64,000 nt of DNA from a virus: the IMG/VR virus record IMGVR_UViG_3300023178_000030, positions 1 to 64,000 of that record; one strand, written 5' to 3'. Under the pieces are notes generated by a model that ran no database searches, was not told the origin of the DNA, and was given only the letters and a program-made list of their open reading frames with translations. Position 1 is the stretch's first letter. Each line of letters opens with the position of its first letter. Positions 1-64,000 of the stretch are shown piece after piece. Made by a program: the position numbers and the translations under genes.

Positions 1-2
1 AA

Positions 3-152
3 AATGTATCTGATGAAATTGTAGAAAATGCAGAAGATACCACAACTTTATTAGAAAAGTATATTGAAGAACTTGATGTTGATATTGATAAGAAAAGATT
101 AACAAGTATGATGAAATCTTTATATGTTGAAGCGAGTGATTTAGAATTATAA
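3..152 (+). CDS. gp47: gp47-like recombination nuclease subunit, C-terminal end (partial)
   Basis: An open frame enters from the left edge and stops at TAA 150-152, giving about 49 acidic, helical residues that end in SLYVEASDLEL. It lies 3 bp before gp46. In T4-like phages gene 47 (the SbcD/Mre11-like nuclease) sits directly upstream of 46 (the SbcC/Rad50-like ATPase), so the position makes this the gp47 tail. No catalytic motif is inside the window, so the call rests on gene order and the helical C-terminus. Confidence 0.6.
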   Translation, partial: NVSDEIVENAEDTTTLLEKYIEELDVDIDKKRLTSMMKSLYVEASDLEL

Positions 153-155
153 TTT

Positions 156-1868
156 ATGTTAAAGTTTAAATATGTGAGATATAAGAATCTGTTAAGTACA
201 GGTAATAACTTTACAGAGATTCAGATTGATAGAAATCCTACAACATTATTTGTAGGTGAAAATGGTGCAGGTAAATCTACCATTCTTGATGCATTATGTT
301 TTGGTTTATTTGGTAGGCCATATCGAACAATCACAAAATCACAATTAGTAAATTCAATAAACGAATCAGGAACTGTAGTTGAAATAGAACTTGAAACAAA
401 TGGTAAGTATGTAAAAATTGTTCGTGGTATGAAACCAAACAAGTTTGAAGTTTATATTGATAACACACTAATGAATCAAGATGCGGCCGCAAAAGATTAT
501 CAAGAACAATTAGAACAACATATTCTAAAATTAAACTATCGTTCATTTACTCAAGTTGTTATTTTAGGAACATCAACATTTGTTCCTTTTATGCAATTGT
601 CATCAAAAGTAAGACGAGAAGTTGTTGAAGATATTTTAGATATAAAGATATTTTCTTTAATGAATGTTATTCTCAAAACAAAAGCAAAAGAACTATTAGA
701 GAATACAACTGCATTAGAAAATAAAATGGTTATCACTCAAAAAGAAATAGACTTACATAAGAAGTATATAAAAGATTTAAGTGAAAACAAAGAATCAATT
801 ATTAAGAGTAACAATGACCAGATATCAGAAAACAATAAAACTATTGATACTAAAACAAAAGAATTAAATACTTTCAAAGAAGAATACGACAAAGAAAATA
901 AAAATATTGATTCTGTTGCATATGAAGAAAGTACAAAGAAAGTTACAAAGATAAATTCAACAAGTGGTAAATTAGAAAACAAGAAATCACATTTTGATAA
1001 TCAGATTGATTGGTGGAAAGATCATGATGATTGTCCAACTTGCGAACAAGTCATTACTGATGAATTTAAACAGAAAAAAATAAATGATTTCAATACAAAG
1101 ATAAAAGAATTAGATAAAGCTTTAGAAGAACTTTCAGATATGGAAAAAACTGAAAAAGGTAAACTATCTGCATGGAATAAATGTAAAACAAAGTTAGATG
1201 GTATTAAAGTAGAAACTGCAAAACTTACAACATCATTAAATGAATTGAAAAAGTTTAATAGTAAATTAGAATCAGATAATACAAAATATAGTAACAAAGA
1301 TATTTCTGATGAAGATGTAAAGAAGTTAGGTTCGCTTGAAGGTGAATTAAAAACACTAGAAGAATTAAAACAAAAATATAATGTAGATAAATTTTACATT
1401 GATGTTGCAAAGAATTTATTACAAGATTCTGGTATTAAAACAAAGATTGTAAAACAATATTTACCTATTATGAATAAGTTAATAAACACTTACTTGACAA
1501 GTATGGACTTTTTTGTTAACTTTAATATTGATGAAAATTTTAATGAAACAATTAAGTCAAGATTTAGAGATGTATTTTCATATGCAAACTTTTCAGAGGG
1601 TGAAAAGATGAGAATAGATTTAGCATTATTATTCACTTGGAGAGCTGTTGCAAAAATGAAAAATAGTGTAAGTACAAATCTATTAATACTTGATGAGATA
1701 TTTGACAGCTCATTAGATGCAAATGGTACAGATGAGTTTTTAAAAATATTAAATACTTTTCAAGATGAAAATATATTTGTTATATCACACAAACAAGATA
1801 TTTTGTATGATAAGTTTAGAAGTGTTGTTCATTTTAAGAAAGAAAGGAATTTTAGTCATATCGTTTAG
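156..1868 (+). CDS. gp46: gp46-like recombination endonuclease subunit (SbcC/Rad50 type)
   Basis: This is the ATPase subunit of the gp46/gp47 complex that resects DNA ends for recombination-dependent replication. The Walker A motif GENGAGKST lies near residues 35-43. A long coiled coil follows, interrupted by a zinc hook CPTC at residues 293-296. The ABC signature SEGEKMRID starts near residue 480 and Walker B LLILDE near residue 509. At 570 aa it is about the size of T4 gp46. The ATG at 156 follows the gp47 stop by 3 bp and has no clear ribosome-binding site, so translation is probably coupled. All key motifs are present. Confidence 0.95.
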   Translation: MLKFKYVRYKNLLSTGNNFTEIQIDRNPTTLFVGENGAGKSTILDALCFGLFGRPYRTITKSQLVNSINESGTVVEIELETNGKYVKIVRGMKPNKFEVYIDNTLMNQDAAAKDYQEQLEQHILKLNYRSFTQVVILGTSTFVPFMQLSSKVRREVVEDILDIKIFSLMNVILKTKAKELLENTTALENKMVITQKEIDLHKKYIKDLSENKESIIKSNNDQISENNKTIDTKTKELNTFKEEYDKENKNIDSVAYEESTKKVTKINSTSGKLENKKSHFDNQIDWWKDHDDCPTCEQVITDEFKQKKINDFNTKIKELDKALEELSDMEKTEKGKLSAWNKCKTKLDGIKVETAKLTTSLNELKKFNSKLESDNTKYSNKDISDEDVKKLGSLEGELKTLEELKQKYNVDKFYIDVAKNLLQDSGIKTKIVKQYLPIMNKLINTYLTSMDFFVNFNIDENFNETIKSRFRDVFSYANFSEGEKMRIDLALLFTWRAVAKMKNSVSTNLLILDEIFDSSLDANGTDEFLKILNTFQDENIFVISHKQDILYDKFRSVVHFKKERNFSHIV

Positions 1869-1880
1869 AAAGGAGTTATA

Positions 1881-2423
1881 ATGGTATATAAATTATTAGA
1901 TTCTTCAAGTCCATCTTTGAGTGTTAAACTACCAGAGATTACTATTGAAGAATTAAAAGAAAAACATAATCTAACACCACAAGAATTAAAAGATAATTTA
2001 GTAAAGACTATGCAGAATTATCGTGGTATAGGTTTGAGTGCGAATCAATGTGGTTTACCTATTCGTGCATTTGTTATGTATACAAATTTACGAACTGATG
2101 AATTTGAATTGTATATTAATCCTAAAATTACATTTGAATCAGAAGAAACAGAAATGTTTACAGAGGGTTGTTTAACATACCCATTTTTGTTTTTAGCATT
2201 GAAAAGACCAAAGTTTATAGAGTTTACATATCTTGATATGGAAGGTAAAGAACAAACTGGTAAATTTACTGGACTAACATCAAGAGTATTTCAACATGAG
2301 TACGATCATATGCAAGGTAAAAACTTTACAATGTTAGCATCTAGATTGAAGTTAGACCTTGCACAAAAGAAAGCAAACAAAAAACTAAAACAAGCCATAA
2401 AAAGAAAAGAAGAAATGTCATGA
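1881..2423 (+). CDS. def: Peptide deformylase
   Basis: This enzyme removes the formyl group from nascent proteins. The three deformylase motifs are visible: GIGLSANQ (motif I), EGCL followed by TYP (motif II) and HEYDH (motif III), which supply the metal-binding Cys and two His. A good AAAGGAG site lies 8 bp before the ATG. At 180 aa it is of normal length and has a lysine-rich C-terminal tail. Deformylases are known cargo of marine phages. The stop overlaps the next start (ATGA), so the two genes are translationally coupled. Confidence 0.93.
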   Translation: MVYKLLDSSSPSLSVKLPEITIEELKEKHNLTPQELKDNLVKTMQNYRGIGLSANQCGLPIRAFVMYTNLRTDEFELYINPKITFESEETEMFTEGCLTYPFLFLALKRPKFIEFTYLDMEGKEQTGKFTGLTSRVFQHEYDHMQGKNFTMLASRLKLDLAQKKANKKLKQAIKRKEEMS

Positions 2424-3022
2424 GTAAGAAAGTAATATTAACTGATTGTGATGGTGTTCTTTTAGATTGGTATAATCATTTTTCTAAATGGATGGACAAA
2501 AGAGGTTACAAAAGTAGACCAATAGAATCTTATGAAGTTTATGGTCAAGTGTTATTAAAACGATATGATTTAACTTTAGATGAACATGATGCATTATGTC
2601 AAGAATTTAATCATTCTGCATGGGTAAGATTTGTTCCATCAATTAGAGATGCAGTTGCAGGTATAAAAAGATTACATGAAGAATATGGTTATGAGTTTCA
2701 TGTGATAACTGCATTTGGTGGTGATTATTATTCAAAAGCATTACGAGTACATAATCTTAAAAAGTATTTTGGTGAAGCGATTACAAAAGTAGTATGGACA
2801 CCATTTAGAGGAAGTAAACTTGAGGCTCTATCAGAATACAAAGGAACAAATTATTATTGGTTAGATGATAAACCTAGACACGCAGAATCAGGTTTGACAC
2901 ATGGACTGAAATCTGTTATCATGGAACATGATTACAACTTAAAATACAAAGATGAAGGCAAATATCGAAAAGATATACATTTTGTTAAAGACTGGAAACA
3001 TTTCACAGAACTGGTTCAGTAA
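2420..3022 (+). CDS. HAD-superfamily phosphatase-like protein
   Basis: The N-terminal LTDCDGVLLDW is HAD motif I (DxDGxL), with both nucleophile and acid-base aspartates. HVITAF near residue 95 fits motif II. YWLDDKPRHAE near residue 145 fits motif IV with paired acidic residues. The length (200 aa) suits a small nucleotidase or 5'(3')-deoxyribonucleotidase-like enzyme, but the substrate cannot be read from sequence. It overlaps the deformylase gene by 4 bp and is followed by a promoter module, so it ends its operon. Confidence 0.75.
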   Translation: MSKKVILTDCDGVLLDWYNHFSKWMDKRGYKSRPIESYEVYGQVLLKRYDLTLDEHDALCQEFNHSAWVRFVPSIRDAVAGIKRLHEEYGYEFHVITAFGGDYYSKALRVHNLKKYFGEAITKVVWTPFRGSKLEALSEYKGTNYYWLDDKPRHAESGLTHGLKSVIMEHDYNLKYKDEGKYRKDIHFVKDWKHFTELVQ

Positions 3023-3089
3023 GTCCTTGATTTTAAATAATTCTTTTTTCGTTATAAGTATTGACAAATGTTATCAAAACAAGTATAAT
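3021..3089 (+). promoter_or_regulatory. Sigma70-like promoter with conserved upstream box (copy 1 of 4)
   Basis: TTGACA at 3061-3066, a 17-bp spacer and TATAAT at 3084-3089 form a consensus promoter. The box AAGTCCTTGATTTTAAA begins at 3021, exactly 40 bp before the -35, and is followed by a T-rich stretch. The same box at the same distance occurs at 8026, 39022 and 55686. It drives the DUF932 gene at 3125. Confidence 0.85.
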
Positions 3090-3124
3090 GGACTCATAAA
3101 CTTAATTAACTAAAGGAGAGAAAA

Positions 3125-4030
3125 ATGTCACATAATGTAGAAACAATGGCTTATGCAGGTGAAGTTCCATGGCACGGTCTTGGAGAGAAAGTTCCTGCTG
3201 ATTTGACAACTGAACAATTTATGAGAAAAGCAGGTCTTGATTGGAAAGTTGAGAAAGAAACTATTACAACATCATCTGGTGCAGAAGTGCATGGTAAAAG
3301 AGCACTTGTAAGACAATCAGATAATACTGTTTTAGATATTGTTGGTTCTAATTGGAATCCAGTTCAAAATTCAGAAGCATTTGATTTTTTTACTGAATAT
3401 GTAAATGCAGGTGATATGGAAATGCACACAGCAGGTTCGTTGAAAAATGGTGAAATTGTTTGGGCTCTTGCTAAAACAAAAGATTCATTTGAATTATTCA
3501 ATGGTGATATTACTGATAATTATTTCTTATTTACAAACCCACATAAGTTTGGTAAATGTATTGATATCAGAATGACACCTGTTCGAGTTGTATGTAATAA
3601 TACTTTAACATTATCTTTAAATCAAAGTACAGATAAAATGTTAACAGTAAATCATAGAAAACCATTTGATGCAGAAGAAGTTAAACAACAAATGGGTATT
3701 GCAAGAGAAAAGATGGAACAATACAAATCAATGGCACAATTTCTTGGTAAAAAGAGATATACTGCTGAAAATGTTACTGCATACTTCAATGATGTTTTTG
3801 GTGAAAATTCTAGAAACGCTTCACTTGCACATGATAACTTACAAACTCAGCCTGGTGCAAAATATGGTGAGGGTTCTTGGTGGCAAGCATTTAATGCTGT
3901 TACTTACATGACTGACCATTTGCAAGGTAGAGAAAACGATTCAAGACTTGTATCTGCATGGTACGGTAGAAATCGTAAAGTTAAACTCAACGCTTTAGAC
4001 AAAGCACTTGAGTATGCTGAAGTTGCTTAG
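3125..4030 (+). CDS. DUF932 / phage-plasmid-like protein (TIGR03299 type)
   Basis: The 301-aa protein starts MSHNVETMAYAGEVPWHGLG, the hallmark opening of the DUF932 family of phage and plasmid proteins. The body contains PVRVVCNNTL and ends with an NRKVKLNALDKALEYA helix. The molecular role of the family is unsettled; members are common in large phages. It is a single-gene transcription unit: a consensus promoter and an AAAGGAGAG site precede it, and a hairpin plus an A/T-rich terminator follow. Confidence 0.85.
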   Translation: MSHNVETMAYAGEVPWHGLGEKVPADLTTEQFMRKAGLDWKVEKETITTSSGAEVHGKRALVRQSDNTVLDIVGSNWNPVQNSEAFDFFTEYVNAGDMEMHTAGSLKNGEIVWALAKTKDSFELFNGDITDNYFLFTNPHKFGKCIDIRMTPVRVVCNNTLTLSLNQSTDKMLTVNHRKPFDAEEVKQQMGIAREKMEQYKSMAQFLGKKRYTAENVTAYFNDVFGENSRNASLAHDNLQTQPGAKYGEGSWWQAFNAVTYMTDHLQGRENDSRLVSAWYGRNRKVKLNALDKALEYAEVA

Positions 4031-4067
4031 GTTCAGAGGTGGTCCTATTAGGTAGCCTCATATGAAC
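4031..4067 (+). other. Small nested RNA hairpin after the DUF932 gene
   Basis: GTTCA (4031-4035) can pair with TGAAC (4063-4067), GAGG (4036-4039) with CCTC (4056-4059), and an inner CCT/AGG hairpin (4044-4046 with 4050-4052) fills the loop. It begins at the base after the stop codon. It may stabilise the 3' end of the mRNA or protect it from processing. This is a hand fold only. Confidence 0.45.
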
Positions 4068-4078
4068 GGATATGTTTT

Positions 4079-4117
4079 AAAAGTTTTTAATTCGTGAACA
4101 AAAAAAACTTTTATTTT
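4079..4117 (+). terminator. A/T-rich hairpin terminator
   Basis: AAAAGTTTTT (4079-4088) pairs with AAAAACTTTT (4103-4112) around a 14-nt loop, followed by ATTTTG. The stem has only one G-C pair per arm and is therefore weak. It separates the DUF932 unit from the late-expressed Hsp20 gene. Confidence 0.5.
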
Positions 4118-4131
4118 GTTTATACTTTTTG

Positions 4132-4139
4132 TATAAATA
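4132..4139 (+). promoter_or_regulatory. T4-type late promoter TATAAATA
   Basis: An exact match to the T4 late -10 box, with no -35 needed. Transcription would start near 4145, giving a leader of about 55 nt to the Hsp20 ATG at 4200. Confidence 0.75.
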
Positions 4140-4199
4140 GTTATCGTAATATGCCTTACGGGTATTACATTTTAATCTTGCTAAATAGGAGATAATACA

Positions 4200-4622
4200 A
4201 TGGTAGATTCATTAGCACACCTCGACCCTAGCAGGGTCAAAACATACTCAATTGGTTTTGATAGAATGTTCGACAGATTATGGGAGAATACATATTCTAA
4301 TCAAAGCTACCCACCATACAATATCATTCATGAGAAAGACGACAAGTACAAAATTGAAATTGCACTTGCTGGTTTTCAAAAAGATGATATCGAAATTGAA
4401 ACCAAAGAAAATGTTCTTGTTATAAGAACAAAAGATGTTTCTAAAGATGACGATCAAGATTATCTACACAGAGGTATTTCAAAAAGACATTTTGAAAGAA
4501 AGTTTAACCTTGCTGAAGATGTTGTTGTAAATGGTGCATCATTAGAACATGGACTTTTGGTTATTGACCTTGAAAGAATCATTCCAGAGGAAAAGAAACC
4601 TCGTTTGATAGACATAAAGTAA
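4200..4622 (+). CDS. hsp20: Hsp20/alpha-crystallin small heat shock protein
   Basis: This is an ATP-independent holdase chaperone of the IbpA type. The alpha-crystallin domain runs from about residue 40 (PPYNIIHE) to residue 130. It includes LAGFQKDDIEIE and the conserved closing motif in NGASLEHGLLVIDL (the A-x-x-x-G-x-L pattern). The last residues form a short tail with an IxI-like LIDIK. The late promoter at 4132 suggests a role in virion assembly rather than early takeover. Hsp20 genes are typical of marine T4-like phages. Confidence 0.93.
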   Translation: MVDSLAHLDPSRVKTYSIGFDRMFDRLWENTYSNQSYPPYNIIHEKDDKYKIEIALAGFQKDDIEIETKENVLVIRTKDVSKDDDQDYLHRGISKRHFERKFNLAEDVVVNGASLEHGLLVIDLERIIPEEKKPRLIDIK

Positions 4623-4625
4623 TAC

Positions 4626-4655
4626 TTGACAAATAAGTTTATTTTGTGTTATAAT
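4626..4655 (+). promoter_or_regulatory. Sigma70-like promoter
   Basis: TTGACA 4626-4631, an 18-bp spacer and TATAAT 4650-4655. It starts the operon that runs from 4685 through the clamp and clamp-loader genes to 8020. Confidence 0.8.
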
Positions 4656-4684
4656 TTGTTTTTAAATCGTTATGGAGATATATT

Positions 4685-4939
4685 ATGTATAAAAAGTTAA
4701 GTAAAACTCAAAAAGTAGTAAATCTACTCATGAAGGGCAAAAATGTTTCTTGGAAAACTTTAAGAAGCAGATTTGACTTAACCTCACCTACGAAGTTAAT
4801 TCATACACTTCGCAAAAGAGGTTTCTGCATTTATGAGAATAAAGTAGATGGTGAAGTCAACTATAGACTTGGAACACCTTCTAAAGCAATCATAGCTGCA
4901 GGAATCGAAAAGGTTCTCGATACACAGTATGCCTATTAA
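4685..4939 (+). CDS. Small winged-helix-like DNA-binding protein
   Basis: The 84-aa basic protein has helix-rich segments followed by LRKRGFCIYENKVDGEVNYRLG, which looks like the recognition helix and beta-hairpin wing of a winged-helix domain. Similar small proteins ending YRLGxPSK occur in marine T4-like phages. It is first in the replication operon, directly after a consensus promoter, so a regulatory role is plausible. No target can be named. Confidence 0.5.
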   Translation: MYKKLSKTQKVVNLLMKGKNVSWKTLRSRFDLTSPTKLIHTLRKRGFCIYENKVDGEVNYRLGTPSKAIIAAGIEKVLDTQYAY

Positions 4940-5213
4940 AAACTGTAAGTATAATGAGGACAAAATCCTTAAAGATGTTTCAGAGTATGTTGCAAAGACA
5001 TACTCTGAACATTACTCCAGAAATAAATTTCAAGCAACTGAATTTATAATGGACAATGGTCATGGTGAAGGTTTTTGTATTGGCAACATTATGAAGTATG
5101 CACAAAGATACGGAAAGAAAAGTGGATACAATCGTAATGATTTGATGAAAATAATACATTACACAATCATGGCAATTTATAATCATGATGAAATACTGAA
5201 AGGTAAAAAATGA
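4929..5213 (+). CDS. DUF3310-like phage protein
   Basis: The 94-aa protein contains GFCIGNIMKYAQRYGKK, then NDLMKIIHYTIMAI. This matches the DUF3310 pattern (GN-x-IKY-x-R followed by a dL-Ka-x-Y helix) found in many phage nucleotide-metabolism clusters. The function of the family is unproven. It overlaps the preceding gene by 11 bp and the next by 4 bp, so it lies within a tightly coupled operon leading to the sliding clamp. Confidence 0.6.
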   Translation: MPIKNCKYNEDKILKDVSEYVAKTYSEHYSRNKFQATEFIMDNGHGEGFCIGNIMKYAQRYGKKSGYNRNDLMKIIHYTIMAIYNHDEILKGKK

Positions 5214-5383
5214 TAAGCAATGTTGATAGGCTAGTTTTCTTGATGGATGAAATAAGAATCTTGAAAGAAAGAATTCAACCTACTGATACAGGACATTTAC
5301 ACACAGCAGTTGGTGTTCTATACACTAGAGTTGAAGAAGTCACTAAACAATTAAATGAGGAAAATCGTAATGAAATTAAGTGA
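5210..5383 (+). CDS. Small hypothetical protein (57 aa)
   Basis: ATG 5210 overlaps the previous stop (ATGA), and TGA 5381-5383 lies inside the clamp gene, so it is coupled on both sides. The product begins MISNVDRLVFLMDEIRIL and is an alpha-helical, heptad-like peptide. I recognise no family. Its position between a DUF3310-like gene and gp45 suggests a small replication accessory protein. Confidence 0.6.
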   Translation: MISNVDRLVFLMDEIRILKERIQPTDTGHLHTAVGVLYTRVEEVTKQLNEENRNEIK

Positions 5384-6029
5384 AGATACAAGAGAAGTTT
5401 TAAAAAACTTTTCTCAAATTAATCCCAATCTTTTAGTTAAAGGTGGTAGTAAAATTGCTACAATGTCTGCAATGAAAAACATTGTTGCATTGTCTAATGT
5501 ATCAGATAATTTTTCACAAGAGTTTGCAATATATGACTTAAATGAATTCTTATCTGCATTATCATTATTTAAAGAACCTGATTTATCTTTTTCTAATGAT
5601 AGTGTAAAACTTAAAGAACAAAATGGTAACAGTTCTTTAAACTATTATTTTTCAGACCCTTCAATTGTTACTGCACCAAAAACAGAAATAACAATGCCTA
5701 GTGTTGCTGTTGAATTTGTTTTGACAGAAAGTATATTTGCACAAATACAAAAAGCAGCTGCAGTATTGAATGTTCCTGATTTAGTTTTAAAGGGTGCTCA
5801 AGGTTCTGATATTAATCTGTTAATAACAGATAGAAAGAATACATCATCAAATGATTTTTCAATTAAAGTTGGTGAAAATGCAGAATCAGATTTTGCATAC
5901 AATTTTAAAGTAGAAAACTTAAAATTATTATCTGGCGATTATGATGTTAAAGTTAGTGATAAAGGTATCTCTAATTTTAAACATAAGAAAAAAGATATAG
6001 AGTATTTTATTGCACTAGAATCTAACTAA
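5370..6029 (+). CDS. gp45: gp45-like sliding clamp
   Basis: This is the trimeric DNA polymerase processivity clamp, which in T4 also activates late promoters. I chose ATG 5370 because the product then begins MKLSEDTREVLKNFSQINPN, aligned with T4 gp45 (MKLSKDTTALLKNFATIN). An ATGAGG ribosome-binding site lies upstream; an in-frame codon at 5355 would add five residues not seen in T4. YDLNEFLSALSLF and the terminal IEYFIALES also match T4. At 219 aa it is of family length. Genes 44, 62 and regA follow in T4-like order. Confidence 0.95.
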   Translation: MKLSEDTREVLKNFSQINPNLLVKGGSKIATMSAMKNIVALSNVSDNFSQEFAIYDLNEFLSALSLFKEPDLSFSNDSVKLKEQNGNSSLNYYFSDPSIVTAPKTEITMPSVAVEFVLTESIFAQIQKAAAVLNVPDLVLKGAQGSDINLLITDRKNTSSNDFSIKVGENAESDFAYNFKVENLKLLSGDYDVKVSDKGISNFKHKKKDIEYFIALESN

Positions 6030-6049
6030 TAATCGTTAGGAGTTATATA

Positions 6050-6988
6050 ATGAATGATGTGATGCTTTGGGTCGAGAAGTATCGACCCAATAAGATTGGT
6101 GATTGTATTTTACCAAAAGAAATAAAAAATACATTTCAAAAATTTGTAGATAATAAACACATACCTAATTTACTATTATCAGGTAAGCCTGGTGTAGGAA
6201 AGACTACTGTTGCAAAGGCAGTATTAGAAGAATTAGGTTGTACTTATATTCTAATCAATGGTTCTGATGAAGGTAGACAGATAGATGTTTTAAGAACAAA
6301 GATAAAAAACTTTGCTTCTACAATGTCTATTGGTGGTGAAAGAAAGTATGTTATTCTTGACGAGGCAGACTATCTCAATCCTGAATCTGTTCAACCTGCA
6401 TTAAGAAGTTTTATTGAAGAATTTCATAAGAATTGTGGTTTCATATTTACTTGTAATTACAAAAACAAAATTTTAGAACCTTTACAATCAAGATGTTCTA
6501 ATGTTGATTTTGTAATACCCACAGCTGAGAAACCAAAACTTGCACAAACTTTTTTCAAAAGAATAGAAACTATTTTAACTCAAGAAGAAATTGATTTTGA
6601 ACCAAGACCAGTTGTTGAATTGATTCAAAAACATTTCCCTGATTGGAGAAGAATACTTAATGAGTTACAAAGATATTCTGCATCAGGTAAAATTGATTCA
6701 GGTATATTAGTTAGTATTTCAGAAACTAATATGAAAGATTTAGTAACATTCTTAAAAGAAAAAGATTTTAAATCTATTCGTAAATGGGTTGTAAACAATC
6801 TTGATAATGATGCATCTATATTTAAAAAGATATATGATACATTATATGAAAAGATTGAACCATCAACTGTACCACATTTAGTTTTGTTAGTTGCAGATTA
6901 TCAATACAAGTCTGCATTTGTAGCCGATCAAGAAATTAATATGTTGGCATTTATGTTAGAAACCATGTCACAAGTGAAGTTTAAGTAA
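6050..6988 (+). CDS. gp44: gp44-like clamp loader ATPase
   Basis: This AAA+ subunit of the gp44/gp62 clamp loader opens gp45 and places it on primed DNA. It begins with WVEKYRPNKIGDCILP as in T4. Walker A GKPGVGKTT lies at about residues 45-53, Walker B with DEAD near residue 104 and the SRC arginine-finger motif in LQSRCSNVDF. At 312 aa it matches T4 (319 aa). An AGGAG site lies 9 bp before the ATG. The stop overlaps the gp62 start (TAATG). Confidence 0.96.
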   Translation: MNDVMLWVEKYRPNKIGDCILPKEIKNTFQKFVDNKHIPNLLLSGKPGVGKTTVAKAVLEELGCTYILINGSDEGRQIDVLRTKIKNFASTMSIGGERKYVILDEADYLNPESVQPALRSFIEEFHKNCGFIFTCNYKNKILEPLQSRCSNVDFVIPTAEKPKLAQTFFKRIETILTQEEIDFEPRPVVELIQKHFPDWRRILNELQRYSASGKIDSGILVSISETNMKDLVTFLKEKDFKSIRKWVVNNLDNDASIFKKIYDTLYEKIEPSTVPHLVLLVADYQYKSAFVADQEINMLAFMLETMSQVKFK

Positions 6989-7374
6989 TGTATGAATTAA
7001 AAGATTATCTAAACGCAATTAATTACACAAAAGAAAAGTTACTAGATAGTGATGATGAAACTTGGAAGAAGAAATATCCACCTTACATTGTTAATAAATG
7101 TCTAGCACCACACAATGACACAATTATGTTAGTCAATGAGATTAACATGAGGCATCATTTAGATAAAAAGTTACAGTTTGACTTTTTGATAAATAGTATT
7201 AGAAAGCGAAAGCGATTTGAACCTTATGTCAGAAGTGGTAAAATTAAAGACATAGAGTATGTAAAAGAGTATTATGGTTACAGTAATGAAAAGGCTAAAA
7301 CTGCTCTGAAGATACTAACCAAAGAACAAATAACCACTATAAGAAAAAAACTAAACAAAGGTGGAAGAAAATGA
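6988..7374 (+). CDS. gp62: gp62-like clamp loader small subunit
   Basis: A 128-aa basic helical protein placed between gp44 and RegA, exactly where gene 62 lies in T4-like genomes. It is shorter than T4 gp62 (187 aa), as in marine relatives. MLVNEINMRHHLDKKLQFDFLINSIRKRKRFEPYV resembles the conserved core. It overlaps gp44 by one base and regA by four, which supports stoichiometric, coupled synthesis. Confidence 0.85.
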   Translation: MYELKDYLNAINYTKEKLLDSDDETWKKKYPPYIVNKCLAPHNDTIMLVNEINMRHHLDKKLQFDFLINSIRKRKRFEPYVRSGKIKDIEYVKEYYGYSNEKAKTALKILTKEQITTIRKKLNKGGRK

Positions 7375-7778
7375 ATGATGTAATATGGAATCCAGAGCAG
7401 ATGCTCGAAATCAAACTAAAAGAACCAGATGACTTTTTAAAAGTTAGAGAAACACTTTCAAGAATAGGTGTTGCATCTCGAAAAGAAAAAAAGTTATATC
7501 AAAGTTGTCACATCCTACACAAACAGGGAAGTTATTATCTAGTACATTTTAAAGAATTGTTTGCACTAGATGGTAAAACCACAAACATTTCAAGTAACGA
7601 CATTGCAAGAAGAAATTCTATAGCTCAACTATTAAAAGATTGGGGTTTAGTCGAAGTAGTTGGTAACATAGATAACAAAGCACCACTTTCCCAAATCAAA
7701 GTGATTTCATTTAAAGAAAAGGGTGAATGGATTTTAGAAACAAAATATAATATTGGAAATAAAAGGACAGAAGAATGA
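7371..7778 (+). CDS. regA: RegA-like translational repressor
   Basis: RegA binds ribosome-binding sites of early mRNAs and blocks initiation. The protein aligns closely with T4 RegA: EPDDFLKVRETLSRIGVA, KLYQSCHILHKQGSYYLVHFKE, then RRNSIAQLLKDWGLVE and a terminal KYNIGN. It carries about 10 extra N-terminal residues (MNDVIWNPEQ) ahead of the T4-like start. It is the last conserved gene of the 45-44-62-regA operon, so it may feed back on its own mRNA as in T4. Confidence 0.96.
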   Translation: MNDVIWNPEQMLEIKLKEPDDFLKVRETLSRIGVASRKEKKLYQSCHILHKQGSYYLVHFKELFALDGKTTNISSNDIARRNSIAQLLKDWGLVEVVGNIDNKAPLSQIKVISFKEKGEWILETKYNIGNKRTEE

Positions 7779-8020
7779 TTATAAAAGCTTTACGAGCAAA
7801 ATACAAATATGAAATTGCATCTGCAAAGGCAAACATTGAAGTGTATAGGAATAATCCAGTTGGTGTAGGAGAACATCCTGATTTAGTGAGTGCAGTAGAT
7901 TGTGAATTGAAAAAACTTACTGACGCAGAGGATAAATTAAATACACTTATTAAGCATTACCCATATGAAGCCCATGGAGAAGATGATCCTGAAAAGAATC
8001 AAGAAACTCTTTTTGGTTAA
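7775..8020 (+). CDS. Hypothetical protein (81 aa)
   Basis: This charged helical protein overlaps regA by 4 bp and ends the replication operon just before a promoter module. It starts MIIKALRAKYKYEIASAKANIEVY and ends in an acidic tail (EDDPEKNQETLFG). The tail QETLFG loosely resembles a clamp-binding peptide (Q-x-x-L-F), which is only a guess. No family is recognised. Confidence 0.65.
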   Translation: MIIKALRAKYKYEIASAKANIEVYRNNPVGVGEHPDLVSAVDCELKKLTDAEDKLNTLIKHYPYEAHGEDDPEKNQETLFG

Positions 8021-8025
8021 TTCGT

Positions 8026-8094
8026 AAGTCCCTGATTTTAAACAAATCTTTTTTGGTATTTTGTATTGACAACAAACCAGTATTTTGATAAAAT
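8026..8094 (+). promoter_or_regulatory. Sigma70-like promoter with conserved upstream box (copy 2)
   Basis: AAGTCCCTGATTTTAAAC begins at 8026. TTGACA lies at 8066-8071, and after 17 bp there is an extended -10, TGA then TAAAAT at 8089-8094. The box-to-minus-35 distance is again 40 bp. It drives the DUF262-HNH gene. Confidence 0.82.
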
Positions 8095-8127
8095 ATTATT
8101 ATTAACTAAACAAATATGAGATAAATT

Positions 8128-9726
8128 ATGATTATGAAATTAATTGAAAATGCTAAACAGTTACTAACTGTACCAGAAGAATTAAAAGAAGAGTTTGAAA
8201 GTGATAAGAGAATATGGACTAGAGTTGAAATTCCTATCGAATTATATTTCAAACTTTCAATGACGGATAACTATTCTTTTAAACATTACCCTCCAAATAA
8301 AAATCAAGTTATTGATCCTAATGATAAATGTAATAGAACTGATAGAAATGATTTGTTGAAAAAACAAGGAATTTTAAAGTGTATATTTGCAGGAATGCCT
8401 ATTCCAGATTTGTCTTTAGTCATTAAAAATAAAAGAAGAAGTATACTTGATGTGAAACAACAAGTTGCTTCAGTTAATGATGGTGGCCACAGAAGTAGAA
8501 CAATTATAGAATTTAAAGCAAATCAAATTAAAACAAGTCCTGATACTGTTTTCTATACTGAAAATAATACTGAAATAAAAATTGGTGATATGACTTATGA
8601 CGAAATTAAAAAGAAATTTCCTAATGCAGTCAAAAAATTTGACGGATATCTTTTGTGTTTAACACTTCAATGGAATCTTGATTCTAAACAAAGAAAAATG
8701 GATTTTGATTGTAGAAATACTCAAAACAAAATTGAAAGACAAGAAGGTAGAAATGCTAATGACGATAATAGAGTTGCTGATGGTGTTCGTAATGCTGTTA
8801 ATAAAATTTTCGGTGAAATAGATGCACGACCTGTTCACAATGTTTTTACAAAAGATGTTTTAGGTTTTAAAAATGATAAAATGGTTTATGATGAAATTGT
8901 TGCAAAGATAATGAAAATGAATCATGAATATGAAGAGCATGGTGGTCATACAGATTTAACTAATGATTCATTAGATGAATTTTATCTAAAAGGTAGTTAT
9001 GCAGGAACTGATAATGGTATCTTTTATAAAAACACAAAGCAATTCAAGAAGTTATTAGATAATACTTATAAAGTTTTAGATTTTTTAGAAGGTGTATTAA
9101 CTGAATGGCCTCAAAAAATTTATGCAAAGAAACAATTAGTTGTTCATGCACTTTTAAGATGGTATTTTCAATATAAAAAAGATTTACAAAATGAAAATCT
9201 TTCTTTAGAATACAATGGAACATTTCGTATTGATTACAAAAAGTTTGCCACACAGTTTGCTAAAGTTGTTATGTTGGAAAATACAAACAATGAAGAAACA
9301 GGTAAATGGACAGGTAAAGAAAAACTTCCTAGAGTATTTGGTGAAGCATTTACTGGTTTTCTAGGTCATTTTAAAAATGATATTAAAATGCAATTAAGTG
9401 TTAAATGGATAATGAATAGTTTTTATGATTCACTTAAAACATTAGAAGATGAAGAAAAATTTGGTTTAACACATTTCGATAGTAGACCTTCTTTTAATAC
9501 TAAAGATATTATTCAAAAATGGATGGATAACGGTGAAAAAGATTGTTTAAAAAACGAACCTGTAAGTTCTGATGATATACAAGGTGACCATGCAATTCCT
9601 AGAAGTCATGGTGTAGTTGCAGGTGGTGTAACCGAGAAATCAAACCTTAAGATTCTTCACAAAGATGATAACAATAAAAAGTCAGATAGAACATTTGAAG
9701 AATATAAGAAAGTTATCAACGAATGA
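8128..9726 (+). CDS. DUF262-HNH nuclease-like protein (GmrSD/type IV restriction-like)
   Basis: The N-terminal third resembles DUF262: residues near 117-125 read VNDGGHRSRTI, the DGxxR core of that ParB-related nucleotidase fold. The C-terminus (about residues 486-524) has an HNH-like GDHAIPRSHG followed by KSNLKILHKDDNNKKSD. DUF262 plus HNH is the plan of GmrSD and related enzymes that cut modified DNA. In a phage it could attack host or rival DNA, or be borrowed defence. It has its own promoter and overlaps the next gene by 4 bp. At 532 aa it is near the single-chain family size. Confidence 0.8.
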   Translation: MIMKLIENAKQLLTVPEELKEEFESDKRIWTRVEIPIELYFKLSMTDNYSFKHYPPNKNQVIDPNDKCNRTDRNDLLKKQGILKCIFAGMPIPDLSLVIKNKRRSILDVKQQVASVNDGGHRSRTIIEFKANQIKTSPDTVFYTENNTEIKIGDMTYDEIKKKFPNAVKKFDGYLLCLTLQWNLDSKQRKMDFDCRNTQNKIERQEGRNANDDNRVADGVRNAVNKIFGEIDARPVHNVFTKDVLGFKNDKMVYDEIVAKIMKMNHEYEEHGGHTDLTNDSLDEFYLKGSYAGTDNGIFYKNTKQFKKLLDNTYKVLDFLEGVLTEWPQKIYAKKQLVVHALLRWYFQYKKDLQNENLSLEYNGTFRIDYKKFATQFAKVVMLENTNNEETGKWTGKEKLPRVFGEAFTGFLGHFKNDIKMQLSVKWIMNSFYDSLKTLEDEEKFGLTHFDSRPSFNTKDIIQKWMDNGEKDCLKNEPVSSDDIQGDHAIPRSHGVVAGGVTEKSNLKILHKDDNNKKSDRTFEEYKKVINE

Positions 9727-10547
9727 TTGATACTATCTTATGTGATGTTATTAAAACAAATGTTAAATCAGAAAATTTTGTGGCCCTACTTTTATCAGGT
9801 GGGGCCGATTCTATCAGTATTGCGTTCTCTCTGCATCGCCTAGAAATCCCAGTTCACGCCTACTCATTTCGATTGGATACCCAAAACAATTACGATTTCA
9901 ATAAAGCCAAAGAAATTAGTGAAATTTTGAATTTTGAATTTACTGGTGTTGTTATTAATACATCTAATTTAGTTCAAGACTTTCATAAATTAGTTTCTCT
10001 TGGTGCAAAAAAGAAAACAAACTTTGAAGCAATCTATCCCTTTCTTCATGTCTTTCCAAAGATAAAAGAATCTTATGTTGCTACTGGCTGGGCCGCAGAT
10101 GGGTACTATGGTTTATCAAAAAAAGCAAACATACATTTCAAACATACTAAAGAATTATTTGATAAGTTTAGAGATAATTATTTTTTACCAGAAAATTGTG
10201 CTAGTTATTCTTTTCTTAAAAAAGTATCAGATATGCACAATAAAAAGTTAATTGCACCTTATCTTGATTCTAAAGTTAAAGATTATTTTTACACTATGGA
10301 TTGGGATGAGTTAAACAAACCTTATCAAAAACATCATGTTAGAAAAGCATTTGAAAAAGAATTTAATATGATTGGTAAAGTTAACAAACATTTGAATCTA
10401 CAATTAGAATCTAAAGTAGATAAATTATTTGAAACACTTATCGACAATAAAAGAATTAATTTTAAATCCAGACAAAGAGTTATGGATATTTGTAGAGATT
10501 GGTACTTGCTAAATAATACTAACACATTAGAAAACTTTTTTGAATAA
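9723..10547 (+). CDS. Asparagine-synthase-like PP-loop ATP pyrophosphatase
   Basis: The P-loop LLSGGADSISIA (SGGxDS) marks an adenylating PP-loop enzyme. ATGWAADGYYGL and IAPYLDSKVKDYF, then NKPYQKHHVRKAF, resemble the C-terminal synthetase domain of AsnB rather than QueC or TilS. There is no glutamine amidotransferase domain, so an ammonia-dependent or different amidation or adenylation reaction is likely. It is coupled (ATGA) to the DUF262-HNH gene, implying a shared function. Bases 9781-9900 around the P-loop are clearly richer in G+C than the rest of the gene. Confidence 0.75.
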   Translation: MIDTILCDVIKTNVKSENFVALLLSGGADSISIAFSLHRLEIPVHAYSFRLDTQNNYDFNKAKEISEILNFEFTGVVINTSNLVQDFHKLVSLGAKKKTNFEAIYPFLHVFPKIKESYVATGWAADGYYGLSKKANIHFKHTKELFDKFRDNYFLPENCASYSFLKKVSDMHNKKLIAPYLDSKVKDYFYTMDWDELNKPYQKHHVRKAFEKEFNMIGKVNKHLNLQLESKVDKLFETLIDNKRINFKSRQRVMDICRDWYLLNNTNTLENFFE

Positions 10548-10551
10548 AAGT

Positions 10552-10580
10552 TTGACAAAACACAATTAATACTATATAAT
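10552..10580 (+). promoter_or_regulatory. Sigma70-like promoter giving a probable leaderless mRNA
   Basis: TTGACA 10552-10557, a 17-bp spacer and TATAAT 10575-10580. The next start codon, ATG 10589, begins 9 bases after the -10, essentially at the expected transcription start. No ribosome-binding site can fit. Confidence 0.82.
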
Positions 10581-10588
10581 GGTTCTAT

Positions 10589-11737
10589 ATGAAATATAAT
10601 CCTTACACATTACAAGATGTTATCAAAGCATCTTCACAAAACAAATTTTCTGTAATATCAACATTCGCTGGTGGTGGTGGCAGTTCTACTGGCTATCGTC
10701 TTGCAGGTGGTAATATACTTTGCATGAATGAATTTGTTGAAGAAGCTCAAAACACTTATAGAGAAAATTACCCTAACACTCCGATCTTACCTGGTGATAT
10801 TAAAAAATTATCAGGTAAAGATTTTCTTGACATTGCAAAACTTGATGTTGGTGAATTAGATATTCTAGATGGTTCACCTCCATGTTCTGCATTTAGTGTT
10901 GCAGGTAAATTATCTCATAGTAAAGATGGTAAACATAGTGATGGTTGGGGTCAAACTAAAAATTATTCTGACGGTAAGATGGTAGAAAATATCGAAGATT
11001 TATTTTTTGAATTTCTACGAGTGGCTGATGAAATAAAACCAAAAGTTATTATTGCAGAAAATGTTGCAGGTCTTACTGTCGGTGAAGCAAAAACATATTT
11101 CAATAAGATACAGAATACATTTGAAGATATAGGTTATGATGTATGTGCAAAAGTTTTAGACAGTCGTTACTTTGGTGTATCACAAACAAGAACAAGAGTA
11201 TTCTTTATTGGTTTACGAAATGATATTACAACAAAAGCTGGATTAACATTTATGAATATTGCAAATGTATTTCCTGAAGAAAGTAGAGATATTGTTTCGT
11301 TAGAAGAAGCTTTAAAAGATTTAGAGTATGATTCTGAAGAAGTAAAGATGTTAACAGACAGATTTTCAAATACTGCATACTGGAAACAAACTGGTAGTAA
11401 AATGCCAAACAATCCAGACAAAGTTTTGACAGGTGGTGACTATCATCCTAAAGGACATCACTTTAATCTTAAGAGAGTTTCTCTAAAACAACCAGGTCCA
11501 ACATTAACTGCAATGGGTTCACAGATTACAACAGCAGGTGCTTTCCACTGGAACGAACCTAGAAAGTTAACAATAGGTGAATTGAAAAGAATACAATCAT
11601 TACCAGATGATTTTATTTTAACAGGTAAGTGGAATCAAAAAGCAGAACGCATTGGAAGAATGGTACCACCATTACTTCTAAAATCAATTGCAGATTCCGT
11701 TTATGAAAAAGTTATTAAGGAGTATAAGAATGGCTGA
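10589..11737 (+). CDS. C5-cytosine DNA methyltransferase
   Basis: The enzyme transfers a methyl group from SAM to cytosine in DNA. Motif I is FAGGGGSSTGYRLAGG. Motif IV DGSPPCSAFS carries the catalytic PC. Motif VI reads IIAENVAG (ENV) and motif VIII SQTRTRVFF (QxRxR). Motifs IX/X near the C-terminus include RIGRMVPPLLLKSIA. At 382 aa it is a complete Dcm-type enzyme. It follows the DUF262-HNH and PP-loop genes, so it may mark phage DNA against that nuclease. Its mRNA appears leaderless. The target site is unknown. Confidence 0.95.
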   Translation: MKYNPYTLQDVIKASSQNKFSVISTFAGGGGSSTGYRLAGGNILCMNEFVEEAQNTYRENYPNTPILPGDIKKLSGKDFLDIAKLDVGELDILDGSPPCSAFSVAGKLSHSKDGKHSDGWGQTKNYSDGKMVENIEDLFFEFLRVADEIKPKVIIAENVAGLTVGEAKTYFNKIQNTFEDIGYDVCAKVLDSRYFGVSQTRTRVFFIGLRNDITTKAGLTFMNIANVFPEESRDIVSLEEALKDLEYDSEEVKMLTDRFSNTAYWKQTGSKMPNNPDKVLTGGDYHPKGHHFNLKRVSLKQPGPTLTAMGSQITTAGAFHWNEPRKLTIGELKRIQSLPDDFILTGKWNQKAERIGRMVPPLLLKSIADSVYEKVIKEYKNG

Positions 11738-12425
11738 TTTTACATTCGCACATAGAGAAGAAGGTTTTGATGAACATATTGAAAACTCTATTCGTGGTTA
11801 CAGTAATTTATTAAATGACATTATTAGTTTCTCTACATATTTTGTAGAAGATTCAACTAACATAGTTGATATTGGATGTTCTACTGGTAAACTAACAGAA
11901 GCAATTATTGAAAAGAATCAAGACTGGGCTAAAGAAGCAACTTATATCGGTATTGAAGTTGCAGAAGGTTTCTTTAAAAATGTAGATGATAGATTAAAAC
12001 AAATCAATGATAAGTATGATTGGGCAGAAGTTGAATTTATAAAAGATGATGTTCGTAATTATAAGTTTGATAATTGTAATCTAGTAACATCAATATTTAC
12101 ATTACAGTTTATGCCTAAACAAGATAGACAGAAACTTATTGAAGATATTTACAATGGATTAAACCCAGGTGGTGCATTTATTTTTGCAGAGAAAACTATT
12201 TGTGAAGATGCAAGATTTCAAGATATGTTAACATTCAATTATTATGATTACAAAAGAAAATCATTTACTACAGATGACATTCTAAACAAAGAGATCACAT
12301 TAAGACACATGATGAAACCAAATACATACAAAGAGATAGAACAAATGTTATCTAGTGCAGGTTTCAAAAACATTCAACCGTTCTGGCGAAACTTTATGTT
12401 CGTTGGTATTCTAGCAGTTAAATAG
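11730..12425 (+). CDS. CmoA-like SAM-dependent methyltransferase-fold protein
   Basis: I chose ATG 11730 (AAGGAG upstream) because the product then begins MADFTFAHREEGFDEHIENSIRGYSNL. This parallels CmoA, in which FDxxIxxSIPGY is typical. Motif I is VDIGCSTG, followed by FTLQFM and LNPGGAFIFAEK, again CmoA-like. CmoA makes carboxy-SAM for wobble-uridine tRNA modification. A generic SAM methyltransferase is the alternative. It overlaps the C5-methyltransferase stop by 8 bp and precedes mazG. A phage copy could tune tRNA decoding. Confidence 0.72.
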   Translation: MADFTFAHREEGFDEHIENSIRGYSNLLNDIISFSTYFVEDSTNIVDIGCSTGKLTEAIIEKNQDWAKEATYIGIEVAEGFFKNVDDRLKQINDKYDWAEVEFIKDDVRNYKFDNCNLVTSIFTLQFMPKQDRQKLIEDIYNGLNPGGAFIFAEKTICEDARFQDMLTFNYYDYKRKSFTTDDILNKEITLRHMMKPNTYKEIEQMLSSAGFKNIQPFWRNFMFVGILAVK

Positions 12426-12436
12426 GAGGATATATA

Positions 12437-12844
12437 ATGATGAAAAACGCATACTTAAAAAAGTATCAAGATTTTGTAGATTTTACAACCAGTCAACAAA
12501 GTAAAGACACAAGATATTTCAAAGATACTGTTGACTTAATTCGTGAACATAGATTACCACCAGAAAGAATTATTACAGCCGCAATGGGTTTGTCATCAGA
12601 ATCAGGTGAATTCGCAGAGATTATTAAGAAGATAGTATTTCAAGGTAAACCAATTGAAGAAGAAACAAAGTTTCATTTGAAAAGAGAATTAGGTGATATA
12701 CTTTGGTATGTTTGTCAAGCTTGTATTGCACTTGATACAGATTTAGAAGAAATAATAGAAATGAATATTAACAAATTAGAAGATAGATACCCAGGTGGTT
12801 TTAGTGAGTTCAATTCTAATAATAGAAAAGAAGGTGACTTATGA
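12437..12844 (+). CDS. mazG: MazG-like nucleotide pyrophosphohydrolase
   Basis: The central [18 protein letters not shown] and [12 protein letters not shown] form the MazG-type EExxE plus ExxD metal-binding helices. At 135 aa it is a single-domain enzyme as in marine T4-like phages. It hydrolyses (d)NTPs or ppGpp-like nucleotides; the true phage substrate is debated. The start follows a strong AGGAGG site, with two adjacent ATGs. It overlaps uvsX by 4 bp, so it is expressed with recombination genes. Confidence 0.9.
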
Positions 12845-13881
12845 GTAATTTTTTAAAAGATATGTTGAAGGCTTCAGGTAATGAATATGCTTCAATAGTT
12901 GATGATGGTGTTGAAGGTGGTGATGTAGATAGTTTTATTGATACAGGTTCTTATGTATTAAATGGTTTATTATCTGGAAGTATTCATGGTGGATTACCTT
13001 CAAATAAAATAACTGCACTTGCAGGTGAATCTGCAACAGGTAAAACTTTTTTCTTGATGGGTATGGTAAAAAACTTTCTTGATTCAAACCCTGATGCAGG
13101 TGTTTTATATTTTGAATCAGAAAGTGCAATAACAAAACAAATGGTTATTGACAGAGGTATTGATCCAAAGAGAATGATTATTCTTCCTGTGACAACTGTT
13201 CAAGAATTTAGAACAGAAACACTTCGAGTTTTGAATAAGTATCTTGAAACACCTGAATCAGATAGAAAGAAAATGATGTTATGTCTTGATTCGTTGGGTA
13301 TGTTATCTACTACAAAAGAAGTTGAAGATACTAGTGAAGGTAAAGAAACTAGAGATATGACAAGAGCACAAGTTTTGAAAGCCGCATTTAGAGTTATCAC
13401 TCTAAAATTAGGTAGAGCTAAATTACCAATGGTAATCACAAATCATACCTATGATGTCGTAGGTTCAATGTTTCCCACAAAAGAGATGGGTGGTGGTTCA
13501 GGATTAAAGTATGCGGCTTCATCTATTGTTTATCTTTCAAAAAGAAAAGAGAAAGATGGTACAGAAGTTGTAGGTAATATTGTTCATTGTAAGAATCATA
13601 AATCAAGATTGACAATAGAAAACAAAATGGTAGATGTTAGATTATCATATGATAAAGGTTTAGATAGATACTATGGTTTACTTGACTTGGCAGAAAAGTA
13701 TAACATCATAAAGAAAGTATCAACAAGATATGAATTACCTGATGGTACTAAAGCATTTGGTAAACAAATCAATAGAGAACCTGAAAAGTATTTTACAGAA
13801 GATATTATGAATCAATTAGAAGATGCTTGTAAAAAAGAATTCAAGTATGGTAACAAATTAGAGGCTGTAGAAGTTGAGTGA
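12841..13881 (+). CDS. uvsX: UvsX-like RecA-family recombinase
   Basis: UvsX is the strand-exchange protein that starts recombination-dependent replication. Walker A GESATGKT lies at residues 62-69, and Walker B is in [13 protein letters not shown]. The loop segment [20 protein letters not shown] matches the DNA-binding L2 area of T4 UvsX. At 346 aa it is slightly shorter than T4 (391 aa). The ATG overlaps the MazG stop. Confidence 0.95.
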
Positions 13882-14425
13882 TTCATATATAAGAGTTTAT
13901 GATAATGTTATCGAAACATCTTTATGTAAAGAGTTAATAGAACAATTTGAAAACAATCCAAAACAACAAGAAAATGTTGTTTTTGAAGAACAAATGTCAT
14001 TTAAACAAATCACATTACAACAACATGATAATTGGAAAAAGTATTGTGACAAGCTTCAGAAAGTATTTTTTTCATATATAGAAACATATTCAAAAGATTG
14101 CGATTTGCTTTCATATAAAGTATTTCCAGAGAAGTTTGCATTTGAAATGTTTCGTATGAAAAGATATTTACCTAACAATAAAGATATGTTTGATTATCAT
14201 GTTGATGTAGGTGATTATGAAAGTGCAAGAAGATTTTTAGTTTTCTTTGTTTATCTATCTGACAATGAACATGGACATACATACTTTCCAAATTACAGAA
14301 TGTCTGTTCAACCTGTAACTGGAAAACTATTAATGTTTCCACCATTATGGACACATGTTCACACAGGAATCAAACCAGTCAAAGAACCAAAATATATTAT
14401 AGGAAGTTATTTACATTATGTCTGA
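13874..14425 (+). CDS. 2-oxoglutarate/Fe(II)-dependent oxygenase-like protein
   Basis: The double-stranded beta-helix iron site is visible as [10 protein letters not shown] (HxD), the distal histidine in LWTHVHTG and a downstream basic/serine segment [10 protein letters not shown]. The start appears to be TTG 13874, with GAGG 9 bp upstream, overlapping the uvsX stop. Such oxygenases are abundant in marine T4-like phages. Proposed roles include hydroxylation of DNA bases, tRNA or proteins, and the substrate is unknown here. It is coupled to the next gene by an 8-bp overlap. Confidence 0.8.
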
Positions 14426-14744
14426 TATTAGTAGTAAGTACACATATGTTGTAAATGAAAAACAAACTTGGACAGGAATAGGCTTGACAAAAGATGCAGG
14501 TAAATACCAAGGTGTTGTTTATCGTTATGGAAAAGTATCATTTGCAGATGAAGATGAAAATGGTAATATGCCATTAAAGTTTGAATGGGATATATTAGAT
14601 TCAAATGGTTTATCAAAAGAAGATATGCAAGAAGATTTTTTTAATTTAATAGGGGATATCCTAGTTGATATCATGGACAAACAAATTGAAGAAGGAAGTA
14701 TGGAATATGTCAACACCGACAATAGAGAGAACGACATTAAGTAA
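14418..14744 (+). CDS. Hypothetical protein (108 aa)
   Basis: This acidic protein has a beta-rich first half (KYTYVVNEKQTWTGIGLTK, then VVYRYGKVSFADED) and a helical acidic C-terminus. It overlaps the oxygenase gene by 8 bp and the gp41 start by 38 bp. The location between uvsX and gp41 suggests a replication accessory. I recognise no characterised family. Confidence 0.7.
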   Translation: MSDISSKYTYVVNEKQTWTGIGLTKDAGKYQGVVYRYGKVSFADEDENGNMPLKFEWDILDSNGLSKEDMQEDFFNLIGDILVDIMDKQIEEGSMEYVNTDNRENDIK

Positions 14745-16092
14745 TTTAGTTTATAATGAAAACTACACAAGAAAAGTTTTACCATTTTTAAAATCAGAAT
14801 ATTTTTCTGATAGACAAGAGAGAATTGTTTTTGAAGAAATTTCAAAGTTTGTAGAAAAGTTTAATAACAGACCAACTAAACAAGCATTATCAATTGAACT
14901 TGATAAAAGAAAAGATTTAAATGATGATGAGTTTAAAAAAGTTTTAGAAGTCGTTGAAACATTATCTGATGCAGAAGTTGATTTAAATTGGTTAGTTGAA
15001 ACAACAGAAAAGTTTTGTAAAGAGAAAGCTGTTTACAATGCAGTTTTAGAATCTATCAAAATTATTGATGGTAAAGATAAACAAAAACAAATAGATGCAA
15101 TACCAGATGTTTTATCTGATGCACTATCAGTTGGGTTTGACCAACACATTGGTCATGATTATGTTGATGATGGTGAAGGAAGATTTGAATTCTATCATAA
15201 GAAAGAAGAAAAGATAGAATTTGATTTAGATTATTTTAACAAAATAACTAAAGGTGGTTTACCACAAAAAACATTAAATGTTGCACTTGCAGGTACAGGT
15301 GTTGGTAAATCATTATTCATGTGTCACTTTGCATCATCACTTCTAATGCAAGGTAAAAATGTTTTATATATAACATTAGAAATGGCTGAAGAAAAGATTG
15401 CAGAAAGAATTGATGCAAACTTAATGAATGTCACAATGGATGAATTACATCAATTACCTAAAAAGATGTTTGAAGATAGATTGACAAAGATACAATCTAA
15501 AACTAAAGGTAGATTGATTATTAAAGAATATCCAACTGCATCTGCTCATGCTGGTCATTTTCGTGCATTGATTAAAGAACTTGCACTAAAGAAATCATTT
15601 AAGCCAGATATTATATTTGTTGATTATTTAAATATCTGTGCATCATCAAGATTTAAAGGAAATGCAAATGTGGGTAGTTACTTCTATATTAAAGCGATTG
15701 CAGAGGAACTTCGAGGGTTGGCAGTTGAGAATAATCTACCGATTGTTTCTGCGACACAAACAACTAGAGGCGGGTATTCAAACAGCGACATTGGAATGGA
15801 AGATACATCAGAATCTTTTGCTCTTCCTGCTACGGCTGATTTCATGTTTGCACTTATTTCTACTGAAGAGCTCGAAAAACTTAATCAAATAATGGTAAAA
15901 CAGTTAAAGAATCGTTATAATGACCCTAATATGAACAAAAGATTCGTTATTGGTGTTGATAGAGGTAAAATGAAACTCTATGACTGTGAACAAGAAGCAC
16001 AAGACGATATCATAGATAACGGTCAAGATGACGATAAACCTCTATTTGACAAGTCTAGAAGTTACGAAAAATTCTCTGATATTAAAGTTTGA
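14707..16092 (+). CDS. gp41: gp41-like replicative DNA helicase
   Basis: This is the DnaB-family hexameric fork helicase. I chose ATG 14707 because a GAAGGAAG site precedes it and the product then starts MSTPTIERTTLSNLVYNENY, in register with T4 gp41. Walker A GTGVGKS lies near residue 196, and LYITLEMAEE, DIIFVDYLNIC and the VSATQTTR segment match helicase motifs 1a, 2 and 3. YDLDYFNKITKGG precedes the ATPase core as in T4. At 461 aa it is close to T4 (475 aa). Confidence 0.95.
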   Translation: MSTPTIERTTLSNLVYNENYTRKVLPFLKSEYFSDRQERIVFEEISKFVEKFNNRPTKQALSIELDKRKDLNDDEFKKVLEVVETLSDAEVDLNWLVETTEKFCKEKAVYNAVLESIKIIDGKDKQKQIDAIPDVLSDALSVGFDQHIGHDYVDDGEGRFEFYHKKEEKIEFDLDYFNKITKGGLPQKTLNVALAGTGVGKSLFMCHFASSLLMQGKNVLYITLEMAEEKIAERIDANLMNVTMDELHQLPKKMFEDRLTKIQSKTKGRLIIKEYPTASAHAGHFRALIKELALKKSFKPDIIFVDYLNICASSRFKGNANVGSYFYIKAIAEELRGLAVENNLPIVSATQTTRGGYSNSDIGMEDTSESFALPATADFMFALISTEELEKLNQIMVKQLKNRYNDPNMNKRFVIGVDRGKMKLYDCEQEAQDDIIDNGQDDDKPLFDKSRSYEKFSDIKV

Positions 16093-16122
16093 CATCTTTC
16101 AAAGATACTGTTATTATAAATA
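16089..16122 (+). promoter_or_regulatory. Composite sigma70 and T4 late promoter
   Basis: TTGACA 16089-16094, a 17-bp spacer, then TATTATAAATA at 16112-16122. This 11-mer holds a sigma70 -10 (TATTAT 16112-16117) fused to an exact late box (TATAAATA 16115-16122). The same fusion precedes gp32 at 46385. It overlaps the gp41 stop and opens the virion gene block. Confidence 0.8.
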
Positions 16123-16160
16123 GTTTGTAATTATTTGTATAAATGGAAAAGGTGTAAAAG

Positions 16161-17624
16161 ATGAAAACTTTCAAACAATATGTGTTGGCAGAAGCAGATA
16201 CATCTGGTGCAACCAACACAGAAATAGCAATTTGTTATCAATACAACTTAAATAGAACAAACGACCACGATAAGGCACTTTCTGACGGTGGTATTGATCC
16301 AAAAGACTTCCAAAAACTAACTCCAGAACTATTAGAAATCGGCAAAAAAGTTGCTGACCAGATGGGAAATAGAGGCCCAATGTTGGTTCATTCTGGTAGA
16401 GCAACTGCTAGTAAAAACTATTATGAGGGTGCAAGAGATGTTACTCCTAAAGCAGATTTCTTTGGTAATTCAAAAAATTACATTTCCTTAAAAAAATCAG
16501 GTGAAAGTGGTGCTGGTGCTCAATTAATGAGTGCTAAATCTGCTGAAGCTGCTGGTGTTGTAAAAGCCGCAGTTGGTCATTATGAAAATGCAACTGGTAG
16601 TGCTTTATCAAATAACAAAGATTTTGCAAAAGCAATTTCTATTCTAGAACAAGAAATGAAAAAAACTGCTCGTAATGATTTAAATGTTGAAGTTGCAAAA
16701 GGTAAAAAGAGTTTTGAAGATTGGTATGTATCTTCAAGTTCTCGTAGAGATAAAATACTTAAAAAAGAAAAAAATAAAAAGAAAGTTGATGCACATTTGA
16801 AAGCAGAACTTGGTTTGATTGGTGCTACAAGATTTAGTAAAAATCTTGAGAAAAATTTAATTGGTGGTATTGCACCAATTAGTCAAGCGCAACTTAAAGT
16901 GTATTATGATGAATATGCAAATGATTCCAAGTATAAAGTTGGAGATGTTACTGTTAGTGGTAAATATTTAAAAAATGTATCTAAAGATTTGTTATCTGAT
17001 GAAGCATTAAAAAAACAAATTACAGAAGTTATTGATACTTCCGTTAAATCTCTAACTTGGCAAAATGAACTTACAAAATTTTTTACTGATAATGAAGATT
17101 TAAAAAAATGGATAGTATATGAAGCAGGTTCTGGATTGTATAAATTCACAGGAGAATATTCTTCTGGTTCAAATTATTTTGGTTCAGATCAAAATGTTGC
17201 AAATAAAATATTAGTATTTTCTAGTGATGGTATTAAAACAGAATATGATATTATGAAATATGCAGAGGAGAATACATCACTAGTAAATAAGATATCTGTC
17301 AGTTATAAAGGTTCTGGTAGAAGCAAATATATTAAACTAGGTATTGCATCTGCAATGGAATACGAAATGCCATTTTTAAAAGAAGAAATGGATAAATTAG
17401 AAAAACAATATTACTTATCTGAAGGAATTTTTAGTGGTTTGAAAAAGAAACTTTCTACATTTGTAGATTCTGCAAAAAAACTGATAAAGAAGTTTTATGA
17501 AAATGTAATTAAAAGAGTAATAGGAAATATTAAAACACTTGCACAAAAAGGTGTTAATATTTTTCTAGATTCTATAGGATTGGAATATACTCCAAATGTG
17601 ACGATTGGAACTCCAAAATGGTGA
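16161..17624 (+). CDS. Putative internal head protein with capsid-targeting sequence
   Basis: The 487-aa protein opens MKTFKQYVLAEA, very like the T4 internal-protein capsid-targeting sequence MKTYQEFIxEA, including an LAE cleavage site for the gp21 prohead protease. The rest is unlike T4 internal proteins. AICYQYNLN and GRATASKNYYEGARDVTPKAD are conserved-looking, and the C-terminus is basic and amphipathic (LKKKLSTFVDSAKKLIKKFY). It is expressed from the composite late promoter. I infer packaging with the DNA and possible ejection into the host. No enzymatic family is recognised. Confidence 0.65.
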   Translation: MKTFKQYVLAEADTSGATNTEIAICYQYNLNRTNDHDKALSDGGIDPKDFQKLTPELLEIGKKVADQMGNRGPMLVHSGRATASKNYYEGARDVTPKADFFGNSKNYISLKKSGESGAGAQLMSAKSAEAAGVVKAAVGHYENATGSALSNNKDFAKAISILEQEMKKTARNDLNVEVAKGKKSFEDWYVSSSSRRDKILKKEKNKKKVDAHLKAELGLIGATRFSKNLEKNLIGGIAPISQAQLKVYYDEYANDSKYKVGDVTVSGKYLKNVSKDLLSDEALKKQITEVIDTSVKSLTWQNELTKFFTDNEDLKKWIVYEAGSGLYKFTGEYSSGSNYFGSDQNVANKILVFSSDGIKTEYDIMKYAEENTSLVNKISVSYKGSGRSKYIKLGIASAMEYEMPFLKEEMDKLEKQYYLSEGIFSGLKKKLSTFVDSAKKLIKKFYENVIKRVIGNIKTLAQKGVNIFLDSIGLEYTPNVTIGTPKW

Positions 17625-18868
17625 TAAGTTTTTCTGATTATCTAACAGAAGATAAAGGTGGTAAGAATTTACATCTCGAACATATCGAAGATGAGATTCT
17701 AAACTATGGTGTTGATGGTGGTAGAGCTGCAATTAATTTTGTTCAATCATTAAGAGATATGTTAGCAGGTTCTAGTCGTTCATCAATTAATATGACTGTA
17801 AAATGGGATGGTGCTCCAGCAATATTTGCTGGCATTGATCCTGAAGATAATAAATTTTTTGTTGCAAAGAAATCTGTATTTAATATCAATCCAAAACTTT
17901 ATAAATCAGTTGCAGAGATTGATGCAGATTTATCTGGTCAACTTAATGATAAATTTAAAGTTGCACTTGCAGAATTTTCTAAACTTAATATTAAAGGTGT
18001 TTTGCAAGGTGACTTAATGTTTACATCAGATGATATTAATACAGAAAATATAGATGGAACAAAGTATTATACATTTCAACCTAATACAATTGTTTATGCA
18101 GTTCCAGTAGATTCTGATTTAGGTAAACAAATTAAAAATGCAAAAGTTGGTGTTGTATGGCATACAACTTACACAGGTGATGCACTACAAGATATGAAAG
18201 CTTCATTTGGTGCAGATGTATCTAATTTAAATAAAGTATCTTCAGTATGGACTGATGATGCAACTTATAAAGATGTTTCAGGTAAAGCAACAATGACTGA
18301 AAAAGAAACTGCAATTGTAACAAAACATTTATCAAATGCAGGTAAAACTTTTAGAAAAATTAATTCATCATTGTTAAAGAGTTTTTTAAATTTACAAAAT
18401 ACATTTACTGGTGTGTATGCAAGTGCAGGTTTAAAAACATATAACAATTCAAAAGTAAGAGAAGGTAAACCAGTATCAGATGCAAAGAAACACGCACAAG
18501 GTTATTTAAAGTGGGTTGAAAATGCATTTGATAAACAGATGAATAAATTAAAGACAGATAAAAGTAAAGAAAAAGTAAAAGTCAAAAAGACAGAAGTATT
18601 AAGAGAATTAAAAAAACATACAGTTAATTTATCAAACATTGTAGATTTTCAGAATCACATTGTCAATGCAAAAATGGCTGTGGTGAAGAAACTAAATAAT
18701 GTTAGACAGTTAACAGATACATTTATCAAAACTGCAAATGGATACAAAGTAACAAATCCAGAAGGTTATGTTGCAATTGATAGAGTAAAAGGAAATGCAG
18801 TTAAACTTGTTGACAGAATGGAATTTAGTTTTAATAACTTTACGGCAATAAAAAATTGGGATAAGTAA
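17618..18868 (+). CDS. Polynucleotide-ligase-fold-like protein, probably head-associated
   Basis: Several segments are placed like ligase/nucleotidyltransferase motifs: KWDG at residues 62-65 (motif I KxDG), GVLQGDLMF at 127-135 (motif III-like), EGYVAID at 382-388 (motif IV-like) and KGNAVKLVDR at 391-400 (motif V-like). The order fits a DNA or RNA ligase fold with a helical insert. The N-terminus VISFSDYLTED resembles a capsid-targeting peptide. The start at 17618 overlaps the previous gene by 7 bp. It is conserved in marine T4-like phages as an uncharacterised family; activity is my inference. Confidence 0.6.
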   Translation: MVISFSDYLTEDKGGKNLHLEHIEDEILNYGVDGGRAAINFVQSLRDMLAGSSRSSINMTVKWDGAPAIFAGIDPEDNKFFVAKKSVFNINPKLYKSVAEIDADLSGQLNDKFKVALAEFSKLNIKGVLQGDLMFTSDDINTENIDGTKYYTFQPNTIVYAVPVDSDLGKQIKNAKVGVVWHTTYTGDALQDMKASFGADVSNLNKVSSVWTDDATYKDVSGKATMTEKETAIVTKHLSNAGKTFRKINSSLLKSFLNLQNTFTGVYASAGLKTYNNSKVREGKPVSDAKKHAQGYLKWVENAFDKQMNKLKTDKSKEKVKVKKTEVLRELKKHTVNLSNIVDFQNHIVNAKMAVVKKLNNVRQLTDTFIKTANGYKVTNPEGYVAIDRVKGNAVKLVDRMEFSFNNFTAIKNWDK

Positions 18869-19267
18869 ATGAAAACTTTTAAAGAATTGATGCAATCACT
18901 ACCAGAGAAGAAAGCAATGAGTTTTGCACAAAGACGAAAAGTAGGTATTCGTATGGGAAGAATGGCAAGATCATCTGCATTTCAAGCTAAACTAAAAAGA
19001 CTTCGAGGTAAAATGGCAACACCTGAAAAGTTAATGAGAAGAGCAAGAAAACAAGCGAAGATGTTAGCAATTAAAAAGTTTGGTGGTGTGTCTGCAAAGA
19101 ATTATGCACAAATGCCTGCATCAAAAAGAGTTACATTTGATAACAGAATTCTTGCAACTAAAGGTGCATTTATACAAAAAGTTGCAAAGAAGTTATTAAG
19201 AGTAGTAAGACAAAAAGAAATACAAAGATTGAAAACTTACAAACAAAATTTGAGTGATAAAAAATGA
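18869..19267 (+). CDS. Very basic head-internal protein with capsid-targeting sequence
   Basis: The 132-aa protein begins MKTFKELMQSLPEKK, a capsid-targeting-like sequence with an LPE cleavage site. The remainder is extremely rich in Arg and Lys (QRRKVGIRMGRMARS, MRRARKQAKML, KKLLRVVRQKEIQRLK). It probably binds DNA inside the capsid. It abuts the preceding stop and overlaps the next start by 4 bp, so it belongs to the same late unit. Confidence 0.7.
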   Translation: MKTFKELMQSLPEKKAMSFAQRRKVGIRMGRMARSSAFQAKLKRLRGKMATPEKLMRRARKQAKMLAIKKFGGVSAKNYAQMPASKRVTFDNRILATKGAFIQKVAKKLLRVVRQKEIQRLKTYKQNLSDKK

Positions 19268-21615
19268 AGGTAACAAAAGACCGAGCTATACAAAGATTTC
19301 AACAGAATCATCCTAAAACAAAAGACTATGATGCGTTTGTAAAAACTCAAGGTGCATCATTACAAAAAAAGTTACAGAAGATGGTTGATTTTGCAATGAA
19401 GATTCCAAATAAGAAAAATCAAGCAAAATACATTGATAACGAGGTTCGTGATATAGAAAGAGAATTAATTAAAAACTACGAAAAACAAATGAAAAAAGAA
19501 GAAGTTGTTTTAAAAACATTTAAAGATTTAAGGGAAGAAAAAAAGAAAACAGCTGTGTTTACTTTTGGTAGATTTAATCCACCAACAATAGGTCATGAAA
19601 AACTTATTGATAAAGTTTCTAAAGTTGCAGGTAGTAATTCTTATTTCATTTATCCATCTCATTCACAGAATACAAAGAAAGACCCATTACCACAATCTTT
19701 AAAGATTGCATATATGAGAAGTATGTTTCCAAAACACGCAAAGAAAATTATTGCAGGAACAGAAAAGAATGTATTTGACATTGCAGTATCTTTATACAAT
19801 AAAGGATTTACTGATATAGAAATGGTTGTAGGTTCAGATAGAATTAGAGAATTCAATAAGATATTAACAAAGTACAATGATGTACAAGGTAGACATGGAT
19901 TTTATAATTTCAAAACTATTACTGTAACTTCTGCTGGTGATAGAGACCCTGATGCAGATGGTGTAACAGGTATGTCTGCATCTAAAATGAGAGGTGCAGC
20001 TTTATCAAATGATTTTGAAACATTTAAATCTGGATTACCAAAAACATTTGGTCATGCACAGAAAATGTTTAAAGACATTCGTAAGTATATGAAAGTTGTA
20101 GAATCATTTAATACAATTTCACCTACATTAACTGAAGAAGATGTTATAAGAGATATGTATTTAGAAAATAAAATCTTTAACATTGGTGATATAGTTGAAG
20201 ATGTTTATACTGGAGTTTCTGGTGAGATAATTCGTAGAGGAACAAACTATCTTGTATTTGCAGAAGAAGATGGAACATCACACAAGAAATGGTTATTTGA
20301 AATACAACTAAAAGAAGATTGTTGGCCTGGTTACAAACAAGTTGGAATGAAAGATAAGAATGGAAAGAAAGTTCCTAATTGTGTTCCAGTAGGTGAAAAG
20401 AATGTAAAACAAGATAAAGATGTAAAAGATAAAGAAGGAACACAACCTGCAAAGTATTTTGCAAAAGATGCTGATGGTGATGAAATGTCAAAGTCTACAA
20501 AAGACAAAAGAGATGCACATTTCAAAAAAGGTGCAAGTAAGTCTGATGATGACCCAAGTGCATACAAACCAGCGCCTGGTGATAAGGGTGCAAAAACTAA
20601 ATTATCAAAATACACAAAAGCAATGAAAAAGAAGTATCCTGATTTATATAAAGAATCTGCTGATTCTTCACTAAAAAAGAAAGCAGAAAAGTCTGGAATA
20701 TCTTTCTCAATATTAAAGAAAGTTTACAATCGTGGTGTTGCGGCTTGGAGAACAGGTCACAGACCAGGTACTACTCCTCAACAATGGGGTCATGCAAGAG
20801 TTAATTCTTTTATGACTGGTGGTAAAACTCGTTCAACTGCTGATAAAGATTTATGGCAACAACACAAAGGTAAGAGCGAAGAAGTTAATACTGCTGATGC
20901 AATGAAAAGATACAAGTCTGGTAAAGCAGGATTTACTGACATTGCACATTTAAAAGCAAAAGGTTTAATTAAAAGAAGTGATGGAACAAAAAAGAAATCA
21001 GACAAATATGAAGATGGTGGTGCAGGTGATTGGGGAACTGATAAACTTGCAAACAAATATAAAAAAGATACGCCTGGTCAATCTGTAAAATCATTTACAG
21101 AGTTTCGTTCATCATGTTGTGAAGATTGCGAACAAGAATCTGATTTAATTGAATCAAATATTTACAGAGTTGGTTCTCAAAAGTATTTTGAATACTTTTT
21201 GGAAAAGAAAAAACTATACAAAGAAAATAAATTAAAAGTCGATAACAAATTTGACATTGAACTATTAGAAGGTGATATTGGTGAATATGCAGAATATGAA
21301 GGTAAAAATGTTGCATTAGATACACCAATGTTTGAAGAAGATGATGTTGAATTAAATAAACCTAAAAGGGGTGGCCCTAAAAAATATTATGTTTATGTGA
21401 AAGACCCATCAACAGGTAATGTTAAAAAAGTTACTTGGGGTGATACAACAGGACTTAAAGTTAAATTAAACGACCCTGAAGCAAGAAAAAGTTTTGCAGC
21501 TAGACATAAGTGTGATACTAGAACAGACAAAACTAAAGCATCATATTGGGCGTGTAGATTACCAAGATATGCAAAACAACTAGGTTTATCAGGCGGAGGA
21601 AACTTTTTTTGGTAG
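19264..21615 (+). CDS. Large head-associated polyprotein with nucleotidyltransferase domain
   Basis: This 783-aa protein has several parts. Residues 1-80 are helical. An internal capsid-targeting-like KTFKDLREE lies at 84-92. A cytidylyltransferase/NadM-like domain follows, with GRFNPPTIGH (102-111) and GMSASKMRGA (near 236). A segment at about 335 starts EDCWPGYKQVG. A block at about 470-530 (SGISFSILKKVYNRGVAAW, then GHRPGTTPQQWG) resembles DUF5824. The C-terminus reads KYYVYVKDPSTGNVKKVTWG and ARHKCDTRTDKTKASYWACR. LxE sites between blocks suggest processing by the prohead protease. Confidence 0.75.
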   Translation: MKVTKDRAIQRFQQNHPKTKDYDAFVKTQGASLQKKLQKMVDFAMKIPNKKNQAKYIDNEVRDIERELIKNYEKQMKKEEVVLKTFKDLREEKKKTAVFTFGRFNPPTIGHEKLIDKVSKVAGSNSYFIYPSHSQNTKKDPLPQSLKIAYMRSMFPKHAKKIIAGTEKNVFDIAVSLYNKGFTDIEMVVGSDRIREFNKILTKYNDVQGRHGFYNFKTITVTSAGDRDPDADGVTGMSASKMRGAALSNDFETFKSGLPKTFGHAQKMFKDIRKYMKVVESFNTISPTLTEEDVIRDMYLENKIFNIGDIVEDVYTGVSGEIIRRGTNYLVFAEEDGTSHKKWLFEIQLKEDCWPGYKQVGMKDKNGKKVPNCVPVGEKNVKQDKDVKDKEGTQPAKYFAKDADGDEMSKSTKDKRDAHFKKGASKSDDDPSAYKPAPGDKGAKTKLSKYTKAMKKKYPDLYKESADSSLKKKAEKSGISFSILKKVYNRGVAAWRTGHRPGTTPQQWGHARVNSFMTGGKTRSTADKDLWQQHKGKSEEVNTADAMKRYKSGKAGFTDIAHLKAKGLIKRSDGTKKKSDKYEDGGAGDWGTDKLANKYKKDTPGQSVKSFTEFRSSCCEDCEQESDLIESNIYRVGSQKYFEYFLEKKKLYKENKLKVDNKFDIELLEGDIGEYAEYEGKNVALDTPMFEEDDVELNKPKRGGPKKYYVYVKDPSTGNVKKVTWGDTTGLKVKLNDPEARKSFAARHKCDTRTDKTKASYWACRLPRYAKQLGLSGGGNFFW

Positions 21616-21890
21616 AGATATACAAAGATGATAAAAAACCAGAGAACGATTATTTCATTAGAACATTTAAACAAACTTGTAGTGAATATGATCTTGTCTG
21701 GCATAGAGATAAAAAAGACAGAGATATTATTGTTCTTGAAGGAGAAGGTTGGAGTCTGCAAAAAGAAGATGAAGATCCTATCGAGCTCGTTAAAGAAAAC
21801 TTATATCAAGTTAAAGCATATCAGTTTCATAGACTGTTAAAAGGAACTACTGATTTAAAACTTAAAATTTGGGAAAAAGAAAATGACTAG
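21609..21890 (+). CDS. Small cupin-like protein (TTG start)
   Basis: WHRDKKDRDIIVLEGEGWSLQ followed by PIELVKENLYQVKAYQFHRLLKG resembles a compact cupin-type barrel. The start is TTG 21609, supported by GGAGGA 8 bp upstream, and it overlaps the end of the polyprotein gene by 7 bp. Similar short proteins occur beside head genes of marine T4-like phages. The ligand is unknown. Confidence 0.65.
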   Translation: MVEIYKDDKKPENDYFIRTFKQTCSEYDLVWHRDKKDRDIIVLEGEGWSLQKEDEDPIELVKENLYQVKAYQFHRLLKGTTDLKLKIWEKEND

Positions 21891-22290
21891 ATACACAAAA
21901 ACAATGGCAGAAACTTTACTAGAAGTAAAGAAAAAACAAGAAGCTATTGATGCAACAGATACTGGTGGAGAAGAAGAAGTTTCCATGGCAGTAAGACAAG
22001 TTAGTGCAATGCAACATTTTTTACAAGGTATAGAATCCAGAGTTAAAGAAACTGGTGATATGGAAGAATGGTTTCAAAACAAACTAACAAAAGCACATGA
22101 TTATTTAAAGACACTTTATGCTTATGGTAAAGGTGATATGCAAGAAAAATTAAAAGTATCAGATGGACTTGGTGCATGGATATCTGACTTTCAAAAATCT
22201 GATGCACCACAATTCGATAACAAAACACCAGAAGAAAAAAAGAAAATGGCAATAGCTGCTTATGTTTCGGCTGGCGGAAAATTAGACTAG
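21883..22290 (+). CDS. Conserved marine-phage structural-cluster protein (135 aa)
   Basis: The protein is helical, with MEEWFQNKLTKAHDYLKTLYAYG in the middle and DAPQFDNKTPEEKKKMAIAAYVSAGG at the end. Both modules recur in virion-cluster proteins of marine T4-like phages as I remember them. The first residues (MTRYTKTMAETLLEV) could act as a targeting peptide. It overlaps the cupin-like gene by 8 bp. Function is unknown, probably prohead core. Confidence 0.6.
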   Translation: MTRYTKTMAETLLEVKKKQEAIDATDTGGEEEVSMAVRQVSAMQHFLQGIESRVKETGDMEEWFQNKLTKAHDYLKTLYAYGKGDMQEKLKVSDGLGAWISDFQKSDAPQFDNKTPEEKKKMAIAAYVSAGGKLD

Positions 22291-22299
22291 GAGAACAAG

Positions 22300-23547
22300 A
22301 TGAAATATCTTAATACTAAAAAAGGCAGTCTTGAAGAAGCTATTGTTAAGACTGTTGCAAAAGAAAACAATTTTATCTATGCCGCTAAAATGGCAAAGAA
22401 AAATGGTGAAAAAACTTTTACTATTGGTGGTAAACAATATGATGTCGAAGAATTTTTAGAAGGCAAAGTAGAGTGTCCACAATGTAAAGGTGAAGGTTGC
22501 GATCATTGTGATAATAAAGGTTATCATATGTCAGAAGCAAAGATTTCTAAAAAAGAAGTTGCTGATTTAGAGAAAAATAACCAACATGGTGAACTTGCAT
22601 TAAAACTTGCAAAGTCTTTTGGAACTCCAAAAGAAGTAAAGAAGATTGAAGATATAAACAAAAGACATGACAAAGCAGGTTCTATTGATCCTAAAGATCA
22701 AAAAGAAAGAGATGCAATTGCTAAAAAATATTACAAGATGGTAGAACAGATTGATGAACAACCAAGACAATTGAAAGACCCTAAAAAAGAAGTTATGGTT
22801 GTTAAGAACAATAATGTAATTGTAATCGACAAAAAAGATTTAGCTTCTTACAAGAAAAAAGGTTATGAAGTTGCAGAAGATAACACTAATGATGTTTCTG
22901 ATGATGGTGATGGTATGGACAAAGTACAACCTAAAGCATTAAAGAAAAAATTCAAAGATAGAAAAGATAAAGATATTGACAATGATGGAGATGTTGATGA
23001 TTCTGATGAATATCTACACAAAAGAAGAAAAACAGTATCTAAAGCAATTGCAAAGGAGAATGTTATGAATACACCAGGTAAAGATGATTATGTTGTAGTA
23101 ATTCAAGGACCAGGCGATAATAAACAAAAAATTATTGCAGTTTTTAAAGGTAAAGCAGAATTAAACAAAGCTCAAAAATTTAAAAACGATTGGAACAAGA
23201 AAAACGCAGACAAAATCAAGAAGAATAAAAAAGGTCAACCTATTCCATCTCATATGGCAAGAGTTTATATGCATCCAGCAACTGCCACAATGAATGGTAA
23301 GCCTCATGTTCCCAAAGTTGGTAATAGTGCTTCATGGTCTGATTTTAGTGATAGACTTATTAAAGAAGAAAATGTAGTAATTTCTAGAGCTGCACAATTC
23401 CTTTCAAGAATGTGGAAAGAATCTTCAGTAAAGAAAGAAGAAGAAAATGATGATGAAAAAGAAGTGAAAAAGAATGGAAAAACTATGACAGGAAAACCAA
23501 TGTCTAACATTGAAGTTAATCCTAAAGATGAAAGTAAACATAAATAA
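22300..23547 (+). CDS. Head-cluster protein with zinc-ribbon and EF-hand-like motifs
   Basis: A 415-aa, highly charged protein. VECPQCKGEGCDHC at about residues 57-70 is a DnaJ-like cysteine pair that could bind zinc. KDIDNDGDVDDSDEYLHKRRKTVSKAI near residue 227 contains a DxDxDGxVDxxD calcium loop common in marine T4-like head proteins. NVVISRAAQFLSRMW closes a helical module. A clear AGGAG site lies upstream. Prohead core or scaffold is the likely role. Confidence 0.6.
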   Translation: MKYLNTKKGSLEEAIVKTVAKENNFIYAAKMAKKNGEKTFTIGGKQYDVEEFLEGKVECPQCKGEGCDHCDNKGYHMSEAKISKKEVADLEKNNQHGELALKLAKSFGTPKEVKKIEDINKRHDKAGSIDPKDQKERDAIAKKYYKMVEQIDEQPRQLKDPKKEVMVVKNNNVIVIDKKDLASYKKKGYEVAEDNTNDVSDDGDGMDKVQPKALKKKFKDRKDKDIDNDGDVDDSDEYLHKRRKTVSKAIAKENVMNTPGKDDYVVVIQGPGDNKQKIIAVFKGKAELNKAQKFKNDWNKKNADKIKKNKKGQPIPSHMARVYMHPATATMNGKPHVPKVGNSASWSDFSDRLIKEENVVISRAAQFLSRMWKESSVKKEEENDDEKEVKKNGKTMTGKPMSNIEVNPKDESKHK

Positions 23548-23571
23548 AGTATAACAACAAGGAGAAATACT

Positions 23572-23841
23572 ATGGCTTTATGGGGAACAACAGACCAGAC
23601 TGCTGATAAACCTTTGAATTTAACAAGTGCAGAAAAAACAGCAACTGCTGGAATTTCTACAACAGAGGTTGCAGTCGCAGCTAACAAAGCGAAGGGCGTT
23701 GCACACGCTGGGTGGGTAACAACTAGAACCTACACAGATAGTGCTGGACAAACTCGTAACAAAACTGAAGTTTTGGTTGCAATGTCATCTATCACTAGTG
23801 ATGATTCAGCAGATGATACAACAATCGGAGCTAATGCTTAA
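23572..23841 (+). CDS. Small conserved virion-cluster protein (89 aa)
   Basis: It begins MALWGTTDQTADKPLNLTS and contains AANKAKGVAHAGWVTTRTYTDSAG, a pattern of small beta-rich proteins repeatedly found in marine T4-like head gene clusters. The G+C content is higher than in neighbours, which may reflect codon choice for high expression. It has an AAGGAG site 7 bp from the ATG and ends the upstream run. CATAAATA at 23540-23547 is one base off a late box. A decoration or capsid-surface role is possible. Confidence 0.6.
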   Translation: MALWGTTDQTADKPLNLTSAEKTATAGISTTEVAVAANKAKGVAHAGWVTTRTYTDSAGQTRNKTEVLVAMSSITSDDSADDTTIGANA

Positions 23842-23860
23842 TATATAAAGGAAAATAATT

Positions 23861-24115
23861 ATGCCAAATAATTCAAAAAGTTTGAAAATTGAAGATATCA
23901 ATAAACAAAAAGAAACTCTGCAATCTGACCTTGATAAAGTTCAAGGTCAGTTACAGAACATAGATAAAGCGAAAGTTCAATTGCAATCGCAGTTAGTTGC
24001 ACTTAACGGTGCATTACAACAATGTGATTTGTTTTTGCAACAATTAGGTGAGGCGAATCCCGCTAGTAGCATTCCTTCGCAAGACAATAATGCTGTAACT
24101 GAAGCATTGAGTTGA
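23861..24115 (+). CDS. Coiled-coil protein (84 aa)
   Basis: Residues 10-65 form continuous heptads rich in Gln, Leu and Lys (EDINKQKETLQSDLDKVQGQ onward). A flexible tail ends AVTEALS. An AAAGGAA site precedes the ATG. It lies among small virion genes and may be a structural or chaperone-like oligomer. No family is named. Confidence 0.6.
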   Translation: MPNNSKSLKIEDINKQKETLQSDLDKVQGQLQNIDKAKVQLQSQLVALNGALQQCDLFLQQLGEANPASSIPSQDNNAVTEALS

Positions 24116-24142
24116 AGGTTAACATTATAAGGAGAAGAAAAA

Positions 24143-24589
24143 ATGGCAGATAAAAAAATAACTGCACTATCAGATTTAGGAACAGGATTAGCAGGTGAAG
24201 ATTTACTTCATGTTATTGATGATCCTTCAGGTAATCCTGTAAACAAAAAAATTAGTGTTAATGATGTATTTCATAACATACCTACATGGATTGGTTTAGA
24301 TGGTACACCACAATCAATCACAGCAACAACTGGTGATGTAAATGTAACAACATCAATTACACATATTGACACTACTAGTGGTGCTCATTCAGGTGGTTTA
24401 CCAGATGGAAGTAATGGTCAAATTAAAATTATCACTATGATTACAGATGGTGGTGATTCAGTAATTACACCAACTTCACTCGCAAATGGTACTACAATTA
24501 CTTTTGAAGATGTAAATGATACAGTTACATTACTATTTACTAATTCTAATTGGGTTGTTCTTTCTAACAATGGAGCTACAGTCGCATAA
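24143..24589 (+). CDS. Putative virion fibre-like structural protein (148 aa)
   Basis: It starts MADKKITALSDLGTGLAGED and then LLHVIDDPSGNPVNKKISVNDVF, an N-terminal pattern seen in many phage head- or tail-fibre-like proteins. The remainder is Thr/Gly/Asn-rich beta sequence. An AAGGAG site lies 9 bp before the ATG. The stop overlaps the next start (TAATG). The exact virion location is unknown. Confidence 0.6.
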   Translation: MADKKITALSDLGTGLAGEDLLHVIDDPSGNPVNKKISVNDVFHNIPTWIGLDGTPQSITATTGDVNVTTSITHIDTTSGAHSGGLPDGSNGQIKIITMITDGGDSVITPTSLANGTTITFEDVNDTVTLLFTNSNWVVLSNNGATVA

Positions 24590-24741
24590 TGTGGCCTGAA
24601 TTGATAGAAGAAAGACCAGTAGAAAAATCATCTGAAGATGATGAAAAAAATATTGAAGCATGGCCTTTTCCTACAACAGAAAGTATGAAAAGGTCAAAAC
24701 TTCAACAAGAAAAACAGGATAATAAAAATGAAAAAGTTTAA
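24589..24741 (+). CDS. Small hypothetical protein (50 aa)
   Basis: ATG 24589 overlaps the preceding stop and TAA 24739-24741 lies inside the following gene. The product, beginning MWPELIEERPVEKSSEDDE, is very acidic with a proline-rich patch (AWPFPTTES). Overlaps on both sides support translation by coupling. No family is recognised. Confidence 0.5.
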   Translation: MWPELIEERPVEKSSEDDEKNIEAWPFPTTESMKRSKLQQEKQDNKNEKV

Positions 24742-25135
24742 AGACTATATTACTGAAAAATCATTAGATACTCAAAATGCAGTTGATGATGCTAGTTTCA
24801 ATAATGATTTAAGTAATCCAGATACAATTGTAAAGATTAATTCTTATCTTGCACAGTTAGGTAAAATGGAACATTTAGTTCCAGAAAATGCACTTAACAA
24901 ATTAAAAGACAAACTTGGTAGATTAAGTATTTCTTTTGAAGATGTTGAGTTAACTGGTAAGAGTGATACTTATGATTTACCTTTAACACAGTTTGGTGGT
25001 CGTTTTGGAAAAGACGAAGAAGGTGATATCAATGATGACGGTATTTCACACAAAGTAGAAGGTGGTTTAAAATTACAACTTAAACATGAAGTAACATCAG
25101 GAAACACACATTTCTTAATGGCAAAAATAGTTTAA
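24728..25135 (+). CDS. Head-associated protein with capsid-targeting sequence (135 aa)
   Basis: It begins MKKFKDYITEK, a T4-like capsid-targeting peptide with an ITE cleavage site. The rest is an alpha segment (KINSYLAQLGKMEHLVPENA) followed by beta strands and an EGDINDDG acidic loop. At 135 aa it could be an internal head protein. It overlaps the preceding small gene by 14 bp. Confidence 0.6.
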   Translation: MKKFKDYITEKSLDTQNAVDDASFNNDLSNPDTIVKINSYLAQLGKMEHLVPENALNKLKDKLGRLSISFEDVELTGKSDTYDLPLTQFGGRFGKDEEGDINDDGISHKVEGGLKLQLKHEVTSGNTHFLMAKIV

Positions 25136-25151
25136 TTAGTTTTTTTATATT

Positions 25152-25514
25152 ATGTTTGAAAAAATAACGAATGATAATGTCATTCTTTATGCAATAAAAA
25201 ATTATGATAATCCACAATGTGAGGGTGAAATAGAGTTTCATGATGACATGAAACGATTTAAGTACATTAAAAGACTTATTCGTAAATATCATGAAACTGG
25301 TGAATTAAAAGAAAGATTGATTTTAAATCACATGATTGTCATTAATAATTTGTTTGGTATAGAAGCTTCAAGTACATTGTTACTGTTTAAAGTAGAAAAA
25401 CAATACTGGCATATTTTAAAGTCATTTATGGTATTTCTAAATATGTTACAGAAACATGAATTAGATGATATAGAAGAAGATAAAAAAATAACAGAGGTAT
25501 TAGAGAAACTATAA
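25152..25514 (+). CDS. Conserved phage protein resembling DUF7207
   Basis: YDNPQCEGEIEFHDDMKRFKYIKRLIRKY and LKERLILNHMIVINNLFGIE are the signature segments of a family seen beside T4-like structural genes. At 120 aa it is all-helical. The start lacks a strong ribosome-binding site (TTTTTATATT upstream). It overlaps the next gene by one base. Role unknown. Confidence 0.65.
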   Translation: MFEKITNDNVILYAIKNYDNPQCEGEIEFHDDMKRFKYIKRLIRKYHETGELKERLILNHMIVINNLFGIEASSTLLLFKVEKQYWHILKSFMVFLNMLQKHELDDIEEDKKITEVLEKL

Positions 25515-26128
25515 TGGGAAGAGCGATAGACTTATTTGTAACTTACAGATTTATAAAGTTGTTAGTTACGCCTTTTGAAAAGACACCTGCATATAAGATG
25601 GGTATCATTGATAAAGAAGGTTACAGAACAGATAAGATACTTTATAAACAAGTAGAACAAGATGCTTATACTGTTCTACATAAACTTGTATTTAACATAA
25701 AAAGAATATTTGCAAAAGTTCCAGGCTTGAGAACAAAAGTAGGAACATATGCAGCTGCGTTGTTTTTATTGAAAGATACTTTCAAAGAACACATGGATGA
25801 CCCAAGAGTATTTGAAAAAGAATTTTTAAAATACTTAAAAGAAAAAAATATAGAATTAGATAATTCTATCGTAGAAGAAGTTACTCTAGACAATGGTAAA
25901 TTACCAAAAGGTTTATATAAACTTGTTAATGATGTTGTAATAACAAGTGAAGATGATAACGAGATTAGTGCATTAATTGGTGATGAAGTAGAAGCTTACG
26001 AAGATACTGCATCATCTGACACAATTATGGGAATAGATGTATTTCCAGTTATACACAGTAACACTAGACAAAAAATATATGTCAGTTCAGAAGATTTAGA
26101 AGAATTAGGAATAGGGGATATAAAATGA
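25514..26128 (+). CDS. Conserved virion-cluster protein (204 aa)
   Basis: It begins with AIDLFVTYRFIKLLVTPFEKTPAYKMGIID, which I recognise as a conserved opening of marine T4-like structural-cluster proteins. The segment VFPVIHSNTRQKIYVSSEDLEELG closes it. Coupled to both neighbours (1-bp and 4-bp overlaps). A structural or assembly role is inferred from position. Confidence 0.6.
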   Translation: MGRAIDLFVTYRFIKLLVTPFEKTPAYKMGIIDKEGYRTDKILYKQVEQDAYTVLHKLVFNIKRIFAKVPGLRTKVGTYAAALFLLKDTFKEHMDDPRVFEKEFLKYLKEKNIELDNSIVEEVTLDNGKLPKGLYKLVNDVVITSEDDNEISALIGDEVEAYEDTASSDTIMGIDVFPVIHSNTRQKIYVSSEDLEELGIGDIK

Positions 26129-27297
26129 CAACATTCAAAGACATCATGCAAAAATATTATGATGACGAAAAACTAGGAATCAAAAAAGAAGATGCACCAG
26201 TAAATGCAACAGGTGTTGCAGTTGCAGGAACAGGTGATGATAGTTCAACAGTCGTTGTAAAAAAGAAAAAGAAAAATCCATATGATGGTAGAACAAGAGA
26301 AGCAAAAGCGTTCTTAAAAAGAATGACTGAACGACAATCAAAACTTAAAGAAGCAGTTGAGTTAGATGAGTTTAATAAAATGACTGTTACTGTGAATGAC
26401 CCTAATCAAAGAAAAAAAGTATTTGATGATTTAAAGAAACAAAAAAGATTAGATGTTTCTATGGGGCCTGGTAAGACTATCAAAGTAGATGGTAAAGGTA
26501 AAGCACTAAATCTTTTTGCAAAAGACATAATGAATTTTTATGATGCAGAAATCAGAGCAGAAGAAATAGAAGAAGATGCAAAGATGGCTAAACAGTCTGA
26601 TGACAATCTAAAGTCACTAATGAAAAAGTTTCGTGACATGGAAAAGAAAGACCCAAAGATGCCTTCTACACAGTTTATGATTAAAAGAATTGGTAAAGAA
26701 ATGAAAAAACGAGGACTGAAAGAACAAGACATGAGTAATATGTGTTGTAAACAATGTGGTGATATGTTTGGTAAACCAACTGCTGAAAGTTCTTGTCAAT
26801 ATGACGCATACGATCCAAGTGGTAAAAATTGGGTTGCAAAGAATGAGTATTATGAAAGTGTAGAATATTTCAATGAAGCAAAGAAAGAGTTTCATTTATT
26901 TGATAACGAAAAAGAAGCACAAGCTTTTGCAAAGAAGTCTGGTGGTAAACTTGTCAAAGGTGTCAACAAATCTAAAGGTAAATTTGCAGTCGTTATCGAA
27001 GAAGTAAAACCAAGTTTCATTGATAATATCAAAGAAAAAATGTCAACATACTCAAGTGACTTAATGTTAAATGAAAGTAACTTGAAGATTGTTCAAGATA
27101 TTGTTAAAAGAAAAAGTGCAAAGAATATTAAGTTTAAAGATGGTTCTCTGAAAGTTGATATGTTTACTGCATCTGCACTTTCACAAATTTATGATAAAGT
27201 AAATACAGACAATAAAAAGAAAATGGAAAAGATGATGAATGGTACAAAAGATCAGTTCATGAAACTTGCCAAATTTGCATTGTCTAAAGTAGGATAA
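26125..27297 (+). CDS. Head-core-like protein with capsid-targeting sequence (390 aa)
   Basis: The start MTTFKDIMQKYYDDEK resembles the capsid-targeting peptide. A lysine-rich segment follows (KKKKKNPYDGRTREAKAFLKR). MCCKQCGDMFGKP near residue 206 is a cysteine cluster. MTVTVNDPNQRKKVFDDLKK and MPSTQFMIKRIGKEMKKRGL look like repeated helical modules of marine T4-like head proteins. It is probably a prohead core or internal protein. It overlaps its neighbour by 4 bp. Confidence 0.55.
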   Translation: MTTFKDIMQKYYDDEKLGIKKEDAPVNATGVAVAGTGDDSSTVVVKKKKKNPYDGRTREAKAFLKRMTERQSKLKEAVELDEFNKMTVTVNDPNQRKKVFDDLKKQKRLDVSMGPGKTIKVDGKGKALNLFAKDIMNFYDAEIRAEEIEEDAKMAKQSDDNLKSLMKKFRDMEKKDPKMPSTQFMIKRIGKEMKKRGLKEQDMSNMCCKQCGDMFGKPTAESSCQYDAYDPSGKNWVAKNEYYESVEYFNEAKKEFHLFDNEKEAQAFAKKSGGKLVKGVNKSKGKFAVVIEEVKPSFIDNIKEKMSTYSSDLMLNESNLKIVQDIVKRKSAKNIKFKDGSLKVDMFTASALSQIYDKVNTDNKKKMEKMMNGTKDQFMKLAKFALSKVG

Positions 27298-27307
27298 GGA
27301 ATAGATT

Positions 27308-27628
27308 ATGACAAATGAAAAACTAGAAGTGCTAAAATTAGAGGCTATGTCATCTTTAAGACCAAATGGAGAATGGTCGTATTCTCCTGGCACAGGTTTT
27401 GTGTGGGGAGATGGTAATACTGAAACACAACCCACAGATGCAGAATTAGTTGCTGAAATATCTAACATTGAATATAGGATTCATAGACAAAGTAGATATC
27501 CTAAACCAGAGGAACAATTAGATATGTTATGGCACGCTATTGATTCTGGTACATTGGATAAAACTTGTGACTTTTATACAACTTTAAAAGCAATAAAAGA
27601 TAATTATCCAAAAGGATATACAGAATAA
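27308..27628 (+). CDS. Tail/fibre-assembly-like protein (106 aa)
   Basis: PKPEEQLDMLWHAIDSGTLDKT followed by DFYTTLKAIKDNYP is a recurrent motif near virion fibre genes and in XkdW-like phage proteins. The first half contains a beta-rich WSYSPGTGFVWGDGN. It overlaps the next start by one base. Precise role unknown. Confidence 0.6.
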   Translation: MTNEKLEVLKLEAMSSLRPNGEWSYSPGTGFVWGDGNTETQPTDAELVAEISNIEYRIHRQSRYPKPEEQLDMLWHAIDSGTLDKTCDFYTTLKAIKDNYPKGYTE

Positions 27629-27849
27629 TGGCATATGTAACAGTACCAGGCTCAAATAATATATGGGAATATGATAATGCGGCTGTTAGAGCAGACACAT
27701 ATTCAGATTCACCAGGCACTATTACTGGTGGAGTAAGAAGTTATACCTCACCTAGAGGAGTAACAACACAAACTTATATTAAAGCGAGAAAAGTAGGTGA
27801 AACTATTGTTCGTGGTGAAATTAGTAAAACTTATTACGATAATCAATAA
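27628..27849 (+). CDS. Small structural-cluster protein (73 aa)
   Basis: A Tyr/Thr/Gly-rich beta protein (WEYDNAAVRADTYSDSPG, then SYTSPRGVTTQTYIKARKVG) without Cys. Its start overlaps the previous stop. Similar short proteins are common in late clusters of marine T4-like phages. No family is recognised. Confidence 0.55.
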   Translation: MAYVTVPGSNNIWEYDNAAVRADTYSDSPGTITGGVRSYTSPRGVTTQTYIKARKVGETIVRGEISKTYYDNQ

Positions 27850-27851
27850 CT

Positions 27852-28190
27852 ATGGCATCTTATGTTATAAGAAATACAACTAGTGAATATGCTTTCAAAG
27901 TAATTAATCAAGCATCTTTCACAATAACACTTGCAGATACAGCATTGAACGCTGTAACTCCAACTGGTTTATATATTAGTAGATATTATATAACTATGAA
28001 TTCAGGTAATGATTATGTAGAAATTGGTAGAAATGGTACAGCAGTTTTGGAACTTCATGGAAATGAAGTTGTTAATTTAGCTGCAATTAAGTTTCCTCTT
28101 TATGAAGAATCAGGTTCAAGTGTAGTTGTTACACCATCTAATTCAGGACATAAATACACACTAATCATGGCATTAGGAAAAATAATTTAA
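27852..28190 (+). CDS. Small beta-rich structural-cluster protein (112 aa)
   Basis: The protein alternates short beta strands (YAFKVINQASFTITLAD, GNDYVEIGRNGTAVLELHG) and looks like a capsid-surface or fibre-tip domain. Its stop overlaps the start of the next small gene. The role is inferred from context only. Confidence 0.55.
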   Translation: MASYVIRNTTSEYAFKVINQASFTITLADTALNAVTPTGLYISRYYITMNSGNDYVEIGRNGTAVLELHGNEVVNLAAIKFPLYEESGSSVVVTPSNSGHKYTLIMALGKII

Positions 28191-28342
28191 TGAAAACATT
28201 TAAAGAATTAAAAAAAGAAATATTAAAACAACAATCTTATAGTTATGCACTAGATACCTCTAAACCTATCGGAGATATTGTCGATAGAGATAGAGATGAG
28301 ATAAAATCTAGTGTCAAAAAGACTAAACGAAAGGCGAAATAA
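28190..28342 (+). CDS. Small basic protein with capsid-targeting sequence (50 aa)
   Basis: ATG 28190 overlaps the previous stop. The product begins MKTFKELKKEILKQQ and ends in a basic tail (SSVKKTKRKAK). It shares its first seven residues (MKTFKEL) with the basic protein at 18869, so it is probably another internal head peptide. Its size is like a packaged peptide rather than an enzyme. Confidence 0.6.
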   Translation: MKTFKELKKEILKQQSYSYALDTSKPIGDIVDRDRDEIKSSVKKTKRKAK

Positions 28343-28344
28343 TT

Positions 28345-28812
28345 ATGTTATCAATATTAGGTTCATTATTAGGTTTCGCAAGTTCGAGTGTTCCAGCTGT
28401 CACAGATTTGTTCGCAAAGAAAGGTGACAGGAAACATGAACTTGAGAAAATGAAACTTGCTGCTGAATTAAAAGCACAAGGTATGGATGTTGACATGAAA
28501 CAATACGAAGTCATGGGTGCAGATAAAGAACATGAGAGATTAATTGCTCATGATACTGCAATCATGCAATCAACAGGTTGGACTTCAGCACTTCAAAAGT
28601 CTGTAAGACCAATTATCACATATGCCTTTTTTGGTTTGTTCTCTGTAATTGAAGTAACTCTATTAATGAGTGCATTAGAAAATGGAACAGATTTCAGAGA
28701 AGCGATTCAATTATTATGGGATGAAGATACTAAAGCGATATTTGCAGCTATTATATCATTTTGGTTTGGGTCTCGAGCTGTAGAAAAAGCAAGACAAAAT
28801 TACAGAAAATAA
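28345..28812 (+). CDS. Holin-like protein (GTA holin 3TM type)
   Basis: The N-terminus LGSLLGFASSSVPAVTDLF is hydrophobic. A charged helix follows (KKGDRKHELEKMKLAAELKAQ), then membrane segments PIITYAFFGLFSVIEVTLLM and AIFAAIISFWFGSRAVEKA. This matches the three-segment holin family first described in gene transfer agents. Holins form the inner-membrane hole at lysis. It directly follows virion genes. At 155 aa it fits the family. Confidence 0.7.
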   Translation: MLSILGSLLGFASSSVPAVTDLFAKKGDRKHELEKMKLAAELKAQGMDVDMKQYEVMGADKEHERLIAHDTAIMQSTGWTSALQKSVRPIITYAFFGLFSVIEVTLLMSALENGTDFREAIQLLWDEDTKAIFAAIISFWFGSRAVEKARQNYRK

Positions 28813-28856
28813 CAAACTGTGCATGATTCTTGCATCTTTCAATCAATGGTAATACT

Positions 28857-29297
28857 ATGGTAGATAAAAGTATAGAAACAGAAGTAGCGTTAATAAAAAA
28901 AGACATACATGATTTAAAATCAATTCATGTTCGTTTAGATAATGCTATTGAAAAAATTGCAGATGTTTCTAGTCAGTTACACACTATCATGGCTGTCCAT
29001 GAAGAAAAACTAGTAAAACAGGAAGAAGCATTGGAAGAACAAGAAAAAGAATTTAAAGCAACAGTTCAAGAGTTACACACTAGAATTACGAGCAATGCAA
29101 AAGAAACATCTGATAAAATGAGTTCTATGGAAAGAAGAATATTAGATATGTTGCATGAACATAATACTAGAGAATCTGAACAGTTTGTAAAGTTAAGAGA
29201 AGAATTACAGAACAGAGTAGGAATATTAGAAAAGTGGCGTCATCTAATTATTGGTGGTGCGATTGTAGTAGGTTTTTTATTACAGAAATTCTTATAA
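28857..29297 (+). CDS. Coiled-coil protein with C-terminal membrane anchor
   Basis: I chose ATG 28857 (146 aa) over an in-frame TTG at 28830. Most of the chain is a long coiled coil (HEEKLVKQEEALEEQEKEFK and onward). It ends with WRHLIIGGAIVVGFLLQKFL, a single membrane span. Following the holin-like gene, it could be a lysis regulator or a spanin-like tether, although the anchor is at the C-terminus. No strong ribosome-binding site is seen. Confidence 0.6.
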   Translation: MVDKSIETEVALIKKDIHDLKSIHVRLDNAIEKIADVSSQLHTIMAVHEEKLVKQEEALEEQEKEFKATVQELHTRITSNAKETSDKMSSMERRILDMLHEHNTRESEQFVKLREELQNRVGILEKWRHLIIGGAIVVGFLLQKFL

Positions 29298-29300
29298 AGT

Positions 29301-29329
29301 TTGACAAAGATACACATTTAATGTATAAT
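29301..29329 (+). promoter_or_regulatory. Sigma70-like promoter giving a probable leaderless mRNA
   Basis: TTGACA 29301-29306, a 17-bp spacer and TATAAT 29324-29329. The primase ATG at 29337 begins 8 bases after the -10, at the expected transcription start. Confidence 0.82.
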
Positions 29330-29336
29330 TGTGTTT

Positions 29337-30356
29337 ATGAATTTTGTAGACATAAAATACATTTCTTTACTTTCCCCTAGACTAGAAAAATTTCAGAAGA
29401 AAGATAACTTTCTCTGGAACTTTAGGTGTCCTTATTGTGGTGATTCAAAGAAAAATAGAAATAAAGCTAGAGGTTTTGTTTATAGAACAAAAGCAGATTT
29501 GTTTTATAAATGTCATAACTGTTCTGTAGGTGCATCATTCTCTAATCTATTAAAGTATGTAGATACAAACTTACATAAAGAGTACATATTAGAGAAATAT
29601 AAAGAGGGCCAGACATCAAAAGGTAGAGGTAGTAAGAGTAATGTTACAGTACCTAATCCTAAATTTGATTTCAAACCACCTGTTTTCAAAACAAGACTAG
29701 GTAATCTAAAAACATTTGCAGAATTAGACAAGAAACACCCAGCTGTACAATATTTGTTTAAGAGAAAACTTCCTAGAGATTCTTGGAATGATATATATTA
29801 CTGTTCTAAATTTTTTGAGTTTTCCAACACGATAGTTGAGAACAAATTCCCTACTTTGAAAGGTGACCACCCAAGAATACTGATACCATTCAGAAATAAG
29901 AATGGTCAGATATTTGGTTATCAAGGTAGGTGTTTTGGGAAAGAAACTCAAAAATATATTACGATTATTTTCAATAATTCGTATCAAAAACTGTTTGGTG
30001 TCGATAGATTAAATACTAGTAAAACAATTTACATAGTAGAAGGCCCCTTTGACAGTCTATTCATAGATAACTGTATCGCAGTTGCACAAAGCGATTTACA
30101 AGTTACTAAATACAAAAACAAGTCTGTGTTAATTCCAGACAACGAACCTAGAAATAGAGAAATCTGTAAACAGATTGAAAAATATATTTCTAATAAGTAT
30201 AGTGTCGTTATATGGCCTAGAGATGTAAAAGAAAAAGATATAAATGATATGATTCTTTCAGGTATGACAAAAGAAGAATTACAACTTATAATACAACAAA
30301 ATACATATTCTGGTTTAACTGCACTTACAGAATTCAATAAGTGGAAAAAAGTTTAG
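29337..30356 (+). CDS. gp61: gp61-like DNA primase
   Basis: This enzyme makes RNA primers at the fork with gp41. The CHC2-type zinc finger is clear: FRCPYCGDSKKNRNKARGF then YKCHNC. The TOPRIM region includes IYIVEGPFDSLFIDN and VLIPDNEPRNREI, both matching T4 gp61. At 339 aa it equals the family length. ATG 29337 is preferred to GTG 29331 because the latter would precede the expected transcription start. No ribosome-binding site can be present on such an mRNA. Confidence 0.95.
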   Translation: MNFVDIKYISLLSPRLEKFQKKDNFLWNFRCPYCGDSKKNRNKARGFVYRTKADLFYKCHNCSVGASFSNLLKYVDTNLHKEYILEKYKEGQTSKGRGSKSNVTVPNPKFDFKPPVFKTRLGNLKTFAELDKKHPAVQYLFKRKLPRDSWNDIYYCSKFFEFSNTIVENKFPTLKGDHPRILIPFRNKNGQIFGYQGRCFGKETQKYITIIFNNSYQKLFGVDRLNTSKTIYIVEGPFDSLFIDNCIAVAQSDLQVTKYKNKSVLIPDNEPRNREICKQIEKYISNKYSVVIWPRDVKEKDINDMILSGMTKEELQLIIQQNTYSGLTALTEFNKWKKV

Positions 30357-30365
30357 GAGAGAAGA

Positions 30366-32177
30366 ATGAGTGGTTTGGCACCTGTAATTAAATTACCAAC
30401 TGAAGATAAAAATAACTATCTTGGTATAACAATAGATAAAAGCAAAGATAGTATGTTATCAGAACAAGCATTTAAATTATTAAAAGATTACTATTGTGTT
30501 GACGGTGAAACATCTCCACAAGAATCATTTGCAAGAGCTGCTGTTGCATATTCATATAAAGACATGGCACTTGCACAAAGAATTTATGATGCAGCTGCAA
30601 ATGGTTGGTTTATGTTTGCATCACCAGTTTTATCAAATGCACCATTACCAAATCACAAAACAAAAGCATTACCTATTTCTTGTTTTTTAACTTATGTACC
30701 AGATTCATTAGAAGGTTTGATTGACCATAGTGCAGAGTTAAGATGGTTATCAGTAAAAGGTGGTGGTGTTGGTGGTCATTGGTCTGATGTCCGTGCAATA
30801 TCTGACAAAGCACCAGGCCCTATGCCTTTTCTACATACAGTAGATGCAGATATGACTGCATATCGTCAAGGTAAAACTCGTAAAGGTTCATATGCATCTT
30901 ATATGAATGTATCACACCCTGACATAATTGAATTCTTAAATATGAGAATACCTACTGGTGATGTTAATAGAAAGAATTTAAATTTACATCACGCAATTAA
31001 TATTACAGATGATTTCATGTTAGCAGTTGAAAGAAATGAAACATGGGATTTAAAAGACCCAAATGATAATACTGTTAGAGATAGTATGCCTGCAAGAAAA
31101 CTATGGCAACAAATATTAGAAACAAGATATAGAACAGGTGAACCATACTTAAACTTTATTGATACAGCTAATCGTGCAATGCCACAAAGTATGAAAGATA
31201 AAGGTTTAAAAATTCATGGTTCAAACTTATGTAATGAAATACATTTACCAACATCAAGTGATAGAACAGCAGTTTGTTGTTTATCATCACTTAATTTAGA
31301 AAAGTTTGATGAGTGGAAGAATACAACACTTGTAAGAGATTTAATTAGATTTTTAGATAATGTATTACAATTCTTTATTGATAATGCAGGTGATGAAATT
31401 AGTCGTGCAAGATATTCTGCAAAACAAGAAAGAAGTTTAGGTCTTGGTGCAATGGGTTATCATGCATTACTACAACAAAAGAGAATACCATTTGAATCTC
31501 AAGAAGCAAGAGATTTAAACAATGAAGTATTTGCATACATTAAAGACGAGGCAGTAAAAGAAAGTAACACTATGGGTTATGAAAGAGGTGAAGCACCAGA
31601 CATGGATGGTACTGGTAGAAGAAATGCACACTTACTTGCAATAGCTCCTAATGCAAATAGTTCAATTATTGTTGCAACATCACCATCAATTGAACCTAAT
31701 AAAGCAAACGCATATACACATAGAACAAGAGCTGGTTCACATTTAGTAAAGAATAGATATCTTGAAGAAGAATTAGAAAAAGTAAATAAGAACAATTCTG
31801 AAGTATGGAGTAGTATTATTACAAATGGTGGTTCAGTTCAACATTTAGATTTTCTATCTGAAGAAGTTAAAGATGTTTTCAAAACAGCAATTGAGTTAGA
31901 TCAATTAGAAATTGTAAAACAAGGTGCAGATAGACAAAAGTTTTTATGTCAAGGACAATCACTAAATTTATTCTTTCCTGCAAATGCAGATAAAAAAGAT
32001 TTACATAAAGCACATTTTAATGCGTGGAAAGAAGGTTGTAAAGGTTTATATTATTTGAGAACAGAAACATCAAACCGTGCAGAAAATGTTTCGCAGAAAG
32101 TTGTAAGAGATGCACTAAAAGATTACGAATCACAGGCACTCGAAACTCAAGACGAGTGTGTATCATGTCAAGGATAA
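30366..32177 (+). CDS. nrdA: Ribonucleotide reductase class I large subunit
   Basis: This subunit reduces NDPs to dNDPs. Catalytic cysteines are in place: LPISCF near residue 102, SNLCNEI at 286-292 with the N-x-C-x-E triad, and RTAVCCLSS at about 300-308. The C-terminal swinging arm ends ECVSCQG (CxxC). There is no N-terminal ATP-cone and the protein is short (603 aa), as in marine phage enzymes, so dATP inhibition is probably absent. An AGGAGAG site lies upstream. The radical subunit gene lies one gene downstream. Confidence 0.95.
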   Translation: MSGLAPVIKLPTEDKNNYLGITIDKSKDSMLSEQAFKLLKDYYCVDGETSPQESFARAAVAYSYKDMALAQRIYDAAANGWFMFASPVLSNAPLPNHKTKALPISCFLTYVPDSLEGLIDHSAELRWLSVKGGGVGGHWSDVRAISDKAPGPMPFLHTVDADMTAYRQGKTRKGSYASYMNVSHPDIIEFLNMRIPTGDVNRKNLNLHHAINITDDFMLAVERNETWDLKDPNDNTVRDSMPARKLWQQILETRYRTGEPYLNFIDTANRAMPQSMKDKGLKIHGSNLCNEIHLPTSSDRTAVCCLSSLNLEKFDEWKNTTLVRDLIRFLDNVLQFFIDNAGDEISRARYSAKQERSLGLGAMGYHALLQQKRIPFESQEARDLNNEVFAYIKDEAVKESNTMGYERGEAPDMDGTGRRNAHLLAIAPNANSSIIVATSPSIEPNKANAYTHRTRAGSHLVKNRYLEEELEKVNKNNSEVWSSIITNGGSVQHLDFLSEEVKDVFKTAIELDQLEIVKQGADRQKFLCQGQSLNLFFPANADKKDLHKAHFNAWKEGCKGLYYLRTETSNRAENVSQKVVRDALKDYESQALETQDECVSCQG

Positions 32178-32182
32178 AATAT

Positions 32183-32860
32183 ATGACGGCATGGCCGACA
32201 ATTTGTGTAGATAATTTTTATGACGACCCTGATAAGGTGAGAGAATTTGCTCTTGGTTTAGACTACGCACCAGCAGAAGATGGAAGATGGCCTGGAAAAA
32301 GATCTAAAGAAATTATAGAAATTGATGAAGAATTTAGTTTAAAATTTGGTCGTAAATTAATGTCACATTATTTTGATCTGGAGGTAACTGAAGTAAGATG
32401 GAAGATTAGTTCACAGTTTCAATTAATAGAACCGTATGACAACGATATTAATTCACCTAAAAATATAGGTTGGATACATTATGATAATGCAGTTATAGGA
32501 GGCTTAATTTATCTTAACAAAGAACCAAATCCAAACAGCGGAACTTCACTTTATGCTGTTATAGAGTCTGCAAAATATAATAATGATCAAATTGCTAAAG
32601 AAAAATTTTATTTAGAAGGCAATGATAAAGACTACGAAAAATTGCTAAATAAACATAATGAAAATTTTATTGAAACTGTAAAATTTTCAAATCAATACAA
32701 CAGACTGATAAGTTTTGATTCTACTTTGCCGCATGGTGCTAACAATTTTACAATTAGCAACGAGCCAAGGTTAACACAGGTATTTTTTGTGCATGATATT
32801 AAATCTACTAGACCCAAAACATCAGATATTTATAGCAAAATTTATAGCAAAACAGTATAA
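32183..32860 (+). CDS. Oxygenase-like protein inserted between nrdA and nrdB (DUF6445-like)
   Basis: I chose ATG 32183 with AAGGA upstream; in-frame GTG 32156 and ATG 32165 lie within the nrdA end. The product opens MTAWPTICVDNFYDDPDKVR and has RWPGKRSKE, WIHYDN (HxD), then LPHGANNF and RLTQVFFV. This is arranged like a 2-oxoglutarate/Fe(II) dioxygenase and resembles DUF6445 as I remember it. Its G+C and codon choices seem a little different from nrdA. Location inside the nrd operon suggests insertion as cargo. Confidence 0.65.
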   Translation: MTAWPTICVDNFYDDPDKVREFALGLDYAPAEDGRWPGKRSKEIIEIDEEFSLKFGRKLMSHYFDLEVTEVRWKISSQFQLIEPYDNDINSPKNIGWIHYDNAVIGGLIYLNKEPNPNSGTSLYAVIESAKYNNDQIAKEKFYLEGNDKDYEKLLNKHNENFIETVKFSNQYNRLISFDSTLPHGANNFTISNEPRLTQVFFVHDIKSTRPKTSDIYSKIYSKTV

Positions 32861-32870
32861 AGGATAAAAT

Positions 32871-34115
32871 ATGAAAATAAGAATAGTATCAAAAACAGGT
32901 TGCCCATTTTGTGTAAAAGCTAAAGAATGGTTTGATGAACATGGTTTCATCTATACAGAAGATTTAATGGATAATGAAAATGAAAGACTTGCATTTTATC
33001 AGTCTATGAATAACATACAAGAAACTGTAGGTGAAAGTGTAGAAATTCGTAGAATTAATTCAGTTCCACAAATCTTTATTGATGATAATCATGTTGGTGG
33101 GTATGATGATTTGATGAAAATTTCTGATGACTTATTAAAGAAAAGAAGTGGTGGTTTATTAAAGTTTAGTAAAACATATAAACCATTTCATTATCCTTGG
33201 GCTGTTGAATTAACAACAAGACATGAAAAAGCACATTGGATTGAAGATGAATTAGATTTAGGTGAAGATGTTGCAGATTGGAAGTCTGGTAAAATGAATG
33301 ATATTGAAAAAGAATATGTAACAAACATATTAAGATTATTCACACAATCAGATGTTGCAGTTGGTCAAAACTATTATGACCAGTTCATTCCTAAATTTAA
33401 AAATAATGAAGTTCGTAATATGTTAGGTTCATTTGCATCAAGAGAAGGTGTTCATCAGAGAGCATATGCACTACTTAATGAAACACTTGGATTATCAGAC
33501 GAAGAATATCATGCGTTTTTAGAATATAAAGAAATGACTGATAAACTTGAGTTTATGGTTGATTCAGATATATCTTCAGTAAAAGGTCTTGCATTATCAC
33601 TTGCAAAATCTGTATTCAATGAAGGTGTAGCTTTATTTGCATCATTTGTAATGTTACTAAACTTTCAAAGACATGGTAAAATGAAAGGTATGGGTAAAGT
33701 TGTAGAATGGTCAATCAGAGATGAATCAATGCATGTTGAAGGTAATTCTAAATTGTTCAGAAGTTATTGTGCAGAACATCCAAAGATTGTAAATGATGAC
33801 ATGAAACTACAAATTTATGAGATGGCTCGTGTTGCTGTAAAACTAGAAGATAAGTTTGTTGACTTAGCGTATAAGTTAGGGGATATACAAGGTTTAAATT
33901 CTTCAGATGTTAAAAAATATATCAGATATATAACAGATAGAAGGTTATTACAACTTGGTCTAAAAACTAATTTTAAAGTCAAAGAGAATCCATTACCGTG
34001 GTTAGAGTGGGTTTTAAATGGTGCAGACCATACAAACTTTTTTGAAAATCGTGTAACAGAATATGAAGTTGCAGGACTTAAAGGAGATTGGGAAGAAGCG
34101 TATGAGGCAGCTTAA
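32871..34115 (+). CDS. nrdB: Glutaredoxin-NrdB fusion (ribonucleotide reductase small subunit)
   Basis: Residues 1-85 are a glutaredoxin with CPFC at 11-14 and SVPQIFI plus VGGYDDL. Residues from about 95 are the di-iron radical subunit: ligands D161, E192, H195, E251, E285 and H288, and the radical tyrosine Y199 four residues after H195. Ligand spacings 31, 59 and 34 are close to NrdF-type proteins. The fusion supplies its own reductant domain for NrdA's CxxC tail. An AAGGA site precedes the ATG. The stop overlaps the next start. Confidence 0.93.
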   Translation: MKIRIVSKTGCPFCVKAKEWFDEHGFIYTEDLMDNENERLAFYQSMNNIQETVGESVEIRRINSVPQIFIDDNHVGGYDDLMKISDDLLKKRSGGLLKFSKTYKPFHYPWAVELTTRHEKAHWIEDELDLGEDVADWKSGKMNDIEKEYVTNILRLFTQSDVAVGQNYYDQFIPKFKNNEVRNMLGSFASREGVHQRAYALLNETLGLSDEEYHAFLEYKEMTDKLEFMVDSDISSVKGLALSLAKSVFNEGVALFASFVMLLNFQRHGKMKGMGKVVEWSIRDESMHVEGNSKLFRSYCAEHPKIVNDDMKLQIYEMARVAVKLEDKFVDLAYKLGDIQGLNSSDVKKYIRYITDRRLLQLGLKTNFKVKENPLPWLEWVLNGADHTNFFENRVTEYEVAGLKGDWEEAYEAA

Positions 34116-34264
34116 TGAAAATAGTAGTATGCGAAGAATGTTCTGCTGAATATCAAGTAAAACATGATTTAGAAGAAACACTATATATTATAAAATATTG
34201 TACATTCTGTGGTAATCCCATAGACTTACAAGATGATAATGCTATAGAAGAATGGGAAGATTGA
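34115..34264 (+). CDS. Small zinc-ribbon protein (49 aa)
   Basis: The start overlaps the nrdB stop (TAATG). The product has two CxxC knuckles, VVCEECSAEY and YCTFCGNPI, followed by an acidic tail. Such mini zinc ribbons are common beside T4-like nrd and nuclease genes and may act as transcription or nuclease cofactors. Function unknown. Confidence 0.6.
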   Translation: MKIVVCEECSAEYQVKHDLEETLYIIKYCTFCGNPIDLQDDNAIEEWED

Positions 34265-34265
34265 T

Positions 34266-34619
34266 TTGAAAACGCAAAGTGCAAAATCAAAAGGTCGTAG
34301 ACTACAACAATGGATTCGAGATAAATTAGTAGAACAATTAGGTGTTCACCCTGAAGATGTAGAAAGTCGTTCAATGGGTGCATCTGGTGAAGATTTAATC
34401 ATGGCTCGTGCGGCTAGAGAAAAGTTCCCATATTCTATTGAATGTAAAAATGTAGAAAAGCTTAATGTATGGGAAGCATACAATCAAGCAATAGACAATA
34501 GTAACAATTATGAACCAATAGTTGTTATGAAAAAGAATGGTAAGAAACCATTAATCGTAGTTGATGCAGAATATTTTGTAAAACTACATCAAAAAGACAC
34601 TTATTCAAATAAAGAATAA
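34266..34619 (+). CDS. PD-(D/E)XK-type endonuclease (resolvase-like)
   Basis: The core SMGASGEDLIM, then FPYSIECKNVEKLNVWEAYNQA, is a PD-(D/E)XK nuclease pattern with D, then E-x-K. The basic N-terminal helix GRRLQQWIRDKL fits DNA binding. The start is TTG 34266, one base after the previous stop, with GGGAAGA upstream. At 117 aa it resembles small Holliday-junction-resolvase-like nucleases of marine phages. Confidence 0.75.
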   Translation: MKTQSAKSKGRRLQQWIRDKLVEQLGVHPEDVESRSMGASGEDLIMARAAREKFPYSIECKNVEKLNVWEAYNQAIDNSNNYEPIVVMKKNGKKPLIVVDAEYFVKLHQKDTYSNKE

Positions 34620-34693
34620 ATACTAGTATTATTCACATATAAATTCTTTTTCTAAATATAAGTATAAATCAACTTATTCAGAAAGGAGAATCA

Positions 34694-34768
34694 ATGTCAC
34701 AACTTATTCAATTTACAATATCACCCTTAACAATCGCATTTCTAATTTTTGTAATCACAATTCTTTAA
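34694..34768 (+). CDS. Tiny membrane peptide (24 aa)
   Basis: AAAGGAGA lies 6 bp before the ATG. The product is one hydrophobic span (FTISPLTIAFLIFVITIL). TATAAATC upstream at 34665-34672 is one base off a T4 late box. The good ribosome-binding site and uniform hydrophobicity argue that it is real. It could be a small membrane or lysis modulator. Confidence 0.5.
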   Translation: MSQLIQFTISPLTIAFLIFVITIL

Positions 34769-34779
34769 GGGGACACTCA

Positions 34780-34878
34780 ATGTTAAAAACACTCAAAAAA
34801 ATCTATATGTTCCTACTAATCAGTAGAAAAAATCAAATCGAATCAAGAATCAAGCTATATGGGGGTAGAATCATATGA
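34780..34878 (+). CDS. Tiny basic peptide (32 aa)
   Basis: It starts at ATG 34780 after AAGGGGACA and ends at TGA 34876-34878, overlapping the next ATG. The product MLKTLKKIYMFLLISRKNQI and on is basic and amphipathic. Support is the overlap chain and ribosome-binding site only. Confidence 0.45.
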   Translation: MLKTLKKIYMFLLISRKNQIESRIKLYGGRII

Positions 34879-35048
34879 TACCTTTTAAAATCTCAACAAA
34901 AGGTATATACCCAATCGTATATGACTTGTACAAAAGATGGACAAGAACACCAACAGAAAACTATGTTGAAGATTACCTTGCAAAGTCAGTAGATAGAAAA
35001 GACTATGCTTGTAGAGTAAAATATCTCAAAAGTAAAAGTTTATTTTAA
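34875..35048 (+). CDS. Small hypothetical protein (57 aa)
   Basis: ATG 34875 overlaps the preceding TGA, and GGGGG precedes it. The product has KGIYPIVYDLYKRWTRTPTE and DYACRVKYLKSKSLF, a compact helical basic protein. No family is recognised. It ends a mini-operon of three small genes before a promoter. Confidence 0.5.
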   Translation: MIPFKISTKGIYPIVYDLYKRWTRTPTENYVEDYLAKSVDRKDYACRVKYLKSKSLF

Positions 35049-35073
35049 TATAAGTAGTTGATGTAGCACAAAC

Positions 35074-35103
35074 TTGACAAAACATATATCATTGTTGTAT
35101 AAT
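35074..35103 (+). promoter_or_regulatory. Sigma70-like promoter
   Basis: TTGACA 35074-35079, an 18-bp spacer and TATAAT 35098-35103. It drives the 75-aa gene at 35132, with a leader containing AAAGAGAG. Confidence 0.8.
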
Positions 35104-35131
35104 GATGTCATTACTGTAAAGAGAGTTTACT

Positions 35132-35359
35132 ATGTCAACATTACAAACTGTGACACCTGAAGGTCAGAAATTTCTTGACGAATGTTATAGATTTTTAGGC
35201 CCAGAGGGTAAATTCAACATTAATGCAACTAAAGAAGAAATCTTTGATGCAACAAACCAACGAATGAAAGATGTTACATATGTTCCATTCATTGGTGATG
35301 CAGTCGATAGATTTATCGTCAGAGATATTATAAGTAAATCAAGAAGAATCAAAACTTGA
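35132..35359 (+). CDS. Small phage protein, paralogue of the gene at 55789
   Basis: The 75-aa protein has FLDECYRFLGPEGKFNINAT and later VPFIGDAVDRFIVRDI. The protein at 55789 has FANYCYDFYGKNGTFELNYT and later GGGDSIDRERVRIEM, so the two share order, length and motifs. Both have their own strong sigma70-like promoter, suggesting early, independent expression. Function unknown; a host-takeover factor is a reasonable guess. Confidence 0.65.
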   Translation: MSTLQTVTPEGQKFLDECYRFLGPEGKFNINATKEEIFDATNQRMKDVTYVPFIGDAVDRFIVRDIISKSRRIKT

Positions 35360-35384
35360 CATATTTAATATGTTTTGTTATACT
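35356..35384 (+). promoter_or_regulatory. Sigma70-like promoter upstream of bS21
   Basis: TTGACA 35356-35361, a 17-bp spacer and TATACT 35379-35384. It overlaps the stop of the preceding gene. The bS21 ATG follows at 35405 with an AAAGAGG site. Confidence 0.8.
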
Positions 35385-35404
35385 TTAATTTTTGAAAGAG
35401 GAAT

Positions 35405-35668
35405 ATGAAAGAAAACAAATACAGACACAATCCATCTAAACCTAAAGGTATCATACGAGGTATTCGTGTAGATGTTAAAGGTGATGATGTAACTGGTGCA
35501 TTAAGAGTTTTAAAGAAACGAGTTGCAAAAGGTGGTATCTTACAAGATATCAGAGATAAAAGTTTTTTTGAATCTAAAGGAACAAAACGCAGAAAGATGG
35601 AAGCTGCTGGTGCTAGAAGATTTCAAAGAAAAATGGAAAAACTAAAGTCTTTAGGTTATGGCAGGTAA
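35405..35668 (+). CDS. rpsU: Ribosomal protein bS21 homologue
   Basis: The 87-aa basic protein contains VTGALRVLKKRVAKGGILQDIRDKSFFESKG followed by RRKMEAAGARRFQRKMEK. This matches bS21 (A-L-R-x-x-K-x-x-x-x-K-x-G-x-L-x-x-x-R, then the basic C-terminal helix). bS21 sits near the anti-Shine-Dalgarno site in the 30S platform, and phage copies may replace the host protein to bias initiation. It has about 20 extra N-terminal residues and its own promoter. It overlaps the next gene by 11 bp. Confidence 0.88.
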   Translation: MKENKYRHNPSKPKGIIRGIRVDVKGDDVTGALRVLKKRVAKGGILQDIRDKSFFESKGTKRRKMEAAGARRFQRKMEKLKSLGYGR

Positions 35669-36131
35669 AAGAAAAATGTCTCCTGAACAAAGGGAGGCCG
35701 CAATTGAGAGATTGAGAATTGCAAGAGAAAAGCGATTAAAAGAAAATCCACCAGAATATAAATCTATTCATCCATCTGTTCTTGCAAGAGATGAAGATGA
35801 CCCATTTTCATTTAAGAATGTAAAAGAATATATTAAAGTTCAGAAAGAAGCTTTGCGTTCAGAAAAGAGTTCTTTAATGAGAGATAGAAACTTACAAAGA
35901 ATATCTGATATAGAAGGTTACATTAGAATGTTAAACAGTTATCTATCTGATGGTATATGGGTAAGTAATTATGTCGGCCCTGAAGAAAATAGAAAAGTTA
36001 TTTGGAAGTGTATTGCACCTGCATACAATGATGATGGTAGTATAAAAAGAGTTGTAAATGTATACTATGAAGATATTGATGCAGTATGGACAAAAGAAAT
36101 GGATTACGATTATTACTCTAATAATTCTTGA
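35658..36131 (+). CDS. Conserved hypothetical protein (157 aa)
   Basis: The N-terminus is basic and helical (KMSPEQREAAIERLRIAREKR), then SIHPSVLARDEDDPFSFKNVKEYI, and the end is acidic and tyrosine-rich. Similar proteins are present in marine T4-like phages next to rnh. It overlaps the bS21 gene by 11 bp, so translation may be coupled. Confidence 0.65.
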   Translation: MAGKRKMSPEQREAAIERLRIAREKRLKENPPEYKSIHPSVLARDEDDPFSFKNVKEYIKVQKEALRSEKSSLMRDRNLQRISDIEGYIRMLNSYLSDGIWVSNYVGPEENRKVIWKCIAPAYNDDGSIKRVVNVYYEDIDAVWTKEMDYDYYSNNS

Positions 36132-36165
36132 CGCATATATATAATTGAAGTGATTGGAATATAAA

Positions 36166-37026
36166 ATGATATTAGTTGATACAAACCAAGTGATGATATC
36201 TAATTTGATGATGCAAATTAGTGCATCTAAAAATAATGATATTGAAGAAGATTTAGTTCGACATATGACACTTAATTCTATAAGGACATATCGTTCTAAA
36301 TTTAATGAAAGATTTGGTGAAATTGTATTATGTTATGATAATAGAAAAGTATGGCGTAGAGAAGTATTTCCTAATTATAAATTCAATCGTAAGAAAGATA
36401 GAGAAAAGTCTGAACACGATTGGAATTTAATTTTTGAAACATTTACGAATATTCGTAGTGAATTGAAAGAAGTATTTCCTTACAAAGTTATTGAAGTCGA
36501 AGGTGCAGAAGCCGATGACATCATTGCAACAGTTGTTAGTGATGTCAATAAAAGAGGTGGTCTGGAACAAGTTTTGATATTATCAAGTGACAAAGATTTC
36601 ATTCAACTACAAAAACACTCATTTGTAAAACAATACAGTCCAATGGCAAAGAAATTTGTTAATGGTATGAATCCTTTAACTTATATAAAAGAACATATAA
36701 TTAAGGGAGATAGAAGTGATGGTATACCTAACTTTTTATCACCAGACAATTGTTTTGTAGATGGTTTAAGACAGAAACCTATTACAAAGAAAAAACTGAG
36801 CACTTGGGTTGAATTAGAACCAGATGAGTTTTGTAGTAATGAAACTATTTTGAGAAACTATCAAAGAAATAGAACACTAATTGATTTTGACTATATACCA
36901 GAAGAAATACAAACAAAGATTATGAAAGAATTTGATAAGAAGCCTGTTGGTGATAGAAGTAAAATATTGAATTATTTCATATCTAAAAAATTAAAAAATT
37001 TAATTCAAGATATTGGAGACTTTTAA
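36166..37026 (+). CDS. rnh: RNase H / 5'-3' exonuclease (FEN-1 family)
   Basis: It removes RNA primers and flap DNA. MILVDTNQVM supplies the first acidic residue, and VEGAEADDIIATVV and ILSSDKDFIQL are the FEN metal motifs; GDRSDGIPNF is the third acidic cluster. I chose ATG 36166, since TTG 36154 adds four residues with no better ribosome-binding site. At 286 aa it is slightly shorter than T4 RNase H (305 aa). Confidence 0.93.
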   Translation: MILVDTNQVMISNLMMQISASKNNDIEEDLVRHMTLNSIRTYRSKFNERFGEIVLCYDNRKVWRREVFPNYKFNRKKDREKSEHDWNLIFETFTNIRSELKEVFPYKVIEVEGAEADDIIATVVSDVNKRGGLEQVLILSSDKDFIQLQKHSFVKQYSPMAKKFVNGMNPLTYIKEHIIKGDRSDGIPNFLSPDNCFVDGLRQKPITKKKLSTWVELEPDEFCSNETILRNYQRNRTLIDFDYIPEEIQTKIMKEFDKKPVGDRSKILNYFISKKLKNLIQDIGDF

Positions 37027-37027
37027 G

Positions 37028-37489
37028 ATGGCAGTACAAAACTACACACCCTTAATTTCTGAAGTATTAACGAAAGTTAATAATGCAAAAGTTAAAGACA
37101 AAAAAATTAAAGTGTTACAAGAACACGATTCACAAGCGTTAAGAATGATTATCAAATCATCTTTCGATCCAAAGATAGAATGGATAGTTCCTAAAGGTGA
37201 AGTTCCTTACATTAAGAACGAAGCACCTGAAGGAACTGAACATACTCTATTATCAAAAGAAGCTAAAAAGTTATATCGTTTCATTAAAGGTGGTGACGAT
37301 AAAACACCTATCTTCAAAAGAGAACAAATGTTTATTCAAATGTTAGAAGGTCTACATGATTCTGAAGCACAAGTTGTAATCAATGCAAAAGATAAAAGAT
37401 TACATCAAGTTTATAAAGGTTTATCAGAGAATGTAGTCAAAGAAGCGTTTGGTTGGAACGATAACTATATGCAAGAGGTGAAAAAATGA
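37028..37489 (+). CDS. Conserved T4-like phage protein (DUF6433-like)
   Basis: The ATG at 37028, one base after the rnh stop, is preferred over TTG 37013. The segments LQEHDSQALRMIIKSSFDPKIEW, KREQMFIQMLEGLHDSEAQ and KDKRLHQVYKGLSENVVKEAF match a conserved marine T4-like family whose role is unknown. It overlaps the peroxiredoxin gene by 4 bp. Confidence 0.65.
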   Translation: MAVQNYTPLISEVLTKVNNAKVKDKKIKVLQEHDSQALRMIIKSSFDPKIEWIVPKGEVPYIKNEAPEGTEHTLLSKEAKKLYRFIKGGDDKTPIFKREQMFIQMLEGLHDSEAQVVINAKDKRLHQVYKGLSENVVKEAFGWNDNYMQEVKK

Positions 37490-38070
37490 TAGGAAAAACT
37501 ATACCTGGCGTATTTTTGTATATGAGAGTAAGAGATGAATCTATTGGTGGAGATAATCCATACAAATGGGAACATAGATTTACTCACAATATTTTCAAAG
37601 ATAAACGAGTTGTATTGTTTAGTTTGCCTGGTGCATTTACACCAACTTGTTCAACATTTCAATTACCAAACTTTGAAAAGTTATATGACTTTTATATGAA
37701 AGAAGGTATTGACGAAATTTATTGTATGTCAGTAAATGATGCATTTGTTATGAACGCATGGGCAAAAGCTCAAGAAATCAAAAATGTAAAAGTATTACCT
37801 GATGGTAATGGACAATTTACTAGATTAATGGGTATGTTAGTTGATAAACATAATCTAGGTTTTGGTATGAGGTCTTGGAGATATGCGTGTGTGATTGATA
37901 ATAATAAAATAAAATTATGGTTTGAAGAGCCTGGTTTCAAAGATATTGCAGAAGATGATCCATATGGTGAAACAGACCCTGAACATATTCTAAAATCAAT
38001 CATGGAAGAAAATGAAAAAGAATATCCTCACATAAGTGAATTCACAACAGAAGGAGAAAAGTATACATGA
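37486..38070 (+). CDS. Peroxiredoxin-like protein (Prx5/AhpC-TSA fold)
   Basis: LFSLPGAFTPTCSTFQLP contains the PxxxTxxC peroxidatic site (P48, T52, C55). IDEIYCMSVNDAFVMNAWAK and VLPDGNGQFTRLMG are typical of Prx5-like enzymes. It would reduce peroxides with glutaredoxin or thioredoxin, and the window encodes a glutaredoxin domain in NrdB. A second cysteine at about 85 (YCMSV) could be resolving. The gene overlaps both neighbours by 4 bp. Confidence 0.88.
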   Translation: MIGKTIPGVFLYMRVRDESIGGDNPYKWEHRFTHNIFKDKRVVLFSLPGAFTPTCSTFQLPNFEKLYDFYMKEGIDEIYCMSVNDAFVMNAWAKAQEIKNVKVLPDGNGQFTRLMGMLVDKHNLGFGMRSWRYACVIDNNKIKLWFEEPGFKDIAEDDPYGETDPEHILKSIMEENEKEYPHISEFTTEGEKYT

Positions 38071-38528
38071 AGTTAAGTAAAAATTTCTCATTACATGAGA
38101 TGACAAAGTCAGAAACAGCGTTAAGAAAAGGACTTGACAATACGCCTGGTGAAACTGAAGAAAATAATTTAAAAGCATTATGCGAAAATGTTTTACAAAA
38201 AGTCAGAGATGAGTTTGGCCCTACAAAAGTTAATTCTGGTTTTAGACACCCAGATGTAAATTCAGCTGTTGGTGGTTCAAAGACATCAGATCATTGCAAA
38301 GGTATGGCCGCAGATATAGAAGTACCTGGCGTTGCAAATGGTGATCTAGCTCAATGGATTGTTGACAACTGTGAATTCAGACAAGTAATCCTAGAGTTCT
38401 ATACACCAGGCATACCAGATTCAGGTTGGGTTCATGTATCATACAATCCTGATGACAATAAGAAACAAATCTTAACTGCAATGCGTGAAAACGGTAGAAC
38501 AGTTTACAAGGTAGGTTTAATCAAATAA
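38067..38528 (+). CDS. Peptidase M15-type endolysin
   Basis: This is a zinc D-Ala-D-Ala carboxypeptidase-like murein hydrolase. VNSGFRHPDVNSAVGG, then SDHCKGMAADIE (first His and Asp ligands) and GWVHVSY (second His) form the M15 active site. At 153 aa it is a single domain without a signal peptide, so it would rely on the holin. Coupled to the peroxiredoxin gene by ATGA overlap. A hairpin follows. Confidence 0.88.
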   Translation: MKLSKNFSLHEMTKSETALRKGLDNTPGETEENNLKALCENVLQKVRDEFGPTKVNSGFRHPDVNSAVGGSKTSDHCKGMAADIEVPGVANGDLAQWIVDNCEFRQVILEFYTPGIPDSGWVHVSYNPDDNKKQILTAMRENGRTVYKVGLIK

Positions 38529-38534
38529 CACTAT

Positions 38535-38587
38535 AAGGGTCAGTCTTTCTTTTCTCTCTCAACTCTCTCTATATGAGATTGACCCTT
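38535..38587 (+). other. Hairpin with long pyrimidine-rich loop
   Basis: AAGGGTCAGTCT (38535-38546) pairs with AGATTGACCCTT (38576-38587): 12 pairs with one G-U. The 29-nt loop is nearly all C and U (CTCTCTC twice). No good T-run follows, so it is a poor terminator. It may be a processing site or an RNA that pairs with GGAGAG-type ribosome-binding sites. Confidence 0.5.
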
Positions 38588-38609
38588 CCTTTACTCTTTA
38601 GGTGATAAT

Positions 38610-39020
38610 ATGAATTATATTAACATTACTGGTGGTAAAAAATATCAAAGAGATATTGCACTAAAAGTAATTCGTTATATGATTTATGTATTGCTTCCAA
38701 AAATAAAAGTCATTGATATTGAAGTTGTTTTCAAAACAATTAAAGAATCTTATGGTTATGCAACACAATTAGACAATAGAGAATTTGAAATCGAGTTAGA
38801 TAAAAATGTTTCTATTGTAGAATTAGTTGAAACATTATGTCATGAGATGGTTCACATTCGACAATATGTTAGAAAAAAACTAAATGATTCAGGTACTAAA
38901 TGGGATAATCAACAAATAAATTCAGAAGAAATAGACTATCATGACTTGCCGTGGGAGAAAGAAGCCTATAATTTAGAAGAAAAACTCACACAAATGGTAT
39001 GGGATAACTATGTTATTTGA
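38610..39020 (+). CDS. Zincin-like metalloprotease-family protein
   Basis: ETLCHEMVHIRQY near residue 77 is an HExxH zinc motif. DLPWEKEAYNLEEKL downstream provides a likely third ligand glutamate. At 136 aa it is the size of small phage SprT- or DUF-type zincins. It lies beside the endolysin, but cell-wall or protein substrates cannot be distinguished. Confidence 0.7.
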   Translation: MNYINITGGKKYQRDIALKVIRYMIYVLLPKIKVIDIEVVFKTIKESYGYATQLDNREFEIELDKNVSIVELVETLCHEMVHIRQYVRKKLNDSGTKWDNQQINSEEIDYHDLPWEKEAYNLEEKLTQMVWDNYVI

Positions 39021-39021
39021 T

Positions 39022-39090
39022 AAGTCCTTGATTTTAAACAAATCTTTTTTGGTATTTTGTATTGACAACAAGTCAATTTTCTGTCATAAT
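39022..39090 (+). promoter_or_regulatory. Sigma70-like promoter with conserved upstream box (copy 3)
   Basis: AAGTCCTTGATTTTAAAC begins at 39022. TTGACA lies at 39062-39067 and, after 17 bp, an extended -10 TGT then CATAAT at 39085-39090. Box-to-minus-35 distance is 40 bp. From the box to the -35 it is nearly identical to copy 2. Confidence 0.82.
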
Positions 39091-39121
39091 ATTCATATAT
39101 TAATAAGAAAGAGAGAATATT

Positions 39122-39385
39122 ATGAAAAAAATAACAAAAAAAATGAGTGAACTAGGTGGTTGGATAGGTATGATATTGATTCATAGTGCAACATTACCAA
39201 CATCAGTTAGTGTAATATTAGGTAAATCAACTAACTTACCACCACTTAACATGGTATTGTTAATATGGACTGGATTGTTCTTATTTTTATTAAGAGCCAT
39301 TCAGAGAAAAGATACATTATACATTGTATCAAATTCTGTTGGATTTTTCTTCAACACAATTTTATTATCATTAATCGTTTACTAA
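39122..39385 (+). CDS. Small multi-span membrane protein (87 aa)
   Basis: Three hydrophobic segments are visible: GGWIGMILIHSATLPTSVSV, MVLLIWTGLFLFLLRAI and IVSNSVGFFFNTILLSLIVY. The pattern TLPTSV, then a conserved N in the last span, loosely recalls SemiSWEET/PQ-loop half transporters, but this is uncertain. It is the first gene after a strong promoter module, so it is likely early-expressed. Confidence 0.6.
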   Translation: MKKITKKMSELGGWIGMILIHSATLPTSVSVILGKSTNLPPLNMVLLIWTGLFLFLLRAIQRKDTLYIVSNSVGFFFNTILLSLIVY

Positions 39386-39396
39386 AGGAGAGAGAT

Positions 39397-39585
39397 ATGT
39401 TACCAATTATACCAGAAAGACTTATTGGAATAGATAAAAATTTTGTTGCATACAAATATATTGCAGATGCAATTAAGTTGTTAGAACAACAAATTAAAAA
39501 AGAATCTGATCCTGAAAAAAAGAAAAATTATATTTTTCAACAATCAGAGTTAGATAAATTTCTTAACAAAGAATTTCCATACTAG
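39397..39585 (+). CDS. Small hypothetical protein (62 aa)
   Basis: The true start is ATG 39397 with AAAGGAGAG upstream. The product begins MLPIIPERLIGIDKNFVAYK and has a helical charged body (KLLEQQIKKESDPEKKKNY). It follows the membrane protein in the same operon. No family is recognised. Confidence 0.65.
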   Translation: MLPIIPERLIGIDKNFVAYKYIADAIKLLEQQIKKESDPEKKKNYIFQQSELDKFLNKEFPY

Positions 39586-39593
39586 GAGTTATC

Positions 39594-39734
39594 ATGTTAA
39601 AATTTATTGTAGGTATTTTAATTGGTATCACTATCTCAACAAACTATCCATCTGTTGGTAGTGATTTGGCAAATGTGTTTTATAATCTTTTTAATGAAAT
39701 AAAAGAAGATTTAGAGATAGAGGAGAATGTATAA
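39594..39734 (+). CDS. Small membrane-anchored peptide (46 aa)
   Basis: AGGAG lies 6 bp before ATG 39594. The product begins MLKFIVGILIGITISTNYPS (a membrane span or signal anchor) and ends in an acidic helix (NEIKEDLEIEENV). The stop overlaps the next start (TAATG), which supports it as a gene. Confidence 0.55.
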   Translation: MLKFIVGILIGITISTNYPSVGSDLANVFYNLFNEIKEDLEIEENV

Positions 39735-39988
39735 TGTTTCTAGTAAAAATGGAATTAACATCAATTAAGGGTAAAGAAACTTTTTATCAATATTTTACTA
39801 TTAGTAGAAAAATTTCTGACGAAGAAATTATTAAAGTAATTTATGATGATAGAGTTACAATGGATTTTGAATCTTATATTCTCAATAATAAATTTAGAAT
39901 TAATGTTGCAAGGGTTGACAAAGTACATGGCAATGATGTACACTATCTAAATAGATATGGAGTTATAGAGGGTTCAAAAATATGTTAA
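39734..39988 (+). CDS. Hypothetical protein (84 aa)
   Basis: A mixed alpha/beta protein (KMELTSIKGKETFYQYFTIS, DEEIIKVIYDDRVTM). Start overlaps the previous stop, and the end overlaps the SleB-like gene by 7 bp. No family recognised. Coupling suggests a shared operon with the cell-wall hydrolase. Confidence 0.6.
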   Translation: MFLVKMELTSIKGKETFYQYFTISRKISDEEIIKVIYDDRVTMDFESYILNNKFRINVARVDKVHGNDVHYLNRYGVIEGSKIC

Positions 39989-40494
39989 AAGAATTAATAC
40001 TATCAACATTGTTGTATACACCTGTTGTAGATTCTGATGACTTGCATAAAGAAATATCTTGCATGACACATAATGTATATCATGAGGCTAGAAATCAAGG
40101 AACGGCAGGTAGACTTGCAGTTATGGCTGTAACAATCAATAGAGTAAATGACGAAAGATTTCCAAATACAATTTGTGATGTCGTTTACGAAGGTGAACAT
40201 AGAAAACACCCAACAGAAGATAGATTGAAACCTATTATTAATAGATGTCAGTTTAGTTGGTATTGTGATGGTTTACCTGACAGTATAAAGTATCCACAAA
40301 TCTGGCATGAGATTTACACACTTGCAGAAAAAGTAGTTGAAGGTGAATACAGAGTTCCTGACATTACTGATGGTGCAACACACTATCATGCAGATTATGT
40401 TTACCCATCTTGGGCAGATACTAAAACAAAAACTATTGAAATACAAGATCATATTTTTTATCGTTGGGAACAAAATACTAAAAAAGATTTTTGA
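39982..40494 (+). CDS. SleB-like cell wall hydrolase (first copy)
   Basis: The Hydrolase_2 (SleB) pattern is clear: CMTHNVYHEARNQGTAGRLAVM with the catalytic Glu, then VNDERFPNTICDVVYEG, CQFSWYCDG and THYHADYVYPSW. These enzymes act on peptidoglycan glycan strands. At 170 aa with a weak hydrophobic N-terminus. A second copy lies at 56230. In a phage it could be part of lysis or local wall opening during DNA entry. Confidence 0.82.
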   Translation: MLKELILSTLLYTPVVDSDDLHKEISCMTHNVYHEARNQGTAGRLAVMAVTINRVNDERFPNTICDVVYEGEHRKHPTEDRLKPIINRCQFSWYCDGLPDSIKYPQIWHEIYTLAEKVVEGEYRVPDITDGATHYHADYVYPSWADTKTKTIEIQDHIFYRWEQNTKKDF

Positions 40495-40520
40495 AATATT
40501 AATTGAAATGAGAGGTAAGT

Positions 40521-40859
40521 ATGAGTGAATCAAATTGTTACTTTACAAGGTCAAATTATTTTGGGCCAAGAAATAAGTCAGGATATCATTATTATATAAC
40601 TGAATGTAATTGTAGAAATAAACATGAAATTGGTGAGTTAAATCTTGCTGGAAAAAATTATCTCTACAAAAACAAAAAAGGTAAAATTGTTGTTGGTTAT
40701 CATTCTTTTACAAATGATGGTGAAGAAAATCCATTATATAAAAAAATTGCAAAAATACAGTATGATGTTTTTAAAAAAATATTTAAAGGTGATAAAAGTT
40801 TTTTGGCTACAAAACCTTTTTATGAAAAAGTTGATGAATTAGTTAGAGAGAAGATATGA
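40521..40859 (+). CDS. Hypothetical protein (112 aa)
   Basis: It has a beta-rich, cysteine-containing first half (CYFTRSNYFGPRNKSGYHYY, ITECNCRNKHEIGELN) and a lysine-rich helical end. AGAGG precedes the ATG. It overlaps the next gene by 4 bp. No recognised family. Confidence 0.6.
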   Translation: MSESNCYFTRSNYFGPRNKSGYHYYITECNCRNKHEIGELNLAGKNYLYKNKKGKIVVGYHSFTNDGEENPLYKKIAKIQYDVFKKIFKGDKSFLATKPFYEKVDELVREKI

Positions 40860-41413
40860 ATTATTTTATATTAGATGAAGATATTAGAAAAGCCGCACAG
40901 TATCATTTAGATAAACACATTGTAAAGATGCCTACTGAAACAATGCAGTTACTAGGAACTGCACATAGAATGATTGATGGTAATGTTTATGTCACTTGGA
41001 ACAAAAGAGGTGCAAGAATGACAAAGTATTATCTTAATGATGGTAGACAAGATATCATTTCTAAATGTGGTCATCACAAACATCCATGTCAAATATGGTT
41101 ACAAGAATCAGCAGATAACTACGATTGGTTGTTTGAATTTATGTTAGAGTTATGTAAAGAATACACATATCGTTATGGAAAGATTCATGGTGTAGAAAAG
41201 AAATCTTATCTATATAAAGATGCACCAAAGAATTTACCTAGAATTGGTTTGACACCATTTAAGATTGCAATACAACATCAAGACATCAAAGACGAATTTG
41301 CAATACATAAAAATGTTGTTAAAGCTTACAGAGAATACTATATATTATATAAGAAACATATTGCAAAGTGGACTAAAAGGCAAATACCAAACTGGTTTAT
41401 ACCACAGACATAG
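40856..41413 (+). CDS. Conserved T4-like phage protein (185 aa)
   Basis: AAQYHLDKHIVKMPTETMQLLGTAHR followed by CGHHKHPCQIWLQES is the hallmark of a family widespread in large marine phages, sometimes labelled as a pyrimidine-dimer-glycosylase-like or DNA-binding protein. I cannot confirm a catalytic residue set. The conserved His/Cys cluster may bind metal. Coupled to the previous gene by ATGA overlap. Confidence 0.65.
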   Translation: MNYFILDEDIRKAAQYHLDKHIVKMPTETMQLLGTAHRMIDGNVYVTWNKRGARMTKYYLNDGRQDIISKCGHHKHPCQIWLQESADNYDWLFEFMLELCKEYTYRYGKIHGVEKKSYLYKDAPKNLPRIGLTPFKIAIQHQDIKDEFAIHKNVVKAYREYYILYKKHIAKWTKRQIPNWFIPQT

Positions 41414-41422
41414 GAGAATACT

Positions 41423-41596
41423 ATGAAAGTAATAACTCAAGAGGAAATTTTTAGAAAAGAAATTGCAAGTTTAAATAAACAATATTATGATGCACTCAAA
41501 CGAATTAAACAGTTAACAAAAGAGAATCATGATTTAAAACACAATATAATTCGTTCAAGGAAGAAAGGAAAAAATGCCGACTTACAAATTTTATGA
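41423..41596 (+). CDS. Small coiled-coil protein (57 aa)
   Basis: AGGAG lies 6 bp before ATG 41423. The product is a basic helix (EEIFRKEIASLNKQYYDALK, KQLTKENHDLKH), and TGA 41594-41596 lies 23 bp inside the next gene. It may be a small DNA-associated or regulatory peptide. No family is recognised. Confidence 0.6.
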   Translation: MKVITQEEIFRKEIASLNKQYYDALKRIKQLTKENHDLKHNIIRSRKKGKNADLQIL

Positions 41597-41885
41597 TTCA
41601 GAAACAAAAGAAACATTTGAAGACTTTCTATCAATATCTACTAAAGACGAATTGTTAGAAAAGAATCCACACATAAAACAATTACCAACATCTTTTGGTA
41701 TTGTATCAGGTGTGGGTACAATACAAGGTAAAACTTCCCAAGGATTTAAAGAAGTCTTATCTAAAATATCAGAAGCACATCCTGATAGTCCACTTGCACA
41801 ATCACATGGTACTAATAAAAGTATTAAAGATATAAAAACTCAAGCAGTTTTAAACAAACATAGAAAGAAATGGAAGAATCAATAA
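41574..41885 (+). CDS. FmdB-like fold protein without cysteines (103 aa)
   Basis: MPTYKFYDSETKETFEDFLSIS is the start of FmdB-type regulatory zinc ribbons, but the cysteine knuckles are missing. The C-terminal GFKEVLSKISEAHPDSPLAQ is conserved in marine T4-like relatives as I remember them. An AAGGAAAAA site precedes the ATG. A complex hairpin begins one base after the stop. Confidence 0.65.
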   Translation: MPTYKFYDSETKETFEDFLSISTKDELLEKNPHIKQLPTSFGIVSGVGTIQGKTSQGFKEVLSKISEAHPDSPLAQSHGTNKSIKDIKTQAVLNKHRKKWKNQ

Positions 41886-41973
41886 CAGAGAGGACAATCG
41901 AGATTTACTTCAGCACCCTCAACTAGAGAAAGTAAGCTGTGAAGCCTCTCCGATTATGTCCTCTCTCTTTTTT
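41886..41973 (+). ncRNA. Long structured RNA element ending in a T-run
   Basis: GAGAGGACA (41888-41896) pairs with TGTCCTCTC (41957-41965). After a small internal loop, TC/GA and GAGA/TCTC (41900-41903 with 41947-41950) extend the rod. CTT/AAG and CAGC/GCTG (41908-41914 with 41936-41944, with a TG bulge) close a 21-nt loop. A run of T follows at 41968-41973. It is far more elaborate than other terminators here and may be a stable small RNA as well as a terminator before phoH. Confidence 0.65.
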
Positions 41974-41991
41974 AAAGGAAGTATAATATAA

Positions 41992-42690
41992 ATGGCAAAA
42001 GCAAAAGATATAAAACTAGATCAAATGGTTACAGTTAAACCAATAACTGATAATCAAAAATTAGCATTTGAATCATACGAAGAAGGTAAAAACTTATTTC
42101 TGTATGGTGCGGCTGGAACTGGTAAAACATTTGTATCATTGTATCTTGCATTACAAGATGTATTAAGTTATGATAACAATTACGAATGTGTTTATCTGGT
42201 TCGTAGTGCAGTACCTACAAGAGAAATAGGATTCTTGCCTGGCGATGAAGAAGATAAAACTGCATTATTTCAGATACCATATCAAAACATGGTACGATTT
42301 ATGTTTGAACAACCAAACGAAATTGCATTTATGCAGTTATATGATAGATTAAAAAATCAAGGAAGTCTTTATTTTTTGACTACATCATTCTTAAGAGGTA
42401 TTACATTAGACAATGCAATAATTATTGTAGATGAATGTCAGAATCTAAACTTCCACGAATTGGATTCTATAACAACTAGAGTTGGACAAGACAGTAAAAT
42501 AATATTCTGTGGAGATTTCTTTCAATCAGATTTAACAAAACAAAGTGATAGAGATGGAATGTCTAGATTTTTAAGAATATTAGAATCAATGGAACAATTT
42601 GAAAACATTGAATTTTCAGTTGGCGATATCGTTCGCTCTGGATTTGTAAGAGATTATTTAATTAACAAAATAAAATTAGGAATAGAATAA
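41992..42690 (+). CDS. phoH: PhoH-like ATPase
   Basis: A P-loop ATPase of the PhoH family. Walker A GAAGTGKTF begins near residue 39. Walker B lies in AIIIVDECQNL, followed by GQDSKIIFCGDFFQSDL. At 232 aa it is the compact marine T4-like form. The function in infection is unknown, and RNA-related roles are suspected. An AAAGGAAG site lies 11 bp upstream, downstream of the structured RNA. Confidence 0.92.
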   Translation: MAKAKDIKLDQMVTVKPITDNQKLAFESYEEGKNLFLYGAAGTGKTFVSLYLALQDVLSYDNNYECVYLVRSAVPTREIGFLPGDEEDKTALFQIPYQNMVRFMFEQPNEIAFMQLYDRLKNQGSLYFLTTSFLRGITLDNAIIIVDECQNLNFHELDSITTRVGQDSKIIFCGDFFQSDLTKQSDRDGMSRFLRILESMEQFENIEFSVGDIVRSGFVRDYLINKIKLGIE

Positions 42691-42839
42691 TGGCTAGATT
42701 GCGATTTGATAAAAGTGTTTTTGAAACAAGATCAAGATTTAAAAAGACAGGTCAAGGTTCAAGTAGAAGAACATCACTACAAATGATGAATAAAAGTAAA
42801 AGAAAAAGTTTTAAAGCTTATAGAGGTCAAGGTAGATAA
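42690..42839 (+). CDS. Small basic protein (49 aa)
   Basis: The start overlaps the phoH stop (TAATG). The product is Arg/Lys/Ser-rich (RFDKSVFETRSRFKKTGQG, NKSKRKSFKAYRGQGR) and probably binds nucleic acid. Its coupling to phoH suggests co-function. A promoter follows at 42845. Confidence 0.6.
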   Translation: MARLRFDKSVFETRSRFKKTGQGSSRRTSLQMMNKSKRKSFKAYRGQGR

Positions 42840-42844
42840 TTTAC

Positions 42845-42874
42845 TTGACAAAACTACAATATATTTGATATAAT
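42845..42874 (+). promoter_or_regulatory. Sigma70-like promoter
   Basis: TTGACA 42845-42850, an 18-bp spacer and TATAAT 42869-42874. It drives the exonuclease operon starting at 42904. Confidence 0.8.
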
Positions 42875-42903
42875 TTATATAATTTAATAAAGGTGAATAC
42901 ATT

Positions 42904-43575
42904 ATGTTTACACACAAAACATTTGAGTTACAAGATTTACAAACTAAAAACATAGATGGTAAAAGATTCTATGTCACACCAGATGATGAGTATTATCCAT
43001 CAATCACAACTGTTTTAAGTCCAAGAAAATCTAAAGGTTTACAAGAATGGCGTGATAGAGTCGGTCCTCAAGTTGCATCTTATATTTCAAGAACAGCTGC
43101 TAGACGAGGTACACAAGTACATTCTATCTGTGAAGATTTTCTAAACAACAAATCAATTGAACATCATAAAGAAAACTTTCTTGCATGGTGTTTATTCAAT
43201 CAATTAAAAGAAACCCTTACAAGTCGTATAAATAGTATACACGCACAAGAATGTGCGTTATATAGCACCAAGTACAGGGTCGCAGGTAGAGTTGATTGTA
43301 TTGCAGAATATAATAATGAGTTATCAATAATTGACTTTAAAACTTCTAGAAGTTCTAGAAATGATGAATACAATTTAGATTATTATTTACAAGCTACTGC
43401 ATATGCAGAAATGTGGGAAGAAAGAACAGGTCAACCTATCAATCAAATCGTGATTCTTGTAGTAACAGAAAACGGAGAGGTTCAAGAATTTGTAAAAGAT
43501 AAAACTGAATATATACCACAACTTCTCCAGGCGATTGATGACTTTACTGTACAATGGGAAAAGGAGAAAGTATAA
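42904..43575 (+). CDS. PD-(D/E)XK exonuclease (RecB/MGME1-like)
   Basis: AGRVDCIAEYNNELSIIDFKTSR gives the D then D-x-K nuclease core. The N-terminal YPSITTVLSPRKSKGLQEWRD and the RRGTQVHSICEDFL helix are typical of Cas4/MGME1-like exonucleases in marine T4-like phages. YLQATAYAEMWEERTG closes the core. At 223 aa. It would trim DNA ends in replication or degrade host DNA. Confidence 0.85.
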   Translation: MFTHKTFELQDLQTKNIDGKRFYVTPDDEYYPSITTVLSPRKSKGLQEWRDRVGPQVASYISRTAARRGTQVHSICEDFLNNKSIEHHKENFLAWCLFNQLKETLTSRINSIHAQECALYSTKYRVAGRVDCIAEYNNELSIIDFKTSRSSRNDEYNLDYYLQATAYAEMWEERTGQPINQIVILVVTENGEVQEFVKDKTEYIPQLLQAIDDFTVQWEKEKV

Positions 43576-43805
43576 TGGGTATGTCCAGAACGCAACAAGC
43601 TTTAGAAGAATTAAAAGTTAAAGATATTAATTCCTACGAAGCACTTAAACATCTATGGGTAGATTCTTTTAAAGGTGAATTCAATCATAAAGATGTAGAA
43701 GAATTTGTGGAAAAATACAAATTACTTGAACATGATGATATGGAAACAAAACATATCATTGAATCGATTATTAGAAGCATACATGGAGTGGTAGGTGTAC
43801 AATGA
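43575..43805 (+). CDS. Small hypothetical protein (76 aa)
   Basis: I chose ATG 43575 with AAAGGAG upstream, overlapping the exonuclease stop; an upstream ATG at 43554 lies inside that gene. The product is all-helical and acidic (EELKVKDINSYEALKHLWVD, EFVEKYKLLEHDDMETKHII). It overlaps the gp33-like gene by 4 bp. No family is recognised. Confidence 0.6.
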   Translation: MGMSRTQQALEELKVKDINSYEALKHLWVDSFKGEFNHKDVEEFVEKYKLLEHDDMETKHIIESIIRSIHGVVGVQ

Positions 43806-44035
43806 AACTTGAAGAATTAACTGTTATGACACCAAAGAAGTTTTCTATACTAATTGAAGATTTAGTAAAGAAAGATAAAATATCCTACATGGATGCGATT
43901 GTTCATTATTGTCAGGTGAAAAAAATGGAGCCAGAGGCAATCAAACCTCTGGTTTCCAAACCTCTTAAAGAAAAACTCGAAGCAGACGCAAGAAGATTAA
44001 ATTACTTACCAAAAATATCACAACTACCAATTTGA
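43802..44035 (+). CDS. gp33: gp33-like late transcription co-activator (tentative)
   Basis: The 77-aa protein reads TPKKFSILIEDLVKKDKISYMDAIVHYCQ, then ALKPL-like KPLVSKPLKEKLEADARRLN. It resembles short proteins called gp33 in marine T4-like phages. In T4 gp33 links RNA polymerase to the gp45 clamp at late promoters. The window contains many TATAAATA late promoters, so such a factor is expected. It lies directly before gp59. The similarity to T4 gp33 itself is too weak to be certain. Confidence 0.5.
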   Translation: MKLEELTVMTPKKFSILIEDLVKKDKISYMDAIVHYCQVKKMEPEAIKPLVSKPLKEKLEADARRLNYLPKISQLPI

Positions 44036-44041
44036 AAAATT

Positions 44042-44635
44042 ATGTACAATATTATGGAGCCGTGGGAAGCATATAAGATTTATCTAGGATTGAAATTACA
44101 TTTCAATTCAGACTATGACTATCAAAGATATGGTGGTAAATCTAGAGCATCAAAACAATCATTTTTAAATAGAAAAGACAGAAGTTTCTTCGCTCGTGTT
44201 GCAAGAAAGTATAAAGATTCTGTTAAAGATTTTTTTATTGCAAATTTTTTAGTAAATCAAAAAGGTTGGATTGGTAACTTTAATGATTTAAATTATACTG
44301 AATGGAATAAAAGAAAACAATCTTTAACATATACATTCAACAATGAGATGACTTCACTATGTCAACTTGAAAATAATTTTGATGACATTTTTAAAATAGA
44401 AAATAATACACACCCAATAATTATAAAAGAATTTTTAGCGAAACGAGTTAGTATAGAAACATTAATTATTTTACAAGACTTGGTAAACTATATAAAAGAT
44501 TTTGATAAAAAATTATCTGATGATTTGGTATGGCCAGACATAAGACGATTGATTGTCAAATACTCGGTGTTTTTGAATATTGATATTCAAAAATGTAAGA
44601 TTAACCTTTTGAAGATTATAAAGGAAAATTTATAA
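44042..44635 (+). CDS. gp59: gp59-like helicase loader
   Basis: This protein loads gp41 helicase onto gp32-coated fork DNA. The sequence aligns with T4 gp59: AYKIYLGLKLHFNSDYDYQRYG, RKDRSFFARVARKYKD, FIANFLVNQKGWIGNF and KRVSIETLIILQDLVNYI. At 197 aa it is close to T4 (217 aa). The ATG at 44042 has a second in-frame ATG four codons later. It overlaps the next start by one base. Confidence 0.92.
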   Translation: MYNIMEPWEAYKIYLGLKLHFNSDYDYQRYGGKSRASKQSFLNRKDRSFFARVARKYKDSVKDFFIANFLVNQKGWIGNFNDLNYTEWNKRKQSLTYTFNNEMTSLCQLENNFDDIFKIENNTHPIIIKEFLAKRVSIETLIILQDLVNYIKDFDKKLSDDLVWPDIRRLIVKYSVFLNIDIQKCKINLLKIIKENL

Positions 44636-44820
44636 TGTCAAATGAAGAAACGATAAGAGAAGCAGGTTTTTATCTTTCCCAAATCGACAAACTTCAAGCT
44701 CGTGTCAAGTCATTAGAATTTGACAATGCAGAACTGCAAAAACGAGATGCAGAAGTTACGAAGAAGATTCAGGAATTTACAAAAACTGCTTTCTTCAAGT
44801 ACAGGAACAAGAGGGGTTGA
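44635..44820 (+). CDS. Small coiled-coil protein (61 aa)
   Basis: The product begins MSNEETIREAGFYLSQIDKL and continues as heptads (LQARVKSLEFDNAELQKRD), then a basic end (FKYRNKRG). It overlaps gp59 by one base. The terminator stem extends into its last codons, so transcription of the gp59 unit ends here. Confidence 0.65.
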   Translation: MSNEETIREAGFYLSQIDKLQARVKSLEFDNAELQKRDAEVTKKIQEFTKTAFFKYRNKRG

Positions 44821-44835
44821 CCCTCTCTTGTTTTT
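44806..44835 (+). terminator. Intrinsic terminator overlapping a stop codon
   Basis: AACAAGAG (44806-44813) pairs with CTCTTGTT (44825-44832), then GGG with CCC with one bulged T, around a TTGA loop. TTTTT lies at 44831-44835. The upper stem lies in the end of the 61-aa gene and its TGA. Confidence 0.8.
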
Positions 44836-44850
44836 AGAACAAGGATTATT

Positions 44851-45585
44851 ATGACTGCAAAATTAATATCATATTCACAATCACCATTACCCCTTCGCAA
44901 TAGTAATTACATTGAAGTATATAAACTAATATCTGATTTAGATGAAACACCAACAGACTTAATAGCTTATTGTGCAAGGGTATCAAATCCATCTAATCAA
45001 AACAATAAAGAAACAAGTGAAAAACTAATTCGATATTTAATTAAACATAAACATTTCTCACCATTTGAAATGATAAATGTATGTTTAGAAATAGAAACCA
45101 CAAGAGATATTGCACATCAAATAGTTAGACATAGAAGTTTTACATTTCAAGAATTTAGTCAAAGATATGCAGATTCAACTACTGCATTAGGTTTCACAAC
45201 TAGAGAAGCAAGACTGCAAGATGACAAGAATAGACAGAACTCTTTATTTTTAGATTTAACTGATGCAAAGAATATGAAGTTAGTAAGAGAATGGGAAGAA
45301 ATGCAACAACTAGTTATTTCTCAATCAGAAAGAACATACAAGTGGGCTATAGAAAATGGTATTGCAAAAGAACAAGCAAGAGTTGTTCTACCTGAAGGTT
45401 TAACAAAGACTAGAATCTATATGAATGGAACTATTCGTTCTTGGATACATTATATAGAATTAAGAAGTGGTCATGGTACACAAAAAGAACACATGGACAT
45501 TGCAAGAGAATGTGCAGTTGAAGTTGCAAAAGTATTTCCTATGATAAAAGAATTTGTAGAAGAAGATGTTATCAAAACAAAATAA
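44851..45585 (+). CDS. thyX: Flavin-dependent thymidylate synthase
   Basis: It makes dTMP with FAD and NADPH. RHRSFTFQEFSQRYAD near residue 93 is the ThyX motif (RHRxxSxNExSxRY), with T and Q in place of the usual S and N. EQARVVLPEGLTKTRIYMNG and SWIHYIELRSGHGTQKEH complete the flavin and dUMP sites. At 244 aa it is of normal length. It begins after a terminator but no clear promoter is seen nearby. Confidence 0.94.
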   Translation: MTAKLISYSQSPLPLRNSNYIEVYKLISDLDETPTDLIAYCARVSNPSNQNNKETSEKLIRYLIKHKHFSPFEMINVCLEIETTRDIAHQIVRHRSFTFQEFSQRYADSTTALGFTTREARLQDDKNRQNSLFLDLTDAKNMKLVREWEEMQQLVISQSERTYKWAIENGIAKEQARVVLPEGLTKTRIYMNGTIRSWIHYIELRSGHGTQKEHMDIARECAVEVAKVFPMIKEFVEEDVIKTK

Positions 45586-46384
45586 TGTTTATGTTTTAGG
45601 TAATGGTGAATCAAGAAAAAATATTGATGTAAATCATTTAAGAACACTTGGTAAAGTGTATGGCTGTAACGCAATCTATAGAGATACTAAAGTAGATGTT
45701 TTAGTATGTATTGATGATGGTATCAGTCACGAAGTTTATACTTCAGGTTATGCAAAAGATAATATTTGTTATCTAAAAGATTGGTCACCATTACCTGCCG
45801 AAATATTAAATAGTTTTGTTCATACTGATATGTTCAAAGACACAGAAGTTATTGAGAACGAAAGAGGTAACAAAGAATCATTTGTATTAAATGGTTGTGA
45901 TTCAAAAATGTATGACGAACTATTAGATGAAGGTTTGAAACTTGTATCAGATAAAGAAGATTTCAAAGTTAAAATGGGAAAGAAACAAACTTTTATAACA
46001 TGGTTAGAATTACAAGATAAAGTTAAAGATGTACCAAAAGAATATGAAGGTTGGAGTGCAGGCCCAATCGCAGTAAGAATTGCAGTAGAAAATGAGAAAC
46101 CTGATAATGTATTTTTATTAGGTTTTGATTTAAAAAGTAATGATGGTAAAATAAACAATCTGTACAAAGGAACAGATAATTATTATCCATCAGATTCAAA
46201 AGAAATTTATTCTGGTAATTGGATAAATCAACATTCAGAAAATTTTAAATTATTTCCTGATGTTAATTTTATTCGAGTAGTACCTGATGAAATAAATTCT
46301 AATGCAATATCAAGTGAAGTAGATGAATGGAAACAATTTCAAAATATTCGTCATGCAACACTTGACAAATTTGAAAATTTATAG
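45566..46384 (+). CDS. Rossmann-like DUF115/MptE-type protein
   Basis: VYVLGNGESRKNIDVNHLRTLGKVYGCNAIY is a nucleotide-binding-like opening typical of DUF115/MptE-like proteins, followed by VDVLVCIDDGISHEV. WSAGPIAVRIAVENEKPDNVFLLGFD is the second conserved block. At 272 aa. Marine T4-like phages carry these proteins as possible glycan or DNA modification enzymes; the substrate is unknown. It overlaps thyX by 20 bp. The gp32 promoter lies over its last codons. Confidence 0.7.
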   Translation: MLSKQNNVYVLGNGESRKNIDVNHLRTLGKVYGCNAIYRDTKVDVLVCIDDGISHEVYTSGYAKDNICYLKDWSPLPAEILNSFVHTDMFKDTEVIENERGNKESFVLNGCDSKMYDELLDEGLKLVSDKEDFKVKMGKKQTFITWLELQDKVKDVPKEYEGWSAGPIAVRIAVENEKPDNVFLLGFDLKSNDGKINNLYKGTDNYYPSDSKEIYSGNWINQHSENFKLFPDVNFIRVVPDEINSNAISSEVDEWKQFQNIRHATLDKFENL

Positions 46385-46395
46385 TATTATAAATA
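46362..46395 (+). promoter_or_regulatory. Composite sigma70 and T4 late promoter of gp32
   Basis: TTGACA 46362-46367, a 17-bp spacer, then TATTATAAATA 46385-46395, combining TATTAT with the exact late box TATAAATA (46388-46395). The leader of about 60 nt to ATG 46460 is A/T-rich and looks unstructured, as expected if gp32 represses its own translation as in T4. Confidence 0.8.
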
Positions 46396-46459
46396 CTTTT
46401 AATATATTATGATTTTGTGAATAAAAAAATAAACATACGATTACATACGGAGAAAAATT

Positions 46460-47347
46460 ATGTCATTTGATACATTACGAAAGTCTAATTCTTTAGACAA
46501 ATTACTTGCTCAAGTAAAGAAAGACGAAACCCCAACAACAGAAAAAAAGTCTTATGTAGATGAAAGACTGTGGAAACCACAAGTTGATAAAGCTGGTAAC
46601 GGTTATGCAGTTATAAGATTTTTGCCTGCTGTTGAAGGTGAAGAAGTTCCTTGGGTTCAAGTTTGGAATCATGCATTTCAAGGCCCTACTGGACAATGGT
46701 ACATTGAGAACTCTCTCACTACTATTAAACAGAAAGACCCTGTATCTGAATACAACACTCAACTTTGGAATTCTGGAGTTGAAAGTGATAAAGAAATTGC
46801 AAGAAAGCAAAAAAGAAAATTGCAATACTATGCAAATATCTATGTTGTAGAAGATAAAACAAATCCTCAAAACGAAGGTAAAGTTTTCTTATACAAGTTT
46901 GGTAAAAAAATATTTGACAAACTTATGGAAGCTATGCAACCAGAGTTTGATGATGAAACACCAATTAATCCTTTTGACTTTTGGCAAGGTGCGAACTTTA
47001 AATTAAAGATTCGTAAAGTAGATGGTTATTGGAACTATGACAAGTCTAGTTTTGATGCACCAACTAAACTGAAAGAAAGTGATGACGAAATCGAAAAGGT
47101 TTGGAAGAATCAATATGCACTAAAAGATTTTTTAGATGCAAGTAATTTCAAGTCTTATGATGAGTTAAAGAAAAGGTTAGATGCAGTATTATCTGGAACT
47201 ACAGTTACTAAAAGAGCTGAACAAATGGTCACAGAAGATTCTGAAGATATACCAACTCTGAAAGAAACTGCACCTAAACAGAAATCTATTGCGAGTGAAG
47301 ATGATGATGATACTTTAGGTTACTTTGAACAACTTGCAAAAGAGTAA
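46460..47347 (+). CDS. gp32: gp32-like single-stranded DNA-binding protein
   Basis: The OB-fold core aligns with T4: AGNGYAVIRFLPAVEGE, VPWVQVWNHAFQGPTGQWYIEN, RKLQYYANIYVVEDKTNP and NEGKVFLYKFGKKIFDKL. The T4 zinc ligands (His plus three Cys) are missing: the IEN segment is followed by a cysteine-free stretch (DPVSEYNTQLWNSG). The N-terminal basic LAST-like region and the acidic C-terminal tail (EDDDDTLGYFEQLAKE) are kept. At 295 aa. A bidirectional terminator follows. Confidence 0.94.
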   Translation: MSFDTLRKSNSLDKLLAQVKKDETPTTEKKSYVDERLWKPQVDKAGNGYAVIRFLPAVEGEEVPWVQVWNHAFQGPTGQWYIENSLTTIKQKDPVSEYNTQLWNSGVESDKEIARKQKRKLQYYANIYVVEDKTNPQNEGKVFLYKFGKKIFDKLMEAMQPEFDDETPINPFDFWQGANFKLKIRKVDGYWNYDKSSFDAPTKLKESDDEIEKVWKNQYALKDFLDASNFKSYDELKKRLDAVLSGTTVTKRAEQMVTEDSEDIPTLKETAPKQKSIASEDDDDTLGYFEQLAKE

Positions 47348-47401
47348 AAACTTCAACCCCAACTGAAGTTTTATGAGACCCTCGAAAGAGGGTCTTTTTT
47401 T
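47347..47401. terminator. Back-to-back terminators between gp32 and the tape measure gene
   Basis: AAAACTTCA (47347-47355) pairs with TGAAGTTTT (47364-47372); on the minus strand this stem is followed by a T-run and can stop the leftward transcript. AGACCCTC (47376-47383), a GAAA loop and GAGGGTCT (47388-47395), followed by seven T, stop the rightward gp32 transcript. Confidence 0.88.
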
Positions 47402-49253
47402 ATTGATTATGAACTAACTCTATATTATCATCATCAGAAAGCTTATCAACTCTTAAAAGATTTACTGGATGAGTAACACTTTGGTCGATATTATTAGTAG
47501 TAACAACCATATCACCTTGACCACTAGCACTTCTATCTTTTGCAGATAATTCTTCTACTTCAGCTGTTGCTTGTGTAAGTGTAGGATCGTCAGCTGAAAG
47601 TCTTTCACCTGATTTAGTAATTCCTGCAAACGCATAAACTTGATCAGGAATCGCTTCTGATATTGCTCTTTTAATAAATCCAAAAAATCCATCACCATCA
47701 CCAGATGATGTTGGTAAGATTGCTCTTAAAATCATTCTATAAAAATCTAAATATAAAGTACCTACACCTTTAAATAATGTTTTGATAAATCCTAATGGGC
47801 CACCTGTTCCATCACCAGTAAATGTTTCCTTGAGATAATCTACAAAATTAGTAATTAATCCAAGAAAATTTGTGAACATTTCTTTAACTTTATCTTTAAC
47901 CATAACACCAAAGTTTGTAAGTATTTCACCTAACTGGTCAAAAGCTGTTCCTGAAATAATCCAATCTGCAAAGTCAGAAAACGCTCCAAATATACCTGTA
48001 AACAAATTCATAATTTTATCTTTAATACTAAAACTTGCAAGCGATTCTTGTGCATTTTCAAATCCCATTTTTCCTAGAATCCAACCAATAACTTTTTTTA
48101 GTAAATCTAAAGGTATGCCAACTAGATTACCAAACAATTTGGCAAAACCACCACCAAGACCATCTAAAATTTTTGCAAGATCCGAATCACCTTTTGATTT
48201 CATAAAACCATCAATGAAACCAGTAACACTATCAAAGATAGCGATTGCTAATGTTATTGGAACAAAGATTTTTCCTAAAACTTGACCAAATGTTGTTGCA
48301 AAACTTTTTATCGTTGCAAATCCAGCTTTGAAACCATCCATAAGAGGTTTGAATAATTTGAATATTGAACTAAATAAACCTTTTATATAATTAAATACTT
48401 GTTTAACTTTACCACCAACTTTACTACCACTTCCTGTTATAAACTCCTTTACTATTCTAAATATGTCTACAAATGATTTTATTACATCATCAACAAAATT
48501 AACTAATAATCCAGTAAGTCCAGTAGTGAAAAAGGCTTTAATTGCAGTTATGGCTTTTGAATTTTTTATAATTCTACCTATTGTGCTAAAGAGAGATTTA
48601 AACGCATTAAATAAACCAGTACCAAGATTTTTAACACCTGACATAAGTTTCATGCCACCTAATGCTTTAAAAAGAACTTTTAATTCAAATAAAATCTGTG
48701 AAAATAATCCTGAAATTACAAATAGTGGTGCAAGTAAAGCACCTAAACCAAAACCAGCTGCCTTACCAACTCCTGCAAGTAATCCTTTAAAACCTTGAAC
48801 TGTTACTTTATATAATGCTTCAAGTATAGATGTTTGTTTCTTTTGAGCTCTTTGATCTTCTCTTTTTTTCTCAACTTCAAATGCACTTGCAACTTTTTTA
48901 CCTGCGGCTTTTGTTGCATCAACAATTTTAGTACCGCCAGGTATTGCACCAGGCAATGATTTAAAAAATCCAGTTATTGGACTTATAATGTTTGTTGCAA
49001 CATCAGTAAGTTTCATATCTTTTGCAACACCTTTAAATCCTTGAATAATTGCAGAAGATTGTTTATTATTTTTTTCATTATCTTTTTTATCATCATCAGT
49101 TTTTTGATTAATTTCATCTATACTATCACCCATATAAACAATTGCGTGTGCAATCGCCTTAAGACCCATAGTGTGACGACCATCTCTACCAGCTTCACTT
49201 CTATTGTTAAATTTTAATTGTGTTATTACATCATCTAAAGTTGCACTTGCCAT
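47400..49253 (-). CDS. Tail tape measure protein
   Basis: The 617-aa protein has long hydrophobic and glycine-rich helical stretches (GLLAGVGKAAGFGLGALLAP, LAIAIFDSVTGFIDGFM) typical of tape measures, and sits downstream of a frameshifted tail chaperone gene. Its length is close to T4 gp29 (590 aa), which sets tail length. The N-terminus carries a Lys/Asp/Asn-rich coiled part. It ends the minus-strand tail operon just before a terminator pair. An AAGGAAAT-type ribosome-binding site precedes the start at 49253. Confidence 0.82.
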   Translation of the reverse strand: MASATLDDVITQLKFNNRSEAGRDGRHTMGLKAIAHAIVYMGDSIDEINQKTDDDKKDNEKNNKQSSAIIQGFKGVAKDMKLTDVATNIISPITGFFKSLPGAIPGGTKIVDATKAAGKKVASAFEVEKKREDQRAQKKQTSILEALYKVTVQGFKGLLAGVGKAAGFGLGALLAPLFVISGLFSQILFELKVLFKALGGMKLMSGVKNLGTGLFNAFKSLFSTIGRIIKNSKAITAIKAFFTTGLTGLLVNFVDDVIKSFVDIFRIVKEFITGSGSKVGGKVKQVFNYIKGLFSSIFKLFKPLMDGFKAGFATIKSFATTFGQVLGKIFVPITLAIAIFDSVTGFIDGFMKSKGDSDLAKILDGLGGGFAKLFGNLVGIPLDLLKKVIGWILGKMGFENAQESLASFSIKDKIMNLFTGIFGAFSDFADWIISGTAFDQLGEILTNFGVMVKDKVKEMFTNFLGLITNFVDYLKETFTGDGTGGPLGFIKTLFKGVGTLYLDFYRMILRAILPTSSGDGDGFFGFIKRAISEAIPDQVYAFAGITKSGERLSADDPTLTQATAEVEELSAKDRSASGQGDMVVTTNNIDQSVTHPVNLLRVDKLSDDDNIELVHNQ

Positions 49254-49256
49254 TTA

Positions 49257-49577
49257 TTATTTCCTTTTAAGATATGCTTCTTTACCATAGAAAGCCGCAA
49301 CGATACCTGCACTTGCAATAAAGTATAGATCAGCCATACTTGCAAGAATATCTGCTTTAAGTCCAATTGCATCTGCAATTAATGTTACGATAGGATAAAA
49401 CAACATTCCACATAACGCCATCCAAGCCATCTGTCTTTGAGAATCTTGTCTTTTATCCTCATTATCTAATTCAACTAATTTTCTATCCATTTCCAATTCT
49501 TTATCACTCACAACACCATCTCCATCTAAATCATATTTTGCATAATGTGATTCTTTTTCTAATTTCTTTTGTGCCAT
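49257..49577 (-). CDS. EF-hand protein with two membrane spans (106 aa)
   Basis: YDLDGDGVVSDKELEMD is a canonical calcium EF-hand loop near residue 15. Two hydrophobic segments follow (MAWMALCGMLFYPIVTLIAD and LYFIASAGIVAAFYGKEAY). It lies between the tail chaperone and tape measure genes, where marine T4-like phages often have it. It may anchor an assembly factor or act at infection. AGAGAG precedes the start. Confidence 0.7.
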   Translation of the reverse strand: MAQKKLEKESHYAKYDLDGDGVVSDKELEMDRKLVELDNEDKRQDSQRQMAWMALCGMLFYPIVTLIADAIGLKADILASMADLYFIASAGIVAAFYGKEAYLKRK

Positions 49578-49591
49578 AGTTTTACTCTCTT

Positions 49592-49780
49592 TTATTTATT
49601 GTTATTATGTCGATTTTTCATTTCCTCATCTTCAAGATGTTGAACTAATAATCCTGTGTATATCTCCCTTTCCCAAGGTATCATGTTTTCAATTTCAGTT
49701 AAACTATATTTGTGATGTTGCATCAATGCAAATGTTAATCTATAATAATTCTCTAAATTATTATGAGAAAGGGCTATTAA
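49592..49780 (-). CDS. Minus-one frameshift extension of gp26 (gp51-like tail chaperone part)
   Basis: Directly after the gp26 frame ends, the -1 frame stays open for 62 codons (first LIALSHNNLENYYRLTF, later HHKYSLTEIENMIPWERE) to TAA 49592-49594. The eight T residues on the minus strand (49786 to 49779) give the slippery U UUU UUU with TAA next. The encoded HKYSLTEIENMIPxER motif is that of T4-like tail/baseplate chaperone extensions. Most likely it is made only as a gp26 fusion; an internal ATG at the QHHKY segment is an alternative. Confidence 0.75.
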   Translation of the reverse strand, partial: LIALSHNNLENYYRLTFALMQHHKYSLTEIENMIPWEREIYTGLLVQHLEDEEMKNRHNNNK

Positions 49781-50475
49781 AAAAAACTATTCATTCCTTC
49801 AATAACTATTTCACTTTCTACATTTGTATTTGGATTCATTACATTTATAGTGTGTTTAACTTTAGGAGCTGTTTCAAAAAACTCTTGAACTTTAATTAAT
49901 TGATTATGTGTCATAGAATCAATAAATTCAGTTAATTCTTTTTTGTTCATATCAGTTTTTTCATAAACATTGTCTTTGTCATAAATTTGTTTTACACAAC
50001 TTGCAATCAAATCAAAAACAACTTCCTGTTTTTCTAATTCTAAACTAGACATTTCATTTAATTTAGGATAACCCATAATCATACCAATATCATCAGTTAA
50101 CTTAATATTAGGATCATGACCCTCTGTTTTTATACATTGTACTTGATTTAAATCAATTTCAACTGGAACTTTTGTTTCATTATCATCAGGGCAAGTAACA
50201 TTAACTTTTGTTATTGATCCAACTGATTTGCTTCTCAATTGTATAAAAATGTATTCCATATCAAATGTTGGTAATTCTTTTACATTTAATTTATTGAAAG
50301 TACACGCATCTATTATTTGTTCTAATGCAAGTGCAATTTCATTTTGATTTTCTGAATTCTGTGCAATCATTAACAGTTTTTCTTCTTTCACTAAAAACGG
50401 TCTAAATGCAACTTTCTCACCTGTTGAAGGAAGTGTCAATTCATGTCTTGATGCGTTTAACGAAGGTAATGCCAT
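49777..50475 (-). CDS. gp26: gp26-like baseplate hub / tail assembly chaperone
   Basis: This 232-aa protein begins MALPSLNASRHELTLPSTGE and continues VAFRPFLVKEEKLLMIAQNS, the T4 gp26-family opening (PF12322 type). LPTFDMEYIFIQLRSKSVG is the second conserved block. It ends MNSFF at an eight-T run, beyond which a -1 frame continues. Its place upstream of the tape measure matches frameshifted tail chaperones of other phages. An AGGAG site precedes the ATG. Confidence 0.85.
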   Translation of the reverse strand: MALPSLNASRHELTLPSTGEKVAFRPFLVKEEKLLMIAQNSENQNEIALALEQIIDACTFNKLNVKELPTFDMEYIFIQLRSKSVGSITKVNVTCPDDNETKVPVEIDLNQVQCIKTEGHDPNIKLTDDIGMIMGYPKLNEMSSLELEKQEVVFDLIASCVKQIYDKDNVYEKTDMNKKELTEFIDSMTHNQLIKVQEFFETAPKVKHTINVMNPNTNVESEIVIEGMNSFF

Positions 50476-50500
50476 AATATTTCTCCTATTACATTATAAT

Positions 50501-51472
50501 TTAAAATTTTCCTAATTTACCAAATATGTTTCTAACTCTTTTGTTTTTAAGTATTCCACCAAAAAACTTTTTGAGTGAAATAATTCTTTGACTATCTCTT
50601 GCAATTCCAGCTGGTAATGCAACTCTACCTCTTTGTATTGCAGGATTAAATCCAGTAGTAATTTCTTCTCTATACTGATCATATGGTCTACCAACATCTT
50701 TTATGTATGGTGCCCATTCTCTAAATGCAAAACCTACTGTTAATCTTAATATGTCATTGTTTGTTGCTTGACCATAATCTAAAACACTTATTGTTTTAGG
50801 AAATATATCTCTTATTTCTACTGTTGATGTAATTACATCATTTCTATCTAATTGGTGAACTAACATAGTTGTAACATATTCATTATAATAACTTACATTA
50901 TATGTTTTTTGATCTATTATTGTATCTTGCCAATCAGTAAAGAATTGTTTTTCTGAATGGTCATCACTTAAATAAAATACACAAGTAATTTCTTCTGCAA
51001 ATGTTAAACCTTGTGCAACCTCATGTGTTGGGCCATATATATTTTCATTAGTAACTGTTCTTATATTTCTTCCAGGCATTTGAACCTGTGCAAGTCTTAA
51101 TGACACAAATCTAGATGCGTCTACATTTGATGCGGCTTTTTGAGTTTGTATTTGATTTAAAGGTTCAGCTTGAACTGCATCAGTTTGTAATGTTGAAGGT
51201 GCAATTATAATTGCTTCAAATCTATTTGGTCTTGCAAATGAATTAGACCTAGTTTGAAATTGATTTAAATCAAAATTAGCTGTTCTTTTATTTGCAGTAT
51301 CTTGTCCATTAATTAATGGTATTTTATTATCAGGTTTGATAATATTTTCTAATTGTGGTAACTTATCTTTTGGAACTCTATTTCCTACAATATCTTCAAT
51401 CGCTCTTTTAGCTTTATTCTTTACATCATTTATTTTTTTATTGATAGGTGATATTGGTGGTATTAACGCCAT
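50501..51472 (-). CDS. gp54: gp54-like tail-tube initiator (tentative)
   Basis: The middle SFARPNRFEAIIIAPSTL and RNIRTVTNENIYGPTHEVAQG with ITCVFYLSDDHSEKQFFTDW is a tail-tube-like beta fold related to gp19/gp54. The C-terminal half, LRLTVGFAFREWAPY and a basic tail, suits a baseplate-bound tube initiator. At 323 aa it equals T4 gp54 (320 aa). It overlaps the start of its upstream neighbour by one base and lies in the minus-strand tail operon. Confidence 0.65.
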   Translation of the reverse strand: MALIPPISPINKKINDVKNKAKRAIEDIVGNRVPKDKLPQLENIIKPDNKIPLINGQDTANKRTANFDLNQFQTRSNSFARPNRFEAIIIAPSTLQTDAVQAEPLNQIQTQKAASNVDASRFVSLRLAQVQMPGRNIRTVTNENIYGPTHEVAQGLTFAEEITCVFYLSDDHSEKQFFTDWQDTIIDQKTYNVSYYNEYVTTMLVHQLDRNDVITSTVEIRDIFPKTISVLDYGQATNNDILRLTVGFAFREWAPYIKDVGRPYDQYREEITTGFNPAIQRGRVALPAGIARDSQRIISLKKFFGGILKNKRVRNIFGKLGKF

Positions 51473-52041
51473 TAGTAAAATCCTCTATTAATTCTTTTTC
51501 TTGAATCTGAATATACTTTTTCAGGAGTTGCTTTTACAAATCTTTGAACTGGTAATAAAACTGCAACCATCATTTCTTCTGCATTAATAACTCTAAAAGG
51601 TGTTTGAACATGGTCAATTAAATATCTTTTTACAGTAGGTTGAACTAAAGGATTTCTCTTAATTCTATTCCATGTCAATCTTATTCTAGTATCCTCATTC
51701 ATAAGTGTATTATTAGAATATTCAGAAATTACATTTAACAATCGAACTCTTAAAGGTATTGATAAGTAATGAAAATTCAAACCTAAAAAACCATTGTTGT
51801 AAGCTTCGATTGGTAAAACTAAAGGGAATCTGTCATAGTATGGTAATTTTTCCTCATGTTTAGGACTGTACACAAAGAAATTCATAAGTCCAAAGTTTGG
51901 TCTTGCACGAACTCTACCATCACTTACTAATTTTCTAATAGTAGGTGTTCCAAACTCTTTAACCTGATTTCTAAACCATTGAATAGAACGCTCTTTTCCA
52001 CCAGATTTTTTTAATATATTATCAAATATTGATTCTGCCAT
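51472..52041 (-). CDS. Conserved structural protein, probable leaderless late mRNA
   Basis: RSIQWFRNQVKEFG, then SPKHEEKLPYYDRFPLVLPIE and GLNFHYLSIPLRVRL form a conserved family of marine T4-like virion clusters of unknown role. At 189 aa. The minus-strand late box TATAAATA (52054 to 52047) ends six bases before the ATG at 52041. The T4 late start would then fall on the A of the start codon, so the mRNA from this promoter would be leaderless. Confidence 0.7.
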   Translation of the reverse strand: MAESIFDNILKKSGGKERSIQWFRNQVKEFGTPTIRKLVSDGRVRARPNFGLMNFFVYSPKHEEKLPYYDRFPLVLPIEAYNNGFLGLNFHYLSIPLRVRLLNVISEYSNNTLMNEDTRIRLTWNRIKRNPLVQPTVKRYLIDHVQTPFRVINAEEMMVAVLLPVQRFVKATPEKVYSDSRKRINRGFY

Positions 52042-52046
52042 AGAAG

Positions 52047-52054
52047 TATTTATA
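52047..52054 (-). promoter_or_regulatory. T4-type late promoter (minus strand)
   Basis: TATAAATA read on the minus strand. It overlaps the end of the gp4-like gene and sits immediately before the ATG at 52041. Confidence 0.65.
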
Positions 52055-52484
52055 CGCCTAATTCATGTTCAGTTAAGATTTTAAACTCCATTTGTCTATC
52101 TAAACAGAACTCATTTGCGGCTTTCCATTTTGCTTTATTGATACCCCATGTTCGCACTTCATTTATAAATTTTGGTGTTTTTCTCTTTGGTATTTGGGGT
52201 GGTTGACATTGATTATAGGGTTTGATTTCAATTAACATTTTTTTAATTGAACCATTTTGTTGTTTGACTTTGATATAGAAATCAGGGAAATATCTATGAA
52301 TTTTACCATCAATTGGAGAACGATATGGTATAATTACTTCCTCACTTCCCCATTCGATAATCTTATCATTTCTGTCACAATAGACCATAAATCGTCTTTC
52401 CCATGACGAACGATAGTATATTTTGTCTATATCACCACGATATTTTTTTGAGTTTGTTGGTCTATATCTTCCACTATACGGCAT
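52050..52484 (-). CDS. gp4: gp4-like head completion protein (nuclease fold)
   Basis: YYRSSWERRFMVYCDRNDKIIEW, IIPYRSPIDGKIHRYFPDFYI and MLIEIKPYNQC form a PD-(D/E)XK (TnsA-like) core and match T4 gp4. The protein completes filled heads before tail joining. At 144 aa it is the same size as T4 gp4 (150 aa). It is the first gene of the minus-strand tail operon and starts about 34 nt downstream of a late promoter. Confidence 0.88.
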   Translation of the reverse strand: MPYSGRYRPTNSKKYRGDIDKIYYRSSWERRFMVYCDRNDKIIEWGSEEVIIPYRSPIDGKIHRYFPDFYIKVKQQNGSIKKMLIEIKPYNQCQPPQIPKRKTPKFINEVRTWGINKAKWKAANEFCLDRQMEFKILTEHELGV

Positions 52485-52491
52485 AATCTAT

Positions 52492-52499
52492 TATAAATA
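52492..52499 (+). promoter_or_regulatory. T4-type late promoter for gp48
   Basis: TATAAATA, with transcription expected near 52505 and the gp48 ATG at 52531. It faces the minus-strand late promoter at 52524-52531. Confidence 0.75.
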
Positions 52500-52523
52500 C
52501 TTTAAAACACTTCATTTAAAGGA

Positions 52524-52531
52524 TATTTATA
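52524..52531 (-). promoter_or_regulatory. T4-type late promoter for the gp4 tail operon (minus strand)
   Basis: The plus-strand TATTTATA is TATAAATA on the minus strand. Transcription should start near 52518 and run left to the gp4 ATG at 52484. Its last base is the A of the gp48 start codon. Confidence 0.72.
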
Positions 52532-53490
52532 TGATAGTAAATTCAGGATATGGTGGCATGGACTTTGGTAGTAATGTCAACAACAATGGTTCACTCTCTA
52601 ATTCACAACCAGAAAAACAAATAGAAGATACAGGCCTGTCAAAGAAATTTGCAGCTGGGTTAGTATATCCTCAAGATACTGCAACAATGAAACGAACAGA
52701 ACATTATGTTCAATTCTTTATCAATCAACAAGATAATGCAAGAATAAAATGGAACGCAGATGAAGGATATGAACCACCAAAAGAAAATAGAAATATCACA
52801 ATAAGACGAGCACCAACTACTAGAACACTTGGTTCAATAACATTATTCTTACCTGCACAATTAAATGTTTCGCATAAAACAAACTATGGTGAAGCAGAAA
52901 TAGGTTTGGGTGTTGCGGCCGCAATTGCATCTGCAAAAGGAATTGCAAATATGCAAATGACTTTAGAAAGTTTTAAAAATGCAGCTTCAGCTGCAGGTAG
53001 ACAATTTTCACAAACTGCAAAACAAACTTTAGTAAATGCAGTTGAAACAGCAGGTGCAACTGGTGCTAAAGCCGCATTTGCAATTAGTCAAGGTGAAACT
53101 CAAAACAACAGAACTGAAATGAAATTTGAAGGTATTGATAGAAGATCATTTTCATATTCATTTAGATTGTTACCCCGTTCAAGTGCAGAAGCTGAAACAG
53201 TAAAAAATATTGTAAATGTTTTTCGTATGCAGTCATTACCAGAAGTTAGTGCAAGAGATGGTTTAGGAAGAACTCTTATTGCACCATCAACATTTGATAT
53301 AGAATATAGTAATACTGTCAGAGATCAACTACACAAAATATCAACTTGTGTTTTAGAATCAGTAAATGTAAAGTATGGTGGTGAAAGACCACAGTTTTTT
53401 AAAGATGGTTATCCAGTAGAAACACAATTAGATTTACAATTTAAAGAACTCGAAATTATTACAAAAGAAAGAGTTATGGCAGGATATTAA
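52531..53490 (+). CDS. gp48: gp48-like baseplate tail-tube cap
   Basis: I chose ATG 52531 (AAAGGATA upstream) over an ATG at 52423 that lies in the gp4 region. TLGSITLFLPAQLNVSHKTNYGEAEIG, FEGIDRRSFSYSFRLLPRSSAEAE, VNVFRMQSLPEVS and VETQLDLQFKELEIITKE match the gp48 family. At 319 aa it is near T4 gp48 (364 aa). The protein caps the baseplate hub and nucleates tube assembly with gp54. gp53 follows after one base. Confidence 0.88.
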   Translation: MIVNSGYGGMDFGSNVNNNGSLSNSQPEKQIEDTGLSKKFAAGLVYPQDTATMKRTEHYVQFFINQQDNARIKWNADEGYEPPKENRNITIRRAPTTRTLGSITLFLPAQLNVSHKTNYGEAEIGLGVAAAIASAKGIANMQMTLESFKNAASAAGRQFSQTAKQTLVNAVETAGATGAKAAFAISQGETQNNRTEMKFEGIDRRSFSYSFRLLPRSSAEAETVKNIVNVFRMQSLPEVSARDGLGRTLIAPSTFDIEYSNTVRDQLHKISTCVLESVNVKYGGERPQFFKDGYPVETQLDLQFKELEIITKERVMAGY

Positions 53491-53491
53491 A

Positions 53492-54016
53492 ATGTATTTT
53501 GAAAAATTTCCAAAAATAGATTACGAAGTAAAAGGTGATGGTGTCAATTATAAAATGACAGACATTACTCGTAGAGTTAGATTTTTTAATTCTAAAATTT
53601 TAGATAGTGTTAGTTTTGATTACTATGATGTTAAGTCTGGTCAAACACCAGAAATGATTGCAAATGAAATATATGATGATCCAAACTTACATTGGGTTAT
53701 ATTAGTTGCAAATAATATTACAGATGTATATACACAATGGCCTATGTCAGTACAACAGTTTGAAAATTTTGTAAAAGAAAAGTATAACAATCCAGCTGCA
53801 ATACATCATTATGAAATATTTCAAACATCTGGTGATACAACTCTAAAGATTGAATTACCAAATGAAAGTGCAACAACAATACCAGTTGATGCAGTTGCAG
53901 TTTCTAATTATCAATATGAAGAATCAGTACAAGATACAAAAAGAAAGATACGATTGATTCGTTCTCAATATATACAACAAATAGAACAAGAGTTTGAAAG
54001 AATAATTGCAATATAA
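53492..54016 (+). CDS. gp53: gp53-like baseplate wedge protein
   Basis: The opening MYFEKFPKIDY, the RVRFFNSKILDSVSFDYYDV segment and IYDDPNLHWVILVANNITDVYTQWPMS followed by FENFVKEKY match gp53 (LysM-like fold). At 174 aa, close to T4 gp53 (196 aa). It follows gp48 by one base and overlaps the hub gene by one base. Confidence 0.92.
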   Translation: MYFEKFPKIDYEVKGDGVNYKMTDITRRVRFFNSKILDSVSFDYYDVKSGQTPEMIANEIYDDPNLHWVILVANNITDVYTQWPMSVQQFENFVKEKYNNPAAIHHYEIFQTSGDTTLKIELPNESATTIPVDAVAVSNYQYEESVQDTKRKIRLIRSQYIQQIEQEFERIIAI

Positions 54017-55416
54017 TGTCAGAAAATAGTTTAAATTATGCAGGTGAGTTTTATGTCGAAATATGTGCATTACTAACTCTAACTGGAACAAACATAAGTC
54101 TAAAAGACCAATTCGCAAGTGTAAACATTTATGAAAGTATCTTCAATAATACTCTTACTGGTGATATATCATTTATTGATACAAATGATTTAGTAGCTAA
54201 TCTACCAATTGTCGGTCAAGAGAAACTCGCATTACGATTAACAACTCCAAGTGAAAATGGTAAAGATAGAAATGTATCTATTGATTTTACAGATGTACCA
54301 TTAAGGATTACGAAAGTAAATGCAGTAACAGACTATAATGAAAATACAAAAGTAGTTGTATTATCATTTACCACACCAGAACTACTACAAAACGAAAGAA
54401 CAAGAATCGCACAAAAATATGAGGGAGAACCATCAGTTGATATGGTTCAAAATATATTACGAAATGAATTAAACTCTCAAAAAGAATTCTATTACGAAAA
54501 AACATCAAACAATTTTAAAATGATTGCAATGAATGAAAGACCATTTGCATTTATTAATAAGTTATCAAAAAGATGTCTATCTGCAAAACATAATTATGCA
54601 CCAACATTTTTATTCTATGAAACTACAAAAGGTTTTCATTTTAGAACATTAGATAGTATGTTAAATACAGATAGTGTAAGAATGTCTTATCAAGAAATAA
54701 TACCAAATCTTCAAGAAACAGGCCCAATAGGAAATATGTTTAACTTATTGAATTATGAATTTTTTTCTGCACCAGATGTTTTGAAATCAACTAGACATGG
54801 TATGTATTCTTCAAAACTTTTATTGTTAGACTTACATAACAAAGTAAGTAAAACATATGATTATAGTTACCTAGATGATTTTGAAAACAATAAACATACA
54901 GATACAAAAAATGAATATGCACAAACAAAACCAATAATATCAACTGCAACAGATGATGATGGTACTAAAATGTCAGATAACTATGATTCAGTATTTCATA
55001 TGCAAACAATAGATAGAAATGTTGTTGATGGACTTTACAACGCAAATCATGTTGAAGAAGATGGAACTTTTATATATAATTATAATGGAACAGATCAATG
55101 GTTACAGAGAAGAAATTCAAGACTTGCAAATTTCAAAACTTCACATGGTGTTAAAATAAAAGTGCCAGGAAATTCTACAATGCAATCTGGTGACTTATTA
55201 CATTTAGTTTTTAACAACAAAACAGATGTAACAAATCAATATATGACTGGAAGATATCTTAATACTAGAATGAAACATAGTTTTGTTCGAGGTGACGGTG
55301 TTCACAGATACGAATTACTCATAGAGTGTAGAAAAGATTCACTCGCATCTGAATTACCAACAGCTGGTGTTGCATATTCAGATCAAGGAAAATCAACAAA
55401 TCAAGAAATAGAATAG
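54016..55416 (+). CDS. Baseplate hub protein (gp27-like)
   Basis: The N-terminal FYVEICALLTLTGTNISLKDQ, SVNIYESIFNNTLTGDISF is the gp27-like hub barrel pattern (two tube-like domains). The middle ERPFAFINKLSKRCLSAKHNYAPTFLFYETTKGFHFRTLDSM and the C-terminal SGDLLHLVFNNKTD support a cell-puncturing hub component. At 466 aa it is longer than T4 gp27 (391 aa). It lies after gp53 as in marine T4-like phages. The exact T4 counterpart is less certain. Confidence 0.65.
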   Translation: MSENSLNYAGEFYVEICALLTLTGTNISLKDQFASVNIYESIFNNTLTGDISFIDTNDLVANLPIVGQEKLALRLTTPSENGKDRNVSIDFTDVPLRITKVNAVTDYNENTKVVVLSFTTPELLQNERTRIAQKYEGEPSVDMVQNILRNELNSQKEFYYEKTSNNFKMIAMNERPFAFINKLSKRCLSAKHNYAPTFLFYETTKGFHFRTLDSMLNTDSVRMSYQEIIPNLQETGPIGNMFNLLNYEFFSAPDVLKSTRHGMYSSKLLLLDLHNKVSKTYDYSYLDDFENNKHTDTKNEYAQTKPIISTATDDDGTKMSDNYDSVFHMQTIDRNVVDGLYNANHVEEDGTFIYNYNGTDQWLQRRNSRLANFKTSHGVKIKVPGNSTMQSGDLLHLVFNNKTDVTNQYMTGRYLNTRMKHSFVRGDGVHRYELLIECRKDSLASELPTAGVAYSDQGKSTNQEIE

Positions 55417-55469
55417 AAAGGAGATACTGTATAAGAACTTTAAAAACTTTAAAAACGAAAGGAAAATCA

Positions 55470-55619
55470 ATGACCCAAAAACTCAAAAATAGAATCCAAA
55501 GAATGACATTTCAGAAACAAAAAGTAAGGAGAGATAAGGTCGACATTAATGATGATGTAAAAGTTGCAGAATTTATTTTCAATAAAAAAGTTAAGGAGAT
55601 GATACAGAAATCAGTTTAA
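55470..55619 (+). CDS. Small basic protein (49 aa)
   Basis: AAAGGAAAA precedes ATG 55470. The product begins MTQKLKNRIQRMTFQKQKVR and has a helical end (FIFNKKVKEMIQKSV). It is the last gene before a strong terminator. No family is recognised; it may be a regulatory peptide. Confidence 0.55.
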   Translation: MTQKLKNRIQRMTFQKQKVRRDKVDINDDVKVAEFIFNKKVKEMIQKSV

Positions 55620-55642
55620 AATTCAGTAAACATAGTGATTAT

Positions 55643-55671
55643 AAGCCCTTGATTTTCAAGGGCTTTTTTTT
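55643..55671 (+). terminator. Strong intrinsic terminator after the hub operon
   Basis: AAGCCCTTGA (55643-55652) pairs with TCAAGGGCTT (55656-55665) around a TTT loop, followed by a T-run to 55671. The left arm and loop read AAGCCCTTGATTTT, one base different from the promoter box AAGTCCTTGATTTT that starts 15 bases downstream. Confidence 0.93.
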
Positions 55672-55685
55672 CGTCTAAATATTGT

Positions 55686-55754
55686 AAGTCCTTGATTTTA
55701 AAAGAAACTTTTTTTGGCATATGTGTTGACATAGTGTGTTTGTTTTGATAACAT
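55686..55754 (+). promoter_or_regulatory. Sigma70-like promoter with conserved upstream box (copy 4)
   Basis: AAGTCCTTGATTTTAAA begins at 55686. TTGACA lies at 55726-55731 and, after 17 bp, an extended -10 TGA then TAACAT at 55749-55754. The box-to-minus-35 distance is 40 bp. An ATG at 55762 lies at the predicted transcription start. Confidence 0.8.
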
Positions 55755-55788
55755 AGCTATAATGATTAACAAAACACAGGAAAACAAA

Positions 55789-56049
55789 ATGAATACATAT
55801 CAAGAATTTGCAAACTACTGCTACGATTTCTACGGTAAAAACGGTACTTTTGAATTAAACTATACTAGAAAACAAATTGCCGCAGGCATTTATTCTTATC
55901 TCTTAAAATTAAATGATGACATTACCTGGGGTGGTGGTGACAGTATCGACAGAGAAAGAGTTAGAATCGAAATGCAAAAACTTTATCCAGAAGTTGAAAA
56001 TTTGGCAGAAGTTGCACTTGACAATTTTAAAGTTAAAGGAATATTATGA
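55789..56049 (+). CDS. Small phage protein, paralogue of the gene at 35132
   Basis: I prefer ATG 55789 (ACAGGAAAACAAA upstream), giving MNTYQEFANYCYDFYGKNGTF; an in-frame ATG at 55762 would be leaderless and add nine residues. TRKQIAAGIYSYLLKLNDDITWGGGDSIDRERVRIEM shares order and residues with the 35132 protein. It is expressed from promoter module copy 4, so it is probably early. It overlaps the next gene by 4 bp. Confidence 0.65.
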   Translation: MNTYQEFANYCYDFYGKNGTFELNYTRKQIAAGIYSYLLKLNDDITWGGGDSIDRERVRIEMQKLYPEVENLAEVALDNFKVKGIL

Positions 56050-56240
56050 AAAAATACTTACCAACAATTCAAGTTATTATCGGCTTCTTTGGTGTTCTTT
56101 TATGTTTTGGTGCAGTTGGAACTGTTGAAGTCGAAGAAAATCCTGATTACATGATAGTAATTATTCAAGGTCTTTCAGGTTTATTATTATTGTTTTTATC
56201 AATGTTAATTCCTTTCACTACGGAGAAAAATGATGACTAA
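56046..56240 (+). CDS. Small two-span membrane protein (64 aa)
   Basis: Two hydrophobic spans (IQVIIGFFGVLLCFGAVGTV and YMIVIIQGLSGLLLLFLSML) flank a short acidic loop (EVEENPD). Start overlaps the previous stop and the end overlaps the SleB gene by 11 bp. With that hydrolase next door, a lysis or holin-related role is possible. Confidence 0.6.
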   Translation: MKKYLPTIQVIIGFFGVLLCFGAVGTVEVEENPDYMIVIIQGLSGLLLLFLSMLIPFTTEKNDD

Positions 56241-56796
56241 ATTTTTATTTAAATTATGTGTTTTCATGTTAGGTTTATATTTGTTTGTTATTTTCAATAT
56301 ACAAGAAAAAATTCATACATCAACAGATAGAGTTGATAAGTTAGAAACAAAATATCTTAACATCAACTACGAAGATTTAAATGCAGAACATCAAAAAGAT
56401 ATTGATTGTCTTGCAAGTAACATTTATTTTGAAGCTCGTGGTGAACCAACAAAAGGTAAAGTTGCAGTTGCAATGGTTACTTTAAATAGAGTTGTATCAA
56501 AAGATTTTCCTAATACAGTATGTGGTGTTGTTCTTCAGAGAACTAAAAAAGTATGTCAATTTTCTTGGTTCTGTCAAAAGAGAGAAAGTTGGTTACATAG
56601 GAGTGCAAGAGTTAAATCTAAAAAACATTATGATGATATAGAAAATCTTGCAGTAAAAGTCTATACAAATTATCAAACATTAAAGAAAGAAGATTTAACT
56701 TATGGTTCTACTTTTTATCATGCAACTTATATAAACCCAAAATGGGATTTGTATAAAACTAGAACTATTGGTAATCATACTTTTTACAAACATTGA
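56230..56796 (+). CDS. SleB-like cell wall hydrolase with signal anchor (second copy)
   Basis: Residues 5-25 (LFKLCVFMLGLYLFVIFNIQ) form a signal anchor, unlike the shorter copy at 39982. The hydrolase core is CLASNIYFEARGEPTKGKVAVA with the catalytic Glu, DFPNTVCGVVLQ, CQFSWFCQ and STFYHATYINPKW. The signal anchor would place it in the periplasm without a holin. It shares an operon with a two-span membrane protein. Confidence 0.82.
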   Translation: MMTKFLFKLCVFMLGLYLFVIFNIQEKIHTSTDRVDKLETKYLNINYEDLNAEHQKDIDCLASNIYFEARGEPTKGKVAVAMVTLNRVVSKDFPNTVCGVVLQRTKKVCQFSWFCQKRESWLHRSARVKSKKHYDDIENLAVKVYTNYQTLKKEDLTYGSTFYHATYINPKWDLYKTRTIGNHTFYKH

Positions 56797-56797
56797 C

Positions 56798-56826
56798 TTG
56801 ACAAACAATAATTTTTATGATAATAT
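56798..56826 (+). promoter_or_regulatory. Sigma70-like promoter giving a near-leaderless mRNA
   Basis: TTGACA 56798-56803, a 17-bp spacer, and an extended -10 TGA then TAATAT 56821-56826. The ATG at 56836 begins 10 bases after the -10, leaving at most a 2-3 nt leader. It overlaps the SleB stop. Confidence 0.78.
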
Positions 56827-56835
56827 TTCTGTGTT

Positions 56836-57195
56836 ATGAGTAAACGAATTAATAAAAAACATTATATTGATGACTGGAGAGAAAATAATAAGTTTCTCAA
56901 AAGATTAAATTTATCAAAGATTACTTTAGAAGAATATATAGATGAAAGACACGGTAAAGGTAAATACAAACCTAGAGTGTTAGATACTTTTACAGTAACA
57001 AAGAGTTATGTTAGGACAACAGAACATATTCCTAGTTTATCAATGTCTACTAGAGGTGATTGTTCTAAAAGAGATAATTCTGAAAAACTCAAAGTTAGTA
57101 GTAAATATATAATAGGTCAGGCTTATAATAAAGGTGGGTTTCAAGTGTTGACTGATTTTGAATCAAAAGACCCACAAACAGGAAAGAGAAGATAA
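56836..57195 (+). CDS. Hypothetical protein (119 aa), near-leaderless
   Basis: The basic protein opens MSKRINKKHYIDDWRENNKF and contains VLDTFTVTKSYVRTTEHIPS and GQAYNKGGFQVLTDFES. It resembles uncharacterised proteins of marine T4-like phages next to the coiled-coil membrane gene. No ribosome-binding site fits between promoter and ATG. The stop is followed at once by the TTG start of the next gene. Confidence 0.65.
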   Translation: MSKRINKKHYIDDWRENNKFLKRLNLSKITLEEYIDERHGKGKYKPRVLDTFTVTKSYVRTTEHIPSLSMSTRGDCSKRDNSEKLKVSSKYIIGQAYNKGGFQVLTDFESKDPQTGKRR

Positions 57196-58041
57196 TTGTT
57201 TTTTGCGTTTATTACATTAATTATTGCGATTAGTATTAGTGCAGTTGCGGCTTACTATTCTATTATAGGTTTAGTTGCAATTTTTTCAAGTGCAGTATTA
57301 CCAGTTGCAATCATGGGCATAGTGTTAGAAGCAGGTAAGTTAGTTACTGCATCATGGTTATATCAAAATTGGAAACGAATAAATTTTGTTATCAAAACAT
57401 ATCTAACATTTGCAGTAGTAGTATTGATGTTCATTACATCTATGGGTATCTTTGGTTTTTTATCTAAAGCTCATATAGACCAAACATTGACAAGTGATAC
57501 ATCAAATATCGAAATCGAAAGAATCGAATCATTAATCACAATAGAAAATAGGAGAATTGAAAATGCTCAAAAAAATCTTGACAACCTTGAACGGCTGGTG
57601 GAAAACCTGTCAGCAGAAGATGCTGCTTATACTCGCAGAATTCAAAGACGAGAACGAAGTGCAATTGACAAAACCATCAAAGAAGCCAGTCAGAAAATCT
57701 CGAACTACAAAGAAGAAATCATCCCCTACAAAAAAGAAGCAGTCAAGCTCGAGGCGGAAGTCGGCCCGATAAAATATATTTCTGAACTAATTTATGATAA
57801 CTCTAACTCTGAACTATTAGAAGATGCAGTTAGGGTTGTCATAATTATTTTAGTATTTGTATTTGATCCACTTGCAGTTGTATTACTCATTGCGGCTAAT
57901 ATGTCATTTCAACAAGAGAAGTTGCGAAGAAAAAGAAAACGACAAGCTCAAATCAAGAAAGAACTACCTCAAAAGAAAAAGGGTGAAATGGTAAAAGTTA
58001 CCAGAGAACTCAATGGTGTTTCAACCACTACTTACGAATAA
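57196..58041 (+). CDS. Multi-span membrane protein with coiled-coil domain
   Basis: The start is TTG 57196, directly after the previous stop, with GGAAAGAGAAG upstream. Membrane spans occupy the first 90 residues (FAFITLIIAISISAVAAYY, AIFSSAVLPVAIMGIVL, LTFAVVVLMFITSMGIFGFL). A coiled coil follows (about residues 105-200), then span VVIIILVFVFDPLAVVLLI and a basic tail. It is a common marine-phage membrane protein of unknown role. Its coiled-coil codons at 57563-57772 also encode a second protein in another frame. Confidence 0.75.
   Translation: MFFAFITLIIAISISAVAAYYSIIGLVAIFSSAVLPVAIMGIVLEAGKLVTASWLYQNWKRINFVIKTYLTFAVVVLMFITSMGIFGFLSKAHIDQTLTSDTSNIEIERIESLITIENRRIENAQKNLDNLERLVENLSAEDAAYTRRIQRRERSAIDKTIKEASQKISNYKEEIIPYKKEAVKLEAEVGPIKYISELIYDNSNSELLEDAVRVVIIILVFVFDPLAVVLLIAANMSFQQEKLRRKRKRQAQIKKELPQKKKGEMVKVTRELNGVSTTTYE
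57563..57772 (+). CDS. Nested gene for a very basic small protein (69 aa)
   Basis: AGGAG at 57550-57554 lies 8 bp before ATG 57563, in a different frame from the enclosing membrane-protein gene. The product starts MLKKILTTLNGWWKTCQQKM and ends in a Lys/Ser/Arg/Thr-rich tail (KPSKKPVRKSRTTKKKS and on). Local G+C rises to about 44% (75 of 170 bases at 57601-57770), against about 33% just after, as expected if two frames constrain the DNA. It probably binds nucleic acid. Confidence 0.65.
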   Translation: MLKKILTTLNGWWKTCQQKMLLILAEFKDENEVQLTKPSKKPVRKSRTTKKKSSPTKKKQSSSRRKSAR

Positions 58042-58126
58042 TTACAAACTCATTACAATAAAATCACTTTTTATTTTTTTGTAATATTTTCGTGTTAAAT
58101 AATATGTGTAATGTGAAGGAGAAATT

Positions 58127-58711
58127 ATGAAACATTTATTATTAATATTTTTTATGTTATTTTCATTACCAGTTTTTGCAGATGATAGAAACTGGGAAAA
58201 GTCAGAACATAATATAAACATTAAACACAATAACTTTGGTCTTAACATTCGTCAGTATGCACAAGATGATTATGACCATATTCAATTTGAATACAATGTA
58301 GTCAAGAGTGTGAAACTTGCATTAAGACTTGCAGAAGAAGGTGAAATCAAAGAAAAAAGACCAAGTATCACTCATACTGTTGGTAAGTTTGGGCCTATAA
58401 AAGTTGCACATAGATTAGGTTATAGAATGTATGAGAGTGATTTAAAATCTGATTTTGCAAGATATAGAATCATACTTGGTGCGAACTATGGTATGTTTTG
58501 GACTAAAGTACAACCAAGATGGAAAGTTGGTGGTGAAGGTGTTCATGTAGATGCAAAAATAGATGACATTAAATCTTCAGTTGGTATCAAACTAAACTTG
58601 AATGAACATACAACATTTAAACCATATGTTGAATATCTTGCAGATGGTGAATTAAATGATTATAAGAAAAAATATGTGATGTTGGGTACTGAACTAACAT
58701 TTAAATTTTAG
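58127..58711 (+). CDS. Secreted outer-membrane beta-barrel-like protein
   Basis: A classical signal peptide (MKHLLLIFFMLFSLPVFA, cleavage before DDRN) is followed by alternating amphipathic strands (VKLALRLAEEGEIKEKRPSITHTV, IKVAHRLGYRMYES, ARYRIILGANYGMFWTKVQP) and a terminal aromatic strand ending LTFKF. This fits a small outer-membrane barrel of about eight strands. A phage-made barrel could block re-adsorption or remodel permeability. AAGGAG precedes the ATG. Confidence 0.7.
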   Translation: MKHLLLIFFMLFSLPVFADDRNWEKSEHNINIKHNNFGLNIRQYAQDDYDHIQFEYNVVKSVKLALRLAEEGEIKEKRPSITHTVGKFGPIKVAHRLGYRMYESDLKSDFARYRIILGANYGMFWTKVQPRWKVGGEGVHVDAKIDDIKSSVGIKLNLNEHTTFKPYVEYLADGELNDYKKKYVMLGTELTFKF

Positions 58712-58824
58712 TGAAACCAGAAATTAAAAAATTGATAAGACAAATAATTTTTGAAATAATATTGCCAGTAGCATTACTTATTTGGTTTATGTTATGGTTA
58801 TTAGGGCCAGTAGGAAAAGGTTAA
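58711..58824 (+). CDS. Small membrane peptide (37 aa, GTG start)
   Basis: GTG 58711 directly follows the stop of the barrel gene. The product has a basic helix (KPEIKKLIRQIIFE) and one membrane span (IILPVALLIWFMLWLLGPVG). Its stop overlaps the next ATG (TAATG), supporting coupled expression. No strong ribosome-binding site is seen. Confidence 0.55.
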   Translation: MKPEIKKLIRQIIFEIILPVALLIWFMLWLLGPVGKG

Positions 58825-59126
58825 TGTATAGTACATTAAGAGAAACATTACAAGAGAGATATGGAGATAATAGGAGACTTTATCTCCAAGCTCTCTATCT
58901 TAATGTTGAAGTTGGCCCATATACACCAGACCCTGTCGAGGGAATGTATGCATTAGAAAATTACAAGTATGGTAATTTAGAATTTGATGAAGCTATTTCA
59001 CACATAAACAAAAACAGAAAAAAGACATTCGATTTACAACAATACAATGATGACTGGCAAGAATATTTAAATTTATGTGAAAAGGAAATATTAGATGAAA
59101 AAGATAATAGAGAAAATAAAACTTAA
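58824..59126 (+). CDS. Hypothetical protein (100 aa)
   Basis: The real start is ATG 58824, overlapping the previous stop, with AGGAAAAGG upstream; a longer frame from 58782 lies inside the small membrane gene. The product has LRETLQERYGDNRRLYLQALYLN and YTPDPVEGMYALENYKYGNLEF, an acidic helical protein. Its end overlaps the 28-aa reading frame that starts at 59095. Confidence 0.65.
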   Translation: MYSTLRETLQERYGDNRRLYLQALYLNVEVGPYTPDPVEGMYALENYKYGNLEFDEAISHINKNRKKTFDLQQYNDDWQEYLNLCEKEILDEKDNRENKT

Positions 59127-59181
59127 ATTCAAATACAAATCTACTATGTGGGTGAAACCATATTTTGAAGATTGTTTATAA
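59095..59181 (+). CDS. Short reading frame ending in a PqqA-like N-terminal motif (28 aa)
   Basis: ATG 59095 has AAGGAAA 8-10 bp upstream. The product MKKIIEKIKLKFKYKST is followed by MWVKPYFEDCL and stop. Those last 11 residues look like the first half of a PqqA peptide (MWxKPxFxD). The half that would carry the conserved Glu and Tyr is missing. It lies 53 bp from the true pqqA stop on the opposite strand. It may be a relic or chance. Confidence 0.35.
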   Translation: MKKIIEKIKLKFKYKSTMWVKPYFEDCL

Positions 59182-59186
59182 ACAAA

Positions 59187-59220
59187 AAAAGGGAGTATAA
59201 AAACTCCCTTTTCTTTTTCT
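59187..59220 (+). terminator. Intrinsic terminator
   Basis: AAAAGGGAGT (59187-59196) pairs with ACTCCCTTTT (59203-59212) around ATAAAA, followed by CTTTTTCT. The minus-strand side also has a long T-run (from AACAAAAAAA), so the same hairpin can end the leftward pqqA transcript. Confidence 0.9.
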
Positions 59221-59234
59221 ATTTGAAATAAAAT

Positions 59235-59306
59235 TTACTTGTTTGCAATGTACATTGTAACTTCAAAACCAAATCTCATTTCAGTATATTCTGGTGACTT
59301 CCACAT
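59235..59306 (-). CDS. pqqA: PqqA, PQQ precursor peptide (23 aa)
   Basis: On the minus strand, ATG 59306-59304 follows AAGGAG with 8-bp spacing and ends at TAA 59235-59237. The 23-residue product starts MWKSPEYTEMRF and contains GFEVTMY. It has Glu at 15 and Tyr at 19, the positions cross-linked to form pyrroloquinoline quinone in the 23-residue Klebsiella PqqA. Length, MW start, Pro5 and the EVTxY core all agree. No pqqBCDE genes are in the window, so host enzymes would have to process it. A terminator lies just downstream on both strands. Confidence 0.88.
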   Translation of the reverse strand: MWKSPEYTEMRFGFEVTMYIANK

Positions 59307-59398
59307 AATACTTCTCCTTAATAATTATTAACACTAATATATATAATAAACACAAAAAAATCACATAGTGATAATCATTAAAATCAAGTGAGAAAATC
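59307..59398. other. Intergenic region between pqqA and the divergent 59399 gene
   Basis: Very A/T-rich. It holds the pqqA ribosome-binding site on the minus strand. I see no consensus sigma70 or late promoter in either direction; ATATATATAATAAAC is the only -10-like material. Confidence 0.4.
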
Positions 59399-59632
59399 AT
59401 GAAAAAAGAAGATGCTAAAATAATCTTACTAAAAGATGTTATTGAAACAAAACTACGAAAAGAAAAAGAATTAGATTACTATCAAAAACAACTTGAAGAG
59501 CTTCAGATGAAAATGGTGTTTCTAAAAAAAGATATTCATTTAACTAACACTATTATTAATATTATCGAAAGTGAAAATATTATGCAATTAGAACCTTTAA
59601 TACTTGACAAAAACATAAGAGATGAGTTATAA
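59399..59632 (+). CDS. Coiled-coil hypothetical protein (77 aa)
   Basis: Charged heptads run through ETKLRKEKELDYYQKQLEEL and QMKMVFLKKDIHLTNTIINI. GTGAGAAAATC precedes the ATG, with weak ribosome-binding character. Its last codons carry the promoter at 59604-59633, so its transcript leads into the structured element downstream. No family is recognised. Confidence 0.6.
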   Translation: MKKEDAKIILLKDVIETKLRKEKELDYYQKQLEELQMKMVFLKKDIHLTNTIINIIESENIMQLEPLILDKNIRDEL

Positions 59633-59633
59633 T
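59604..59633 (+). promoter_or_regulatory. Sigma70-like promoter for a structured leader RNA
   Basis: TTGACA 59604-59609, an 18-bp spacer and TATAAT 59628-59633, overlapping the stop of the preceding gene. Transcription should start near 59640, about 15 nt before the structured element. Confidence 0.8.
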
Positions 59634-59654
59634 TACTGTTCTTTCTTAAAATAA

Positions 59655-59729
59655 AAGAGTATGTAAGGCGCTAGTATTCGTGATGAAGTTGAGTCTGGAT
59701 TCAGGTGCTAGGTCTTACATATTCCTCTT
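59655..59729 (+). ncRNA. Structured 75-nt RNA element in the leader of the 59736 gene
   Basis: TATGTAAG (59660-59667) pairs with CTTACATA (59714-59721). After a TTC bulge, AAGAG (59655-59659) pairs with CTCTT (59725-59729). Inside, CTAGTA (59671-59676) pairs with TGCTAG (59706-59711) and TGAGT/ATTCA (59690-59694 with 59699-59703) closes a CTGG loop. The element ends 6 bases before ATG 59736, which has no ribosome-binding site of its own. It could be a cis-regulatory element or a processed small RNA. Tested as tRNA and rejected. Confidence 0.65.
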
Positions 59730-59735
59730 ACGATT

Positions 59736-59984
59736 ATGAAAAAATATATCCATGTAGACACAATCAAAATCAGAACTAACATCAAAAAGAAAAAGTTAGA
59801 CCCTAACTATGAGGTTGAGCCTGTTGTTATTGTTAGAACTAAAAGTAAAGTATTAGAGAAATGTCATGAGGTCGAAATACTAGGCCCAAGTAAAGTTGTA
59901 TATGCAGAAGGTGGTGAGAAAATACTGAACTGTGGTGCAAGAACTGTAATTGAAACAGAAAGTGAAATAAAGGTGATAAGATGA
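59736..59984 (+). CDS. Conserved marine-phage protein (82 aa)
   Basis: KYIHVDTIKIRTNIKKKK, then CHEVEILGPSKVVYAEGGEK and NCGARTVIETESEI, is a small beta-rich family frequent in marine T4-like phages. Function unknown. The gene is expressed from a strong promoter through the structured leader and lacks a normal ribosome-binding site, so its translation may be RNA-controlled. It overlaps the next gene by 4 bp. Confidence 0.65.
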   Translation: MKKYIHVDTIKIRTNIKKKKLDPNYEVEPVVIVRTKSKVLEKCHEVEILGPSKVVYAEGGEKILNCGARTVIETESEIKVIR

Positions 59985-60712
59985 TGTTTAATTTAAATAA
60001 AACAATTGAAGTCCATTGTTATACATGGAGAAAAATAAATGCAGAAGAATTTTGTATTAAAGAGATGAAACCACATAGACCAAAATGGTTTAGAGATATG
60101 GGAAAAATGACTGGAACTAAATGGAATCTTCCAAAGTTAAATATAAAACATTGTCATGGTATTCTTGAATTATTTAAAAGAAGTTTTTATCTTCCTTTAT
60201 GGACTGACTTATATATTATTAATGAAATGCATGATATAAATGCTATATCGAAAGATTCTTACCTGATAGTTTCAAAACATTTTGATAAAGCTAATTCACA
60301 AGCTCCAACTTTATCAGAAAAACACAGAAATCTTAAAATAGATGCTCCTTGGATTTTTGATTGTGATAAAGATATTAATTTTTATATTACTGGTGCATCA
60401 TGGGATTATATAAACAACGACTTATTTTATAATTTTCATTTACCTCCAGCTATACTCGATTTTAAGTATCAATCATGTCTTAATACACAATGGTTATTTC
60501 CAATACCATTTACAAAAGAACAAGAAACTTGTATAAGTTTTCAAGCAGGTGATCCATTATATTACATAACTCCATTAACAGATAAAAAAGTTAAATTTAT
60601 AAGTCATTGTATTACTAAAACAGAATTTTTTGATAAATTTGATAGTTTAGATCGTACTACTTCGTTTTGGTCAAATGCTTATGCAAGAGGAAAAAAACTA
60701 ATGGGTAAATGA
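59981..60712 (+). CDS. DUF6065-like protein, paralogue A
   Basis: It begins MMFNLNKTIEVHCYTWRKI and has RPKWFRDMG, YLPLWTDLYI, APWIFDCD and GASWDYINNDLF, then FQAGDPLYYITPLTDKKVKFISH. The protein at 61326 shares all of these in the same order and has the same length (243 aa). The fold resembles cupin-like DUF6065 proteins. It is coupled to an oxygenase gene by ATGA overlap, and the second copy follows that oxygenase. Substrate unknown. Confidence 0.7.
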   Translation: MMFNLNKTIEVHCYTWRKINAEEFCIKEMKPHRPKWFRDMGKMTGTKWNLPKLNIKHCHGILELFKRSFYLPLWTDLYIINEMHDINAISKDSYLIVSKHFDKANSQAPTLSEKHRNLKIDAPWIFDCDKDINFYITGASWDYINNDLFYNFHLPPAILDFKYQSCLNTQWLFPIPFTKEQETCISFQAGDPLYYITPLTDKKVKFISHCITKTEFFDKFDSLDRTTSFWSNAYARGKKLMGK

Positions 60713-61323
60713 TGGAACAAGTATTAGAGAATTTTTATACTGAAGATGAGATAGATAGAATTTGGAAAGAAATACAATATTTAGATTCTAATACTTATGG
60801 TTGGGCATATCCAAATCCACAAATAAATGCAGTTGATAAAAAAGGTAATCTACTATTACAAGGTGCAAGACAATTTAAGTTTAGTATATTTGGTTATAAT
60901 AACCTTGAACTGTTGAGAAAGTCTAACATTTATACTTCAGGTAAAAAACTTATGAATTACCATGATTATTTAGTTGGTAAACATGATATTTATAAAAATA
61001 TTAAGGAATTAGATCGTCATTTTTCTTTTTTAAATTACTACTATAAAGATGATGGTTGTTACAAATTACATCATGATATATCCATGTATACAATGTTATC
61101 GTATTTTTACGAAGAGCCTAAAAATTTTACAGGTGGTCAATGTCTTGTAGGAAATAACAAATATGAAATACATAATGGATTTACAATCGTGTTACCAGGC
61201 TGGTTAAAACATGGTTCAACACCAATAAAAATAATCGATAAATCTAGAAAAAAATCTGGAAGATATTCTATTGCACACTTTTTCTGGTCAGCAAACTCTA
61301 ACGATTTTGAGAGGAAATCATAA
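60709..61323 (+). CDS. 2-oxoglutarate/Fe(II) oxygenase flanked by paralogous genes
   Basis: CYKLHHDISMYTMLSYFYEE gives the HxD pair; LPGWLKHGSTPI gives the distal His; SGRYSIAHFFW provides the arginine for 2-oxoglutarate. At 204 aa. MEQVLENFYTEDEIDRIWKE is a typical opening of prolyl-hydroxylase-like phage enzymes. Its position between two DUF6065-like paralogues suggests a joint modification pathway. Overlaps paralogue A by 4 bp. Confidence 0.78.
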   Translation: MMEQVLENFYTEDEIDRIWKEIQYLDSNTYGWAYPNPQINAVDKKGNLLLQGARQFKFSIFGYNNLELLRKSNIYTSGKKLMNYHDYLVGKHDIYKNIKELDRHFSFLNYYYKDDGCYKLHHDISMYTMLSYFYEEPKNFTGGQCLVGNNKYEIHNGFTIVLPGWLKHGSTPIKIIDKSRKKSGRYSIAHFFWSANSNDFERKS

Positions 61324-61325
61324 AT

Positions 61326-62057
61326 ATGATGTTCAATTTTAATAAAACAGTTGAAATTCATTGTTACACATACAATAAATTTATTGCAGATAATTTTTGT
61401 GTACAAGAAATGAAAACTACAAGACCATCATGGTTTAAAAACTTACCTAAAAAATCTGAAAAAAAATCAACAATGAAAAGTTGTTATGGTTTTATAAATT
61501 TATTTAAAAAAGGATTTGTTCTCCCTTTTTGGAGTGATATTGAAATTACAAACACAATAGAAGAATTGGTTGTAAATTGTGCAAATCAAGATACAACTAA
61601 TGTTTTACATCACTTAAATCCAAATAATTCATCGGCTGAAACTTTATCAACATATCACCGTCATGCACAAATACAACCACCTTGGGTTTTTACATCTGAC
61701 AAACCTACTGAATTTGCAGTTGTAGGTGCTTCATGGGATTATATAAACAATAATCTATATGATTTTCATTTACCCACAGGTATTATTGATTTTAAATACA
61801 ACAATACAATTAATGTACAAATGTTGTTTCCTAAACCAACTGGAAATCAAAGACAATCAAATATAATTTTTAAAGCTGGCGATCCAATATTATATTTGAT
61901 TCCTTTAACTGAAAAGAAAGTTAAATTTATTACACATAATATTACTAGAATGGAATATTATGATATGATAGACAATGTAGATTCAAAGTCACATTTTTTT
62001 AGTAACAAATATGTTAGGTCTAGAACATATGGATATAAAGGATATATGAAGGAGTAA
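61326..62057 (+). CDS. DUF6065-like protein, paralogue B
   Basis: The opening MMFNFNKTVEIHCYTYNKF, then RPSWFKNLP, VLPFWSDIEI, PPWVFTSDK, GASWDYINNNLY and FKAGDPILYLIPLTEKKVKFITH mirrors paralogue A. Identity is moderate by eye, so the duplication is not recent. The ATG lies 2 bp after the oxygenase stop. Confidence 0.7.
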   Translation: MMFNFNKTVEIHCYTYNKFIADNFCVQEMKTTRPSWFKNLPKKSEKKSTMKSCYGFINLFKKGFVLPFWSDIEITNTIEELVVNCANQDTTNVLHHLNPNNSSAETLSTYHRHAQIQPPWVFTSDKPTEFAVVGASWDYINNNLYDFHLPTGIIDFKYNNTINVQMLFPKPTGNQRQSNIIFKAGDPILYLIPLTEKKVKFITHNITRMEYYDMIDNVDSKSHFFSNKYVRSRTYGYKGYMKE

Positions 62058-62059
62058 TT

Positions 62060-62305
62060 ATGACACCACAAGAATCAAATACCCTATATAGATTACATAC
62101 AGTAATAATGCAAGAGATCGAAAACTATCACTTTAGAGGTCAATATGACTATCATTTGAGAGTGAGAGTTGAAGATGATGAGATAAAATTTAGATATTTA
62201 AATGAGTGGCATCCTATATCAAAAGAAACACTATTTAAGATGTTAAAACAGAGTAACTTACCACAAAGTTTATATACTAAATTAATGTTAAGGATAGTAC
62301 AATGA
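62060..62305 (+). CDS. Hypothetical protein (81 aa)
   Basis: Residues RLHTVIMQEIENYHFRGQYDYHLRVRVEDDEIKFRYLNEW and a terminal helix (SLYTKLMLRIVQ) suggest a small alpha/beta fold. AAGGAG precedes the ATG, and it overlaps the cytochrome gene by 4 bp. No family is recognised. Confidence 0.6.
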   Translation: MTPQESNTLYRLHTVIMQEIENYHFRGQYDYHLRVRVEDDEIKFRYLNEWHPISKETLFKMLKQSNLPQSLYTKLMLRIVQ

Positions 62306-62622
62306 TTAAATTTATTTTAATGTTTTTATTTACATTCAATGTCTATGCAACAGATGAAGGTTACAAGATGTTGAAGAACAACAATTGTTTAGCTTGTCAT
62401 GCAGTTGATAAAACACTAGTAGGCCCATCATATCAAGATGTTGCGAAGAAATATGAGAATGACGATAGAAGTATTGTAGTACCTGTTCTTGCAAGAAAGA
62501 TGCGTGAAGGTGGAGTTGGTAATTGGGGAGTTATTCCTATGCCACCAATGAACTTAAGACATAATCAATCAGAGTATATAGTTAAGTGGATTTTGAATAG
62601 AGAGTGGGAAACTACTAAATAA
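62302..62622 (+). CDS. Periplasmic cytochrome c (c551-like)
   Basis: A signal peptide (KFILMFLFTFNVYA, cleavage before TDEG) is followed by the haem site CLACH at residues 29-33, the GPSYQDVAKKY segment and an axial methionine in IPMPPMN (M80 or M83). The end is a helix (EYIVKWILNR). This is the plan of small class I cytochromes of the c551/c552 type, which shuttle electrons in the periplasm, including from PQQ dehydrogenases. Haem attachment would need host Ccm enzymes. It overlaps the preceding gene by 4 bp. Confidence 0.92.
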   Translation: MIKFILMFLFTFNVYATDEGYKMLKNNNCLACHAVDKTLVGPSYQDVAKKYENDDRSIVVPVLARKMREGGVGNWGVIPMPPMNLRHNQSEYIVKWILNREWETTK

Positions 62623-62624
62623 AA

Positions 62625-62915
62625 ATGTATATAAACGATAGAAAGAATTATTATCACAATCGTTATCATAACAAAACATACTATAGAGATGCAGTACAAG
62701 GAGTTAGAGAGATGCCCGTTTCAAATGTTACTCAAGGTATCAATGCAGATATCTTAACAAACATGAAATCATCTAAAAATGTTTTATCAAAAGTAGATGA
62801 GGATAGAAAAGAAGCCGTAGAAAAATCAAAAGTTTATTTCAAGGAAGTGTTACAAACATCAACAGATATCAAAGATAATGTTGCAAAAGGTATTAATGTT
62901 GATGTGACTACATGA
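62625..62915 (+). CDS. Hypothetical protein with a repeated motif (96 aa)
   Basis: The N-terminus is Tyr/Asn/His-rich (INDRKNYYHNRYHNKTYYRD). Two similar segments, QGINADI and KGINVDV, flank a charged helix (VDEDRKEAVEKSKVYFKEVL). It follows the cytochrome gene by 2 bp and overlaps the next gene by 4 bp. No family is recognised. Confidence 0.6.
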   Translation: MYINDRKNYYHNRYHNKTYYRDAVQGVREMPVSNVTQGINADILTNMKSSKNVLSKVDEDRKEAVEKSKVYFKEVLQTSTDIKDNVAKGINVDVTT

Positions 62916-63109
62916 GAAGAAATGTTCACCATATTGCTTTTAATATTTGGTTATATTCTTTTGTGGTTTTATGTACTTTACCGATTACAATAGTTATCGT
63001 TTTGAATCTTCTAGAGTTGTACCTATGGTTGACAGACCGCCCTGCCTTGCCTTCTTTTCTGCATCCCATTGAAGTGATAAAGCAACTAGCTCAAAAATTA
63101 TCCACATAA
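62912..63109 (+). CDS. Small membrane protein, antisense-overlapping its neighbour
   Basis: The ATG overlaps the previous stop (ATGA). The product has hydrophobic spans (FNIWLYSFVVLCTLPITIVI, VLNLLELYLWL) and a proline-rich end. Its last 116 bp overlap the 3' end of the minus-strand gene, so both cannot be freely conserved there. The overlapped start and membrane character support it moderately. Confidence 0.5.
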   Translation: MRRNVHHIAFNIWLYSFVVLCTLPITIVIVLNLLELYLWLTDRPALPSFLHPIEVIKQLAQKLST

Positions 63110-63533
63110 CACCACCAACGAATAAAGATACAAGTACACCATCTCTGATTTGTTTTTTTCGTCTTAATTTTTTATAGACTTGTTCTTCTCTTTGTCGTTT
63201 TAATTTTCTTCGTAGTGCAATCATTTCTTCGTAAACTGTTCCACCATAACGCCACTTAATCATAGTTGCAAGATCAGCTTCCATTTGTTGTATTTTCTTT
63301 TTATGAACGATAATGTCTAACGCCTCTTGTTCAACAGACTTTGCAGCCATGAACTTTTTCATACTAGATGGATTTTCTCGTTCCTGTCTTGCATGATTGA
63401 AATCGGAGACTGCACTAAACCATTTACCGATTTGTCCTGTGACATCTTCGATATCTCTACCTGCATCAACTAATTTTTTGATACCATTAAATGCAGCTGT
63501 AGCCGCAGTAATGGCAGTAATTGGATCTATCAA
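62994..63533 (-). CDS. Conserved marine-phage protein with a C-terminal membrane span (179 aa)
   Basis: I chose TTG 63533 with AGAGG 8 bp upstream, giving IDPITAITAATAAFNGIKKLV after the start, the usual beginning of this family; a longer frame from TTG 63611 is less likely. KKFMAAKSVEQEALDIIVHKKKIQQME and the basic KLKRQREEQVYKKLRRKKQI precede a span (VLVSLFVGGVMWIIFELVAL). Function unknown. It is read from the minus strand and may use the late box at 63621-63628. Confidence 0.72.
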   Translation of the reverse strand: MIDPITAITAATAAFNGIKKLVDAGRDIEDVTGQIGKWFSAVSDFNHARQERENPSSMKKFMAAKSVEQEALDIIVHKKKIQQMEADLATMIKWRYGGTVYEEMIALRRKLKRQREEQVYKKLRRKKQIRDGVLVSLFVGGVMWIIFELVALSLQWDAEKKARQGGLSTIGTTLEDSKR

Positions 63534-63620
63534 TAGATTATCCTCTGTTATATTGTTACGATAACAAAAAATGATATAAGAATAGTAAAATGTGGGGTTC
63601 AAGTGAATCAACTCTACAAC

Positions 63621-63634
63621 TATTTATATAAATA
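63621..63634. promoter_or_regulatory. Palindromic pair of T4-type late promoters
   Basis: TATTTATATAAATA is a perfect palindrome that holds one TATAAATA on each strand (63627-63634 plus; 63628 to 63621 minus). Rightward transcription would start near 63640 for the gene at 63660, and leftward near 63615 for the gene at 63533. Confidence 0.72.
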
Positions 63635-63659
63635 TAATATAACAAGGAGAGATAATAAG

Positions 63660-63905
63660 ATGATAAAATCAATGTTATTAAAGAATGATACGGCAATACA
63701 AATCACAATAGGACTATTAATCGCAGTATGTATAGGAATTGTTTCAATGTTAATTTCATTTATAGGTTTCTGGCCTTTCATGTATGCATTATTGTGTGGT
63801 GTTTGTATTTTCTTTCTAATTATGATAATGTTGTGTTTATCAGCTGATTTAGAGAGGGCTCGTGCAAAAGACAGTCCTATGATGGACAGAAATGATTTCT
63901 CGTAG
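63660..63905 (+). CDS. Two-span membrane protein (81 aa)
   Basis: The real start is ATG 63660 with AAGGAGAG upstream; a longer frame from 63603 would begin before the late promoter. The product has spans IQITIGLLIAVCIGIVSMLISFIGF and FMYALLCGVCIFFLIMIMLCL and an acidic/basic tail. It is the first gene rightward from the palindromic late promoter. Confidence 0.65.
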   Translation: MIKSMLLKNDTAIQITIGLLIAVCIGIVSMLISFIGFWPFMYALLCGVCIFFLIMIMLCLSADLERARAKDSPMMDRNDFS

Positions 63906-64000
63906 TAAAAACCCAGACGGTTCTTCATATTATGTTGTAACAAATGATTATGATGATGTATTATTAATTACACAAAATTCATCTATCGCAAACTTTTACA
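63892..64000 (+). CDS. Hypothetical protein, 5' end (partial)
   Basis: An open frame from ATG 63892 runs off the right edge (MISRSKNPDGSSYYVVTNDY and on). GGACAG precedes it and it overlaps the previous gene by 14 bp. Too short to identify. Confidence 0.45.
   Translation, partial: MISRSKNPDGSSYYVVTNDYDDVLLITQNSSIANFY

Follow-up and report, generated by a model that had tools for sequence, protein, structure and literature searches.

A predicted stable hairpin between a consensus promoter and a start codon without Shine-Dalgarno sequence at the head of a phage accessory operon

In phage f1, genes VII and IX are joined at a -4 spacing, and a long hairpin whose end lies close ahead of gene IX is opened by translational coupling, as described in passages of PMC12548453. 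The locus reported here resembles that arrangement, as far as those passages go, in the overlap of start and stop codons at a -4 spacing and in the long hairpin that ends just before the downstream start. It differs in that gene VII is a real upstream gene for which coupling was tested, whereas here the upstream frame is a putative 18-codon ORF that begins inside the hairpin (PMC12548453, in part). A broader likeness is to the phage T4 genes e, 38, 25 and 43, where mRNA structure near the start codon sets initiation (parts of PMC3014915). The same portions of that source (PMC3014915) bring out the differences: gene e has late promoters within its structure that act as its switch, while the late promoter TATAAATA, which has six exact copies on the + strand of the DNA analyzed here, has none in 59560-59743 and so none in the leader; the structures of genes 38 and 25 bring a Shine-Dalgarno (SD) sequence close to the start, and no clear SD sequence lies ahead of the present hairpin; the structure of gene 43 is a protein operator, and no binder is known for this leader. 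Methylophage Melnitz, which carries a relative of the 82-aa protein considered below, has a glutamine riboswitch, like this leader a structured cis RNA (PMC9004378, in part). Unlike that riboswitch, the leader matches no Rfam family, and a model of it finds nothing in the Melnitz-3 genome.

The DNA analyzed, hereafter the window, comprises positions 1 to 64,000 of IMG/VR record IMGVR_UViG_3300023178_000030. The features of interest are as follows.

59399-59632, + strand: 77-aa ORF upstream of the leader
59604-59633, + strand: sigma-70 promoter TTGACA-18-TATAAT (12/12 matches), overlapping the 3'-terminal part of the 77-aa ORF, stop codon included
59640-59735, + strand: predicted 5' leader of about 96 nt, its start placed 7 nt past the -10 hexamer
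59655-59729, + strand: alternative fold of the preliminary description, AAGAG plus TATGTAAG pairing with CTTACATA plus a TTC bulge plus CTCTT, ending 6 nt before the ATG; 1.1 kcal/mol less stable
59657-59724, + strand: long hairpin (13-bp stem, bulged G, CUAG/CUAG helix and a weak top)
59683-59739, + strand: possible leader ORF of 18 codons, starting in the hairpin top; GTG 59680 adds one codon
59736-59984, + strand: 82-aa protein, phrog_8676, function unknown; heads the operon and lacks an SD sequence
59981-60712, + strand: 243-aa protein, phrog_7084, whose start lies in an ATGA overlap with the 82-aa stop
60709-61323, + strand: 204-aa 2OG-Fe(II) oxygenase-like protein (weak match); start overlaps the preceding stop (ATGA)

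The promoter is one of seven perfect-consensus promoters with 17- or 18-nt spacing in the window, all on the + strand, and the consensus promoter of the preliminary description is thus borne out. Only perfect matches carry weight, since near-consensus matches in the window are not enriched at 18-nt spacing (24 found against 31.7 expected) and somewhat enriched at 17-nt spacing (42 against 30.9). Among the seven, the leader is the longest: the -10 hexamer lies 102 nt from the ATG, against 7, 8, 28, 29, 29 and 35 nt at the remaining six. Elsewhere in the window, an ATG follows 7-9 nt after a promoter of perfect or near-perfect sequence at 10552-10589, 29301-29337, 55726-55762 and 56798-56836, a distance suggesting that these four genes (ATG 10589, 29337, 55762 and 56836) probably have leaderless mRNAs. 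A motif, AAGTCCTTGATTTTAAA ... CTTTTTT, is repeated just 5' of promoters at about 3021, 39022 and 55690 and looks like a decayed form of the terminator AAGCCCTTGATTTTCAAGGGCTTTTTTT close to 55640.

Energy minimization of the leader (59640-59735) gave a single long hairpin at 59657-59724, with a free energy of -27.3 kcal/mol and about 21 near-continuous base pairs. In this optimum, GAGTATGTAAGGC is paired with GTCTTACATATTC, and the stem continues through the G bulge and CUAG/CUAG into a weak top; about 17 unpaired nt separate the 5' end of the leader from the stem. Folded alone, the hairpin reached -26.3 kcal/mol, versus -13.3 +/- 2.6 for shuffled sequences (z -5.1), and none of 3000 shuffles was as stable, a figure flattered by the choice of the hairpin bounds after folding. 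For the whole leader, z was -3.3 and 15 of 3000 shuffles were as stable. More stable 80-nt segments were rare (4 of 25,570 across the 64 kb, both strands) and fell at only two other places. With whole intergenic gaps of at least 50 nt, a softer control, the leader ranked 7th of 25 (z -2.4); several of the gaps ranking above it contain terminator-like hairpins, for example 59187-59212 and 41887-41974. The G+C content of the hairpin is 43%, versus 30% for the window, and 2.8% of 68-nt segments reach 43%. A very stable structure between the promoter and ATG 59736, as claimed in the preliminary description, is therefore confirmed. The 13-bp helix with a TTC bulge that it proposed is also present and near-optimal, but only as a suboptimal fold (-26.2 versus -27.3 kcal/mol). 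The two further helices said to lie inside that closing helix are absent from the suboptimal folds printed, and the optimum is one long hairpin. Two further intergenic hairpins, both long and with large loops, were seen at 38535-38588 and 41887-41974, the latter with a T-run at its end and a branched loop.

The hairpin ends 11 nt upstream of ATG 59736, a start that fits the family of the 82-aa protein because the alignment with a relative (L002), and with others, begins at the same residue. Its pairing to the anti-SD sequence (+2.4 kcal/mol) is the weakest of the 86 + strand starts scored, in agreement with the earlier statement that the gene has no ribosome-binding site. Opening the 30S footprint from -20 to +15 was computed to cost 14.6 kcal/mol, the highest value among 43 starts, and opening -11 to +15 costs 3.7 kcal/mol, which makes this stretch as open as at other starts. 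From these two costs it appears that the hairpin weighs on the upstream half of the ribosome footprint, with the start codon itself left open; as the start codon region is accessible, the hairpin need not block initiation. The suggestion that the fold could set access to the start is supported by the cost over the whole footprint, although the start codon region itself is no less open than elsewhere.

The possible leader ORF runs from ATG 59683 through the right arm of the hairpin to TGA 59737-59739, overlapping the gene start as ATGA. Its sole SD-like sequence, AAGG at 59665-59668, lies in the left arm, fully paired and 11-14 nt from the ORF starts, so that the ORF may be poorly translated. 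It could also be a chance frame. When the leader was shuffled with the same end and any of three start codons allowed, 17% of the shuffles carried a frame of at least 10 codons ending at the ATGA and 6.8% one of at least 19; in addition, two relatives contain an 11-codon ORF of like geometry inside a tRNA, where it is surely fortuitous. In view of these rates (about 7-17%) and these chance frames, the leader ORF is suggestive only.

Relatives of the 82-aa protein were collected by scanning IMG/VR with it, which yielded 102 relatives, of which 80 were kept. The leader is carried solely by the window and by one identical IMG/VR contig (L001) and is absent before 79 other family loci. L001 equals the window over all of its 6246 bases, and L144, from the same contig, is identical over 18,985 bases; from this identity L001 belongs to the same population as the window. 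The preliminary description had counted a leader that is not conserved as an argument against its reading, and as far as conservation can be tested, only the identical L001 has the leader. A covariance model of the leader (R1), in effect a single sequence that detects only close copies, matched L001 alone over 86 loci and nothing over 61 further loci. Outside these 86 + 61 loci are L081-L084, L140, L143, L144, L152, L153 and L157, which derive from the window's record or from the L001 contig. Over 15 records R1 matched only the window's own, over 4 records only that of L001, and over 36 sources the two identical copies plus one match at chance level (41877-41982, - strand, E 1.7). Exact 25- and 17-base patterns from the leader were found in viral contigs only in 3300020055_000060. 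A 17-base loop pattern occurred in that contig and in four others, these four having no R1 match, and an 18-base leader pattern searched in genome contigs hit two contigs of unrelated bacteria, again with no R1 match. DNA comparison with phage records found the leader plus gene nowhere, and for the leader alone gave matches at chance level; no description of the leader was found in the literature searched, a search that could not be aimed by phage name. With two known copies, both identical, there are no countable covarying pairs. Since the hairpin was found in one virus population only, the leader is a lineage-specific local arrangement and not a recognised or conserved RNA class; resting on a single sequence, it has no importance as such a class yet.

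A start could be called at 70 of the 80 family loci, and the other ten were excluded from the counts of upstream ORFs and SD sequences. Among the 70, an upstream ORF of at least 40 codons overlaps the family gene at 27, ends within 17 nt of it at 12, lies at 18-57 nt at 11 and is missing at 20; family starts are thus usually tied to an upstream ORF. The 20 loci comprise L001, ten with a short ORF, L066 and L073 (after tRNA-Ile), and seven others. At the ten short-ORF loci (L050, L051, L054, L058, L061, L065, L067, L069, L075 and L079) a near-constant frame of 27-28 codons, MKKLFKFLGWLEQQRINAMSQSGRGWG and variants, overlaps the family gene start and is possibly an unannotated small protein or leader peptide. 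No overlapping short ORF was seen at L005, L040, L041, L046 (cut by the contig end), L056, L057 and L068. In L066 (236-312) and L073 (2925-3001 and 3234) the family gene stands inside a tRNA array, with its ATG 1 nt past tRNA-Ile and a tRNA-Ser following the gene. A promoter-like site ends 8 nt before the family gene start at L003, L004, L009, L013 and L014. A leader conserved throughout the family was considered and rejected: L002, with 84% protein identity, has in its place an ORF of 257 codons that shares an ATGA overlap with the start. Nor is the absence of an SD sequence peculiar to the leader, pairing being weak in 30 of 53 distinct family start contexts (40 nt, the window's population included). 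These counts indicate that an SD-less start is a common family trait and that the family gene occurs in several 5' contexts, the hairpin leader among them.

The leader would head a phage accessory operon that includes the 82-aa gene, the 243-aa gene, the 2OG-Fe oxygenase gene and onward. Two paralogous 243-aa phrog_7084 genes, at 59981-60712 and 61326-62057 (67% DNA identity), flank the oxygenase-like gene, and a cytochrome c-like gene lies at 62302. In Melnitz-3 the 82-aa relative is followed directly by a gene annotated as a PKHD-type hydroxylase. The 82-aa protein itself has no Pfam family and no curated family above cut-off; across 30 members of its family the matches were weak, the best (E 0.026) to a DUF. 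Its predicted structure, a helix and a small sheet, has a mean pLDDT of 87.9, with the five models ranging from 46 to 88. It matched no solved fold by Foldseek (best E 1.6), and among predicted models it matched two viral ones without known function at E < 0.001.

PqqA has been reported in a phage population from Lake Baikal (PMC7678222, in part). The preliminary description placed the leader right next to a PqqA locus, and a 23-codon PqqA-like ORF, named so by eye, indeed lies at 59306-59235 on the - strand, 298 nt from the promoter and in another transcription unit. No tie between the two emerged, however, as a sister phage keeps PqqA without the leader. This phage (L155) shares 58041-59327, including the PqqA-like ORF, at 73-78% DNA identity, and 62723-63532 at another place, but its 8.5-kb locus has no detectable counterpart of the block 59328-62722 and its 32-kb record no match to the leader model. 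The leader is therefore part of an accessory block, and the PqqA-like ORF occurs independently of it. A second sister phage (L154) is shared with the window only to about 58710; a third (L145), 98.4% identical, ends at window position 57201 and is uninformative on the leader. The 82-aa protein was not found in the L154-L156 records, in a search that had no positive control.

Our favored reading, to which we give a probability of roughly 0.36, is that the hairpin tunes translation of the 82-aa gene, coupling to the short ORF being the likeliest way of opening it. Transcription from the strong host-type promoter would yield an mRNA whose leader folds into the long hairpin ending 11 nt from the SD-less start; because it falls within the 5' half of the 30S footprint, the hairpin would reduce free initiation at ATG 59736. 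Production of the 82-aa protein would then require the hairpin to be opened, most economically by a ribosome on the 18-codon ORF, which would pass through the right arm and stop at the ATGA on the start codon, so that coupling would combine unfolding with re-initiation. The coupling model calls for an upstream ORF whose stop overlaps the downstream start or comes very near it, and such an ORF is present (59683-59739, with a chance level of 7-17%). It also calls for a structure that hampers initiation and can be reached by the upstream ribosome, and computation provides one (14.6 kcal/mol, with the ORF crossing the right arm). Counted further in favor of this reading, the next two genes of the operon also start in ATGA overlaps, and family starts are mostly tied to an upstream ORF, including the short ORF of 27-28 codons at ten loci. 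The perfect promoter with its longest leader, the stability of the hairpin beyond chance, the weakest SD pairing of 86 starts and the f1 precedent count on the same side.

Other explanations must be weighed against coupling. The hairpin could be a 5' stabilizer or spacer devoid of regulation, the SD-less start being used directly through the open AU-rich stretch at the ATG. We regard this as somewhat unlikely, yet deserving of serious attention: the -11 to +15 region is indeed open (3.7 kcal/mol), the phage has other SD-less genes, four of them apparently leaderless (10589, 29337, 55762 and 56836), and five family loci have the promoter-like site 8 nt before the start. Against it, the stem ends 11 nt from the ATG, inside the usual 30S footprint, and a stabilizer could sit at the extreme 5' end, yet some 17 unpaired nt precede the stem. 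A processing site, at which RNase III or another nuclease would cut to leave a short mRNA starting near the ATG and translated like a leaderless message, is suggested by the 21 or so near-continuous pairs and by L066 and L073, where tRNA maturation would yield just such an end, the tRNA-Ile ending 1 nt before the ATG. In the leader, however, ARAGORN with its default settings found no tRNA gene, and at half threshold only an unassigned candidate of 28 points; Rfam to E 10 showed no tRNA family there. We consider processing improbable. Autoregulation through a protein-binding operator is known from T4 genes 32 and 43. Here too, a protein of the phage, conceivably the 82-aa one, could bind the hairpin and repress, and the position near the start is suitable, as with the gene 43 hairpin (PMC3014915, in part). 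But the 82-aa protein matches no solved fold and, above cut-off, no curated family, and its relatives do without the leader, which makes an operator distinctly improbable.

The remaining alternatives treat the leader as an RNA element in its own right. Rfam models run over the 64 kb gave no match at gathering scores, and up to E 10 only matches at chance level. The idea of a cis-regulatory RNA, raised in the preliminary description, is a reasonable reading as far as a cis-acting structure goes; as a class of regulatory RNA it finds no support. An orphan ligand- or protein-sensing cis-RNA that times the oxygenase operon in a phage with a PqqA-like gene, with a leader peptide begun in the hairpin loop as its readout, would be a long shot. 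The small RNA of the phage's own, likewise proposed there, left no sign, with neither an uninterrupted U-tract after the stem nor an Rfam family. The promoter is present, but no intrinsic terminator was found at the stem end, only TTCCTCTT, by a scan whose 3-8 nt loop limit would miss one with a large loop. An independent small RNA or attenuator, with a short transcript ending past the stem, could point to this TTCCTCTT (5 T of 8), but the tract is interrupted, unlike those of the terminator-like hairpins 59187-59212 and 41887-41974, the hairpin does not appear in the output of that scan (loops of 3-8 nt only), and Rfam holds no counterpart; its chances are very slim. Slimmer still are those of a small-molecule riboswitch or thermosensor of an undescribed class. 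That the leader is structured and the phage has metabolic genes brings to mind the glutamine riboswitch reported in a methylotroph phage (PMC9004378, in part), but the leader is a single long hairpin without a junction, has no Rfam match and lacks a second, diverged sequence. That the hairpin is nothing functional, a chance or selfish element in the accessory block, would accord with its confinement to one population and with the L155 locus, which lacks a counterpart of 59328-62722. This is hardly credible for a structure that none of 3000 shuffles equaled in stability and that is placed exactly between a perfect promoter and a start codon.

If coupling to the leader ORF is true, the hairpin would be a compact means of down-tuning an SD-less gene that stands behind a full-strength promoter. 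It would also show how one small gene family remains without an SD sequence even as overlapping ORFs, tRNAs, leaderless promoters and the hairpin leader replace one another in front of it.
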